A DNA stretch of 64,000 bases, from contig OX359250.1 in the NCBI GenBank assembly GCA_947179485.1, forward strand, positions 22,384,887 through 22,448,886. Reading direction: 5' to 3'. Shown piece by piece: positions 1 to 64,000 of the stretch. A program made the position numbers and the translations under genes. The number at the start of each line of letters is the position of its first letter. Position 1 is the stretch's first letter. Source of the stretch: Allacma fusca. Taxonomy: Eukaryota; Arthropoda; Collembola; Symphypleona; Sminthuridae. The notes under the pieces were generated by a model. That model searched no databases and was not told where the DNA came from. It worked only from the letters and a program-made list of their open reading frames with translations.

Positions 1-104
1 CATTAACTACTACACTCATGATTTTTTTCCCCATTGTAAAATCAAAATTTCGGATTTAAAAAAAAATCACATGCACAATTTTGAAACTATGCAATTTTTT
101 TGAG

Positions 105-209
105 TGCCGGCAGACGCAAATATGCACTTTTTAAACAGTCTAAACTCAAGGGAAGCATAAATACTACATTTTAAAATTTGGAAAAAGTGCATATTTGCAT
201 CTGCCGGCA
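105..209. mobile_element. Foldback/MITE-like inverted repeat
   Basis: Two 28-base arms (105-132 and 182-209) are inverted copies differing at one base; each begins TGCCGGCAGA or TGCCGGCAGATGC on its own strand. A 49-base spacer separates them. Weaker symmetry continues outward: a TTTCGGATTT motif lies on both sides, and ends resembling ACTACA..ATGA occur near positions 8 and 257. The whole block of about 250 bases may therefore be one short MITE. No convincing target duplication was found. The superfamily is not assigned. Confidence 0.6.
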
Positions 210-297
210 GTCAAATCGGAGGAAATCCGAAACGGGTAACTTTCATTAATTGTAGTGTGTCTTGTTTCACTATACTAAAATTTTTATTAACATTATT

Positions 298-624
298 TTA
301 AATCTCATTCCATTTTTTTAATTTCAACTTGAGATTTAATCCCGATACCTCGAATAAATGACAATATTCAGCTTCATTGGTCAGACATTGGTAAAAATAA
401 AATGTTGTGTAATTAATTTCATAACAAGCGGTTGGATTATACCATAAACTGGCGTGCTCGCACGAAAGTTTAAAAGCCCCAGTGGAGGTAAAACGGGAAT
501 TATCCAAATGTAGTACCAAAACGTGTATTGCTCTCGACAACGATGTGACCAAAGAAATCGCTTTAAGTTCACAAGAATCAGTGTTGGTCAAATCATTCTC
601 AAACAAAGCCAGAACCGAGTTCAT
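298..624 (-). CDS. Possible exon of a small cysteine-containing protein
   Basis: An open frame of 108 codons runs from an ATG at 624 to a stop at 298. Composition is protein-like, with five cysteines spaced around CEHASLWYNPTACYEINY and a later EYCHLFEV. This loosely recalls PAN/apple-type modules, which have paired cysteines around an aromatic strand. No splice partner, promoter or polyadenylation signal could be tied to it, and the C-terminal LKLKLKK is low complexity. It could be one exon of a gene whose other exons were displaced by repeats, a pseudogene fragment, or chance. Identity is not known. Confidence 0.25.
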   Translation of the reverse strand: MNSVLALFENDLTNTDSCELKAISLVTSLSRAIHVLVLHLDNSRFTSTGAFKLSCEHASLWYNPTACYEINYTTFYFYQCLTNEAEYCHLFEVSGLNLKLKLKKWNEI

Positions 625-699
625 CAAAACAAATTAGACATGATTATCATGTGTATAAAATATCACTGCAATCCCCGAATTGGAAAAAAAATGTTTTAG

Positions 700-744
700 A
701 TGACGACGAAAATTATTATAGTTTTACTTTTCATGAGTCCGAAG
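700..744 (+). CDS. Possible signal-peptide first exon
   Basis: ATG at 700 opens a 15-codon stretch (MTTKIIIVLLFMSPK) that ends exactly at a good donor, GTGAGT (745-750). A lysine followed by an isoleucine/valine/leucine core is what a secreted arthropod protein's first coding exon usually looks like. No downstream exon could be identified before the repeat-filled sequence starts at about 930, so this is only a candidate. Confidence 0.2.
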
Positions 745-942
745 GTGAGTTGATGTTGAGGATATTGTTGAATTAGATTAATAATACAGAGGGGAAGAAA
801 CGATGTAGGAATACTAACAGTTTACAAATTGCTATGCTTTAGATTAATTCATTCTGTGAAATGTATATTTTTTAATGAAGTTTGACATTTAAAAAAACTT
901 TAAACAAGAGCGGTAAATAATGATTATTTACAAAATAATCGA

Positions 943-1045
943 AAATGCCCAAAATGCCAGGCATTTTGAAAGTTGGGCATTTTCCGCATTTTTGGCATTT
1001 TCAAGCGGGCGGGCATAAAACCGAGGGCATCTTCATTTGGCCAAC
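943..1045. repeat. GGGCATTTT motif cluster, possible hAT-type arm
   Basis: About eight copies of GGCATTTT/AAAATGCC and GGGCAT occur in 100 bases, in both orientations. On the minus strand the cluster ends CAGAGTTGGCCAA (right boundary about 1047), which looks like a hAT-type terminus. A related cluster lies at 14521-14676. No left end or target duplication was found. The 72-codon ORF over it (945-1163) is explained by the repeat. Confidence 0.45.
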
Positions 1046-1394
1046 TCTGGTAATAGCCCAAAAATATTTGGCCTCAATATTACCCACACTATTTGAATTG
1101 TATGTATGTACATTATATGTACATATTCCAAAAAATGCTTCATTATGGGAATGGCTCTTTTGAAAAAAAGAGACTCTTGAATATATACTGAAGATGTATT
1201 TTCAAGATTAAACTCGCGTAAATCTAAATTTACTCTTAAATCTACGCTTACCTGAGAGAAGATTAAGCCTCGATTAATTTTGATACATACATACCTGATT
1301 TTAGATTCAAGAGATTTATGTCTGAATTTAGTCTCAGGCCTGAATTTAGAAACAAGCTTTAAAAATTTGGATTCAAGCCTAATCCTTTATTATT

Positions 1395-1675
1395 AAAGAG
1401 CACTTTCTGTCCGTTTATTTAAAGTTTCGCATTTTCATAGTTCAATGGCATCACACAACGCCAAAAAGGTGGCTTGCAAAGCACTCCTTATTATTAACGA
1501 GCACTACCTGTCCGTTTATTTAAAGCACTACTCTTAATATAATTTTACACGATTGGGGCGTACAACAAGTCTCTACGACAGGGCTTGAATCGTGAACTAT
1601 TTGGCTTTTAATTTCTATAATCACACTATCACCTCTTCAAGTAATCGTCCCTTTGAAGCACAGGTCTTTTACTAG
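1395..1675 (+). mobile_element. Non-autonomous Helitron-like element, 3' end
   Basis: The last 65 bases match the minus strand of 12921-12988, where a good hairpin precedes CTAG. Here the hairpin is degraded (CCCTTTGAAGCACAGG), followed by TTTTACTAG and a T, the expected A|T context of a Helitron 3' terminus (CTRR). Upstream bases 1395-1610 match the reverse strand of about 14940-15150 over roughly 200 bases. An internal duplication of GAGCAC..CTGTCCGTTTATTTAAAG occurs twice about 100 bases apart in both copies. No 5' TC end was located. Confidence 0.5.
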
Positions 1676-1689
1676 TTTAAGTTTAAGCC

Positions 1690-1913
1690 CGAAATTATTT
1701 AAGCGTAAATTTAGATTCAAGTTTCATTTTAGATTGGAGCCTTAATTTAGATTCTAGTCTCAATTTCGATTCAAGCCTAAATGAAGAGTAAACCTTAATT
1801 TTTATAGAAGCCGGCATTTGGATTCAAGCTTGAATTCAGTTTTAAGCCTGATTTTGTATTCAAGCCTAAATGTAGAGTAAGGCTTAATTTGGATAGAAAC
1901 CTTCGTTTAGATT
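1690..1913 (+). repeat. Degenerate flank of the 18-bp satellite
   Basis: Decayed copies of the neighbouring satellite unit, recognisable as GATTCAAGCCTGAATTTA-like steps, run from about 1690 into the clean array. Looser versions reach back to about 1260. They look like older, diverged edges of the same tandem array. Confidence 0.6.
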
Positions 1914-2235
1914 CAAGCCTGAATTCCTATTCGAGCCTGAATTCCCATTCGAGCCTGAATTCCTATTCGAGCCTGAATTCCCATTCGAGCCTGAATTCCT
2001 ATTCGAGCCTGAATTCCCATTCGAGCCTGAATTCCTATTCGAGCCTGAATTCCCATTCGAGCCTGAATTCCTATTCGAGCCTGAATTCCCATTCGAGCCT
2101 GAATTCCTATTCGAGCCTGAATTCCCATTCGAGCCTGAATTCCCATTCGAGACTGAATTCCCATTCGAGCCTGAATTCCCATTCGAGCCTGAATTCCCAT
2201 TCGAGCCTGAATTCCCATTCGAGCCTGAATTCCTC
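1914..2235 (+). repeat. 18-bp satellite array with 36-bp higher-order period
   Basis: About eighteen tandem copies of an 18-bp unit, GCCTGAATTCCTATTCGA. In the first two thirds, units ending CTATTCGA and CCATTCGA alternate strictly, giving a 36-bp higher-order repeat. In the last third nearly all units carry CCATTCGA. Every unit contains an EcoRI-type GAATTC. Because 18 is divisible by three and the unit has no stop in some frames, long ORFs appear on both strands (1889-2251 plus, 1913-2218 minus). These are artefacts. Confidence 0.95.
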
Positions 2236-2520
2236 AGCCCTGAAGGGCTGAATCCCTCCTGATTTTGGATTCAAGCCTGAAATTGTATAATATATTTTTG
2301 TTTCCAGTCTGATTGTACATAAAGCCTCAGTTTGGATTCATGTCTGCATCTTGATTCCAGTCTGAATGTACATAAAGTCTGAATTTTGATACAAACCCGA
2401 TTTCAGTTACAAGCCGTAATTTAGATTCTGATTTTAGATTCAGGAAAGATTTTAGATTTGAGCCTGAGTTGAAACCATTATTTAATTATAGGCCTAATTT
2501 CAGATTCAATCCTAGACCAG
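2236..2520 (+). repeat. Degenerate satellite flank, downstream side
   Basis: Diverged units of the type TTTTGGATTCAAGCCTGA continue after the clean array to about 2520. The BEL/Pao element then begins at 2708. The intervening 190 bases show nothing recognisable. Confidence 0.5.
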
Positions 2521-2702
2521 TTCCGTCGAAATTTTTTCTAGGCATTACTTATTATTGAGAATAATGATTATGTTCTATAATCTCTTTATTCCTCTGAATA
2601 ATAATCAATTGATCTGTTTAAGTCTTATTGATCTGTCAAAAGTCGCGGTTCTTATAACATTTTAAGTAGTCCAAGTTTACATCAAAATGAATTTAGCATC
2701 TA

Positions 2703-2707
2703 AATAA
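2703..2707. repeat. Target-site duplication of the BEL/Pao element (left)
   Basis: AATAA lies immediately outside the left LTR and is repeated at 8691-8695 immediately outside the right LTR. A 5-bp duplication is usual for BEL/Pao integrases. Confidence 0.85.
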
Positions 2708-3149
2708 TGTATAGCCCGGTGGTGGTAAGGGCAGTAGAACCGTAATAGATAATAGTTCGTGGAAATGTCGAAATCAAATATGAGTATGTGCTGAGCAATA
2801 ATGATAAAAATGATGGCTGGGGAAACTGAGACGTGTGATAAATTGACAAATTAAAGTTTATTTTTCAATACTAATTCTGGCTTGCTTTCAGGTGTACTTC
2901 TGGAGAGAGACTGGTTTCTTATTCGAGTCATAAAAATACATGAGTAATATTAGTACAAAGAACTTGAGCGGTTTTTACGTCAATGCGAGGGTACATCATA
3001 GCAGGGAATCTGTCCAGAACTTAAGATAAGATAAAATAAGGGTCATCGCTCGGTCACTTGTTAATAAGCTAAGATTAAATATACCTGAACTTTTCTGGAA
3101 TATTTTCCACTGACTTGTTCTAAATAATATATAAATGTGTAGAGAAACA
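2708..3149 (-). repeat. BEL/Pao LTR (3' LTR in element orientation)
   Basis: 442 bases, bounded TG...CA, nearly identical to 8249-8690. Only two substitutions were seen, near 3080 and 3131. Just inside it, on the element's coding strand, the purine-rich GGTGGGCGGAA (3150-3160) is the likely polypurine tract. Near-identity implies a recent insertion. Confidence 0.95.
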
Positions 3150-3301
3150 TTCCGCCCACCAAAATATAATGCCAAATATGTTTTAAAAATACAAGATGAT
3201 TACATAATGAGGAAAAACTAAACTGTAAAACGAGGAACACAAAATGCATTCTTTGTCACATAGAAACTTTAGTAGTAACTTGGCTACTGGAATCTCCTTG
3301 T

Positions 3302-5410
3302 TCAATCTTCGCTCTCAGGTCTGGTTGGGATGAGAACCAACTTTGTAATGGGCCGCTTGTAGGAACCCTCTGAAGTTTTGACTGTTACTGTCCTTATAAC
3401 ATTGTCCTCAGTCGGATTCGGGTGAACTGCTGTCACTCGTGCCATCTTCCACTTCTGGGGAGGTAAATTCTCTTCACGTAGCACCACCAGGTCGCCAATT
3501 TTGATGCTGTCCTTTATGACCTTCCACTTGGTCCGTCGCTGCAACTGTTGAAGGTACTCTTCGTGCCACCTTTGCCAAAACCGTTGTTTAAGCTGAGTTT
3601 GACGCTGCCAGCGGGAAAGCGTGTTGACCTTCAGATGAGTCAAGTCATATTCCGGGATTGCTTTTAGAGACGATCCAATGAGGAAATGACCAGGGGTCAG
3701 AACCTCCAGATCTTCCGGATCGTTGGTTACTGGGCATAAAGGTCTCGAATTGAGACACGCTTCGATCTCCTTCAATAGTGTGTCGAACTCCTCTAAGTTC
3801 AACGGTGTGAGACCAACTACCCGCTGCAGGTGGTACTTCGTCGATTTGACCGCAGCTTCCCACAGGCCACCCATGTGTGGGGCTGCTGGAGGATTGAGGA
3901 CCCACTCAACACCGTCGTTGGCAAGAGATCGGATAATTTCACTCTGGACCTTTTCGGTTTGTACAAACCCCATGAACTCCGTCAACTCTCGTTTGGCTCC
4001 AATGAAGTTAGAGCCGTTGTCGCTTTGAATTACCTTAGGGAGACCTCGCCTAGACACGAATCGCTTCAAAGCTGCCAAAAAGGATTCCGTTGACAGAGTT
4101 GTCACTAGCTCCAAATGGATGTCCTTTGTACAGAAGCACACAAAAACGGCAATATATGCCTTGTGTGTCCTGGGGTTTCTACCGATGGAGTCACGGATGA
4201 CCACAGGGCCGGCAAAATCTACACCTGTGTGTGTAAATGGCCTTGATAGTGTCACTCGAGGAGAAGGTAGATCTGCCATGAGTTGCTGTGGAGTTACTGC
4301 ACTCTGTACGACACAACGCTTGCAGTTCCTGATTATGGCTCTCACCAGGCTTCGTCCGCGGACTATCCAGAACTGTCTTCGTATCTGGGCCAGGGTTAGG
4401 CCTATCCCTCCATGATGTTGACTCACATGACACCAACGAGTAATCAGGATGGTTAAATGACATCTTGGAAGTAATATGGGGTGCTTACAGTCGTAGTTGA
4501 CCTCAGAATTACGGATTCTTCCGCCCACCCTGACCAGGTCGTGGCTATCCAGGAATGGGTTGAGTGAAAGTAGCATGGACTTTTTACTCAAAGGAATCTT
4601 CCGACGTATGGCTGATTTCTCTTTCCCTAAGAAAGTTTCCTGCAATGCCCACACGAGTCTATTGGATGCATGGTTTAGTTCTATTGGGGTTAAATGGGGA
4701 TTGCTGAAGGTTTCTTGTTTTGTGTAGAATCTCCACAGTCGAATCAACCAGCTCGTATGTCGTAGCAATTTCGTCCACTCTGAGTACTGCTCAATTCGCT
4801 GCTGAATGGATGGAAACTTGATCAAGTCCGTTAGCATAACGGTTGTTCTCGGGGTTGGTTCTGTTGCTAGAGAATGTGGTGGAAATGCTGTGGCAGGGGT
4901 GTAGACGTCTCCTGAGGGTACCTCAAAATGAGGCTCCACAGCGTCGGGAAATGATTTTGTAGTAATTGATGTGGGCATGGGATTGATCTCGGGTCTGAGT
5001 AGATACTTGGGTCCATTGAACCATATGGGACTGGAGGAAAGCTCGTTTGCTGACACTCCTCTTGAGGGAAGATCAGCAGGGTTAACAGCTCCAGGAATGT
5101 GGAACCAATTCTCAGGACCAATTTTGCGTTGGATTTTGGCCACGCGATTTCGCTCAAAAGTTTTCAAACGGTGAGGTTCTCCTTTTATCCATCCGAGTAC
5201 TATGGTTGAATCTGTCCAACCTCGAACGAACTCTATTGGAATGGGAAGGGACTGGCTGACCGTTTCTAATAATGTTGCTGCTGTCACTGCGCCGCAGAGT
5301 TCCAACCGTGGAAGTGAAAGACACTTGAGTGGGGCAACTCTTGCTTTACTTGCAACCAGTCGAACTTGCACTCCATGGGACGACATTGACCGGAGGTACA
5401 CAGCTGCTCC
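3302..5410 (-). pseudogene. BEL/Pao pol, RNase H remainder, integrase and C-terminal domain
   Basis: About 700 codons remain open after the internal TAG at 5411-5413. In order, this part has the rest of RNase H (roughly residues 1-120), an H2C2 zinc domain (HHGGIGLT ... CKRC, about 325-365), an integrase core, and a C-terminal DUF5641-like region (RWHEEYLQQLQRRTKW, about 590-690). The integrase acidic triad can be seen in place: Asp in GVDFAGPV, Asp in QSDNGSNF and Glu in GGLWEAAVK. Integrase inserts reverse-transcribed DNA into the host genome. The frame matches the RT part, so only the TAG separates the two. No methionine start of its own exists, and this part would be translated only by readthrough. 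Confidence 0.9.
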
Positions 5411-6930
5411 CTATGCTTTCTCGGATGCGTCAGAGTAAACGTGGAGTTGGTAGGAATGGGAATCATCCATGGAAATTCTTCGTGGTATCCGTACTTTTTC
5501 GATCGATTGCATGTCAGCCTGATAATTTGACCACTCATCAAGAATCGACTTTGGTGGTATGGAATCCCAACCTGTATTGCATTTCCATAAAGCTTGAATA
5601 ATTATTTTTGCTCTAATTGTAATCGGAGATAAATAGCCTAGAGGATCAAACACCCTTGCTACTTCTGACAAAATTGCTCGTTTGGTCCATTTGGAAGTGA
5701 TAGGCTTCTGGACTGAAAATCGAAACTCGTCACAGCTGGGGTTCCATATGAGACCAAGTGCCTTGGTAGTGTCCTCATTGTCCAGACAAAGTGGAAGTTT
5801 TGTCTCACGTAGCTCTGCGGGAAGAGAAGAAAGAACTGATGGCTCGGATGATGACCACTTTCTTAACTGAAATTGTCCCTTGCTCATGAGATCCAGTAAT
5901 TCCTGTTGTAGCTGCAGGGCACCTGCAACGCTGTCGGCCCCGGTGAGGCAATCATCGAAATAGAAGTCTCTACGAAGAACTTTTGCAGCTAAAGGATACT
6001 CATCCATGTGGTCCTCCGCCAGCTCATGCAATGTCCGTATTGCTTGGAATGGGGCTGATGATGTCCCAAATGTTACTTTTCGTAGACGGTACTCTCGAAT
6101 TTTCTCCGTTGACTGATTTCTCCAGAGCAGCCGTTGGTAGTTGTAGTCAGAAGGATGTATCCAAATGTGTAGATACATTTGCTTCACATCTGCCGTTAAT
6201 GGGACCTTCCAATAACGCCATCGAATGAGGATCGATACAAGGTTGTCTTGGATTACCGGACCCACCAAGAGGTTTTGGTTCAAAGACTGACCTGTTGTAG
6301 TTCGGGCACTGGCGTCAAAGACAATTCTGACCTTTGTAGTGGTACTGCTTTCCTTGACCACAGCATGATGTGGTAGGTAGTACGCGGCTTGATCAGGGAC
6401 GTTGAGCTCCTGGGCTGGTACCAACTCCATGTGACCTGCTGTTATGAGCGCCGCCATGGCTTTGTGGTATTCTTGTTTTAAAGAGGAATTTCGGGAAAGT
6501 CGGGCTTCTGTGTTGTGGAATCGCCGGAGGGCTTGAAATTTGGAGTTACCCAGTGGGACTGCATTTGATTTGAAAGGCGATCGTACTTGGTACGATCCAT
6601 CAGCGAGTCTTGTTGTAGTTGCGGTGTAGAGGGATTCACATTCTTGTTCTTGAGTTGTGAAAACGTTTTCTGTGGTGTGGTAGTCTTCAATCTCCCAAAA
6701 CCTTTGGAGGTCAACTTCCAACGTCGAGACGGTCAAGTTGAAACAATTAGTCTTGGGTTTCAAAACTGCCGTCACTCCGCCTGCAACAAGCCAACCGAAT
6801 GCTGACTCTTGCGCTACGGGATGGGATGGTCCTCCTTTGATTAGTCCGGACTGGATATGCTTGTAGTAAATGTCAGTGGCAAGGAGTAAATCCACTTTTC
6901 GGGGAATGTAGAATTGGGGATCTGCTAATC
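5411..6930 (-). pseudogene. BEL/Pao pol, reverse transcriptase part
   Basis: Open from just after the gag stop (about 6925) to a TAG at 5411-5413. It starts in the tail of the protease region (ADPQFYIP, then DLLLATDIYY) and continues through a full RT with KVRIVFDASA, VTFGTSSAPF and the catalytic FYFDDCLTG box, then the Peptidase_A17-type connection and the first RNase H strand (YSDASEKA). The polymerase motif is YFDD rather than the commoner YVDD. The core aspartic protease with its DTG/DSG active site is missing: only about ten codons separate the second CCHC knuckle from the conserved DLL(L)ATDIY block, where relatives have some two hundred. The TAG ends the frame within RNase H. Confidence 0.9.
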
Positions 6931-7500
6931 CTTATGTTTGGCCTTACACTCTTTACATACTCCTGGGGATGGACAATTTCTCCAAAAGTGTCCAGTCTTG
7001 AGGCAATTGGTACACAATTTAGCTTTCTCCACGAATTTCTTTCTTTCCGAATCTGGGGTCTCTCTTAATTTGGGGCATTTAAAATTGTAATGATCTGACT
7101 TACAGAATGAGCAGACTTGCCTGGTTGTTGTGTACGGTTTTGAAAACTGCTGCTGGCTATCTGACTTCCGGAAATCGTTTTTGGCTTCGCTTGTGGAATG
7201 CTGAACGAGTGGTACTTCCTCTTGTGACGACGCCAAGTCAACGATTTCTTTCTCCAGAAATGAAACCACTGTGGTCCAGGACGGTAGTTCCTTGTCAGTG
7301 AGTTTCTGGTGAAAGCGAAGTCGTGCAGTAGGGTCTAACTTTCTCATAACGATGGGAATAATTAGCACGTTAATTTGGTCAGTTGGTTGACCCAACAAAT
7401 GAATAGCCTTCATGGTGTTATCTGTTGTGCTTAATAAATCTTGGATTTGAAATGAATTACGAACCTTAACCTCTGGTTGATCTACGATGTAACTTGTACA
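6925..7500 (-). pseudogene. BEL/Pao gag, C-terminal part with two CCHC zinc knuckles
   Basis: Continuation of gag in a different frame from its N-terminal part. It carries two zinc knuckles, CSFCKSDHYNFKCP and CTNCLKTGHFWRNCP, which in family members bind genomic RNA. It ends at a stop right after a third cysteine pair (CKECKAKHKD), which is normally the lead-in to the protease. The frame break lies around 7470-7500, just after the motif KRELLY. A single small insertion or deletion would explain it. Confidence 0.85.
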
Positions 7501-8155
7501 GCAGTTCACGCTTGTGCTCGTATTTTGTCTCTAAGGTTGTCCAGGCGGGTGCGTAATTCCCGTCGTCGATTGGTACCGACTGGAGGATGCTAGCTGCTTG
7601 ACCTTCAAGGGATGCTAGGAGGTACTGGAGTTTTTCGGCTCCCGATAAATCAGTCCTCATATGCACTGCTTTCTTGAAACGGTCCCGAAAGTGGAGCCAG
7701 TCTTCGTAATTTCCGTTGAACTTAGGAAGCTTTAGCTCTGGTAACTTTACCTTTTGAATTGGCAGGGCAGGGTTCACAGAAGGGCTGTTGGCTTGGGCTG
7801 AAGCTTGAGCATTGGCTTGGTTGATAATGTCTGCTTCCCGTAATTTTCTCGTTTCCTCCTTTTCTTTGATGGTAATTCTGCGTAGACAGTCAATCAAAAC
7901 TTCGTCCATTTCATCAAATACGTCCTGGTACTTGTATTGGTCATCCATTTGAGCTTGAATATCTGCGTCCGCTGACAAAGTTGCAAGAATGTTTTGATGG
8001 TTCGCTTCCATCTTAGTCCAGATTTCAGTTATTTTTGCTTTATAATGGTCGTACCTGAATCTGTCGATTGCGTTAGGGTCGTAGGTGTCAAACCTATTCT
8101 TGAATTTGGTTAAGCTGCCTTTGAGCCCGGCCCGTTCTGCTTTTAAAGTTGACAT
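7466..8155 (-). pseudogene. BEL/Pao gag, N-terminal part
   Basis: The best start is the ATG at 8155 (MSTLKAERAGLKGSLTKF); the frame is open upstream to 8209 without another ATG. The protein has a charged helical N-terminus, a Q/A/N-rich linker and then the DUF1759 capsid-like region (LPKFNGNYEDWLHFRDRF ... EKLQYLLASLEGQA), which is typical of BEL/Pao Gag. It runs into a stop at 7466 after a frameshift, while the homologous continuation is found in the next frame. Confidence 0.9.
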
Positions 8156-8236
8156 TGCTGTTGTCGTGTCTTCGAGTCTCTCTCTCACAGGTAATTTCAG
8201 AAAACCCACAAACTATTCACTGGTTAAATCACAAAA

Positions 8237-8248
8237 CTCGAAGGACCA
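8237..8248 (-). other. Primer-binding site of the BEL/Pao element
   Basis: On the element's coding strand the sequence right after the 5' LTR is TGGTCCTTCGAG. It starts with the TGG expected from pairing to a tRNA CCA end. The primer would be a tRNA ending CTCGAAGGACCA; which tRNA this is in the host cannot be said from the window. Confidence 0.75.
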
Positions 8249-8690
8249 TGTATAGCCCGGTGGTGGTAAGGGCAGTAGAACCGTAATAGATAATAGTTCG
8301 TGGAAATGTCGAAATCAAATATGAGTATGTGCTGAGCAATAATGATAAAAATGATGGCTGGGGAAACTGAGACGTGTGATAAATTGACAAATTAAAGTTT
8401 ATTTTTCAATACTAATTCTGGCTTGCTTTCAGGTGTACTTCTGGAGAGAGACTGGTTTCTTATTCGAGTCATAAAAATACATGAGTAATATTAGTACAAA
8501 GAACTTGAGCGGTTTTTACGTCAATGCGAGGGTACATCATAGCAGGGAATCTGTCCAGAACTTAAGATAAGATAAAATAAGGGTCATCGCTCGGTCACTT
8601 GTTAATAAGCTAAGATTAAAAATACCTGAACTTTTCTGGAATATTTTCCACTGACTTGTTCTAAATAATATGTAAATGTGTAGAGAAACA
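8249..8690 (-). repeat. BEL/Pao LTR (5' LTR in element orientation)
   Basis: 442-bp TG...CA repeat, about 99.5% identical by eye to 2708-3149. It holds the promoter of the element in its coding orientation. It is followed at 8691-8695 by the AATAA target duplication. Confidence 0.95.
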
Positions 8691-8695
8691 AATAA

Positions 8696-9595
8696 CAAGA
8701 TGAAGTTATTTTGTGTTACAAATCTTATAGTACTTAAATTTATAGACTTGAGCTGGTCTTGGGTCTTGAGTCAGTCTTCAGTCCCGAGAGTTTTATTACC
8801 GTCATAAAACTGTCAATCTGCGGTGTCAGCGAAGTCCAATGGGTTGCATCCTCGGTCAAGTTTCCTCTCTCTTGAAACTCTTGCTTGAAGTGTGTTATCC
8901 CTTACTTAGCATTTTCAGTTCCTCTTTTTACTTCATGACATTCACACATGATAAATACTTTATACATGACAAAATCATTCATGATACAAATCATTCTTAC
9001 AAGTCCATTTCCTTAATTCCTAAATGATTTACCAATAATTTCAACAATATCCACACTTGGCTGAGTTCTTATTTGGTTGAAATCAGTGGGATAGTTTTGG
9101 AGAAAAAATTCTTGAAATTTCTAAATTTCAATTACATCACGGTTATTTCAAGCACTACTGGACCGATTTCAATGAAATTTTTCACCTACATACTACATAC
9201 CAAGGACTCCAGTAATGAGCTGCAAATGTACGATGAGTGCGAGTTTAAATGAAGTACAAAATACAGTAAACAGTAGTTGTAATGTTGGCGTTTATTTATT
9301 ATTTTTACACGTGTGTTAAGGGTTCAGTGTGAGGGGAATTTGCGAACAAATTTTGTTGTGTGGAATTTCTACGATGATTGCATACATAAACACGGAATCA
9401 TGTGTTTATGATGTGAATATATGGTTTTGCTGAAATCAATTTCGACAGTCTGACCTCTACTATAACATACAGCAATTAGTGAATGAATGATTTATTGTGT
9501 TTTTAAGACATTGTCTACAACACAGGTAGATATAACATAGGTTTCGTTTTACATTAAAGGAAGTTAATTATCACGGCACCTCGTAGTGCCTTCAT
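8696..9595. other. No gene seen; old repeat-like sequence
   Basis: No coding potential above background. The stretch around 9150-9240 (CTGGACCGATTTCAATGAAA) resembles wording common in old arthropod transposons, but no termini were found. Confidence 0.4.
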
Positions 9596-10066
9596 TATAT
9601 AGTAAACAATGTTATAGTTTATAATCTCCTCCGCCGTACATTTAAATGGAAACCTACATTTACTCCTGGTATCAAAATAAAGAATTTTTTAAATACTGTG
9701 AAAGACCGAGAAGAATTAAACATGGGAGGAATATACCAAATAAATTGTGGTTCATGCAATTCTATATATATTGGAGAAACTGGAAGACCTCTAGAAGTCA
9801 GAATTAATGAACACAAAATACATGTAGAAAAAGATAATTACAAGAAATCTGCTGTAGCTAACCATATTCATAAAACGAAATTGAACCATCGAATTGAATG
9901 GAAAGATTCTAAGTTTATCCTGAAAGAACCTGCTCCATTTTTAAGAGAAGTTAAAGAAGGATTACTAATTCAGCAAAGCAAACATCCCTTGATGAACGTC
10001 AATAAGGGTTACATATTAAGTGATGCTTGGAAACCAATTATTCCAAAATTGAATATAATTCTTTAG
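9596..10066 (+). pseudogene. Penelope-like element, C-terminal GIY-YIG endonuclease fragment
   Basis: Open frame ending at 10066 with a GIY-YIG nuclease. GGIYQINCGSCNSIYIGETG gives both the GIY and YIG strands, followed by the conserved arginine in GRPLEVRINEHK and a later helix glutamate (REVKEG). A CXXC pair sits between GIY and YIG, as in Penelope enzymes. The stretch before GIY (RRTFKWKPTFTPGIK..FLNTVKDREEL) matches the usual RT-to-endonuclease linker. The RT itself is absent, so this is a 5'-truncated retroelement copy. The frame is intact over about 155 codons. Confidence 0.85.
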
Positions 10067-10260
10067 CTATTATTATACAATTTAAAAATAATTTTTGTAA
10101 AAACAGTAATATAATTTAATATTTCAATTTTTAAAAAAATTAGTACAATTGAAAATGAAGCTAGTTTAGATGTTTAGCATTTAGTTGTAGATAGCCCGAA
10201 GATGAACACAGTTGTTGTTCGAAAGCTTGCTATTTATAATAAAAATGGATTCCACTGAAA
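10067..10260 (+). mobile_element. Penelope-like element 3' tail
   Basis: Non-coding tail after the GIY-YIG frame. It contains the CCGAAGATGAACACAG ... CGAAAGCTTGC block (10196-10230), which has a counterpart, with the same GAAAGCTTGC, on the minus strand at 26788-26832 next to a second GIY-YIG fragment. The block looks like a structured terminal element. Such tails in this class sometimes hold hammerhead-ribozyme motifs, but this one does not clearly fit the consensus. Confidence 0.6.
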
Positions 10261-10439
10261 CCAATTTAAATGTGAAAAATGTTATAGTAATTTTTCTGGT
10301 TATAATTCTGATAAAGATGCTCGGGCCAATTTCTAGGGGTGATGGTTTTGAGGTTTCAGTTTAACATGTGTACATTTCTAATGGGGGTAAGTATACGGCA
10401 GATAAACATGAAATGAAAAAATGTCGTCAGGACCATATG

Positions 10440-10447
10440 GTGTGAAC
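10440..10447. repeat. 8-bp target duplication of hAT-like element 1 (left)
   Basis: GTGTGAAC, exactly repeated at 11637-11644 on the other side of the element. Confidence 0.85.
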
Positions 10448-10454
10448 CAGTGGT

Positions 10455-10700
10455 CGTCACGGGAACGGGTAAAACCCGGGTACATGGGAACGGGAACGAG
10501 TACAGGAACGGGTACGGGAACAAATATTTTGTTCCCAGCCAGTTTGGGTACGGGAACGGGAACACACTCAATTGGACCCAATCACCGGGAACAGGAAGAG
10601 GAGTGGGAACAGGAACAGATATTTTCAATTTGTTCCCGTTCCCATCGGGAACGGGTACGGTCTACGCATGATCCCGTTCCCATACCTATTGTTCCCGGGC
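10455..10700 (+). repeat. GGGAAC/GGGTAC hexamer array, left arm
   Basis: More than twenty GGGAAC, GGGTAC or reverse-complement GTTCCC hexamers occur in about 245 bases. They are interspersed rather than strictly tandem. Likely a subterminal transposase-binding cluster. Confidence 0.8.
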
Positions 10701-11384
10701 TCGAGTGTGTACTTTTACCATCTTCTAGGAACACACTCAAAATTGATCTTGGAAGACTTAATAGTATTTATGTAAACAATTCAATTTGCATATTCCATTG
10801 TATTCTTTTGTTCCTGCAATTTCTACACACATATCCTTGCCTTAAAGATAATGATGTTAGAACTCCTTTTTCAGTACAACTGAGGTATTTTCTAGAATAA
10901 TTCTATAAATTTAAAATAATAAACATTGAAATAATTATTATTAGTTTATTCTTTTTTTTTTGTAAGTTTTACTCTTAATGTTATTTCAAATAAGACTAAC
11001 AAAGGGAAACTAATCCGTGCTGGCATATATTTTTCAGATATTGTGTGTATGCAGAAAATTATCTATGGGCCAACAATGATCTTAAATATTAAGTACCGTT
11101 TTGAAATCCTCGTCAACATTCATTTTTATTGTTGGAGAAGCAACATCACTGCTCCATTCGTTGTTGCATCCTTTCCCAGTATGGCATTTTAAAGTGTTGA
11201 TATTCGTTCTACTCGGTATATAATCTCTGAAGATTTAAACAATTAGTTATTACGCTATTGTTTGCTATAGAGATGCGTTTAACCGCCCTGCACATTGTAT
11301 GTTTATAACTGCAAAACGAATGGTTTGGTAGTTAAAAAAATTTTAATGATAATTTTTACCACAACTAAGTACAACACGACCTGG

Positions 11385-11620
11385 ACCCGGGAACGGGACC
11401 GGCAACACTAGCTGTGGGAACGGGTACGGGTCCAGAACATTTTAAATTTCTGGGTACGGGAACAGGAACAGGTCCGGGAACGAATTTTTATTAAATTCAT
11501 GGGAACGTGTACCTAAAATACTGTTCCCACTATCACGGGAACGGGTCCGGGTACGGGAACACTTAAGGGGAGTACCCATTCAGTGGGAACAGGAACGGGA
11601 ACGGGAACAAACTTTTTGTA
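11385..11620 (+). repeat. GGGAAC/GGGTAC hexamer array, right arm
   Basis: About twenty GGGAAC/GGGTAC/GGTCC-type hexamers, nearly all on the plus strand as in the left arm. Confidence 0.8.
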
Positions 11621-11644
11621 CCCATGACGACCAATGGTGTGAAC

Positions 11645-12920
11645 ATACATCACAAGGGGTCAGCGGGTTGAAATTGTAAATGGAGCTGTAGCATTTGAAG
11701 CACTGTGGGAGGTGGGACTGGTTTGTTGCTAATCGTAGTTGTGCAATCATTCTCGATATCACAGTGATGATTTTTAGTTGTGATCAGACATGTGTAACCT
11801 CGTGTAGTGTAGGATTCCCATAAGTGACGTCCCGTGATGACCCTGTGACGTCACAACAGTGTCGCCTCAGGCTATATTTCTGAAATACTTGTTTATTACT
11901 TGTCTAAGGCAAAACCGACGACGCAAATGTGTTCCATATAATACCAGGAGCTTAAATTAATTTTTAGGGCCCATTCGGGTAACAGGTTACCAGGGCTAGG
12001 TTAGCATGATTAAATGACGATTACTGCCGTTTGTGTTGGCCAATCAGAACCAAACAAAATGCAAATCCACTTAAGGCTTATAGTATGTGGCTTTACTGTT
12101 AACACAAATATCCGGCGGGTACTGTAACCGGGTAATACAATGCCCGATATTCATAAATATTGTAGTAACACGGGTTTTTACCTGTGTTGGGTATTATAAT
12201 ACCTGGGTGCAATGCCGGATGTCATTAGTACGAAGATAATCTGACGCCCAACAAGCATTAAAACATTAAATCAGTGAAAATCACGAATTGTTGTGTAACC
12301 CATTCGGAATCCGTCCAACCTCAAGTATTTGTTCTCCAAAATGTTTAGGTGTATGTACTTTAACCAGATTAAATTAAATTCACAAAAGCTGTGTAAACTT
12401 TATGCAATTATTATTAATATAAAAAAAATATTCGTAATGAAATTAATACATATAAATACATAAAGGATACCATACTAATTACTACAAATTATGTATGTAT
12501 ACATCCTCTCTTCTAAGTTGAAACGTTGAAAGAGTGAATAGTGTCCGCGTACGTGATGGTAAGATCAATTATTCGCCCGCTCTAGATGTATCAACGACCA
12601 TAGCACTGTGCAGCTATCTATTGAATATGCACACAACTATTTACTGCCTTCCCTATTTACATTTGCTCGCTGAGACAGCAATAATTGCTGGCTGTGCAGT
12701 AGTAGTACTTACTCGTATTTACATAATTGGTATTATACATAAAACTGGGTAAATTCATTGGTCGCCCATTTGCACCATTGTGCAGTTCCTGATCGAAATG
12801 TATAGGGACCAGGGTAGTCTTTACTGTTATGATATGTGGGTGACATACGTGCGACCTTCCGTCACGCTTCTTGCAGTAATTATTTGGAAAATGGTTAGGA
12901 TCAGTGTGTTTTATATATAA
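11645..12920. other. No gene seen; short inverted repeats
   Basis: No supported CDS. Bases 12100-12220 contain GGGTA/TACCC motifs and an inverted pair AACACGGGT / ACCTGTGTT (12167-12175 and 12180-12188). This suggests another small non-autonomous element whose ends could not be fixed. Confidence 0.4.
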
Positions 12921-12990
12921 CTAGTAAAAGCCCTGTGCTTCACAGGGACAATGACTTGAAGAGGTGGTAGTGTGATTGTAGAAACCCTAT
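12921..12990 (-). mobile_element. Helitron-like 3' terminus
   Basis: Read on the minus strand: CACCTCTTCAAG, then a hairpin CCCTGTG-AAG-CACAGGG, a short spacer CTTTTA, CTAG, and a T outside. The hairpin a few bases before CTRR with an A|T junction is the canonical Helitron 3' end. The same end, degraded, is present at 1611-1675 on the plus strand. The 5' limit of this copy was not found. Confidence 0.65.
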
Positions 12991-13364
12991 ACATCCCAAC
13001 GTATGGCCAGCGTGGCCAGAAAACGATTTTTTTGAAGTTAAAGATTTAATTTAACAGGAATTTTGGTGACTATAGCTACGAAATTTTTTGTGCTGGAACA
13101 TAGATATGTTCACTCGGTAGATGCCAATTTTGAAATCTGTAGGTCAAACCAATCAGCCAAAAATAAATCATGACTGGGTCAACTTCGGATTGCTTCCTCC
13201 ATTTCCTATGTTGAGTAAATGGCCGTATACTTCCAACAGGGACCCATCACATATTTCAATAGAAATTTCCTTGCAGACTAAGGCATCACGCTTTACCTAC
13301 ACTGTCTTATGCAAGCTGCACGGAATTATACAAGGCAAAGAGAAACATTGTGAATTTATTGTAG

Positions 13365-13808
13365 AGCGATGTGACCTTGATGTTGACTTCAGTGACACTG
13401 ATGTTGACCGCTGTGACCATTATTTTGTATATAGTGAACCCATTTTTGACCGGTGAACCCATGATTTTGACTGACCGATACGAACCTTAACCTGTTCGAT
13501 GTAACCATATATTTGACCGATTTGAACAATTATTTTAGACTGGAACTACAAACAAAGCAAACGGGAACTAAATTTGGACCGATGTAAGCAAGACATCGGA
13601 GGCCAACTACAGTTGGACTTATGTAACCAAAAATATGACCGATTGAACTTATAGTCACATTGATCGATAATGTCATTTGAATCGATAAATTAGTAGCACC
13701 TGTGGATAATAATCGATGGCTATCGGTCCATACTTTTCTCGCATGGGTCGATATTTTGGTCACATCGGTTGAGTGTGGGCACATCGGTCCAGTGTGGTCA
13801 TATAACAA
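13365..13808. repeat. Inverted arrays of a GACCGATGTGACC motif
   Basis: In 13365-13640 the motif GACCGATGTGACC and its variants recur every 25-30 bases on the plus strand (GACCGCTGTGACC, GACCGATTTGAAC, GACCGATGTAAGC). In 13660-13808 the same motif recurs on the minus strand (GGTCACATCGGT, CACATCGGTCC). The two half-arrays therefore face each other around about 13650. The array lies upstream of a Helitron-type 3' hairpin (13879-13911) and may be the body of that element. Confidence 0.65.
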
Positions 13809-13878
13809 ATTTGTACCAAATCAATGTATTTTTTTATTTCGAATTACGGTTTCTATATAAATCTGTTACTATTGATAT

Positions 13879-13911
13879 GCCCGGGTAGCACGATACCCGG
13901 GCCTTTACTAA
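13879..13911 (+). mobile_element. Helitron-like 3' terminus with perfect hairpin
   Basis: A perfect 9-bp stem, GCCCGGGTA / TACCCGGGC with a six-base loop (13879-13902), is followed by CTTTACTAA and then T. This is the Helitron pattern: hairpin, short spacer, CTRR, insertion before T. A second CCCGGGT..ACCCGG pair at 13998-14019 is less regular. Confidence 0.6.
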
Positions 13912-14019
13912 TACAACCAAAATCTCCAATCATTTTTAAAAAAAGGGAATTTCTCACCATACTGGATGGATCTAGCTTCAATCGGATGAATGATCCATCC
14001 CGGGTAACATAAAACCCGG

Positions 14020-14520
14020 CAGGACTAACGCCAACCGACCTTTGGGTCTTGGACTATTGTCACCCGCCTTCACTTTTCCAATTTCATGAAATTTCAGGGA
14101 AAACAATCAAACGAAACAAATCTGATATAACCACGGAAATGAATTCGATGGTTACTGAGGCCGTGGGAAATGCCTCACCCACCGGATTGTTTTGTCTACA
14201 CACGTAAACCGAAAAGCAATATTTGTGGGGCCTGTGTAAAGGATTCACTTTGGATTTTACTCGAGCCATTTTTCCATTAATTAGGGTCGATTATATTTTT
14301 ATTCTGCATATCAATAATGCTATGAATGAAATTGATTTTCATACGAAATGGAAATTATATCACCCCACGGTATTGAAATTAAATTGGTTCTGCAATTAAT
14401 AATAACAAACCATTAATTATCATTACTAATAACCAGGCATTCACATTTGTGAATTGTCCTTCGCTACGCTCCTATACATTTGGACATTCTGAATCTAAAC
14501 TAGTAATCCAATTTTGGGGC
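14020..14520. other. No gene seen
   Basis: Non-coding, AT-rich. No motif or ORF could be supported. Confidence 0.4.
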
Positions 14521-14676
14521 TGTGAAAATGCCCTACTTGCCCTGCCCAAAATGCCCAAAATCAGGGCATTTTCAAAAGCTGCCCACGTGCCCAAAAATGG
14601 GCATGTGGGCAGTCATTTTGGGCAATTTCAGCTGGGCGGGCAAATACTGCAAGGCATTTTCAATCGACATACCCTG
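14521..14676. repeat. GGGCATTTT motif cluster, possible hAT-type arm
   Basis: About a dozen GGGCAT, GCCC and AAAATGCCC motifs in both orientations, related to the cluster at 943-1045. The minus-strand end is CAGGGTATGTCG (boundary about 14687), comparable to CAGAGTTGGCC in the other copy. The left end and target duplication are missing. Confidence 0.45.
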
Positions 14677-14939
14677 GATGTTATTTGTGTGAGTGTAACA
14701 GCAACGGGTTCACAACGGTCAACATAGGTCATCACCGCGGTCAATAATTAGTCACAGTGACATATTAGTGGTTCGGTATCCTAATGACTGCAAATTGGGG
14801 TAGGTAATGACCTAACACTTATGTGTTCATGTATGCTAACATGTGAATGGCCCCAGCTTTGGCGCAGTAAATGTGGCCAAGCCGGCCATAGGTTGGGTTC
14901 CTGTGTAAGCGATTAAATGTTAGGAAGTATAGGGTTAAA

Positions 14940-15160
14940 AGCCAAACGGCTTACGAATCAAGCCCTGTCATAGACTTGTATGCCTAAATCGTGCGCGCGT
15001 ATATTAAGAGTAGCGCTTTAAATAAACGGGCAGGTAGAGCTCGTTATTAAAAAGGAGTGCTTGGCATGCCCCCTTTTGGGCGTTGTATGAGACCATTGAA
15101 CTATGAACGCGCGTAACTTTAAATAAACGGACGGAAAGTGCCCTGTAATAATAAGAAGAT
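14940..15160 (-). repeat. Interspersed repeat, partner of 1395-1610
   Basis: The reverse strand matches 1395-1610 over about 200 bases, roughly 80% by eye. It includes the doubled CCGTTTATTTAAAG blocks and CATAGTTCAATGG. It lacks the hairpin/CTAG terminus seen at 1675, so this copy is either truncated or the shared part belongs to a different element. Confidence 0.6.
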
Positions 15161-15674
15161 AGATAAAGGGGAGCATTACGCATTGGGTTTAGCAGAAAAC
15201 TGTTTGTGTATATGATAGGGAAAACTTTATAGATTAAGGATAAGGGGGAACTTTTTGTGTTAGCCCTGCAAAGAGCTTTAGGCCTTAAAGATGTTGGATA
15301 AATAGAGCTGGAGGTTAATGTTAATACAGGGTAGGTCTTTTAGGTAATGTAAAGTAGACTTCGTTGTCCATAGGTTATGGACAGGTGGGGATTTTTAGGT
15401 TAGAGAAGGGGACGCTGCATTTCTTGACAAATGATTCGTGGGATAGGGGAAACTTAAAATTAAAGAATGGGGGTACAATTAAGGTTAATGGCACAAGTTT
15501 TATTTAGTTTACGGATATGGAAACTACAGTATTAGTGTTATATATTAGGAGAATTTTTAGAATTGAGAGTTCTATTCATACCAATGGGTTCACCCTTTCA
15601 ATGAACGGTCATAACATTGAGTTAAATTATTATAGGGTTGAGGATTGTATTTTCGTTTCTCTCGCTGCAATGGC
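15161..15674. other. No gene seen
   Basis: G-rich plus strand with GGGGA-type wording and no supported CDS. The last eight bases (GCAATGGC, 15667-15674) form the left target duplication of the next element. Confidence 0.4.
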
Positions 15675-16121
15675 TAGGGTTTCTACTGGGGATACTATTT
15701 TTGTCCCGCAGACAATTCCGTCCCGAAATCCTCAGGACAAAAAAGTTTGTCCCGATTCCGTCCTGAAATAACAAAGGGACAACAATTTTGTCCCGAAACT
15801 GTTCCCGATCATAATCCCAGTCTTAAAAGAAATGCTCCAAATTCCACTATCTCTATAAGAGCTCCTCCAATAATAGCGAAAGTTTACTTTAAAAAAGTAT
15901 TCACATATAGATAAATTGTAAACTGAACAATTCACATACGTATTCATTTTTACAACAATAGTATACTGTTCAGGTATATTTTTCTGTTCCAATCTATTGT
16001 TCCGTCCCATATCCCGAAATCTTCGAGACAAAAAAGCTCGCCCCGATTCCATCCTAAAATAGCATGGAAACAAACATTTTGTCCCGAAACTGTCCCGATC
16101 CCGTCCCGAAAATTAACCTTA
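15675..16121. mobile_element. hAT-like non-autonomous element 2 with TCCCG arms
   Basis: A 447-bp element flanked by GCAATGGC (15667-15674) and GCAGTGGC (16122-16129), an 8-bp duplication with one mismatch. Its ends are TAGGGTTTCTACTGGGGA and, read inward, TAAGGTTAATTTTCGGGA, 12 of 18 matching. The two arms, 15713-15812 and 16012-16110, are direct repeats of about 100 bases built from CCCGAAAT, TTTGTCCCG and GATTCCGTCC motifs. No coding capacity. Confidence 0.65.
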
Positions 16122-16129
16122 GCAGTGGC

Positions 16130-17933
16130 TAGAGAATTCGCCAGCTGGGGGAGAACCTTCCAGCAAAATCTATAAGCACTGCTAGCTCACCCCCTGCCCA
16201 TTTAACAACGATTTAACGTCTTTCTGAACTGTCACATACGACTGATTTACTGTATGGTCTTAACTATTTATTTAATTTTAGAATTTAAGACATGGTAAAC
16301 AGCTGTAACATGAATAAATTAATAAAAGGTAGAGGCAGGGAAAAGAAGGGAAAAACAAGGGTAACGGTTTATTTAATACTAACGAATTACTCAGATTTGA
16401 TTCGTGACAACATGAAAATGGTAACGAAAAAGCCCCTTTAAATAAACAGCATTTCTTTCTAATCAAACAGCAAAATGAGGGCAACGGACAATTCTCTCTA
16501 AGTAAGTAGGAAAAAGGGTGCCTTACAATACAATGGGATTAGTACTTGATTTCCCTTGCGTTTCATGTAAAAGATGAAAATATTTTTCACCCATTTTCAG
16601 TTCTTTGATTTAGTCATAATACACTTCTTCAATTTCGACTGCTCCTGTACTACATCTCCATTGCTTGTGGATGCAATGTTGACATTACATTTCATTACTG
16701 AAATTTTACGTTGGTTTTGGCTAATGCTAGATAGTATCTTTTATAAAACGGATTTCCAATGAATGCTCTAAGTTGTACTGTATCATTTTAGAATAAATCT
16801 TGAACAGACAATGCAAACTGTTAACATAATGCTTGCAGACAATAAATTTGATAGTGACACAAAAGTAAATAGTGATCTAATTCGTACTCCAAAGCTATTT
16901 TATGAATACCAGGCATTTCTCGAGAAATGATAAGCCGTGAAATACTTAACATCACAAAATTGCAGAAGCATATTTACTACTATCATGCTTTTTATTTGAA
17001 ATTGTTATCTGTCAATGCTGTTAAGCTGCTGTAATTACGAACATGGACAAATGCAAATATTACCCCTAAACACAGACACTGTTGACGGTTTCTTTTTGAA
17101 GTATCTAGATTTGTAAAATTCAGTTGAACAAGTTTTTGAAATAGTTACTTATTACATCACAGGTTACGTCAAAATTATGAAATGATATTAAGCTCCTTTA
17201 TTACTAGTTTCCCTTTTAAATTAATAGAATTTTATTATTGAGTATGAATTTTTACTTCCCTCCGCAGGTTTAAGCCAGGATTAACGCTGACACATTTTGA
17301 TCCAAAACAACAAAATAAACTAATCTAGCTTCCTAGGGGTAACATTGGAAATTAATATGGAGAAGAGGAACGCTGAGGCAGTAATTTCCTGAGGCTAATT
17401 GGAAGGAAACAGTTCCGCAATTTCCTGCAAAACATGGATTTGATTACAGTAATCTAAGATCATCGACTGGATTTGAAGAAAATTATGTACAATTAAATGC
17501 TTGCTTAAGACGACAGTTGAATATCGCTTTGCCCCTTAAAATGCACTTGTAGTTGATATTTCCCATGGACTAAAGCACATTCCGTATTCCTAAAGTTTGA
17601 GGTGAATGCAAAATATGATGAAATACAGAAATATGATTTAATTATAACTGAAAAGTTTTATTGACCTTTAATATTTTAATATATGAGTAATAATCAGTGA
17701 GAAGTATAATAAAATTATAAATAAAAACCTCATAATTATTGGAGTGAGTATTATACAACTAGTATTAGTAACTAAAAGATAGTATTTACATATACTTACA
17801 TATATGTAATGGGATCATTGAAGCATATTTGAACAATTAGGTCATATGGCACTTGTCTTACAAACTAACAAGATTAAGAACAATAAATAAATACGGTCTT
17901 CCTCATTATATATAATAGCATATTGTGAATGTG
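16130..17933. other. No gene seen; downstream flank of the DUF4781-like gene
   Basis: AT-rich, with no supported CDS. A minus-strand AATAAA lies near 17654, about 280 bases past the stop of the next gene. It could be its polyadenylation signal, though it is distant. Confidence 0.4.
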
Positions 17934-19377
17934 CTATCTCCTTTTAGGTCGGTGTCTCCTTCGATCATGTAAAGACATGGTCCCACGAATGCCCATGTAC
18001 ACCGATGCAGCGATTTCGCCAGCCAGGAGACTCATGGGAATGAGTGCAAATCCTCCAGTGCTGACCAAGCAAGCTACTCCAGCAGTAACAGCTCCAATGC
18101 CGATGATAATGTCCACAGCATTTATAGCTATTTTAGTTGCTTGACACGATGGTGTCTTCAGCTTCGTAAGTACCTGACCCTTGCTCAGAGGACCGAACAA
18201 GGTTGCCGGTGGCAAAGTATTATGCTTATTCCAGTCCTGAAAATTTCTGTAAACTCGTCCATCGGAATCGACTACAATTTCCTTTTGATTCTTATTCCAT
18301 ACCCTCAAAAGGACCACCAATGTTGCATTCCTCGTATTAGAATTCCGAGGTAAGTTCAGGATCATGGTTTTGTGCGTGTAACAGAGCAATGGGATCATTT
18401 GAACCCGAACAGCGAATCCACATTCCTTGAATAACGCTGATTTCAATCGCTCCAGTTGTTTCCCTTGTTTTGCAGTCACTGTCGGAGTAGAATGCTGTAA
18501 AGGAATTCTCAAGCAAAATTTTAGAAGCTCCGTTATGTCCGCTCCTTTAATCTCATGGATAGTGTTTAGGTTGAGCTGCTCAAAAGAACTGACGATTCTG
18601 CAACTTGCTTGGTCTCTATTGGTACGAATCTGAGCAATGGACTCGATTTCTTGATCCACAATTATACTCATTTGCTGCAATCTCTCCTTGAACGGTTTGG
18701 CTTGTTGAGTTCCTAGCAACAGAATAATTTTTCTCATTAGTACATGTTTTTATTTCTAGAAGATACACTACGGTCCGAGGATCATTCAAGACAATAATTC
18801 AGAATCATTCAAATAGTAGACATCAAAAAATGGTCAATTTTGTACAACAAAAACAAATTCATGAAAGAATATCCATCTATTACAGATTTTTTATTTTATT
18901 TTAAATTAATTACCAGTAGGCATGAAGGCACTCGAGCCTGACCGATTCAACGGAGAGCAAGGAATATCGGGTGATGGTTCACTTTCGCTTGAAGATTGTA
19001 GTAAATGCTGTCTGCTACTTCCACAACGAATAAATTGAGTTGTAGTTCCGGGGGCACATTCCGGCCTAAAATTTGGTAAAATATTTCCTGGTGGATATAC
19101 AAACTGGGTCTGAGGAGGACTGTAGCCAGGAGGGGTCATATTTGGAAGAAAAGCGGGACTCGGAGGTATGGAGCCTGCAATAAAAAGAAACATTTTTACA
19201 TAAATAATATATTCTTAAGAACAATAATTTTTCAAAAATCTGGACATATCTCCAAGTTATATTACCAGGCGGGAATATATACTGCGGCTGGCTCCGAGGA
19301 TTAAAATTGATTAAATCGGCGTCCATCAGATTAAGTGACTGGGCTTCGGGTATGGTAAAGACAACAGATTGATTCAT
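17934..19377 (-). CDS. DUF4781-like protein, three exons, 383 aa
   Basis: Exons 19377-19266, 18<br>914-side exon 19174-18914, and 18712-17934, joined at GT-AG sites in phases 1 and 1; total 1,152 bases. The N-terminal 120 residues are proline-rich, and a short PPGN motif preceded by an aromatic residue appears once in each of the first two exons. The C-terminal part has a VDSDGRVYRNFQDWNKHNTL block, then SCQATKIAINAVD and two hydrophobic segments (IIIGIGAVTAGVACLV and ALIPMSLLAGEIAASV), ending RRRHRPKRR. This combination of a nuclease-like or globular block and a glycine-rich membrane-active hairpin resembles arthropod DUF4781 proteins, whose function is unknown. No signal peptide is seen. 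The start ATG at 19377 is preceded by an A19 tract. Family assignment is from memory of the motifs; the gene structure itself is well supported. Confidence 0.7.
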
Positions 19378-21690
19378 TTTGGTCGCTGCGCTCTTTACGT
19401 TTAAAATCAATTTTAAAAAAAAAAAAAAAAAGCTAGGGAAAGATGTCTCAGCAGAGGCGTTTGTTGAACAGACAATAATTCTTAGAAAACTGAAAGTGAA
19501 AAGGGTTAAATGGTCTCAGAGCCCTGCTCTGGTTCTCATGTTTGTTTAGCAAATATCGCTGATCCGCTTTCTAACAGAATCTAAAGCAAATCTAAATTCT
19601 AGCACTTCGTAAATACTGATATCTACTAAAAAAGGGTTAAACATACAAACAGTTACGGAGTTCTATGAGACTATGTGCTTTCGCCATCCCTTTTGTAATA
19701 CTAATACTCCCTCATCAAGTATATTTGTTTATTTATACTGGTTTAGAATCAGCACTTCCTTTTGACGGTCAAGCGTTATCAAAAATCAAGCTGATATGTT
19801 TCATATTGCAAAATATGTAGATACTCGAATTTTTTCTCGGTAATTATGAACGCAATTCCTGGTTCTACTGGATCATTGATAGGGATTTCAAGTTAAAAAT
19901 CTTGTGTTCCTCAAGTTCCAATTTATTGAAAACGTATGCATCTTGAATCGGTTACTCGGCAGTTGAAGTGGGTGATCGTTTAAAAATTTCAGCGAAAATT
20001 TATCATTTTTGTTTTATTGACAGTAGTGAATTGAGATTAAGGTAGAATCAATAAATTCTTCTGAAATAAAAATCCGTACGGAAGCTACAATCTTGACGAG
20101 GTTGATAATTGTTTATGCTAGAGGCAAATGGGGCTATGTATGTTGGCGTACATTATTGAAAGAACCAAAATGGTGTGATTGCTAGTTTGAAAGAATAATT
20201 TACTGAAGAAGGAGCTTATGAATGCACCTATTTTCTTATATATTCTTCACATATGGTGTGAGACAAATATTGCTGTTTTGTGCATTTATTTGTTTTGATT
20301 ATTTCTTTGGAAACACTCGGGTTAAATTAAATTCAAGGAAGGATAACGACATGATTTGAACTCATGATCTTATCAAAACTAATTTGCGTTTTACCCTCTC
20401 CTCACACGTCCAGCAGTATTAATACTGATGCCACTATACAATTGATCTTATCAGTTTTGAATTGATATAATTTGATTTCATAGTGACACGTGTATTAAAA
20501 TAGCTTTGGAGCTGAAAAACAAGTGAGATATATGTGTTCATATCCAATCAAATTGATTTACTAATATGTTGCAACCGAATAAAATTACTGTATGCGTAAT
20601 TGCTTATATTGCTAATTAAAATGAAAACCCGTAAATAGAATTGCAAAAAATATACAATGCTTGCTGAAAATGTTATCCTTCAGATGAGGAAATAGTTTTA
20701 GATGATCTAAAACAAAAACCTGGCGAGGAAATGTTTATAAGGTCAATTGCCTGCATGAAATACGAGTTTTTTCGTAGCGATTTTAGTAACTTAAAAATAA
20801 TATGAAGGATTTGTGAAAGCACGGTTTAATACTTCAAGAGACGTGATCGTACTATCTGTTTCAGAACAGTGTAGCATAATCCAAATTGTTAATATTAATG
20901 TAAACTTTATCACACACCAAATAATGAGCCCGTGGGAGAGCAAAATGTGATGACCGGTTTAAATTTGGTAATGATGGAATCTTTTTGAAATTATTAATGA
21001 CTGGGTCACGTTGCAGTAGCTCCTGTGGCCACAATTTTTGATGTACACACGTTGATTATATCACATTTTATTGCATTCCCATAAAATTTGCTACAATCCA
21101 GTGTTTTGAAATACTTCTACAACGACCAAGCCTTTCCATGAAAATATGACAGAATGAATGAATAATTTATTCTTCCTTACTTTTGATTCTGAGATTAAAT
21201 TTCTCCCAACTTTTGCTTCCTATGTTTAACCCTCATACTCACAATTTTTAATAAAAACCTATCAGATAGGTCCATGAAATTTACTTCAAATGAGCATCAA
21301 AACATACTCGTTATAATATGTTGCATGGCAGTATAAATTTATTAATTCTAAATCCTTGCAAATTCTGATGAATGTACAACTAGCTAGGTGGGTTTCATTC
21401 AAAATTTAATAGTAAATCGATTTAATAACACAGGCTGGCACAATAATACATTCAAGGTTTAATGAAGCAGTCACCTTTTTTATCGCGATATAGGTACGCA
21501 TTTCATTGTGGGGTAAATATTCGGACTTTCAAAATTTGAAATAGAATTTTAAGATATTTTAATAGGTGTTCTATGTAACTATATGTATTATTTAAATGAG
21601 TATTATGTCAAGTCTCATCATAATTGTATAACAAGATATTAACATTGCCTCAGTTATCGTACATTTAAATATTAATCGCATTTTACTACA
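19378..21690. other. No gene seen; upstream region of the DUF4781-like gene
   Basis: A poly-A tract (about 19412-19431) lies just upstream of the gene start. The rest is AT-rich with no supported exon, tandem array or element end. Confidence 0.4.
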
Positions 21691-21695
21691 CGTAC

Positions 21696-22230
21696 AGGGT
21701 GTTTCATGGTTTTTGTCTCCTCTTGCCCATATAAGGGACGATTACGAAAAATATATGATTTCCCCATTTTCAAGCAAATTCTTTTTCAGATTTATGTTTC
21801 CAAATTTATTTAATCCTTGTAGCTCAAAAGCTCTGGATACAGAAGGGTCAGGGAAGTGAAGCAAAGTCAGGAATTTTTATGAAGGTCAAATTTGTTGGTT
21901 TCAATTGGTTGATTCTCAAAATTTGTTTTAAAATCATTATGACGCTATTTTGTGGGAAATTTGATTGAATTTCAGGAGAGCTATCCAACAGTTCTCTACG
22001 TGAGAATTCTGGTCATGATCAAAATGCCAAATTTAATGGGAGATTGTGCAAGGACTGGGCTTGACTCTTTTCAATGCACCAATTTTTGGCAAAATGAGCA
22101 TGTGAACCTGTTGGTGCTCCTTGCACACATTGCATGTATAGCTATATGTAGTGCTTTGTCTGAATTTTGGATTTTGTTCGTTGCGAAAATAGATTTCTCT
22201 TATGAGATTTAACATGCAAACATTCAAGGG
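21696..22230 (+). repeat. Interspersed repeat family starting ACAGGGTG, copy 1
   Basis: Starts TACAGGGTGTTTCA. It shares with 45138-45320 an ordered series of blocks: GATTTCCCCATTTT, a run ending in AATTTATTTAATCC, CTCAAAAGCTCTGGATA and GGGAAGTGAAGCAAAGTCAGG. The order and spacing are conserved, so this is one repeat family. The class is unknown and no ends other than the ACAGGGTG start were found. Confidence 0.55.
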
Positions 22231-22269
22231 AGTCCCCCCTGTCAAACTTTCACAAAAAAATCAAGGTTT

Positions 22270-23920
22270 CAGAAGTCTTACAACCCGAACCAAGAGGAGT
22301 GAGCTGACACGACACGTCTAACATGAAGTTTGTGGTTTGTATGAACGCTATTAGTAGTGTCTACAATTCCACCAAGTTTCATTTAGTTCTGTAGTTTACA
22401 TCGGAAGACCTTGCTTGTCAGATGAATCCCCTGCAAATTAGCAAGGCGCTTGGGAATATTTTTCTGAATGACGGACCGTTGTTGAAAAAATGGAGAGACC
22501 AGAAACTCTCTTTTCAGCATCTATGCTCCCGATGAATTTCCCCAACCTGGCTCGATCTCTGTTCTAACGGGTCACACCCAGAATTCTCAAAGCAGAGTTG
22601 GATAGCTCCTCTGAAAGCAAATGAATTTTCCTACAGCACGTCAAAACAAACTTAAGAAAAAATTTTCCCCTGAAAGAAGGATTTGAAATGTCCAAAATCC
22701 TTAAAAATCTCAGCTTTGCGGCATGTTTTTGAAGACTGTCACCGTAATAATTATTCTTGTTTTAGGCCAATCTAGCTTTAAAATAATTATCTGGAAAAGA
22801 ATTTGCTCGAAAATTATAAATGTTGTGTTGTGTTTGTGATTAAATGTAATCACATATTTCGAATTGTTGTCCCTTAAATGTGATAGGGGACACGAAGCAC
22901 ATAAAACACCCCATATTGTTTTTGGTAAAATTAATAAAGAGGAGGTAGGAGTTCGAGAATACAACTTTTTTATAGCGTTGTAATCAAGGTAATGTTAGCA
23001 AAACACAGGAGAAGGGGGAGGGCTCATCAAATTTTGGTCATAAATTTTCAACAATTTGGTAACCATTTCTGGATAAAATTGTGCTCGACAGTTTCGTGCA
23101 TTGTACTTCTTCAGGCGCAGTAAAAAAAGCAAATAGAAAATAAAATGCCATTTCATCACGGATAATCAGTACGATATGGCTGAAAAGAGAGATGGTAACA
23201 GAAGGAGGATGAAATCAGGGCACGTGTATGTTGCCGAGAAAATACATAATTAATCCACGGGCTGATCCGCGTTGGCCCCAAAAATTACCTTGCATGAAAG
23301 TATGTATGCACGTAACCTTTTACGTATATATAATATATGATAAATATATATATATAATATATTACGTATATACATATGTAAAATAAACACATATTTTGCA
23401 TGTTTATTTATTACTAATTTATTTAGTATATACATTCCTATATATTTTATACAAATTTATTTGTATTATTATTTTAGCAAGATAAACTAAAATCAAGCTG
23501 GCGATTATTTCATACTGCTGTTTAAGGTCGTTCGTAAAACACGGACGCTCTGCTGGTTATGCAAAGCGAGCATTTTGGGTTTGGCATATGGAGGTTCATG
23601 GGTTACATACATTACCAGAGATGGGTATTTGTTTTTCGTTCCCTGGGGTACAGACCTTAATAATTCCAGGTTCCATGTCTCCATGTCTCCATGTACACGA
23701 ATATATGAGGCTTACATTATTTCACGCACTTAAAATGTAGGGGGACAATCCAATTGGGCGTCCCTCCCAGGTGTAAAACTGGCAAAAATGTTCCCCCCGT
23801 CGTCCACAGTCCCCGACTAATTATGTACAGAAAAGAGTAAGTTGGCGAAAAGGAAATAGAGAAAAATCAAAAGAAAAATGACTACCTTGGCTAAGGTCTA
23901 TTGACAAAGTAATCGGTGGG
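22270..23920. other. No gene seen
   Basis: AT-rich, with TATATA stretches at 23325-23370. No supported ORF, RNA gene or repeat ends. Confidence 0.4.
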
Positions 23921-23928
23921 GCTCTTAT
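23921..23928. repeat. 8-bp target duplication of hAT-like element 3 (left)
   Basis: GCTCTTAT, repeated exactly at 25732-25739. Confidence 0.9.
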
Positions 23929-24151
23929 CAGTGCTCGGCACGAGTACGAAAAATCGGTACCCGTACCCGTATCCGTACCCGAAGTGCGGGTATTGCAATA
24001 TGTGTTATCTATTATTAATCTTTATTAAAGTGTCGCAAGGAGTCAATATTAAAATACTGGTTTTCACCCTTGACACTGTCACTTCATCCAGATACATACA
24101 AGGTTACATTCATAAAACAGGCATAAGTCGTAAGGAGTTTAAACAAAATTA

Positions 24152-24793
24152 TTAAGTACATACATCATCTCTTTCAACCAAAATATGCTTAATTAGGAGT
24201 TTGTCAAATACTCCATATGCACAGTCACGCATTCGACACAGGGTAGGGAGATCATTCCATGCTTTGACACACACATACATAATATTCTTTTGAATAATAG
24301 CCGATTTAGCAACACTATGATAAAGTAAAATAGTACCAGGGCATCGCAACCTACCTGATGTTAGTTTTGACAAAAGCATCCCATTAACGTAGTTGATTTT
24401 ACTCCCATAGTGTACAAGTTGATACATAAACTTGCATCTATAGTATCTGACACGTTCAGATATAGACAGTATATTATAGTGTTCATATAGTTGAGACAGA
24501 GCTAAAACATTTTTGTCATTACGATTACGAGAATGCAATCTCAAAAGGAAAGTATCTAATTTACACTGTAGTCGATCAATTCGCGACTTGCAAGCATTGC
24601 TCCAAATGAGTATACAATAATCTATGTGACTGAGAACCAGGGAATTGATCAATAAACGTTTAGCACTGTCATTTAAGTAACGCTTGACCCTAATCAAAGA
24701 ACCCATAGATTTTGACAATTTTTTAAGAATATATTCAACATGATCTTTGTAGCTAAATTTGTCGTCCAATAACACACCCAAATATTTAAACAC
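24152..24793 (-). pseudogene. LINE (non-LTR) reverse transcriptase C-terminal fragment
   Basis: 213 open codons. The start is the conserved FKYLGVLLDDKFSYKDHV motif that follows the palm of jockey/CR1-type reverse transcriptases, continuing through LLINSLVLSHIDYCILIW and a C-terminal region with WNDLPTLCRMR. The YxDD catalytic core and everything 5' of it are absent. The fragment lies inside hAT-like element 3, between two hexamer arrays, so it either inserted into the element or was captured by it. The frame is intact, so the insertion is not very old. Confidence 0.85.
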
Positions 24794-24819
24794 CCATACT
24801 CTATCTACCTATACTACCT

Positions 24820-25010
24820 ATACTCATATCTATACCCTTACCCATATCCGAGTATTCAGGGAAACATTTTTCATACCCGTACCCGAAATGAAATCTCAAA
24901 CCATGTACCTGTACCCCGCATTGTATCCGTACCCGGAAAATACTCGAAAATTGTACCCATACGCGGGTATCTAAGTGTCGTACCCGTAGTCGTACTTGGG
25001 TACTTTATAT
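24820..25010 (+). repeat. TACCCG hexamer array, middle block
   Basis: Repeated TACCCG, TATCCG and TACTCG hexamers immediately after the LINE fragment. They are probably a continuation of the left arm pushed apart by the insert. Confidence 0.75.
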
Positions 25011-25494
25011 CCAGATTTCTCTAAATGTAGTACATAGTACGTTATGTGTAATTATGTATGACAGCTTAGTGTGTAATTTTGACTAGCTAGAGCGGTATTT
25101 GATGGTGTATATTTTCATTGAAGAGTAGAAAAACTAGAAGCGTTTTTGATTATCTAAAAATTAAATTAACTTACATACTTGTAGATTCATCAAAATATTA
25201 CCAGCCGTACAAAATTTATCTGAATCCTATTCTCCACTTCTATTTTGTTATTATTCCTCGTTTGTGTTTATTTATCTATAATTCCTAAAACCTGTTTCCC
25301 TAAAAGCATATATTTTAGCTACACAGTCTTAAATACATTTACTGTATGTTTTAATGTTAAAGGAGTATTAACACTGGGCTATGTGTATTCAGAAACACTA
25401 AAAATACGGGCAGAAGTTTCCAACGTACGGCATGATGGTATAAAATTCATCAAAATGTCTCTATTCTCAACGTATCCAAATACTTGGGTACAAT

Positions 25495-25725
25495 GGTCGT
25501 GGGTACGAGTAAATGACCTCATTATACCCGTACCCGGTGGGTATACACCCATTTCGAAATCCGTGTACCCGTACCCATACCTGTATCCGTACTTGAAATT
25601 TTTAGCCGACCAAAGTGTACCCGGGTAGTACCCGGAATTGATCGGGTACACAAATTTGATACCCAGGTAGTACCCATACCCGTAACCTTACCCATTTACC
25701 CGAGTATTACCCATACCCGTGCCGA
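25495..25725 (+). repeat. TACCCG hexamer array, right arm
   Basis: About twenty TACCCG-type hexamers up to the right terminus. Confidence 0.8.
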
Positions 25726-25739
25726 GCACTGGCTCTTAT

Positions 25740-26755
25740 CAAAGCCGAAATTTTCACATTGGATGAAAATGAAGCCTCCATAAAGTACTGCTAATTCAAA
25801 TTTAAGTGTAGTAATTGACCTGGCTATCCCCTATTATTGTTTAATCACCTATTGTTATGACTTCCTTTGCCAATGGTATCCGAAGCTGGAAGCCAGTGCC
25901 TTTACTGAGCAATCTTGATAACAAAATAAACACAAAGAAATGATTGAATGGAGGATTAGTGGTGGGGTAAATTTTAAAAAAATAAGAATCAGTAGTTATA
26001 GGATTATCGTGATTGTATCATTATATAATTATCTATATATATAATTATATTATATAATTATATAATATTATTCTACATAAATTTTCCGTGAAACGAGTGT
26101 AGCTAGAGAGCGTCCCCTTGCTGTCGCCCTGAAGTAATGCTATGATTATTGGATTCTCATATTTCGATTACGAATATTAATATTGGTCAATCTAAGGTCA
26201 AGAAGCTAGCTTTGATAAATATTGATCAATCTGAAGTCAAGAAACAGCATTGATCACTGTTGGTTAACCTGAAGCCAAAAAACCATTGGTTACCAATAGT
26301 GGTCAGTATTTGAACTAGAACCACTATTATGAATGCATGTCATAAATGTGTCATTCATCTAAAATAGCATCGACTTTAGAAAATGAAAATTTCTTATGGG
26401 ATTTAACATTAGAAAATTTAAGTTGGACGAATTAGAATTTAAAACTTCTGCGCGATTTGCCGCTCAAACCAGGCCGAGATGGCCCAAACTTTTGTTCTCG
26501 CTGGGACATTAGGCCAGGTAAGTACCTAAGCTCACACAAAATTTCATTCAGATCCCTAGTGGGCATGTATCGAGGGTAACTTGTTAGTGTAGAAATAGAA
26601 ACAACAAACGGCGTATCCTATACTGTACAATTTGCTCATGTACATATAACATTTGCGTCACAACATTTGAAGCCTGCTTACTAATATTTTATCTATTATA
26701 GGTACGATGTTATTAGCCGGTCGACGTTAGTAGTCCTCATATCTTTGGTTTATAT
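25740..26755. other. No gene seen
   Basis: Contains an AT palindrome-rich stretch (26025-26070) and three diverged GGTCAA..GAAG steps at about 26185-26300 that look like a short decayed tandem. No supported CDS. Confidence 0.4.
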
Positions 26756-26759
26756 AGAA

Positions 26760-27330
26760 TTTTATTAATACAAGGGTATATGATTTTGCAAGCTTTCGGT
26801 AGCAACCTGCAACTATCCCGAGTGAGGAAATCTTACTAGTTATACTTTTAAAGAAGATTTTGAATAATGAAATTTTTCCCCAAAAGTTTGAATTATTCAA
26901 CGTTCAAATTATTCTAAAAAATGAATGAAATAAAATTGATCATTAAATAATCTTTTCAATAATCGGCTTACAGTCGATATTAAGTAAAAATCCTTAATTG
27001 ACGTTCTTCCATTCGTGTGTAGAATTTTGAAACTTAATTCTTTCTTTTATTTTTCGTGAAATTATAATTGTGTTCTTTCTCTCTAATTGAAACATTTTCC
27101 CAATCCATAAAATTTAATGTTGTGGGTGAATAACTTATTTATGTCATGCCATGTCGAATTTATTTTTGTTTTTCAAATGTATGACGTTCATGTTCTTCCG
27201 TATGTACTTTTAACGGACGACCAGTTTCTCCATAATATAAATTAGAGCATGTTTTAACAAGGTAGCTTGTATATTGCTTTTTTCTGTTGTTCTTCTGGAT
27301 CCTTTGTGTTGGGAAAGAAGATTTTAATTT
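26760..27330 (-). pseudogene. Second Penelope-like element remnant (GIY-YIG plus 3' tail)
   Basis: On the minus strand, 27200-27260 encodes CSNLYYGETGRPLKVHTEEH, the YIG half and following helix of the Penelope GIY-YIG nuclease, with stops and frameshifts nearby. Downstream on the same strand, 26832-26788 has the tail block CGGGATAGTTGCAG ... CGAAAGCTTGC, matching the tail of the copy at 10196-10230. The copy is decayed and 5'-truncated. Confidence 0.7.
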
Positions 27331-27334
27331 TCTT

Positions 27335-28330
27335 TCCTTCTAGAAACATCATTTCGTAATCAAATTTACTTTGGAATAATCCGGCAATTCTGTTAGAAAT
27401 TTGTCCCATATAATTTTAAGGCTGTTTTCCTTATCTGAGCGCATAGAGGATCAAAAAAGATTTTTTGACACCTTCGAAATTCCAGTTCAATTAAATTTGA
27501 TGAATCAACTTAACTACACGTAGTGATAAAAAACTTTGATACCCAAAAATACAATCTCACAAAATTAGGTATTAAATCTGACGTTTTTCTGTCATAGCGA
27601 ATTACTATTTTTGGTCATCAAAATTGCAAAATTTCACAAATTACTGATTCGTGATTATCCCATGTTCAGCAAGCAGATCAACATCACGACCAAACGAAAA
27701 ATTGAAAGCCCAGTAGCATAGACACACACCTACAATGGATGTCAGAGTCCGTATTTACATTTTGATATGACTTCCAAATACTGTACAAGTGTGTAGTTAC
27801 TTTTGCTATCTAATTATTATATCAAATGGATTAAGCAATTTGAAGTTTGTTGTTTATTAAAAAACTTTACTGTCAACTGTAAATTTACCCAAGTTTTCGA
27901 AAAGCTAAAATGTATATACAGTATAAGATTACCTAAGATAGCTAATTTTTAATGGGAATCATTTAGCTATGTATAGTTGTGTAGTATGTCAACCAAAGGC
28001 AACTCATTATGTGTACAGTATTTCAGGTACTTCATTTTATAATTTCATGTATGTACATGTATATACATAATTGAAGCAATAATTTAAAGTACTTCATATA
28101 AGATATTTTTGCAATATCTTTTTAATTATTTAGATAAGCGGAACTTAAGAGCTCATAATATATTAAGGAGACTTTCAGGCTTGTCCAAAAGATTTTTTCT
28201 GAAACTTTGCTTAGAAATTATAAAAACACCGTAGTAACAAGTAACAATTTACCATAGCAAGGGATTTATTTTCGGATTTATTCAACAACTGTATAAACTC
28301 ATACATTTTAAACATTCAAATGTTGAACAT
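27335..28330. other. No gene seen
   Basis: AT-rich, no supported feature before the polyadenylation signal of the next gene. Confidence 0.4.
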
Positions 28331-28333
28331 ACT

Positions 28334-28339
28334 TTTATT
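28334..28339 (-). terminator. Polyadenylation signal AATAAA
   Basis: AATAAA on the minus strand, 24 bases past the stop of the gene at 28363-30327. Confidence 0.6.
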
Positions 28340-28362
28340 AAATCCGATTAAAATCTTCAGCC

Positions 28363-30327
28363 TTAATACCGACAGCATTCGAATAATTGACCCTTCTGAA
28401 GAATTTTATGAGTTCGAGTACAAAATCTCCTAGAGTCGGAGGCTATATTCATAGCATAAGGGCCTTTCGTCATCACTGTCAAACATTTTAATGAGGGATT
28501 TAAATACTGAAAATCCATGATAGTTAATGGAATGGTATTTGGCTCAGCGTGCTCTACGGAAATCCTCAATGTAAGGTTTTCAATTTTTTCGAATCCAATG
28601 GTAGTTGATAAACTTAAGTGATACTGGTGTCCCTCGGATTTATTGAGGAAAATCCCGAACTGAGCGTTCTTCAAGTGCTTCAACTGTTTCGACATCCATA
28701 TGAACTCTGGCACGGGGAGGTCCAAACTTAATGTGAAATCCGTTAGCCCAGGGGCCATGGACACTAGTGTCTTGGTCTGATTTAAAACATGCGCAAATTC
28801 CTGCTTCCACCTGATATCCGCTTTGGTAAGCTTGGGCAGCCGGATCCCACTGAATACGTCGCAATGAACGCAGGACACTCCCTGATTGATCCGGAGACTC
28901 TTGATCTTGGAATTCTTTTTCAAAATGGCCCGGACACTATCTTGATTACTAACGGAGAAGTAGGGACGATCAAAGGATAGTAACTGGAGTTTGGGCATTT
29001 TCCAGGATGACACCATCTCGTACACTGGGTTACATTCATTTTGAACTTGAAGATTAATTTGAAGCCAGTTCAGTTGTTCCCAGACAGTATCAGTCGCATT
29101 TGATGGTAAATTATTTTGTGTCTTCTCCACCGACCCGTCGCAAAGTTTGTGAATTTGTAAGGTCAAACTTTGAATTCTCAAAAACGTCGTAGTAACATCT
29201 TGAACAAATCGCTTTGATTGGGACGATGGTAGCCGGACATAAACGATGTCATTTGCATTAAAGTCTTCTGGGAAATAGTGGTTCAAGTTTCCGTCGTCCG
29301 CTCCACGGAATACAGCTGCATTGCATGAATCAGTAAATTTTTGGTACTCCTCGTTGGCTGACAAAACGCAGTAGACATAGGATTCGCTATCATTATTGGA
29401 ACCAGAGGGTGTTATCAGTCCATTGACATCGTTTAATTGCGTCGTTGGGAATTCTTTGCTCCCACCGGTAGACACGGTCCAGTCGTTCACAGCCATCTGA
29501 TGGTCTTCGCTACTGACTCCCTCACTGTCCCCGAACAATTGAGGGAGGACGTAAATCGTACTCACGGCACAAGAATACACTGCTGCAACGGTGAACAGCA
29601 TGAGGAAGTAAATTATTCTCTTCCTTCGAAGTATCCTCAAAATTCAAAATATACCGGCATTAATATAAATCAATTTTCTAGAATTTTTGCCCGGATATAA
29701 ATCTACATGCCCAGGAGTTTCGTCTTAATTTAATTTTATATAAATAATAGAAACCAGCTAGTTGCCAATCATAATTCCCTCATATTTTAAAACATGCCCG
29801 TTAGCAAACGGGAAATGACATATGTACTAAACCGCGGGTGTTAATTTTTGTTTGGTACTGCTCAAGTGAATAAATGTGGGAAAGTTTAACAGTAGCTAGT
29901 GTTAGTTAAAATGTTATAAATAAATTGTTAAATATTACCATTGTTGGTGCATCTTCAGATCACTTGATGACAGCTCGCTGATAGAAAGCATCGGCACGTA
30001 AACATCCGTGTGTGTGATGTCCCAAATGGCTTCTCTAATGAAAATAAATAATTGATTAAAGATGTACCGCTGTGATACCCAATGGTAATATAATTCCACG
30101 GGCTTGCATATCTTTCATATAGGGGCAAAATGATCTAGCTGGTAGATCATTTTGCCTCTTCAGGATAAATGTATTCTGAGAGATCCCCTTTAATTATTTA
30201 TTTTTGTTGAGCGATGTTTTTTTAACTTTCTATGTAGATCTTTATTAGTTTCCCACAATATTCAATATTCTTTCAGAAATAAAATAATTATTAGTAAATC
30301 TTACTTTGAACTTTCGTAGTTTTCCAT
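28363..30327 (-). CDS. Membrane-anchored family protein A, three exons, 463 aa
   Basis: Exons 30327-30305, 30034-29939 and 29635-28363 (23 + 96 + 1,273 bases), joined in phases 2 and 2. Residues 1-40 are a short hydrophilic tail (MENYESSK then EAIWDITHTDVY...). One membrane segment follows basic RRKR (IIYFLMLFTVAAVYSCAV, about 45-65), so the large remainder is probably outside the cell or luminal (type II). The outer domain has regularly spaced leucines (LQLLSFDRP, IKSLRINQGV, LTDFTLSLDL, IENLTLRISV), like a degenerate leucine-rich repeat, with several cysteines and N-glycosylation sequons. Family not recognised. The N-terminal half is homologous to the gene at 39362-40827. The last 681 bases are nearly identical to the gene at 42042-43696. 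The third-exon acceptor (TTTTGAG|G) is weak; the open frame and paralogue support it. Confidence 0.75.
30124..30156. repeat. Perfect 14-bp inverted repeat in intron 1 of gene A
   Basis: GGCAAAATGATCTA and its exact reverse complement are separated by five bases. The first gene's intron 1 (30304-30035) contains it; the matching intron of gene B does not show it. It could form a hairpin in the pre-mRNA, or be the core of a very short foldback element. Confidence 0.6.
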
Positions 30328-30329
30328 CG

Positions 30330-31139
30330 TATGTCTTTTGTTGTAGGAAACTGCTACGGCAAATTTTTTAAGTGTGACAAATGAAATGTATACCAGCAGT
30401 TTGGTTCCTTCTTAATGAATTATTGAACAAATGAATGACTGAATGGAATACAGATCAAGTTTGTGGTAGTATGGAGTGACAGTAGTGAACTTAATGTTAA
30501 TTTAAATATATAGTCTTTACTCTTTAAGGACTGGGTTGATACTGATAAGTAATGGCAGACGACAAGCAAATCAGCTGCTAAGGAGGATGAGACTATGTAA
30601 TTTCGCTGTTCCTTTTTAATACTAATTTCTCACATAGCTGTCTATACCAAAGCTGGGTAAAATAATTGCCTATCCTAAATCCTACATACATTTTATAGTT
30701 TACAAAGAGCATACATTTTCCATACATAAATTTGTCCAGAAATGTAATCATACATATAAATAAATTTATGCATAAATATATGTACACGTGCCTATAAAAG
30801 TGTATGTTGAACTTTCTGAACCTTTATAAAAACTGATGAAGCATGGCTACGCGCGTGTATACCTATAGTTAATTAGTTAAGTTTAAAATAATTAATTTCT
30901 AGTTTCGCAGGTTTCAGTCTAATAAGCGTCTAAAAATCGAACGTTTGCATTGCAGCAGGAAATAATAAATGCAAATACACCAATAGACACAGACCGTGCC
31001 AAAAAAATACAGATGGAGCCCGGAGGGAAGATGGAGGGAAATCTCCTGGCCTTTTAAACACACATACTCATAGGTCGTACATACGGTATTCATACCATAC
31101 ATATATCATACAATTCTTAGTGGAAATATGCAGCCTACA
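30330..31139. other. No gene seen; 5' flank of gene A
   Basis: Presumed promoter side of gene A. No clear TATA box or initiator could be chosen in the AT-rich sequence. Confidence 0.35.
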
Positions 31140-31141
31140 TA

Positions 31142-31807
31142 CAGTAAAACTTGTCTATAGTGGTTTCTCTAGGGGAAAGAGAATTTGACCACTATTAACA
31201 GGGACCATTGTGCCGGATATAGTGGTCCTAACCACTATATACAGTACTTCAAATTAAATAATTCTCACGCACAATTAATGCATTAATGCTTGCTCAGTAT
31301 GCAATATTTTATTAGCAATTACACTTTATTAAAGTAATTTACAAATTTTTGAATGCTTTAGACTTTTAATATTGTTCCTTGCGAGAAATTCTTGAAGGAA
31401 ATGTACACATTGGTGGGCCGTTACCCAAGACGTCATAATTGTAATTCCCTTTAAAATAACTTCGAAAACCAATCATACCGAGCACACTTAAGCACCACTC
31501 CAAGCCTCAACACAAGAAATGCGTGTTATGGAATGTGCATGACGTTTTTGAAGTTGTCTAACTTCGCGCGATTTAAATTTACACTAATGTTTATTCGGAC
31601 CACTATATGCAGAGTTGAAAGCCTGCATTTCTATACGAATGGTCAAAAATCCCCGACCATAATTGGCAGGGGACCACTATATAAAAAACTATTATAAGCG
31701 GGGTGTACGTAATGTTAAAAGATAGGACTTATGACGGGGAAACCTGACATGGGCCACAATGTGGAGGAAACCACTATATAGCCGGCCACTATATACAAGT
31801 TTTACTG
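31142..31807. mobile_element. Tc1/mariner-pogo-like MITE
   Basis: A 666-bp element. The ends CAGTAAAACTTGTCTATAGT and, read inward, CAGTAAAACTTGTATATAGT match at 21 of the first 22 positions. Each is flanked by TA (31140-31141 and 31808-31809), the mariner target. Subterminal CCACTATATA motifs recur six or more times near both ends, and the interior has no transposase. The CAGTAAAAC start is widespread among mariner/pogo elements. Confidence 0.85.
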
Positions 31808-32039
31808 TATATTGCATACAAATATTCGGAAATTGTGCGAACTTACATAAAAAACTGCGTGTATTTACGCATGAATGTAGGATATGTGCCCAGCTTTGGT
31901 CCATACTGGATCAATGTTTCATGTTGTGAAATCATTAGCAAAAATTAGGCTGATGTCATCTGCAATTCTCTAACAAGAGCAAGGTCAATCATTTAGGTCC
32001 CGATTAGGGTAAGAATCAGACTCAGGAAATTACAGGGCG

Positions 32040-32239
32040 NNNNNNNNNNNNNNNNNNNNNNNNNNNNNNNNNNNNNNNNNNNNNNNNNNNNNNNNNNNNN
32101 NNNNNNNNNNNNNNNNNNNNNNNNNNNNNNNNNNNNNNNNNNNNNNNNNNNNNNNNNNNNNNNNNNNNNNNNNNNNNNNNNNNNNNNNNNNNNNNNNNNN
32201 NNNNNNNNNNNNNNNNNNNNNNNNNNNNNNNNNNNNNNN
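32040..32239. other. Assembly gap (200 N)
   Basis: A run of exactly 200 N bases. The true length and content are unknown. Reading frames reported across it are meaningless. Confidence 1.
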
Positions 32240-33160
32240 GGCATATCAATATAAAATAATAGTAGAGAAATTATGAAAGGGTTCTCACCAACAGATGTGG
32301 GATTATGCCGAAAACAGCTGCTATGATATAGGAGGCAGGCAATTGTGAAGAGAGATGAGCGTACGGGAGAACATGTGAGGTGGAATAGAGAAAAGAAGTA
32401 TAGGGTTATGTGGAGGCCGGCTGGGAGAATAGAGAGGCTGAGGAAAAGGTAGCTCCGCCCACGCGGCAGAGTTGTAGTTTGAATTGTACTGTGTGAGTGT
32501 GTGGGAGCAGGAGCAATTCATGTAAGTTTTTTTTCATTTCATAATTTTAGTTTACTTCATAATTATTAGGTTAGGGTTTATATAATTCAGTACAAGTGGT
32601 ATATTTGTAACAATTCTCCCCTTTTAATGGGAGTAGGACTACTGTATATGACCATTAAACACATCAGACTTGACTAACACAATATTTATAAGCAGATATT
32701 AATAAGGAACGATATAACTTTCATAGGGAACAATCAGGTTTCTAAAGTCATTTTACGAGAACACAATAACTCAGTACTGTAAAGAACACTCACATCGAAC
32801 ACATCTTATTCGTTATGAACACAATAAATAATGGTTTTTGAAGAGAACAATCACAATAAATATCTCAGACTCGAAGATCACAATATATCAGTATGAGGAA
32901 AATAGTGGTTATTGAGAGAACAATCTTAATAAATATCTCAATCTCGAGATCACAATTAATCTGTATGAGAGCAATTAATATTACCGTAGGGAACAATCAC
33001 CGGTTACATAGTGATATCCTATGTATCGTTTGAGACTAGGTAAATAAAAATATAATTGTCAAAACTTGTACTACTACCACAAGTGTGGGTCCTCACTATT
33101 ATACGGATTATTGTCTCTAATTATTATTAATATCCGAGCTATGACGACTTATGTAAGGGT
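32240..33160. other. No gene seen; left side of the gypsy element
   Basis: Contains several loosely repeated GAGAACAATC..AATAAATATCTC steps (about 32690-32990) with a period near 70 bases. This may be the U3 part of the 5' LTR. The left LTR boundary was not found. Confidence 0.4.
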
Positions 33161-33164
33161 GTAA

Positions 33165-33361
33165 TTATGGTCTAGGGGAGACGTCATTCGTATTGTTTAT
33201 ATTTATTTGCGCATCTACCTCACGGTAAAAGGGTGCCTGGAATATTATTATAACTCTATCACTGGGATTATTGAATAAACCGAAATTATTTATTCAGAGT
33301 TTTTGTATATGAGACTACCCTTATTACATAGCACAGGTAATAATCTAGGTGGTTCATTACA
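33165..33361 (+). repeat. Ty3/gypsy 5' LTR, recognisable 3' part
   Basis: Homologous to 36526-36722. Shared blocks include GTCTAGGGGAGACGTC, ACCTCACGGTAAA, TATTGAATAAA (an internal polyadenylation signal), TAGCACAGGTAATAA and the terminal GGTTCATTACA. Divergence is about 20% or more by eye, with several indels. The LTR probably begins further left. Confidence 0.7.
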
Positions 33362-33362
33362 G

Positions 33363-33379
33363 TGGCGATCCTGCCAGGA
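33363..33379 (+). other. Primer-binding site of the gypsy element
   Basis: TGGCGATCCTGCCAGGA directly follows the LTR end (one base after CA). It begins with the TGG that pairs with a tRNA CCA end. The primer tRNA is not identified. Confidence 0.7.
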
Positions 33380-33853
33380 TAGAGTTATTTTTCTGTGCTG
33401 TCTCTATCTCACAGATAGATTAGTTAGGTTAGATTTATTTAGCTACTTTTATTGAAGTAGGATCTAGATTAAGAGTTAGGTTAATTACTTCCAATTAATC
33501 TAGGATTAGGTTTAAGTAATTAGGCTAGCTACTTTCACGAGTAGGTGTATTTTAGTCCACTCTCTTAGCACGGCCACCTAGCGAATATTATCTCAAGTAG
33601 TCTTCGTTAGGGCTATAGATTGTGGGGCCATCTCTTGCTTGCAGGGAGAGATAGGATTTTGCCCACAACTCTCACGAGCTCCCTGGGCAGTGGATCTTGT
33701 GTAGTTGCTCCCTCACGGCTGCACTACGGTATAGTAGTCATTCCCTCACGGTTTTTGATTGCCGAGTTAGTTAAGTTAGTCTGATTGGCTCTCCTTCACA
33801 GGTTGTAGCCTAGCAGTTTACTTGTTGTTGTAGAATTTTCCTACGTAGTCAGT

Positions 33854-35137
33854 ATGTCAGGACGTGGTAGGAGAAATGCCCAGCCTGAAGCTGAAGGGGC
33901 AAGCGGCCAGGAAGACGGTCCCCAAATTACACTTGAGTCCATTACTGAATCTATTATGCAGCAGTTTATGAACGCGGACATGCATGCTCCGTTTTGGACA
34001 CTATTGTCCGATAGACTTAATGCGGAAAATCAATTACGCATAGAGCAGCTCCGACAAGAATTAGCCAGAGCTACAGCTGCTTCGGCAGCCGCTTCTAATG
34101 CTGCTAATGCTGCTGCCGCTGCAGCCAATCGGGGACAAGCCCATGCTGCAGGAGCTCATGCAGCTCAACCGCAGATAGACCGAGTGTCTCCTTTACTACG
34201 CACATGCGATATTAAGATCCCCAAATACAGTGGAGCTTCAGATAGAAAGACTCCCTTTGATTATATCGAGGAGCTTGAGCGCTACCAAATTGCAGTCGGA
34301 TATTCTGATGCCGACATGTTGGCTAAAGTTCTGCCACTTTCTCTCGACGGTCCTGCCTATCGCTGGCTTAGATTTTTAGGACCTTTTGCTACACTCGACG
34401 CGTTTAAAGTAGCGCTCAGGCGAGAGTTTCAAGCTGTGGGCTATTCCGTAGAATTGCGGAAAGAATTAGACGAGCGCTACCAGGGCCCCGATGAGCCCCT
34501 CACTTCTTTTATTCAGGCTATTAACTGCTACTATATGCGGCTTGAACCTAATGCTAGTGACGATGTTAAGGTAGCCAAGATTATTTCTCTCATGCACCCC
34601 GAATACAGATTCTACGTCATGAATCGCACTTTCCGCACCATGCGAGAACTCGCCAGCGCTGCACACGTTATTCAGGAGCAAATTAAGCACACTCGCGACT
34701 ATAAGCTCCCGCGGGAGTCCGAGCAATCTTTAGAGCCGTCTTGTGCTTGGGTTCCTGCCCGCTCTCTTAAATCTTCGGGGATAGAGTCACATTTGACTAC
34801 ACCAGGTCAACCCACTGAGGCTGACCTCAAGTTGAAGTTCCCGGCTATTGATCCGTTCCGCTATTTCCATAACTCAGGAACTAGCCGTGCCTCTAGGGAT
34901 AGATCTCGAGAAAGACCCCGAGAGAACTCTGGAAATACGGCCGGGAATCGCTTTCGGTCAAGCTCCCGTGAGAGCACCCATCGTTCTCCTAGCCCTGGGC
35001 CACGAGGCCGACCCCAGCCGAGCCGTAGTCCTTCCCCTAAACGGCCGGTAGACATGTCCACCATCACATGCTACAAATGCAAGGAGACTGGCCACTACAA
35101 ATCGAACTGTCCCTCCCTTAAGGGAAACGGCCAGTAG
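33854..35137 (+). CDS. Ty3/gypsy Gag, 427 aa
   Basis: Intact frame from ATG 33854. It has a glycine/arginine-rich start, a helical N-terminal stretch with an alanine/asparagine-rich linker (about residues 75-110), a capsid-type domain (FDYIEELERYQIA ... AYRWLRFLGPF ... SFIQAINCYYMRL, about 120-290), an arginine/serine-rich linker, and one CCHC zinc knuckle CYKCKETGHYKSNCP near the C-terminus. In relatives Gag forms the particle and packages element RNA. The frame overlaps pol by a few codons, and pol lies one base back (-1). Absence of stops in 427 codons means little decay. Confidence 0.9.
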   Translation: MSGRGRRNAQPEAEGASGQEDGPQITLESITESIMQQFMNADMHAPFWTLLSDRLNAENQLRIEQLRQELARATAASAAASNAANAAAAAANRGQAHAAGAHAAQPQIDRVSPLLRTCDIKIPKYSGASDRKTPFDYIEELERYQIAVGYSDADMLAKVLPLSLDGPAYRWLRFLGPFATLDAFKVALRREFQAVGYSVELRKELDERYQGPDEPLTSFIQAINCYYMRLEPNASDDVKVAKIISLMHPEYRFYVMNRTFRTMRELASAAHVIQEQIKHTRDYKLPRESEQSLEPSCAWVPARSLKSSGIESHLTTPGQPTEADLKLKFPAIDPFRYFHNSGTSRASRDRSRERPRENSGNTAGNRFRSSSRESTHRSPSPGPRGRPQPSRSPSPKRPVDMSTITCYKCKETGHYKSNCPSLKGNGQ

Positions 35138-36039
35138 CCGAGACTCTGTACCTTTCAGACTCTCGGCCTATTGAATTACTCCTCTCACGACCGGATAATA
35201 TTCCGCTTGTAAATATTGCCTTCTTCGCCACAGCCTACTCTGGGCTCTTAGATACAGGGAGCACCTGTAGTTTTATAAGTAATAAAGTTTATTCTAATGT
35301 TAAGTCTCGTTCTCTTGTTCGGTTGAATGATACCCCCATTATTCTTGCGCAAGGCTCTTGCTCTGCAATTGGGGAAGTTCTACTTAGATTTACGTTTTAT
35401 GGCAAAGCATGCTGCCGCAAATTTCTAATTATTCCCAGTTTACCTAGAGATGTTATTCTTGGTAGAGATTTCATTTCTTCACTTAAGATAGTTATAGATG
35501 TAGAAAGCAACAATTGGCACTTTAGAGACTTCCACGATGTACAATGGGCGTTTGAGAATTTCCCACTCCGGAATGAAATATGTATGTTCACGGATGTCCC
35601 ACTAGACGTAGATAGGCTCTCTGGGTCAGAGTTCTTTTCGACCCCCGATAGAGTCCGTTGTAGATCCCTTCTATTGAAATACCGACACGTTTTCTCCGCC
35701 CGCCCGGGCTTATGTACTCTATATGAGCATGAGATTGACACCGGTAATGCTAAACCTATCTATCAGAAGCCCCGCTTCATGAACGAGGCTAAAAAGACAA
35801 TTCTAACCAACACTGTTACCGAGTGGTTGGACCTAGGCTTAATTAAACCATGCACTGGGCCCTGGGCTTTCAATACAGTTATACGCCCCAAATCTGACGG
35901 TACTTTCCATCAGCCTAGTCCTATAGCGATTACTCTCCTAGAGGTAATTTTTATGGGTACATACTTGGGCATCTACGACTACCTACCTGATTTCTTCTTT
36001 CATATTATTGCCTTAAATATTAGCTTTTGCTATATTTAA
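35122..36039 (+). pseudogene. Ty3/gypsy pol fragment: protease and start of RT
   Basis: The open frame begins after a stop at 35119, overlaps the end of gag in the -1 frame, and carries the retropepsin active site SGLLDTGSTCSF followed by the flap/helix VILGRDF. The RT entry motifs are HEIDTGNAKPIYQKPR and WAFNTVIRPKSDGT. Homology stops there (about 35915). The following 40 codons (ITLLEVIFMGTYLG...) are hydrophobic and unrelated, ending at 36039. The catalytic YxDD, RNase H and integrase are missing, so this is a deletion derivative. Confidence 0.8.
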
Positions 36040-36525
36040 GCTATATATGCATTTCCTTGTGTTTTGCTCTATCTTAAATTAAATAAATAAATTCTGTACT
36101 ATACGTATATGCCATTATTTTCACGGTTGTGTGGCATATAAGTCCTTGCCCACTTCCACGGCATATATTAGCTTGTAGCACCATTTTTCCCGTGCTATAA
36201 GGGTAGGGTATAATAGCTCTGGAGAGGTTCTACGCTCTCGTTAAGAGGCGCAGAGCAGAGCTGTCCTGTAGGGCTAGAAGGCACTAAGCCAGGACACTTC
36301 TTCCAGGGAAATTCTGGTCAGGGGTAAAACAGACCATCGCCCCAAATACCCCCCACATGTATAAGTGTATTTTACCTGAATTTATAAGAGTCCGTAACAC
36401 ACTGTAGCGCCATATACTTATGGAATATTGTTTATCTTGTAAGGCTACCACCAAGAGTGATCTCAACTTGTTACTGATATCTATAATTAATTTACTTGAG
36501 TATTATCCACGTAATTGGAGCGATA

Positions 36526-36722
36526 TATGTAGTCTAGGGGAGACGTCAAATTGTAAAGTATATAGAGAAGAGTGTTATACCTCACGGTAAATTGTATCTG
36601 GAACATTATTAATTCTATTCTGGGTTTTATTGAATAAATATAAAGAGTTTATTCCCAGTAGTTTTGTATTTGATCCTGCCTTTATTACTTAGCACAGGTA
36701 ATAACCAGGGTGGTTCATTACA
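36526..36722 (+). repeat. Ty3/gypsy 3' LTR, recognisable part
   Basis: Partner of 33165-33361, ending GGTTCATTACA. See the 5' copy for shared blocks. Bases 36040-36525 may hold its left part but could not be aligned convincingly to the 5' side. Confidence 0.65.
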
Positions 36723-39355
36723 TTATTAATCAAGCGGAGACCCTGTCAGATAACTGCAACTGCGCATCTACAATTTTTGTATGTTACATGTTTTGGGGCT
36801 ATCATTTCTCGAGAAATGCTTGGAAATAAAGGTTGCAATTCGGCGATAAGAGTAGAATTCTAAAAATAAGCGAAAAGTGACAAAGTGGAAATTGTCAATC
36901 AAAACATGGTTTCATAACCCTTCAGTGACCTCTATGGATTACTGACAATGATAACGCTTCTTTCCTGAATATTTTTCTTGCTTTTTAATCAGGCACACAG
37001 CACAAAATTGCTTATGTTCTGCATTAGTCACAAAATTAACATTGTGATGAATTGGAATGGGTATGAAATAATATTGCACCGGCCAAAATTTGTTCAAAAT
37101 TCAAAATTTTATTAAATAGGATTTTTTCTACATTATCCTATACACTAAATTGAGAATTTTCCAAGGCTCACTCAATGTTCAATATGTTCACCTAATTTGT
37201 TTTAAAATGTCCTGTTCGGGATATTGTTAACTTTATGAGGTGAACGAGCAAAACAAAATATCCAGTAAGAATCGTTGATTCCATTCATGCTGCATAAGAA
37301 AAGGGAAAAATGCAACGTTTCGGCTCGTTATGAGTCTGTGTCTAAAGTATTCATTTACAATTAATAGGGATCATTTGCTGTGCTTGTATGGAAACCTTTA
37401 ACTTGACTACAAACCCTGGTACCCTCAAAAATATTGGAGGTGAAACATTTGCGAATGTCCATTAGCAAACAAAGTAGTAATTATTACAAGATAACTTAAG
37501 AAATCGCAACATACGATATCGTAAATTTTTATCTTAAATAACCGAACCCCCTGGTTCGGGAAATGCGTACAGTTTCGTTTGAAATTCCATTTCGTTTTAT
37601 TTTCTTGTCGTTTACGTGGAAGAAACTGAACACCAATAACAGCATTTTTAATTTTATAAATGTCGTAGTCGCTAAATAGTTTGTTACTATTTTCAATGGA
37701 CTTGGAGAGTAACTGCATTATTTTAGATGAGAATATCGTTTTTGAGAATGCCATTACCAAACCCTCACAAGGAATGACAGTTTAGACTGGAAAACTACAC
37801 GGTTAGTTTTACTATTATGGCATGATCACTCATTGAAAGGAATACATGTGTTAATATAAACCTTGATTCTAGAAGTGAATGAAAGTAAAACTTAACGAGT
37901 CTAGCCTGTGATTAATGTTTGGGTGCTCCAACATCTCTCGTAGCTTTCCCATCCGGTTACAGTCGTCGGTATGTACTGTAAGGAACTATTTAGCGGCTCA
38001 ATGAATAGTTCCCAACTCAAAATATAAAATAATATGACTCCCAAAGAATAGCAAAAGATATGTGTTTATTGTTTCAAGTTCAATTTAGGAGTGAAGGCCA
38101 GAAAGAAAATAGGTTTTGTTCAGTATTATATAAGCATTAGATTGATTGTTCCATATGACAAGTAGAAATATTACAAAATTACGGGGATTGACAATAAATA
38201 TTGAGGCACTAGTTGAGGTTGATAGTTGGCTGCCAATGCAATTAGTTTTGAGAAGTAGTAACGGATAAAAATATTAGTTACAGACGTTACAGTACTCATA
38301 AGGTCATAATTTAGGAGTATTCTCATCACATTTTTCATAATTTCAATTAGTTGTCAATTGGTTTATTGTGTAGTTAATCCGTTGAGTTTCTTACAAGAGT
38401 CATTTCTTAATACTTTCGAAGAAATTAGCACGAACGATTATGGATTATATTATTTTGGTACAATTATATGATACATAGAAGACTATGATGCGTAGGATTT
38501 CTTTGGGCATTTACATATACTGTAAACCATGACGACTTGAGCAATGACTTAACTGCAAGCACCTTAAACTTTTGTATTAATTCTCAGAAATGCTACTCAT
38601 CCTGACTCTGTTTTACTTCCTTCACCAGTTTACCGAGAGTTTTTGGACAAGCAGGATGAAACAGAATTTTGAAAATCTGTAAAAATTATGCATTTAAAAA
38701 TTATAAAATAAACTAAAAAGTAACCCTTTCTTGGGTGACTTCATGGTCTCATGGTGAGAAATGTTTCTTGGCAGTGATTTTTTGTGTATGATCGATGGTT
38801 TGATGAATTTGTAAGATTTTTTCCCGTTATGTTAATTTGCAGATTCTTCAGAATATGCTGCTAATATATCTTATGTATTTTACTGTGATACCCAAACATT
38901 TCAATGAACATAATTTTTTATTTCATTATTCCATTCCACAGCAAAAATAAACCACTCATAGCTTAAAACAATGGTAAATAAGATTCTAACCAATCTAAAT
39001 AAGATGTTTTAAATAAAAAAGTAGAAAACTAATTTTCAACCTTATTCCCGACATAGGGGAACTGGCGAACTTTTAATTCTCAGTCTCACTGCATTGCAAT
39101 GTTACAACAATAATAATTTATCCGTCCAAACTCAGAAGTGTATTACAGTGCACTCGCACCATGAGGACTTCCCGAAAAATAAAATGTTTTACTCTCTTAA
39201 CCGAAGGAAAATTAAAATTCCTACAATTGACCCAATAGTTTTGCCCGTACTGAGGAAAGTTATTCTCCGGGCGTCCGTTATAGCGTGAGCCGTTGTGTAC
39301 ATACATATGAAGTCCCTCCTCGTCAAGTCCGTATAATCTGTATCAAAAACCCCAT
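36723..39355. other. No gene seen
   Basis: 2.6 kb, AT-rich, no supported exon, RNA gene or element end. The 111-codon ORF at 37425-37760 (minus) has no partner exons and an ordinary composition for chance ORFs here. Confidence 0.4.
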
Positions 39356-39361
39356 AGTATC

Positions 39362-40827
39362 TTATAAGGTAGATACTTTCCTTTGGTTCTTTTGAATGAT
39401 GGTCAAATTATGATGCAAATCAGCCACACTACAGTCCCCCAAGAAGCAATCGATGAATTGTACGGAGAGCAGAGTTTCGTTGTGTTTTTGAAGGAAGCCC
39501 CTGAGACTCTCACATACAGAAGGTAGAATATCGGCTTGATTAATGGAGATCGTCTCAATTAGTGGTAAATTCCACTTGTTCAGCAACCAGGAGGTTAAGG
39601 GACAGAGTGTCGCATTTACGATTTCCAGCGTCTCCAACTCCGGTAAGTTAAGTTCCGGTAGATTATTTCGATCCTTCTCTTCCGATCCGTAGCAAATTTT
39701 GTCAATGCTAACGGTCAACTTTTGAATATTTGGGAAAGTCGTGGTAATATCTTGAACAAATTTTTCCGATAGAGGCGAGGTTACCCGGACGTAGACGATG
39801 TCATTTACGTGGAAGCCTTCGGGGATGTAGTGGGTCAGATTTCCGTCGTCCGTTCCGCGGAATATAACTGCATTGCACGAATCCCTAAATTTTTGGTACT
39901 CCTCTTGGGCTGATAAAACACAGTAGACATAAGCTTCGTTATCATTATTTTGGCTAGAGAGCGCTACCAGTGCGTCGACATCTTCAAATTGCAATGTTGG
40001 GAATCCTTTACTCCCTTCAGGAGACATTTCGTCCTCCAGCAATACACTATTGCTTATTTCTTGAATTGAATTCAAGTTCCAATCCTTGACAAGCAATGGA
40101 GCCAACTGATCTTCGTCACTGTCCCCGTACATTTGAGGGAGGACATATATCATGCTCACGGCACATAAAAATACTGCAGCAATGGTAAGCATCGTGAGAA
40201 AGTAAATTATCCTCTTCCTTTGAATTATCCTAAAAAGTCAAAATTTACAAGCATTAATAAAAATTAATTTTCTAGAATTTTTGAACGAAAAAATTATAAG
40301 TTTTCAGTAACTCAATCATATGCTAAAATGTTTGGGTTTGCAAGTGGGAAATGGCACATGTATTAAATACTAAGTTTTAATTTTTTTATACTATTTATGT
40401 GAGTGAAAATTTGATCAGTAGCTTGTAAGTTTCCCTGTAAAAATGTACATAATGCATTAATAATAATAAATCATTATTATTACCATTGCTCGTTCAATTT
40501 CAGATCACTTGCTGACAGCTCGCTGATAGAAAGCATCGGCATGTAAACATCCGTGTGTGTGATGTCCCAGGCGGTTTCTCTAATTAAAACAAAACATGGT
40601 TAAATATTACGATATCCAATGGCACTGATTCCAAGGACTTGGAAATATTCCTGAAGGTCTGAATGATCCCCATTATGTTGAACGGTGTTACTTACTAATT
40701 TTTGCGGTCTTTATTAATCACTCATTTATTATTAGTATCTCAGTAAAAAATAAGAAATAATCATTAGAAAATCTTACTTCGACGCTGCGTATCGTAGTGC
40801 TGAATTAACGGATTCAGAGTTTTCCAT
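39362..40827 (-). CDS. Membrane-anchored family protein B, three exons, 337 aa
   Basis: Exons 40827-40778, 40579-40484 and 40229-39362 (50 + 96 + 868 bases, sum divisible by three), phases 2 and 2 as in gene A. The start is MENSESVNSALRYAASK, followed by the 96-base exon ETAWDITHTDVYMPMLSISE.... A membrane segment lies after QRKRIIYFLTM (LTIAAVFLCAVSMIYV, about 60-78). The outer part shares with A the block YVYCVLSAQEEYQKFRDSC ... FRGTDDGNLTHYIPEGF. It stops about 120 residues earlier than A: LLSVQFIDCFLGDCSVADLH then a short tail. Type II topology is likely; function unknown. Confidence 0.75.
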
Positions 40828-41950
40828 CTTTTTTTTATTTTTTTGTAAAACTGCAATATTTTGATATGGAAAAATGAAGTGTGGATCAGCAGTCTGGTCC
40901 TTTCTGAATGAATTGAACAAACGTATGACTGAATGGGATAAATAGCAATTTTGTTTTTATCTACGCGAACGTTGTAGTGTTAGACATAATCTATGATATT
41001 ACTCAACTGGATTTTCAGGAATATAGGATTCATTAATAATTTCCTATGTTGAAAGCCTTTTATTATTTTTTTTTTGAGTACACACCAAAGATTAAGCTTA
41101 TCATTGTAATGTCATTCTGAAAACATGATAACTTACTCACATCTCATTGGAAAATCGTTTACTAATGATCAATATTCACTTGGGCAAAGGTACACTTTAT
41201 TTTTTACTGTATGTATAAAATCTATTTATACGAAACTATGGCTTAGTTATCTTTACTGGGAAAATCAAATAATTTTGCTACTGCATATTGTGCCGAACTA
41301 CATGTGCCCCATGGCAGAAAATAATTATTATTATCAGAATACAGGAAGCAAACACCAGCTGCTGCAAAATTGTTTTTGTGGGTATTTCCACGCTGTATTC
41401 TTACTTGTAGAATGAGAAATTATTGGGATATTGCAAACATTCGGAGTTGATAGATCAAATGCATAATTGATGGCTATTGACATAGTATATCAAAAACATT
41501 TTCGACTTTACAATACTTCCACCCTTCCATCAGCAATTTGTCGCTGATGGAAATATGTTGATAGTGAGACCGGACCAGACTGCTATACAAAATTTCCGTC
41601 ATAATATTTGCACAGCTTTTGCTTTGTCATTGCCTATGATCAGCACTAAATGTATAATTTTAAACTCTAAAAATCTCTTTTGAGACATTTTGTAAACACA
41701 AATGGAGCCGGCCAATTGAGACAAGCATTTTTGACTGAAGATATGTATATATTTTAATCATTTTAAGTAGGTACTTAAGTACTACATTGTAACGACTTGC
41801 GAAAAATCTTGCAGTTTTAATAGATTTTTGGTACGACAGGAGATGGCGAGATGGCAGCAAGATTCTAAACACAGATGTTTTTCAGATTCAAGAGAATCTA
41901 ATAATAGTTTACAATTTGTTGACAATGATTGTTGTAAATATTTAAGTAAT
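40828..41950. other. No gene seen; 5' flank of gene B
   Basis: Intergenic between genes B and C. A 96-codon ORF (41125-41415, plus) and a 70-codon one (41660-41872, minus) have no splice or family support. Confidence 0.4.
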
Positions 41951-41956
41951 AAAAGA

Positions 41957-41962
41957 TTTATT
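41957..41962 (-). terminator. Polyadenylation signal AATAAA
   Basis: AATAAA on the minus strand, 80 bases past the stop of gene C. Confidence 0.5.
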
Positions 41963-42041
41963 TGTAAGATACTGTTTGTATATACGTAAATAGTTAAAAT
42001 ATTTAAAGAATACTGTTTCTATAAAATAACAATTTTAGGGC

Positions 42042-43696
42042 TTATTTCCGACAGCATTTCAATAATTGACCCTTCTGAAGAATTTTATGAGTTCGAGTAC
42101 AAAATCTCCTAGAGTCGGAGGCTATATTCATAGCATAAGGGCCTTTCGTCATCACTGTCAAACATTTTAATGAGGGATTTAAATACTGAAAATCCATGAT
42201 AGTTAATGGAATGGTATTTGGCTCAGCGTGCTCTACGGAAATCCTCAATGTAAGGTTTTCAATTTTTTCGAATCCAATGGTAGTTGATAAACTTAAGTGA
42301 TACTGGTGTCCCTCGGATTTATTGAGGAAAATCCCGAACTGAGCGTTCTTCAAGTGCTTCAACTGTTTCGACATCCATATGAACTCTGGCACGGGGAGGT
42401 CCAAACTTAATGTGAAATCCGTTAGCCCAGGGGCCATGGACACTAGTGTCTTGGTTTGATTTAAAACATGCGCAAATTCCTGCTTCCACCTGATATCCGC
42501 TTTGGTAAGCTTGGGCAGCCGGATCCCACTGAATACGTCACAATGAACGCAGGACACTCCCTGATTGATCCGGAGACTCTTGATCTTGGAATTCTTTTTT
42601 AAAATGGCCCGGACACTATCTTGATTACTAACGGAGAAGTAGGGGCGGTCAAAGGATAGTAACTGGAGTTTTGGCATTTTCCAGGATGACACCATCTCAT
42701 ACACTGGGTTACATTCATTTTGAACTTGAAACTCAATTTGAAGCCAGTTGAGTTTTCCCCAGAGAGTACCAAGCGCCTTTGATGGTAAATCTTTTTCCGG
42801 ACAGCGTCCACGGGGATGTACCACAGCTGTTCTGGCTTTCCCTACCAAACCTTTGAGCCCAGTATGGAACTGGAAATTTGTAACCCTAGCGGAATAGTAC
42901 GAACATGTGTCTTCGCAAAGTATCCTCCGAACTAGATCACCACGTTTTGTTACAGGGTTTGCAAAGGTCTCAGCTTTGATACTACACTGGGTCGTTTTGG
43001 CTGGAATACTGTCAAATTTAAATTCTTCGTAAGAGAACGTTCCGATAGAACATTTTTTTCGAGGTGGTTTAATTGTCGAAACTTTCACAGTAGAAAGTGT
43101 GCTAGATGATTCCTGTACTGTCTGTAACACCGTGGTAGGGCTACTATTATTAAGTCCAGGATAAAGGGATTCCGTTTCATAGACCAAGGTCGTTGTAATT
43201 TCCTTCTCAGTTATGACACTGTCATCTGTTCCTCTTGACAGGGCAGTTTCGCTATCTGTGGACGACGCTTGTATTATCCAGGAACTGTTCAAATCTTGAC
43301 TGGTCGGAGTTGGAAGCACTGTATATAGAAATTGGGAGGATATTTTTAATTAAAACAAAACTCTGTACTATCGGGAGTCAGACGCCGGGTGAAGACTGTG
43401 CTTGAAAGCTTTTGCAGAAAATACAAATAACGTTATAATACATAAAGAGCCATGTGTAAACCCAAACATGGGATTCCTCAAATAATTATGTTTTTCCTCG
43501 ACCATTCACATTAGAAAATTTGTACATTTTTAGATTATCTCATATAAAGGAAATTATGATAATTTATGCACATACCATTTGAACTTGTTTTCCCCAAGAG
43601 TAGAAATCCCACACAGGTTAATATTATTATCATGGTGATGATGCCCAACGTACAAATCACAAGTTTTAATCTTCCAAGATTTCTTAGGCAGCTCAT
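42042..43696 (-). CDS. Membrane-anchored family protein C, two exons, 465 aa
   Basis: Exons 43696-43576 and 43318-42042 (121 + 1,277 bases), phase 1. The start used is MSCLRNLGRLKLV; the frame is open slightly upstream without another ATG. A strong membrane segment (ICTLGIITMIIILTCVGFLL, residues 13-32) follows a basic tail, again type II. Then come a Ser/Thr-rich stalk of about 80 residues, a cysteine-containing segment (KKCSIGTFSYEEF, QCSIKAE, ILCEDTCSYY) not found in A or B, and finally about 240 residues nearly identical to the C-terminus of A. An upstream exon could exist, since A and B have additional N-terminal exons. Confidence 0.7.
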
Positions 43697-43699
43697 ACG

Positions 43700-45130
43700 T
43701 CTGGTACTGGAAGTCCACAAGCATTTATTATATTATTGTTCGTTTTCAAATGTGCTCATTTTTCATTAGGCAAAATCTACACGTGCAAGGAATAGCCCGC
43801 CCTCAAGTTTTGCATCCTTATAATAGAGCTCAAAAGAACTTCACAAGGGTCAAAAATTTTGTTGCTACTACATGTGAGTATACTTACAAATATTTACGTA
43901 CGCTGCCCTGGACGCCGTAAGTGTTTTCAGCCGGAGAAATATGTGAAGAAATGATTTTTAACTCACCCACTGCACCTTATCCACTGGTCACAGGACCTTT
44001 ATGGAAGTAATTAGTGGGAACTAATTTATTATGAAATTAAATAATGGATCATTAGTTCCACCCGCAACAAGGTTACTCTGCTGCTCCGGAAAAGAGAGAT
44101 TAAAAGACTTTTGCACGTTCAAACAGTGATCCATTCAAGGGTTAGAATGCTAGTGTATACAACCCACGGGAAGAAATAAATGAGTACTGTATAGTTCGTC
44201 CGGGTAGAGGAATTAGAATGCTCGGATATAATTACTCACAATCAGACATGTGTGACATGAGGTGTGTATGTATGAACAGAAAACAATTAAAAATCCTTGT
44301 ATCTAGCGCAAATAGCAGGGCATACTATTATTCTGCTCATCATGTGTCTGTGTTGTGTACATTGCTGAGAACGTTTTCGACAGTCATATTAAATGCGTTA
44401 GGGATAGGGCTGGAAACGTAGTTTTGTTTCGATTTTATGGTTCGGTTCATGCGTTCCTGGTGCGAAAGTTTTATTTGTAAATGATTAGATAATTATTTCC
44501 TTTATCAGTTTGATACATTTGTAGCTAGACATTATACTTGGGATATGCCCATTCAAATTAAGTAAATTTTTTTTTATGGTTGTATGAAAATATTGTCATA
44601 TAGGCAGATACATGTGTACGCCTCCTGGAAATATATGACATCCAGCTTGGGATGAATGGTGTTTCTGCAAGTTCCAAAAATGTGCTGGTGCTCGTGCTGG
44701 GACAAAATGCAAAGAGTTGTGTGAATGATTCTGTTGAGCTAATATTTTATCAAAACTTTACATTTGGTGGTCATAGTTTAGAACGGGAGAAAATGCACCC
44801 CAGAAGCCTTGCAATAATTGGAACAAGTTTGTATTATCGAAATACACATTTTGTTAGAGTTGCAACAAATTAGCAATGCACTTATGTAATAGATATTGAC
44901 TCTCATGCATGTCATTTTGAGAGGTTGATAGCGATTTCATTCATGGCTGACCACCAAATAATGTCATAAGAATGTCAACCTGGCAGTGAGTTAAGTATAC
45001 AGACGGTTCTAAATTACTCATTTGTCTAGCAGTAAGTATCTACGACTCTGATCATTTAAATTTAATAAAAAAATGATTGTATAAAACGTAAATTTTCAAG
45101 TGATGCTTGGGTTCATAGGGAACTTGTCCC
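43700..45130. other. No gene seen
   Basis: 5' flank of gene C and beyond. No supported feature. Confidence 0.4.
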
Positions 45131-45137
45131 TTCAATG

Positions 45138-45330
45138 TACAGGGTGCCTCAAAGCACTGTTCTCCCCCCTAGCCTATAGAAGGGGCAGGGATAAAAATAT
45201 TTGATTTCTCCATTTTCTGTCAATTTTTCTTCCAGACCTTCCTAAATTTGATCAATCCCCTAACTCAAAAACCCTGGATATAGCGTCTAAGGAAGTGAAG
45301 CAAGGTCAGATTTTTTTAAGCTGTAATTTT
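45138..45330 (+). repeat. Interspersed repeat family starting ACAGGGTG, copy 2
   Basis: Counterpart of 21696 onward: starts TACAGGGTGCCTCA and keeps the blocks TTGATTTCTCCATTTT, CTCAAAAACCCTGGATA and AAGGAAGTGAAGCAAGGTCAG in the same order. Confidence 0.55.
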
Positions 45331-45371
45331 GAAAGTTTGATTTTTTACTGAAATTAAAAATTTTACAAACA

Positions 45372-45552
45372 TTACTACTAATTATTTTAGAAAATTTAAA
45401 GGCTTTCAAATTACTAGTAATTATTTTAGAAAATTTAAAGGCTTTCAAATTACTACTGATTATTTTAGAAAATTTAAAGGCTTTCAAATTACTACTGATT
45501 ATTTTAGAAAATTTAAAGGCTTTCAAATTACTAGTAATTATTTTAGAATATT
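45372..45552 (+). repeat. 39-bp tandem repeat, about 4.5 copies
   Basis: A unit of the form ATTACTAGTAATTATTTTAG followed by AAAATTTAAAGGCTTTCAA. Copies differ mainly at ACTAGTAAT versus ACTACTGAT. The period is divisible by three, so the minus strand reads LKAFKFSKIISSN repeatedly, an ORF without other support. Confidence 0.9.
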
Positions 45553-45559
45553 TTTTAAA

Positions 45560-48500
45560 TAAAGACCTTTGCTTCTGAAATACAATTTCATATATGTTAT
45601 AATCTAACAGTACATATATAACTTCTTTAAATAAACAATTTGCAATTTGTACTCACGAACCTAGAGAGCGCGTTTAACAAAGATTAACCAACAGCCTTAG
45701 TAATGACTCTTTAATTACTCCAATATATTATAGTAATTAAAAATCTAACAAATTACAAAAAATCTTCTTAAAATAACTGTATATATACATTCACCGTTGC
45801 TCGGATTGTTTGAATTTCACATTGTTCGGCAGTATCAGTAGTAACGACCTTGTTATTTTCTTTAGATTTACTCCTCGAAAATGCAACATACAGTTGTCTA
45901 TGTGAAAATGAATGCCTACTTTACCAAAACTTTGTCCCTGACATTAATTAACTGTCTTTGCAAATAACTGTCTTCTCTTTAGTATAAATGGGTAGTCACT
46001 GCTAATGTTGCTATAAATGTAGCCCGTGACAATATCCCCGCCCTTGCTACTGTATAATGCTTGCGTACTCGCGAACCTATAAAGCGCGTTTAGGAGATAG
46101 AGAGCGAAGCTTTAAAATTTCTTTTTTGTTCGTGCCATCACGGCACGGTCATTTTATAGTATTAAGATTTATAGAGGCAACATTTGGCTCTATTGAGAGA
46201 GCCAGTATTTTATTCTCTTGATAGTGGCAATTTTTCAGTGTGCGTTTGTGTGAATGTGCGCCTGCGTATGTCCTATTTTTTCCATTTTCCATTTGAGAAA
46301 GCTTTTTTCTATGGGCTAAGCGAAGATGAAAGACACTATTGGGTTTGTTGGAGTATCTGGTTGTCTGTCATTTCGATAACTGCCGAACCAATGACCCTTG
46401 GCAATTTAATTTTTTTGTAGGAACAAATTAGCTAAAAAGTAAATATCCCATATTTTTGAAGGAGATCGGGTCATCCGATTGACCTCAGAAAATTAAATGA
46501 GGCCACGTGTAGTCACATACAAATACATATGTACAGAAAGTAGGAAATATAGCTTGCGTCATCTATAATAATTGCATTTGTTGCTTACATTAAATTTACT
46601 CTCAAATCTACTGGTAGATGTAGCATGAACTTGCACATGCGTAATTTGAATACGAGTGCTAACGTTTTTTCGAAATTTGTGCACGCGTGCAGATTACGCT
46701 TACACGCGAGAATTGTAAGTAAACGTTATATCAATATAATACCAACTGTGCAAAGCAATGTATATGTTTGTATGTAGGAAGATATGTTCATCCACAAACG
46801 TTTTAATGCGCACAGGTGTGCATAAGCGTTTTACTGACTAACAGTCAGCGCTCACTGGTATATTTATGAAAATTTTAGGGTATTTACAAGGGACCGTATA
46901 GTTACCAGCTTTTTCTATTAGATTCTATAGTGGTTCCTCGACCCTTAGTGACTTAGAACGTAGTGCTGATCACTGATGATTTTTGGGTTATGGATAGGGG
47001 CAGTATTTCGGGTTTTAGATAGGACTAGGTTTTTGCGTTCAGTATATAGAACACTTTTGGAAGAAAATTTGCTGAAAATTGGAACAATCGAATATTTTGA
47101 CTTAGGGGGCATACAAATATTTGACGTGCCTATACATACACATATGTATACATGCTTTCATTCATGGCAACGACTGTGTTGCAAAATGTGCTTGCTTTAC
47201 CTATCAACTGTTTTACCTTTTTTCTGAATAAAACTAAATGACTCACCTGATCTTTTTTTTTGTACAAGATAAAAAAATTCCCAAGCACGAAGTACTTTCA
47301 TTGATAACGCTATCAGTGTATTCAAAAAGCATTTTTATTACCTCAACCCTACCTTTGACTACTCTCTCGTACATAATATTATCTCTAAATCCTTATGTAC
47401 ATGACGGAAGGAGAATCTACCCATTTGCCTTCAACCATCAAAATCACAGAGTGTCGTAAAAGTGCAAAAGAACTTAATTTCCAGTGAAAAAAAAACATTG
47501 TTCAGTTTTTGCAGTGCTTGACATCCCGGGAATTACTTTCATCAATATTTTTTCCTGAGCAAACTTTAACGTCGGCAATTTTTATGCACACATATTTAAT
47601 ACCTAAATAGAAATAGAAATTGCAACATATTTACATAATTTCGTATTATTAATTGTATTTGATTATAAATACATACTTACTACGTACGTATGTATATATG
47701 CACATACATACATATGTATTGTATGCACTCTACTAACCAAATTAACTCAAGCGTTATTTTGATACACTCATAAAATTGTGCTATACATTTAAAAATCATA
47801 CAGCTCTTATTGTCAGTCATTATTTTTTAAATTTTTTAAATTTTAATCCCACACTATATCTATACACTATTGTACTCCTTTAGATATAGAGATGTGCAGT
47901 GTATAAGCAAGCAAGGGCTTTTGATTTATAAATAATGTAAACTAACAATACTGTCCTCAAGATCTTTCATTTTTTTCAGTAAACAAATATGTATGGGACC
48001 ATTTACCTTCGAGTGGATTTGCATATCCTTAGGATTACTGGGGATGATGCATACGGCTATAAGTACGAGCCATTCATGTAAAACGTCTAATGTGTATACT
48101 TTTTGTAGAAGTTACTTTAAGGACACCGTCCATATATCATTACGTCTCAAGCTATTTCCACTATCCTCCATTCACTCACACCAGTATTACATATACACCG
48201 TGCCCTTACAAAGATCCCACTTTAACGGAGACTCACAAAGCGCTCCAACCTTCCAAGTGATCCGAAATAGCGGTAGTGACTTGCAAAACAATTTTGAATC
48301 CACTCTTCCTTACTGTACAAAACGAGCTAAAAAAAGAATATAATTACTAATGAAGATGAAGGTTGTTCACAATCAGATTTGTCATATATCATAATTCTGA
48401 CATCATGCTGACGTGGGAATTTTGCTATAACTTCCCGAATTTTTTAAAAGTGCCCTTGAGGATACTTAAATCTTGGAATCCTACACATTCCCATAGGACA

Positions 48501-51100
48501 ATTAATAAATTCCTCTTCATACCTTTCCTTGCTCAGATTTTTATAAAAGTCATCAATGAGATTCGTGACGCCGTTTATATTCCCTTATCAATACTACTAT
48601 AATCAGACTTAAATCAGAATTTCAGTATTGTCCAACTCCCCCTTATAGAGCATCAATAAATCCCCTTGATGTAAATTATGAGATCATGCTCACGCCATGA
48701 TGTATGTGCACACACACGAGAGGAAAACTCGAAAAAAAAAAAGATACAGTCACATGCTGTCAATGGTAAACATTGCACATTCAAGGTAAATAAGAGTTAA
48801 CGGACCGTGAGAGATGGACCGGTAAAGAGTATTTTCATATTTCATATCGACACAATTAAATTAACTGCTGTGAACCAGAACCAAAGGAGAGCATTCAGAA
48901 ATTCTGAATCACCCTTACTTTTTAACGGCTTTCATACATTCAATCCACACTTTGTGTCTCGTGCCTCTAGTCCCTATACATACATGGCTGCCATATTTTT
49001 TTTCCTCAACGTTAACAAATTTGCAAGAAAAAACTATTTAAAAAATAATTCTTATAGCCCTAGCCCTACCTTTCTTCCCATTATTAACGGCAATGTTGTA
49101 TCTACTGTAATAATTACTATTGTCCTGTAAATTTTTTTTCCTAAACAAAAATTCGTAAAAGTTTTTTTTTACAGCTGAGAAAAATACATACCTGATGATC
49201 AAGCGTTTTTACGGCAGCAATTACACAGAGGATAGCAATTGATCATAAAACAAAAATAATTACAGCTAATTTAGGACATAAACCGATTCCCTTGACAAAG
49301 CTTGTGCCAATCCTTGTGTGGACTTGTCCTGTTGCAAATAATATATTATTATCAAATTTACCAGACAAATTCCGACTGCTGTTCCTGGCTGCTCACGGGA
49401 ACCAGTAATAAGTCTGTGTCATGTGGAGCCCAGGTATATATTTACTGAGTTGCTGTATGTACATATGTAGATACACATGTAGGGTTGTGTGCGTAATGGG
49501 AGAAGTTAGGACTAGGACAGGCACACTATTTATGACAGATTACTTGGATGTGTCAAGTACTACTGTAGTAGCATGCTCAAATGATGTTGATTTTCGATTC
49601 GTTTCGAACCCATATGCCAGGGTACATGACCCTGTTGTTACGAGGAGTGAGAAATTGAGTACTATTCGGAGACCAGAGTAAAACTGATGTATGAAGATAT
49701 CAGTCTAGTGAGACCGTGTCCAACATTACTTAATAGATTCACCCTTACCTTGATGTGAAGGAAACATCTGAATGGAATTTTTTTGTCACGAAACTATCAA
49801 ATTATCTCTGTGTGTCGCCTCCTTTGTTGTACTTTCTCGCTTATTTGTGGCCAACTAGAAGGAAAAAAAACATAATGTGTGCAGTGCAGCAGAATCAAAC
49901 GTTACTTGGAGGTTTCCACTCGGTTTATTTTCGTTATGTAATGTCCATATGGAGCACAATAATTTGTAAACATTTACTCAATTTTATGAGTGTAGGAGAG
50001 GACTGAGGACATATATTAAAACATTATGGTGGACCCAGCTGTCTGGTGGAAGGGTTGGAGTTAAGACTTGATTTTTGGCATTGCTTGAGCAGTGTGGAAG
50101 CACTTAAGCTCAATGACTTGTCTGCAGTGCAGAAAAAGTTTTTTTTTTTTTTTCTGAAGCCGAGGAGTTCTGAGGATGACAAAACGGCACGAACTGATGA
50201 TGATGAGGAGACGATACGTCCAAATGAAAGGATGATTGAGTGGCTACGACAAAATGAATCCAAGTAAAGTCTCATATTGCTCACCTTAACCAACAGAAGT
50301 GAAAGTGTGAAATAATATCTCAAATTTGATGTTTTCATTATTATTTGCTTCTGACCTCCTATAAATACATAAGGACGGATTGACAGGCTGAAAATCGTTG
50401 CTCTCGTTATTATCTAGTCTCGTAGCATGAATTAAAACTGGCGTGCTCGCCGTTATGCAATCTACCGCTACATGACATTCCAAATCCATGGGGCTACTTA
50501 TGTTTACCTAAGATGACAAATTTTAAGCAGACAGGCTTGCTGCCAATGATTCCTTCCCATGGAAGGATACAAATTTGCAAGGGATATTGAGGACTAGCAT
50601 GCAATTTAAGAACTTATCTTGACGGAATACTGTATTGTACAACTCGTCACAGCTCTTTGACAGACTCAACGCGCCCCATTAGGAATTCCGTGAATCTGTA
50701 GTTTTAAAGCTAATTAAAGGAATATGTACGGACTGATTGTGAGCCTGCCTGCCTGAGAAAAAATAGTTTGTAAGTGCCACAGCACGGTTTTTTTTTCTTC
50801 TATCCCTGATCACAGTTTCTTCAGCGTTATTGACGCATAATGGGAGAAGACAAGGAATTTGGAGCCTGACGTGCACTGTTAGAACTAAGTATAGTAGCTC
50901 GAGCTAAGCCGTTGCCTAACCTTGAAGGGGTTTCCCTTTTGATTATTTTTGCATTCCCTCAATGGGGCTTGCTTAACGTTGGGGTACTTTAGTACATCAT
51001 GGTTGATGAAGTATCAGAATTATATATTATTGCATGAAAAAAAATAATACAATACCGTGGCTTTGGGACGGCAGGAAATAACTCACCTGAACCTCCTCAG
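45560..51100. other. 5.5 kb without a supported gene
   Basis: AT-rich. TATGTA/TACATA palindromic wording is common (for example 47685-47722). ORFs of 70-116 codons at 46184, 47993, 48807 and 50046 have no splice partners, signal peptides or recognisable domains. The one at 50046 contains a poly-T run read as phenylalanines. Nothing can be called. Confidence 0.4.
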
Positions 51101-51116
51101 CCCATCATCTCACCCA

Positions 51117-51124
51117 TATATAAG
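51117..51124 (+). promoter_or_regulatory. TATA box of the glycine-rich gene
   Basis: TATATAAG lies about 30 bases before a TCACAGTC initiator-like site (51147-51154) and 92 bases before the ATG. Spacing fits an RNA polymerase II TATA promoter, as is usual for highly expressed cuticle or secretory genes. Confidence 0.65.
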
Positions 51125-51215
51125 TCCAAGGGTTCTGTCCTAAAAATCACAGTCAACTTTTGGATCTTCATTAAACAGCAGCAATAAGGAGAGACAATCT
51201 CAGTAATCTGCAAAT

Positions 51216-51911
51216 ATGGCTAATCGTAAAATGGTAAGTTGTTTTGGAAAGAGTTTCATAAATATCTACATTTTTGGACATTATTTTGTTCTCGGTCCTA
51301 AAATAAGAAAATGGGTTCGGATTCTGTAGCTACTCATCTTGAGCGTGATCCTCGGAGTGGTCATCATGGCTCATAACTCCGATGCAGGATTCTTGAAGAA
51401 AGGAGGTGGGGGTGGGGGTCGTGGAGGAGGAGGTGGTGGGTACGGCGGTGGAGGAGGTGGTCATGGAGGCGGCGGCGGAGGACGCAAGGGTGGTGGAGGT
51501 GGATACGGAGGAGGAGGCGGAGGACACGGAGGTGGAGGACGCAAAGGCGGCGGTGGTGGAGGCGGATATGGCGGCGGCGGCGGACATGGTGGTGGAGGAC
51601 GCAAAGGAGGCGGCGGCGGCGGTGGACATGGAGGTGGTGGCGGTGGATACGGAGGCGGTGGACATGGCGGTGGTGGCGGCGGATACGGAGGCGGCGGTCA
51701 TGGAGGTGGTGGCGGCGGCAAGGGAGGATTCGGAGGTGGTGGAAAGGGAGGATTCGGCGGCGGCGGCGGTGGCTACGGAGGCGGTGGTGGCGGTGGAAAG
51801 GGAGGTTTCGGAGGCGGTGGCGGTGGAAAGGGAGGATTCGGAGGAGGCGGCGGTGGCTACGGAGGCGGTGGTGGCGGCGGTGGTTGGGGTAAATTTACTC
51901 ATAAAAAATAA
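51216..51911 (+). CDS. Secreted glycine-rich protein, two exons, 199 aa
   Basis: Exon 1 is 51216-51233 (MANRKM), ending at GTAAGT. Exon 2 is 51330-51911, after TTCTGTAG. Together they give 600 bases in one frame. The hydrophobic stretch LLILSVILGVVIMA forms a signal peptide across the splice, with cleavage likely near ADAG-like HNSDAG. The mature part is almost entirely Gly runs broken by Y, H, R/K and F: GGGGGYGGGGGGHGGGG in the first two thirds, then KGGFGGGGKGGFGGGG. Such proteins are usually cuticular, eggshell, silk-like or antimicrobial. Which one applies here cannot be told. A short exon carrying only the first residues of the signal peptide is typical of arthropod cuticle genes. The long antisense ORF is a by-product of the GGN repeats. 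Confidence 0.85.
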
Positions 51912-51913
51912 TA

Positions 51914-51974
51914 GTAAGTAATTTTTCCATAGCAGTAGATTTTAAAAATGAATAATTCTGGATTGCCCCTCTAG
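51914..51974 (+). other. Probable 3' UTR intron of the glycine-rich gene
   Basis: GTAAGT begins three bases after the stop codon, and TTGCCCCTCTAG precedes 51975, giving an intron of about 61 bases. An intron so close behind the stop would not trigger decay, because the junction lies within 50 bases of it. Confidence 0.5.
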
Positions 51975-52246
51975 GTCGCGGTTAAGCTGACGCCTGACTT
52001 GGATTCCTCCGGGAGATCCAACAATAACTGGGGAAAACTACCCCGGAGTTACTCATTTCGGAGGAGGAGCTCCAAACCTTTTTATACCAACTTTTTAGTA
52101 CATGGCGAGGGGAATTTCATAAAAGTTTTTTATACCATTTCCTTATTTATACAATTTTCAGCTTTTCTCTTCAAAAACGGAAAATCTTCTTTCAATATGA
52201 TTAAGCTTGGTGTAGAGTAGTGCCTGTGAATCTGTGATTGATTTCT

Positions 52247-52252
52247 AATAAA
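52247..52252 (+). terminator. Polyadenylation signal AATAAA
   Basis: AATAAA about 335 bases after the stop of the glycine-rich gene (about 275 after removing the proposed intron). Confidence 0.55.
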
Positions 52253-52259
52253 TTAATTG

Positions 52260-55200
52260 GATACTTTAATTCCCTTGGCTCTGCCTTATTAATTAGCATT
52301 CTAAAATCTTTAGCTATATATTTTGTCTCAGTATGAGAATCGTCCGTCGTAGACATTCATGCACTTTAGTAACGCTAATACCACAACAGGAAAGAATACA
52401 GTTAATAATAATTTTTATCCAGCCCTACACATTTCATTCTATGAATTTTATTTTGGTTTTATGACCAAAAATTTAGGTGTCTACAAATAAAAATCCGTTG
52501 GGCAATTTATAAATACCTCTTAACCTAAGTATATGGTGCAACACAATAATAATTTGAATAATTATTCTTATATACAATCCATCAGGGTGAGTTAAGACAC
52601 TCGCAGCTTCAGAGCTTTTTTCCTGGAATTTTACTGTTCAAATACGGTACCAGGAAAGTGCAGAAAGAATGCAGTAATGAGTAGCAACAAACGATTTTTT
52701 TTTAAAGTGTGTTATAATTATGCACACATGGACCAAAAATCAGAAAGTTTCTTGGAAATTTTAATTTTTTAAAGTTATCTCGGCCTTAGTCTTGCATGCA
52801 AGTCACAATATTCCTGTACATAAAGAAAATGTACAATTATTAATTAATTATGGACAATTACGTTTGTGGGTTCTCCAACCTCAAGAATACCTCCCCGGTT
52901 GACCGCACTTGCTCTTTCTAACGTCATAATTCGGTTGTTAAAAATGACCTTATGAAACCTCTGCACATTGAAGTACCCGCTTAGATTTATAACTACAATT
53001 TAAAAACTATGACTGGTTTTCTTATTGGCTAGTTTTTAGTGTCAGTGAAGATTTAAGTTCAAGTTAAGGATTTATTCTCTTTTTTTCTGGCTACAGGACT
53101 TGGTTCTGCTCGAATTTCCATTGATGATGCAATTTAATTCTAATTCTTTAGAGTTCCTGATTGTGAAAGGGCACACAATTTTTCTCCTTTTTATGGTCCT
53201 TTCTTCTTTACTTAATACGATTATTAACGCAGTGCGTTTATTTTTTCTGAATCGAACACATACAGCCACAGGCTAAACAGTAGTGCAACTCACATTGTCT
53301 GTTATTTGCATCATTTTGAGAGTATATGCTGACGCGGGACGAGGTAGATTGGAAATTTTAGAAAATTATAGCGACACCGTTTGTACATACGCAATGTTTG
53401 TAGTATACTTAAATAAAATTAATGTCATTCCTTTCATATAAATTATAGTTTCTATAATTTTCTTGGGTGCTGATTATGCACGCTCATAATAATGATAACT
53501 TCTTCGATTGAATGACTACTAAAAAGTCTTCTTATGATTGCTTTGTTTAGCTCACGCAGCAGGAGACAATGCTAATTCGTTTGGGCAATTTCAAATCTGT
53601 TGTCTTTCACAACCTTGCCCAAGTCCGTGGATGCTGATTACCTGTAAATTGTTTCTGAAAATTTGAAGCCTTTCTGATTTAACGTAATTCTTGAGAATGG
53701 GTCTTAAACAAGAAAATTGTCATTTTGTTTGAATTTCTGGTACACGGTGGCTCTTGTGGCTCACCTCAAAGGCTTGACAAGTTTGAGCGTCCCAATTTCA
53801 TAAGAAAGGGCTCGTGGTGTCAAAAATGTCTTATTTGGATAACGGATGGGTAAACAAATGCAGACAGGCAAACATTCACATAAATAAATATTATTTTGTG
53901 TGAACTGCTCTGATTCCTTCGTTGATGAATTGATAAGAACGAGCGTGGTATTAATAAATGCCCCGCTGTGGTGGCACAGAAGTAAATTGCACTTTCATTA
54001 CATAAGACTTGCAGTAAGTACTCAGAGAATCCTTCATCCCATAATAAGTTCAGTAATGCTTAAGTCGAGGACTGATCTTATTTTATTTACCTTGAGCCAG
54101 AAAGGGTAGGGTATCAAAAATTAAATTAGTGGACAAATGTGTTAATCCGAACGATATAATTACAATTTTCTATACTTTTCACGGGACTTCAAATCATATG
54201 AACTTCTTGCACCTGCAGCTGTGCTCACAGCAACCAGTAACTGTTATAACTTTCAATTTCGAACTCAACGTCATCTCAAACTTGTTAAGTAATAAGTTAC
54301 CAATCCGCAGTCAAGTATTTTTGGTGAACAACAATGGGTTATAGTTCGTTTCCCATTTTTGTCCCTGAAATCCAAATTGCTCCTAATTTGACACCCATTA
54401 CAGTTTAGCTACCATTCTCACAAATCAGCTATTTATGTACCTTTGTATATATTTCCTACTTCTCTGTCATCGAAAAATTCACACTCCAATAATTTCGAGC
54501 GAAGCGTCTATTCCTAATGGATTTCTTCGGATAAATTACCAGAATGCCAATAGAATTGTTAATTTATTTGCTAGTAATGCAATAATTAGTGGTTAAAAAA
54601 TTTTAATGAATTATAATACTTAATTTGACCTTCACAAAAAAAAACCGACAGTCTTTTAAGTATTAAAGATCACGTAAACCCATTGCTATAACTACCAGAC
54701 AACAATCCTCTTGCAAAAGCAATGACGACTGTAATAAGCCTATTTTATACAGAGGAGGTTCGATCAATGATAATTCCCAAGTAATAAACAAAAGTGCGTA
54801 ATGGGATATGTAGCTACAAAATTATAAATCAATTTTGAGTTCACTCTTGTGAGAAGGTCGATTCTCTTGAATTTCCCTTTGAGGATATGGCAGTTATGTA
54901 CATACCGCCTACCCATCTCCATATGTACATAAACAAATAATTATATATGTACATGGGACAAGAACAATAGCAAACAAAAATTTCCTAATCCGTTGATGTC
55001 ATACCGCCGGCGTCTCCGAGAATTCATAGCTCAAGTTCGGACTTGAGTTATTTCAAGTGGATCGGGATATATACATACATACATACATAGAAAGTGTACA
55101 CAGGGTGGATTTACGGGTGTGGTGTGGATTTATGGGTACAAAAAACAAAAAGGCTCGCCAATAGAAATCCCACATTGGATAATCATGTTATGTTAATATT

Positions 55201-55660
55201 TGAGCCCATACTGCAGACACATACTGTGAGATGTTTGTCGAAAATCTGCAGACCCCCAGAAGAAGGAGGACTGTGCCACTCAGTCAGGTAGAGAAGTATG
55301 CCTACTTAATTTCAAGTATGGGCCCAGGACCTACACAACACAAGTTAGAATCTCACGACTTCTACGGACAGGTATTACCTGAATTAATGAACTGGTTTCC
55401 CATTAATTACTGAACATGAATTAAGAGTGTTAGTAGTCCATGATATGTCTGTGTGTAGCTGTAGAGGGAAATCCTACGTATAAATTTCAAATGTATCACG
55501 GCTCTGTATACAGTCAGGTCTTACTCTTATAGGGAGTTGAAGGGAAAAGGGGAAATGATAGGTTGTATAACTGGCGTGTACACTACTGGGGAATGAAAAC
55601 TCATGTGAATGAAATAGGGTAAAAGTAAGTCACTTAGGAAGTCCTATGCGTATAATCAAA
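52260..55660. other. No gene seen
   Basis: 3.4 kb of AT-rich intergenic sequence with CATA repeats near 55070-55089. No supported exon. Confidence 0.4.

Positions 55661-55663
<3 letters not shown>

Positions 55664-55697
<34 letters not shown>
55664..55697 (+). repeat. (CA)17 microsatellite
   Basis: Uninterrupted CA dinucleotide run of about 34 bases. Confidence 0.95.
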
Positions 55698-55699
<2 letters not shown>

Positions 55700-56160
55700 C
55701 TAGTACCACTACAAAAGTAGTGATGAGTAAACATCAACTTTTGACGGAGCTTGTATGTATATTTATATGTATGTATGAATGTCGCAAGTGAAAGGAACAG
55801 GTTAGTTTATTTTCGTCATATCAATAATCAATACAAGGAAATTCCACATTCTCGTATATCTACATGAACAGCACCAAGCTGACTTGCTCTTCGTAACGGA
55901 AGTTAATAACTAACGGAGTATGGGTTTCCAAAAAATTAATACATTCCTTTCCACTTGTACTTATATGTATGACGAATGCGCGGCTGCATAATTCTTAGAA
56001 AGTCGTCAATTTCTTCCCAACTTTCTTATCGAGTGCACAACATTTTCATTTGCTTTAAAGTCTTGGTCAGTCCAGTAAATTAAAAGTTTCAAAAGTTAGT
56101 TTCCCCTAATTTTAAATTCTTTAAAATTTTCTAATAATTATTATTTTTTCTCAAAATTTA
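55700..56160. other. 5' flank of the ninjurin-like gene
   Basis: No clear core promoter seen. AT-rich, with a TATGTATATTTATATGTATG stretch near 55755. Confidence 0.35.
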
Positions 56161-56165
56161 AACTC

Positions 56166-57098
56166 ATGTTTATTCGGAATGAAGACACTTTCCTACCGGA
56201 CTCAACGTTCCTCCAAAATGAATCTCTACCTGTTCAATTGGAGTACAGCCGTGGGCCGAGCTTTAATTTAGTTCAATTGGTAAGTTCATATGGGGAATTT
56301 TCCCTGGGGAAAAATTTTGGATTTAGAAGTCATTTTGTTTTTGGAAATTAATTAATTGTCCCTTATAAAATGTTCCTATGGATGTGCACAAAATGCTACA
56401 CAGGCAATAGTCCTGCTCATGGCAGTCTTTCAAACCTTGTATTACGTGGGGAGTGCAGAGGACTCAAGGAAATTACTCTTTAAGATGGGGCTAGGATCTG
56501 CTGCCGTGTACTTGTGCTGTATCTCATCCGCTGTCAATCTCCACATTTCGCACGTGCTTCAAGACCAGCAGCTCAACTACCGTTCTGCATATTCATCAGC
56601 GGTATGAAAAAAAAAAGAAGTTATTATTATTGATTCTAGTTTTTTTTTCTCGCACATGCTACAGCAAGTCAAAATAGACACGGGGTGAATTAATTATTGT
56701 TCACATTCATCAATCAAATGTTTACATTACAGCAAATGCTCATCAACGTTGGTGTGACGCTTCTTCTTCTGTTAGCACAAATAATGGTCATTGAGCAAAG
56801 GACTCAAGGGTTTTATAAGACTACTAAGCCCGATGGGAACAAAGTGTTGATGGTATTTATCATCATTTCAAACACTGTAAGTTTTTGCATAAATTATCGT
56901 TTTATGAGCCTTACTACCGAGCATTAGCTCTACAAATGCTATGTATTATCAGCAATGTAAATATGTGAACATTATTATCTTTTACTCTTGTAATAACATG
57001 TGTCATAATTATTAATGCTCTTTCAGATATTATCAACGATTGCCATTGTAAATACGTCTGCGAAAATTCACAGTGATGTTTTTCAGCTGTTATATTAA
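56166..57098 (+). CDS. Ninjurin-like membrane protein, four exons, 175 aa
   Basis: Exons 56166-56279, 56404-56601, 56733-56876 and 57027-57098 (114 + 198 + 144 + 72 bases), all junctions phase 0 with GT-AG. A hydrophilic N-terminus of about 38 residues is followed by an AIVLLMAVFQTLYYVG helix, comparable to the ALLMANASQL region of ninjurins. A hydrophobic segment GLGSAAVYLCCISSAV comes next, then two membrane segments (LINVGVTLLLLLAQIMVIE, about 106-124, and KVLMVFIIISNTILSTIAIVN, about 142-162) in the spacing of ninjurin TM1/TM2. Ninjurins are small adhesion or membrane-rupture proteins in animals. Length (175) is close to the family's 150 or so. The match is from memory of the pattern; a different four-helix protein is possible. 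Exon 2's acceptor (GCTACACAG) has a weak pyrimidine tract. Confidence 0.65.
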
Positions 57099-57397
57099 AA
57101 GAGGATTTTTGTATTGCTAATAATTCTGGGCTCAGCGCAGGGTTCAAAGGTAAAAGTCTGATAAAACGTTGCTCACTTATATGACAAATAAGGATTAGTG
57201 TACAGAATTTGACTGTTATGTTTCTCAAGTCAGTAGTAATTATATTTTATGTCCGCACAAAGTTGATGAATTTAGGCTGGAAATGGTAAATGATTACTAT
57301 TAGCAAATTTCTGGAACGGATTTTTGTCCATGCTCATATGTATTTTTGTTGGAAATAAGTTTACATTTCACCTGTATACTATTAGCATTGTAAAACT

Positions 57398-57403
57398 AAT
57401 AAA
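57398..57403 (+). terminator. Polyadenylation signal AATAAA
   Basis: AATAAA 300 bases after the ninjurin-like stop codon; the first such hexamer on this strand downstream that I noticed. Confidence 0.45.
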
Positions 57404-57409
57404 ACAATG

Positions 57410-58510
57410 TTGATTTATTGTTATCGTTCAAATCACCGTCATTTTAATTTGGGATTTCTAAAATTATTATAACATAGTAGTTTCATTTGACACATTCGTA
57501 TTGTTAATGGCTTTATCTCCACTTCCGTTATTGCACGCCCCATTGCTTATTTTAATGATATTCTGTGGAGTATTTACTGGTCCTTTGGAAATTTTGAGTC
57601 CTTCACGAAATTCCCGTGATACGCTTCGGGCTGTAAGACTATGGACCTGTAAATGTAAAAATCCTTGTAAGACTTTGGAGCATGCCTCAAAACTACTGAA
57701 CTTGACCCCTTTACGGCACGAGAGTTCTGGGACAGTTTCAAATTATGAAATACAGATACATATACAAGAAACATAGTGTCAGTAAATCAAATATACACTA
57801 GGATCAGATATACATAGACAGTGAAACAAAAGTTAAACGAGTCTATAGATAAACAAGGAACAGAAGAAATTTACTTTAGCACACACAAGGCACACATTTG
57901 CCTGTCAGTACATACAAGCTTTGCACAGAGCTATCAGAATTCAACAAAGCTTCACTTGGCTTTCAGTATAACTTTTGCCCATACAAATCCTAAAATCTGT
58001 ATTACTTTCCCTGGGGTTTTTAGGACTTTTTTTAATGTGGAAATGTGAGAAAGATAAGAGATCCCACGGAGTAGAGCACAATAGATGTTAATAATACAAT
58101 ATGTTTTATGCCTTTGATGTTGATAATACATTGCGTGTCAGGTCAGAAGATTCAAAAGCGCAAGTGACATACTGAATTGTCCGTGAACTTCGCGGAAACT
58201 GCTTTTTTTTAATGTTTACTAGCCTTTAAATAAAATTCAGTTTTTATGGGATTTGGGGATAAGTCTTCTTTTTTTTAGCATTTTGGATTATGGCAAAACA
58301 GACTTTACGGTATATGTGCTGTCATTAAATGTAGAAACGATAGCTACAGTACTTACAATAAATTGCCTCTGACATTGAACGCTAGTTTTTTTTTTTGACA
58401 GGAACAGAGACAATCAGTCAATGGTAACGATTTGACTGATTAACATTACAGAGTCGGACAAACACTCATAATAAACTGGCTATTCTTTAAAAATTACTTT
58501 GGATCTTCTA
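57410..58510. other. No gene seen between convergent genes
   Basis: Lies between the 3' ends of the ninjurin-like gene (+) and the Ig-domain gene (-). The 91-codon ORF at 57501-57776 has a hydrophobic start (LMALSPLPLLHAPLLILMIF) but no splice or homology support. Confidence 0.4.
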
Positions 58511-58518
58511 TCTAAAGC

Positions 58519-61500
58519 TTATTTCTCTTCTTGTGCCATTTTGCCACCCTTTCGGAACCGAGCTTGTCGAACTATTTGTCGAGTAAGTTTCCGTAAAGTT
58601 TCACTTTCAATTCTCTTGGCTTCTTCCAATTGAGCGTCGAGTTCATCCTGGGGAGACGCCTCTGACTTATCTGTCCGATCTTCTGTCGTTGTAGTATTTG
58701 TTTCAAATTCCTCTCCTTCTGAATCATTTTCAATACTCCTGTCATCCACAGAGTCATTGGTTTGGTCAATGACAATTTCACTAGTTACTGGACTCCTAGG
58801 GACTTCAGGGCCCTCGTTGTCTTCAAATACCTCTGCATCTGGCAAAGATTGTTCCTCATCTATGGCTAGCAAGTCTTGGACCACACCGTTTGGATCCGTG
58901 ATGAGCATGAAAGGAGCTTCGTTCGAAGAACTCAATCTTGGCTTTGGTGGAGGAGTTTTCGGTAGCGGTGGAATAAATACAAAGGATTCATCCATTTCAT
59001 CCGTATCTGATGCGGATTGTGAAAGGGTTGGTTCTTCTGCAGGGGTAGGAACTACAGTCATACTATGGTCGTTTGTAGAACTTGATGAAGGCGTTGAAGG
59101 TTCTTCAGGAGCTATAAATTGTTTAGGGGAAGGCTCTATAGTACTGACGGATACTGTGTCTTCAGACGATTCAATCGGTTCATTAATCTCTTCAATCAAT
59201 CTCGGTTCTGATTGTAACTGTCTAGCTTCCACTATTATATCTGTAGGAATTTTTTCTTCTGTTGGAAGACCTCCTGACGGATGCTCTTGAATCATTGTGT
59301 CTTCTTCATTGGCTAAGTTATCTTCCTCTGTACTTTCGTTCAGGGGCTGCTCAAGTAGTACTTCTGGGTTTTGAACTAGTTGTATTCCTTCCGCATTTGT
59401 GTTGGAAGTCAAATGGCTTGAGGGAAGGGTCGTGTCAGGGGAATTCGTTTCTTCAAGTAAGACTGGCACTGGATTTTCGTTGGAGGTAATTATTTTCGTT
59501 GTGGATGCAGGTGGGAGGTTTTCCTCAGAGGAGGATGATGATGTGGGTCGTAGTGAAGTTGACATATCGCGGGGCGGTAGGTACATGGGAGAGCGACCTT
59601 GATTAGGCTCATGGTAAAACTTCCGAGCCAAATTTTGCACTTGATTTCGTTGTCTTATTTCTTGTAAATCATCATCATAGTCACTGTAATGTGTCCGGGG
59701 AGGAGAGACAGATGCTCGGGACCGGAGGCTACTTAAGGTTTGAACCCCATCATCAGATGAGGGTGACTTCGGTAATACACTTGGAAGTCTACTCGGCATT
59801 GTGTCAAACTTTTTGCGAAACTATATTATTGCATTAATAGAGAATGAGAAGTAGATAGTTGTTACAAGAATGAAAACAGGGAAAGACAGATTTAAAGAAA
59901 TTCAAGTCACTATATAGGATAAATTGTACCTGTATTCCTCGCATTCCCCCAATGTCCTTGACTGGCGTCAGAGGTTTGCCAAAATCCGTAGGTGTTTTTT
60001 CCGACTGAAACAAAAGTAATAAAAACTTGCTTTCCCAATGAATTCTAATATATTCGGATTACAGTCCCATCTATTCATTTCTACTGCAATGATCATTTAA
60101 ATCTGATGTCCCATTGATGTTATAGTGGTAATGTTGTAAACGAGTGAATTAAAATCTGGGCTCACGTCTTCATGGATTTTTTTTGGTCAAATGATGGAAT
60201 AAATCATCACATATGTACATTTAAACATTACTTTAGCTACGAGTGTATTTTTTTTTGTTGACAATAAACTTACCACAGGTGAAAATTGTTGTGCCAATTG
60301 CTTTACAGAAGGTAATTTCACACCGCCGAGATCTGATGGTATTGTATTCCATGGCTTCTGCACAAGAATAATCTTGGGTTCAGGAGTACTTTGTGTCTTA
60401 AAATCACGTTTATCAGTTTTTAGGAAGGAATCCTCATCAGGGTCTTTTTCGTCGTCATCAGCCATGTTTGTGGCACCCAAGACCAAGTCACGACTTGTTC
60501 TGAAAAAATAAAAAACAAGAGAATATAATCGTATGGAATTATTCATGTATACGGTGAACCAAATAGTATGTTTTGCATAATTATGCTCCAAACTACCGAT
60601 TGCAACGATATTAAAAGAAAGCACGGAAGTACATACCTCCCTGCCCTGATTCTTTTCGCGAGGTTTTCAGGTGCATATGGATTAAAATCTAATTTAACAG
60701 GATTTGCCCACTTCATCTTCTCTCTCTCGGCAACTGTAAACCTCTTAGTCGGGTCATCTTGGTCTTCAAGTTCTAGAGTATCATTGAGTACCAATGACTG
60801 GGAGGTTTCTTTCAGCGTTTCTTCTGCCGGGGATGACGACGACGTTGAGTTATTATCATCATCACCTTGCGATCTAACCTATTGTGTATACATATAATAT
60901 TCGAATTAGTAAATCCCTAATTTATGTCTCACACTTATGTACATATGTAATTATGCATACATATACATATGTATGCACAATTGAAATGCAGTCGTCAACT
61001 TACAGAAATCCCATTGTATGTTTCTACTACTTCAGTGGCTTCAACAGGTACCTCATCGATTCCGTCTTTGCTATCTTCAATCCTAAAAACTACACGAGTA
61101 GTGCCTAGTGTATTTGTAGCTACAGCGATATATTCTCCAGAAAGATTCTGAGAAATTTTCGTTCCAGTACGATTTAATGTAAGAGTCCAGCGACCGCTCC
61201 CTTTATCATCTACGAATCAAAAATAAATTCATTGGGAGCAAATTCCACAGGAAATGTGGGTAGTGGGAAAAATATTGCATTGCGTTTTCATACATACATA
61301 TGCATTTAGGTACATGGGTACGATACCACTCAATTATATACCTACATACATGTGTACAATATCTCTGCACTTACCAATGCTCGTAATTATGTCGCTACCC
61401 TTGAAGATATTTACTACAGGCTCCGGATGCCCTGCTATTTCAAAATCGATAGTAACTGGGTCAGTTGATGTTGTAACGCGTACAATATCCGGAATGGTAT

Positions 61501-63292
61501 TGAAACTGGGAGCAACCTTCTTTCGTTCAGAAGCTACAAGAATAAATTAAAGTAATTTAAATCTCTTTAAACTTTAATATATGCATTGCTAATAACAAAA
61601 TGTATTTGATAATGACAATGCTTAGCTCCCACACAGTAAATATAATTTGTACATATGTATCTATCTGTACAGTACGTAGTCAAGAGTCAAAAGAGTCAAA
61701 GGAGTGAATTAACATACGTTTGATACTGAGGCTGAAACTATGAGAAATCTCTGATCCAGACTCATTTCTCACAACTACCTCATACTCCCCAGCATCAGAC
61801 TCTTGTGGATCGTACATGATAAGAGTGTATTTAGGGGGACTGGCTTTGATTTCGATCTTTTTACTCTGTGATGTTAATATCCGTTTTGTTTTCAGAGAGC
61901 GCCAAATGGGTGGAGCATCTACATTGACAAAAAGGATGAGGAGCGTCGTCAATAATTTATTACTAATAATTGCATTTAATTAGCATCTGTCACGCCGCAC
62001 TCATCTTGAAAGGATAGCCTATATAATATATAATTATATGAGAATAAATCTCTTACTTTCAGCATCAGAAAGGGTAACGGAGAACCGTGCAGTTTTGCCA
62101 GTGGCAACTTGGGCATCCTCTGGCCACTTGATATCAATGCTTTCCTCATAAGCCTGGTTATCACCACCACCAGGGAACTCAAAATAATCACCAATAAAGT
62201 CATCATCCTCTATATCCGATTGTTTATCCTCCTCATTATCATCATTATCCGTAGCGGACGGGTTGGGAACTAGCATTGGCACGGACTCTGCAGCCATCTT
62301 ACTGAAAAGGATAGGTTTCTTTTTCTTTTTAAAAAGCCAGTTCTCCTCCCAGGCTGCAACTTGTGAGACCTTTTTGGAAGGCTCATCCTCATCATTCTCA
62401 TCCGGAGAGTCCACAATGTCAACCCCATGCTCAGGGAAAGGAACGGGCTCATTTTTGGTTTTCTTATTGTTGGTTTTCCTGGGGCGTTGTTGTTGTGTCA
62501 GCCGTGAGGACTCATCCTGAGACGTGTCCGAGTCTGTCTCATTAGTTTCATAGGTAATTTCCACGTGTTCTTCAATCTGCTCAAAAAGAGTAGATATATG
62601 TTCGTATATCTATATGAGACTCATTTACAATTCAAAATAATCCCTGAGCCTGTCAACCGCGTCTCATACCACATGCTAAACCAAAATAGGGCATTACAAC
62701 TACTTGTATAGGTTGTGTGTATAGGACTACAGTACAGTAGTAATGCATAAGGAACACATTCTGATAAATATCTATCTTCCCTTCCGATTGCTCATTCTGT
62801 ATAGAAAACTGCTTACAAATCAAAAGTGGAATGTGATGTAAATTACAATGGTTATTTAAAAAGTTCAGCGCCGTGGCTTTTGAATTGCAATGAGCTGTGT
62901 GTGTGTGTGTGTGTGTTTGTGTCTGTGTGTATCTACTTATTCTATGAAATATTTATCTCACACACACCTCACAATTACAAAGGCTGTTGTGCCTCTTCCC
63001 GAGCAAAACCCCCATTTACACCGAGTTTATTGTCTGCCAAAGAATGGGTAGACATAGCTGAGGAAAATTAAACCTACCTGTTGTACCACTGGCGGATTGA
63101 TTCCATCTCCGCCCGACCAATTGGAGCTGCTAGTTCCTAAGCTAATGTCATCATCCGAGAAGTTGGAGAAGCCATCCGTAGTGGTTACCCAACTCTTGAC
63201 ATCTGCAGATGAAAAGAATTTCCCAAGCGTAAAATTCACATACTGGTTTCCTTTTAAATGGAGCCATTACACAAAAAGCTCCTTGTGTCTTG

Positions 63293-63331
<39 letters not shown>

Positions 63332-63945
63332 ACCCAGACCACATAGTCATTCATATCAAATTAATATTATACAAATGGCTCAACCCACAAGGACTGAGAG
63401 AGTGGTGGTGGGGGGGGGGGGTTGAATTAAAAACATAAAATAGGAAAACGTGAAGAACCATGCCCACTCACTGTATTTTCCGCTGCCGGTTGCACTCAGC
63501 TCTCCGTCATTATCGGTTTGCACGGCTGAGTCGACGACACTAATTACCGGCGACAATGACTTCCTCCCGCCCCCAAGACCAATATCGTTCACGACCTTGT
63601 TTAAAATAGCAGTGGACAGGATTTCTTCGTAGGTTGTTGTGGTAGGGGCATTGGAAGACAGCACGTTAGTAATTACGGTCTCTCCATCATCAAGCACTGA
63701 CTTGCTTATGAAAGTCTGGTCATCTTCAAATGGGGCCAAGTCCATGGCGGCGTCTTTTACTTCCACCAATAACTTACTAAAGTTTTCCTCTGCCGTTTCT
63801 GTTGCGGGTTGACTGTACATATGCACTGTACCTACAGCCATATCATAAGCTTTCATCACTGCAATCCAACAAGTTCCATCAGGAACATGAAAAAAAAACT
63901 TCCGTTTGGGTACAGTATTTTTGTCAGGTTTGCTAACAACAACTT
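58519..63945 (-). CDS. I-set Ig-domain protein, muscle/Z-disc type, 3' ten exons (partial)
   Basis: Exons read on the minus strand: about 63945-63472, 63202-63078, 62576-62057, 61918-61718, 61533-61375, 61209-61004, 60878-60637, 60499-60274, 60004-59930, 59820-58519. All junctions are GT-AG and phases match throughout; most around the Ig modules are phase 1, as usual for titin-like genes. The third and fourth exons make one Ig fold (GKTARFSVTL ... DAGEYEVVVRN), the fifth and sixth a second (PEPVVNIFKGSDI ... SGEYIAVATNTLG). The tail is about 640 residues, acidic and Ser/Pro-rich with short conserved blocks (REKMKWANPVKLDFNPYAPE, LPSVKQLAQQF, PKTPPPKPRL), ending in a charged helix. Large proteins with scattered Ig domains and disordered linkers link Z-disc or actin structures in arthropod muscle (zormin, palladin or titin relatives); zormin-like is my best guess. 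The 5' part lies outside the window. Confidence 0.7.
62896..62930 (+). repeat. (GT)n microsatellite in an intron of the Ig-domain gene
   Basis: GT dinucleotide run with one interruption, between exons 63078 and 62576. Confidence 0.9.
63296..63327 (+). repeat. (CT)n microsatellite in an intron of the Ig-domain gene
   Basis: CT run of about 32 bases between exons 63472 and 63202. It is read GA on the transcribed strand. Confidence 0.9.
63410..63421 (+). repeat. G12 homopolymer
   Basis: Twelve G in a row following GTGGTG, in the same intron. A likely site of sequencing length error, without effect on the coding model. Confidence 0.9.
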
Positions 63946-64000
63946 GAGGGTTGGGACAAGTAGTGAGGAATTTATTTATTTAATTAACTTTATCATGTTA

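Follow-up and report, generated by a model that had tools for sequence, protein, structure and literature searches.

A 5'-truncated LINE probably nested in a MITE-like hAT element of Allacma fusca, with subterminal hexamers biased to one strand

Between two arms that look like the ends of a hAT transposon, the Allacma fusca DNA analysed here (the window, a stretch of 64,000 nucleotides in all) holds a fragment of a LINE with an open reading frame, which raises the question of whether a LINE landed in the element or whether the element now carries LINE sequence as cargo. The preliminary description of the locus offered both readings. For comparison with the rest of the genome we searched assembly GCA_947179485.1 (392,743,791 bases, 91 contigs). 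On our reading, the features of the locus, in window coordinates, are as follows.

23921-23928: left target-site duplication (TSD) GCTCTTAT, identical to 25732-25739, read from the sequence
23929-23942, plus strand: left terminal inverted repeat CAGTGCTCGGCACG, a 14-mer with 1145 exact occurrences genome-wide
23929-24012, plus strand: left hAT arm, up to the LINE break; other hAT copies match at query 5-92
24006-24012: LINE TSD TATCTAT, 7 bp, the copy adjoining the 3' tail, read from the sequence
24013-24802, minus strand: 5'-truncated LINE with (ATT)n 3' tail, 98.6-99.6% identical to copies L002-L005
24152-24808, minus strand: LINE open reading frame, C-terminal portion of the reverse transcriptase (RT) protein (218 codons between stops)
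24803-24826: 24-bp filler at the LINE 5' junction, outside the hAT and LINE matches
24827-24833: second copy of the LINE TSD TATCTAT, read from the sequence
24827-25731, plus strand: remainder of the hAT element including the right arm; 39 other scored places at 87-92% identity
25718-25731, minus strand: right terminal inverted repeat, 14 bp
25732-25739: right TSD GCTCTTAT, 8 bp, read from the sequence

The outer boundaries are as first described: an exact 8-bp duplication on both sides and 14-base termini that form perfect inverted repeats, which still match at 94% when extended to 18 bp. A CAGNG-type terminal inverted repeat is a criterion of the hAT superfamily, and the perfect 14-bp tip CAGTGCTCGGCACG starts with CAGTG. 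The locus is very probably a MITE-like hAT element, non-autonomous and about 0.98 kb long, interrupted by a 5'-truncated LINE that inserted later.

The LINE fragment is about 790 bp long and lies antisense to the window. Its first bases are possibly common to the tail and the target duplication, which is only 7 bp long and has an edge blurred by the (ATT)n tail, and the filler at its 5' junction resembles the target by eye (TACCTATAC vs TATCTATAC). Since the match to other LINE copies stops at 24802, the first codons of the open frame lie in this filler. The similarity among copies L002-L005 continues for another 1.5 kb upstream, as far as each compared sequence reaches, and the window copy is therefore 5'-truncated; another copy, L008, is 95.5% identical to the window LINE. 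The features that identify it as a LINE are the 5' truncation, the simple 3' tail, its own TSD and the RT domain of a longer relative.

A genome search for copies lacking the LINE had been proposed, and it found them. Among the best 40 of 2105 candidates, which were scored against the window element, one was the window itself, 29 were hAT copies without the LINE and 10 were LINE copies without the hAT element. All 29 other hAT matches start at query 907, the right side of the LINE break, and in 28 of them the two arms abut directly at the break with an overlap of 6-7 bases, which in the window is TATCTAT; in the 29th (C8:39254304) the match to the left arm ends at query 52. The exact LINE/hAT junctions, left and right, each occur once in the genome. 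With up to two mismatches allowed, the left junction yields four further places, fewer than the 15 obtained with the reversed control, and the right junction yields no further place in the genome. The LINE shares 98.6-99.6% identity with its relatives, the hAT copies 87-92% with the window element, which makes the LINE the younger part; since a near-identical LINE sits in a diverged hAT copy, the hAT element came first and the LINE later. By these comparisons the locus is a routine case of one mobile element inside another, and nothing in it suggests that the LINE is cargo. Of the two readings offered at the outset, the landing of a LINE in the element is thus borne out by the LINE's own TSD, by its much closer relatives elsewhere and by the 29 of 29 other hAT copies that lack it, while carriage as cargo was rejected, the LINE being absent from those 29 scored copies and both junctions being unique in the genome.

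In the order of events that we favour, the hAT element would have arrived by cut-and-paste transposition, duplicating GCTCTTAT; target-primed reverse transcription would then have put the LINE into the left arm as an antisense, 5'-truncated fragment with an (ATT)n tail, a 7-bp TSD and a short, target-like filler. An improbable variant of this is that the LINE entered a hAT copy elsewhere and that the loaded element then moved here, in which case the LINE would have been passive cargo at least once. The perfect outer 8-bp TSD fits the arrival of a loaded element equally well, and family members with inserts of several kb do keep perfect TSDs (the 11.3-kb L022/L023 and the 3.3-kb L068 and L070). 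On the other hand, each LINE/hAT junction occurs once in the genome and no donor copy remains; the LINE, at 98.6-99.6% identity to its relatives, has had little time for another move; and the window's subfamily has no copy more than 92% identical among the 39 others scored.

Other copies with these termini do exist, contrary to a doubt raised beforehand: the 14-mer tip occurs 576 times in forward and 569 times in reverse orientation genome-wide, compared with 2+0 for a reversed-pattern control. For a sample of complete elements we took neighbouring head-to-tail pairs less than 20 kb apart among the first 100 of the 1145 tips, all on contig C1, which gave 37 tip pairs: L049-L084, 36 pairs each spanning less than 4 kb, and L022/L023, which spans 11.3 kb. 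The flanking 8 bp were identical in 33 of the 37; the remaining four have one mismatch (L051, L056, L075) or four (L071), and none of the 1260 comparisons between non-partner octamers among the 36 pairs gave identity. We analysed 34 intact duplications (32 of the 36 pairs, the 11.3-kb pair and the window copy), excluding from this and from the hexamer counts below a locus without an exact left tip (L087). They follow the pattern nTnnnnAn, the target preference of the Ac family within hAT: of the 34, 23 carry T as their second base (p 2e-5) and 21 carry A as their seventh (p 5e-4). Buster elements prefer an nnnTAnnn target, and a central TA is found in 0 of the 34 duplications.

Element size falls between 0.83 and 1.35 kb in 27 of 38 cases, with clusters at 0.83-0.97 kb and at about 1.3 kb, and members longer than about 1.3 kb have additional sequence inside. 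The 11.3-kb pair (L022/L090/L023, C1:2496566-2507839) is an exact-tip pair of 11,274 bp with identical 8-bp flanks CCTACAAT, and its interior holds protein-coding pieces, one frame of which resembles a mariner-type transposase by eye. Short, non-coding, present in high copy number and with common ends, these elements make up a large non-autonomous, MITE-like hAT family of several hundred copies, for which we found no published description in the openly available literature that we searched. The window's own type is old, the 39 other places (best of 1949 candidates) being 87-92% identical to the window. With an arm of the 1.3-kb type, the best 40 of 1115 candidates were 99-100% identical, and in the unselected C1 set 12 elements aligned to L049 over at least 1274 bases at 94-98% identity, while L056 and L069, in near full-length alignments, were 88% and 83% identical to it. 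By these values the 1.3-kb type is younger than the window type.

We assign the family to hAT on its tips, its TSDs and a relative, since no transposase with the exact tips was found. A hAT domain does lie about 1 kb from a tip of the TACCCG family, at a place represented by loci L040 and L089, where we read 6 kb and found the following element.

C1:9470900-9476900: decayed hAT element of 3954 bp (L089), tips CAGTGGTGGGCACC / CAGTGATGGGCACG, TSD GTTAGGAT

This element contains a Dimer_Tnp_hAT domain (4e-19); its transposase is broken and split over several frames, the N-terminal piece matches no Pfam domain, and embedded in the element is a short segment that bears an imperfect tip of the TACCCG family. 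As an autonomous partner of the family it was rejected, the transposase belonging to a different hAT element with the tips and TSD just given. No autonomous member with the same tips was present in the 37 tip pairs, which represent 74 of the 1145 tips, and no hAT transposase was found inside the copies, whether five pieces of the L089 transposase were used as tblastn queries or frames of at least 75 codons at 12 loci were inspected by eye. Among the longer tip pairs L062, L068, L070, L071 and L022/L090/L023 there was no match to the L089 transposase except at chance level in L090, two frames of which were compared with Pfam without a match, and none of their frames was recognised as hAT. Of 860 candidate hAT-domain matches 150 were scored; seven of these lie on C1 below 21 Mb, none of them closer than 29 kb to any of the 100 exact tips listed, and among ten hAT loci (L039-L048) a similar tip was seen only at L040, within the sequence compared.

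The lack of a transposase within the copies examined could be taken to mean that the tips mark some other superfamily that also makes 8-bp duplications, or that the flanks agree by chance, a reading to which we give very little weight given that 0 of 1260 non-partner flank pairs agree, that the duplications have the nTnnnnAn pattern and that the related 3954-bp L089 element contains a Dimer_Tnp_hAT domain at 4e-19. The earlier designation as hAT-like can thus be kept, on the grounds of the 33 of 37 identical 8-bp flanks, the nTnnnnAn pattern, the CAGTG tips, the hexamer arms and a relative with a hAT dimerisation domain. These elements are most likely mobilised in trans by a hAT transposase. 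Its DNA-binding domain may read the subterminal words, here presumably the hexamers, as is described for Ac and Hermes (PMC3260210, PMC10368747), and the enzyme would cut at CAGTG and join with an 8-bp stagger.

The LINE portion had been introduced as an intact-frame, C-terminal RT fragment. The frame is indeed open, over 218 codons, but the RT label is right only loosely, because very little of the RT domain remains. No Pfam domain was found in the window fragment, which corresponds roughly to the last 215 residues of the protein of the longer copy L002, where a 717-residue open frame has an RVT_1 domain (5e-31) at residues 272-511. The notion that the hAT family carries cargo derived from a LINE, functional or amplified, might be backed by the 218-codon open frame, but it is the least credible of all and can be set aside: the same frame is open in L002 and is therefore expected to be open in any young LINE copy, almost the whole RT domain is gone, the LINE is absent from 29 of 29 other scored hAT copies and the junctions are unique. 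As a truncated insertion, the fragment needs no function.

The hexamer arms, too, are present as reported. Leaving out the LINE, TACCCG occurs 15 times on the plus and 4 times on the minus strand: 3 and 1 times in the left arm (23929-24012), and 12 and 3 times in the remainder with the right arm (24827-25731). In 2000 first-order Markov simulations of the arms alone, the mean was 0.79 (maximum 5) on the plus strand and 0.34 (maximum 4) on the minus strand. The plus-strand count greatly exceeds what chance would give, and the hexamers favour one orientation without keeping to it strictly. Subterminal TACCCG repeats are found in both arms of all 38 elements scored (the 36 C1 pairs, the window copy and L088), and in 38 of 38 the majority strand is the same in both arms, though the elements, as family members, are related and so not 38 independent cases; for the window copy, the left 200 bases used in this count include LINE sequence. 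The majority strand holds on average 74% of the hexamers (range 65-80%), a bias with exceptions. The density and same-strand orientation of the hexamers had been singled out as unusual. The density does exceed chance, but the orientation is no more than a bias, and the idea that this bias is an oddity of the window copy was rejected, all 38 scored elements showing it.

A second hAT-like element lies in the window at 10440-11644, with TSD GTGTGAAC on both sides and tips CAGTGGTCGTCACG / CATTGGTCGTCATG. Within its limits (10448-11636) each end region holds the word CGGGAA seven times, on one strand, and TTCCCG occurs twice in all. In the L089 element, TAGGC occurs six times on the plus strand and never on the minus strand in the left 250 bases, three times and once in the right 250 bases, and nowhere between, which lends weak support to polarity because the word was chosen after looking.

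Several known systems share parts of this picture. Maize Ds, of the Ac/Ds system, has the same 8-bp duplication and short inverted tips, many hexamer copies near both ends and several size classes of non-coding elements (PMC3260210). In Ac/Ds, many AAACGG hexamers lie within about 200 bp of either end and are bound by the Ac transposase, and the non-coding Ds elements are moved in trans; the TACCCG family, unlike Ac/Ds, has a different tip and a different hexamer (PMC3260210). The target pattern nTnnnnAn is stated for Hermes and hobo (PMC10368747, PMC8961557), and 8-bp TSDs of this form are shared with Hermes of the housefly, which differs from the TACCCG family in being autonomous and in having the repeat AAGT/AAGC rather than a hexamer (PMC10368747). 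The Hermes subterminal repeats are bound by BED domains; in the left end (STR2-7) they run antisense, in the right end (STR1-5) sense, and they would appear to lie on one strand if both ends are depicted starting from the tip, as the figure legend suggests (PMC10368747). When the internal left-end binding sites of Hermes are mutated, about 70% of activity is left and they are largely dispensable in cells (PMC10368747), so the hexamer arrays need not be essential in the TACCCG family either. Like mar and other hAT MITEs, our elements are short, non-coding and multi-copy and have no transposase of their own (PMC3517528, PMC8961557), but unlike mar, a member of the Buster family (PMC8961557), they target nTnnnnAn, and none of the 34 duplications has TA at its centre. 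The nest itself has a counterpart in a Drosophila mojavensis BuT2 copy: there, too, a hAT element whose tips are intact and whose 8-bp duplications are identical holds another mobile element, in that case a probable mariner, a DNA transposon, and here a LINE fragment (PMC3942097).

The nest is routine, and the polarity of the arrays is a modest side question. One could speculate, and we do so with considerable doubt, that these hAT ends follow a general rule, the subterminal words (TACCCG, CGGGAA, TAGGC) running in one direction along the element in both arms and so keeping the left and right ends biochemically distinct. If this were true, array orientation would be an end-identity signal that prevents the transposase from pairing two like ends. 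One-strand polarity is probably not a new trait, since the Hermes repeats appear to be arranged likewise, though it is not stated as a rule in the literature consulted. With its many hAT ends, some of them young, the family is a useful natural resource in which one could see how many subterminal repeats, which word and which orientation persist under selection for mobility.

The window contains further mobile elements and frames. On the minus strand at 3302-8212 are frames of a Pao/BEL-type retrotransposon, with Peptidase_A17 (1e-26) in 5411-6931, and on the plus strand at 33809-36039 is a retroelement-like frame with a zf-CCHC zinc knuckle (3.3e-06), after which a further long frame follows. 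A plus-strand frame at 9587-10066 has a GIY-YIG domain (3.1e-05) and is possibly the endonuclease of a Penelope-like element. A minus-strand frame at 17934-18749 matches DUF4781 (2.3e-14), and the translation of a frame at 31993-32517 has a long run of unknown residues, which reflects bases that were unread or withheld. Three minus-strand frames, at 28363-29643, 39362-40237 and 42042-43349, look like locally duplicated genes: the first and third share long identical blocks, the second resembles the start of the first, and the first, the one frame of the three that was compared with Pfam, had no match there. Two tandem arrays were also seen, at 1911-2233 (18-bp unit, 17.9 copies, 95% matches) and at 45371-45553 (39-bp unit, 4.7 copies, 95% matches).
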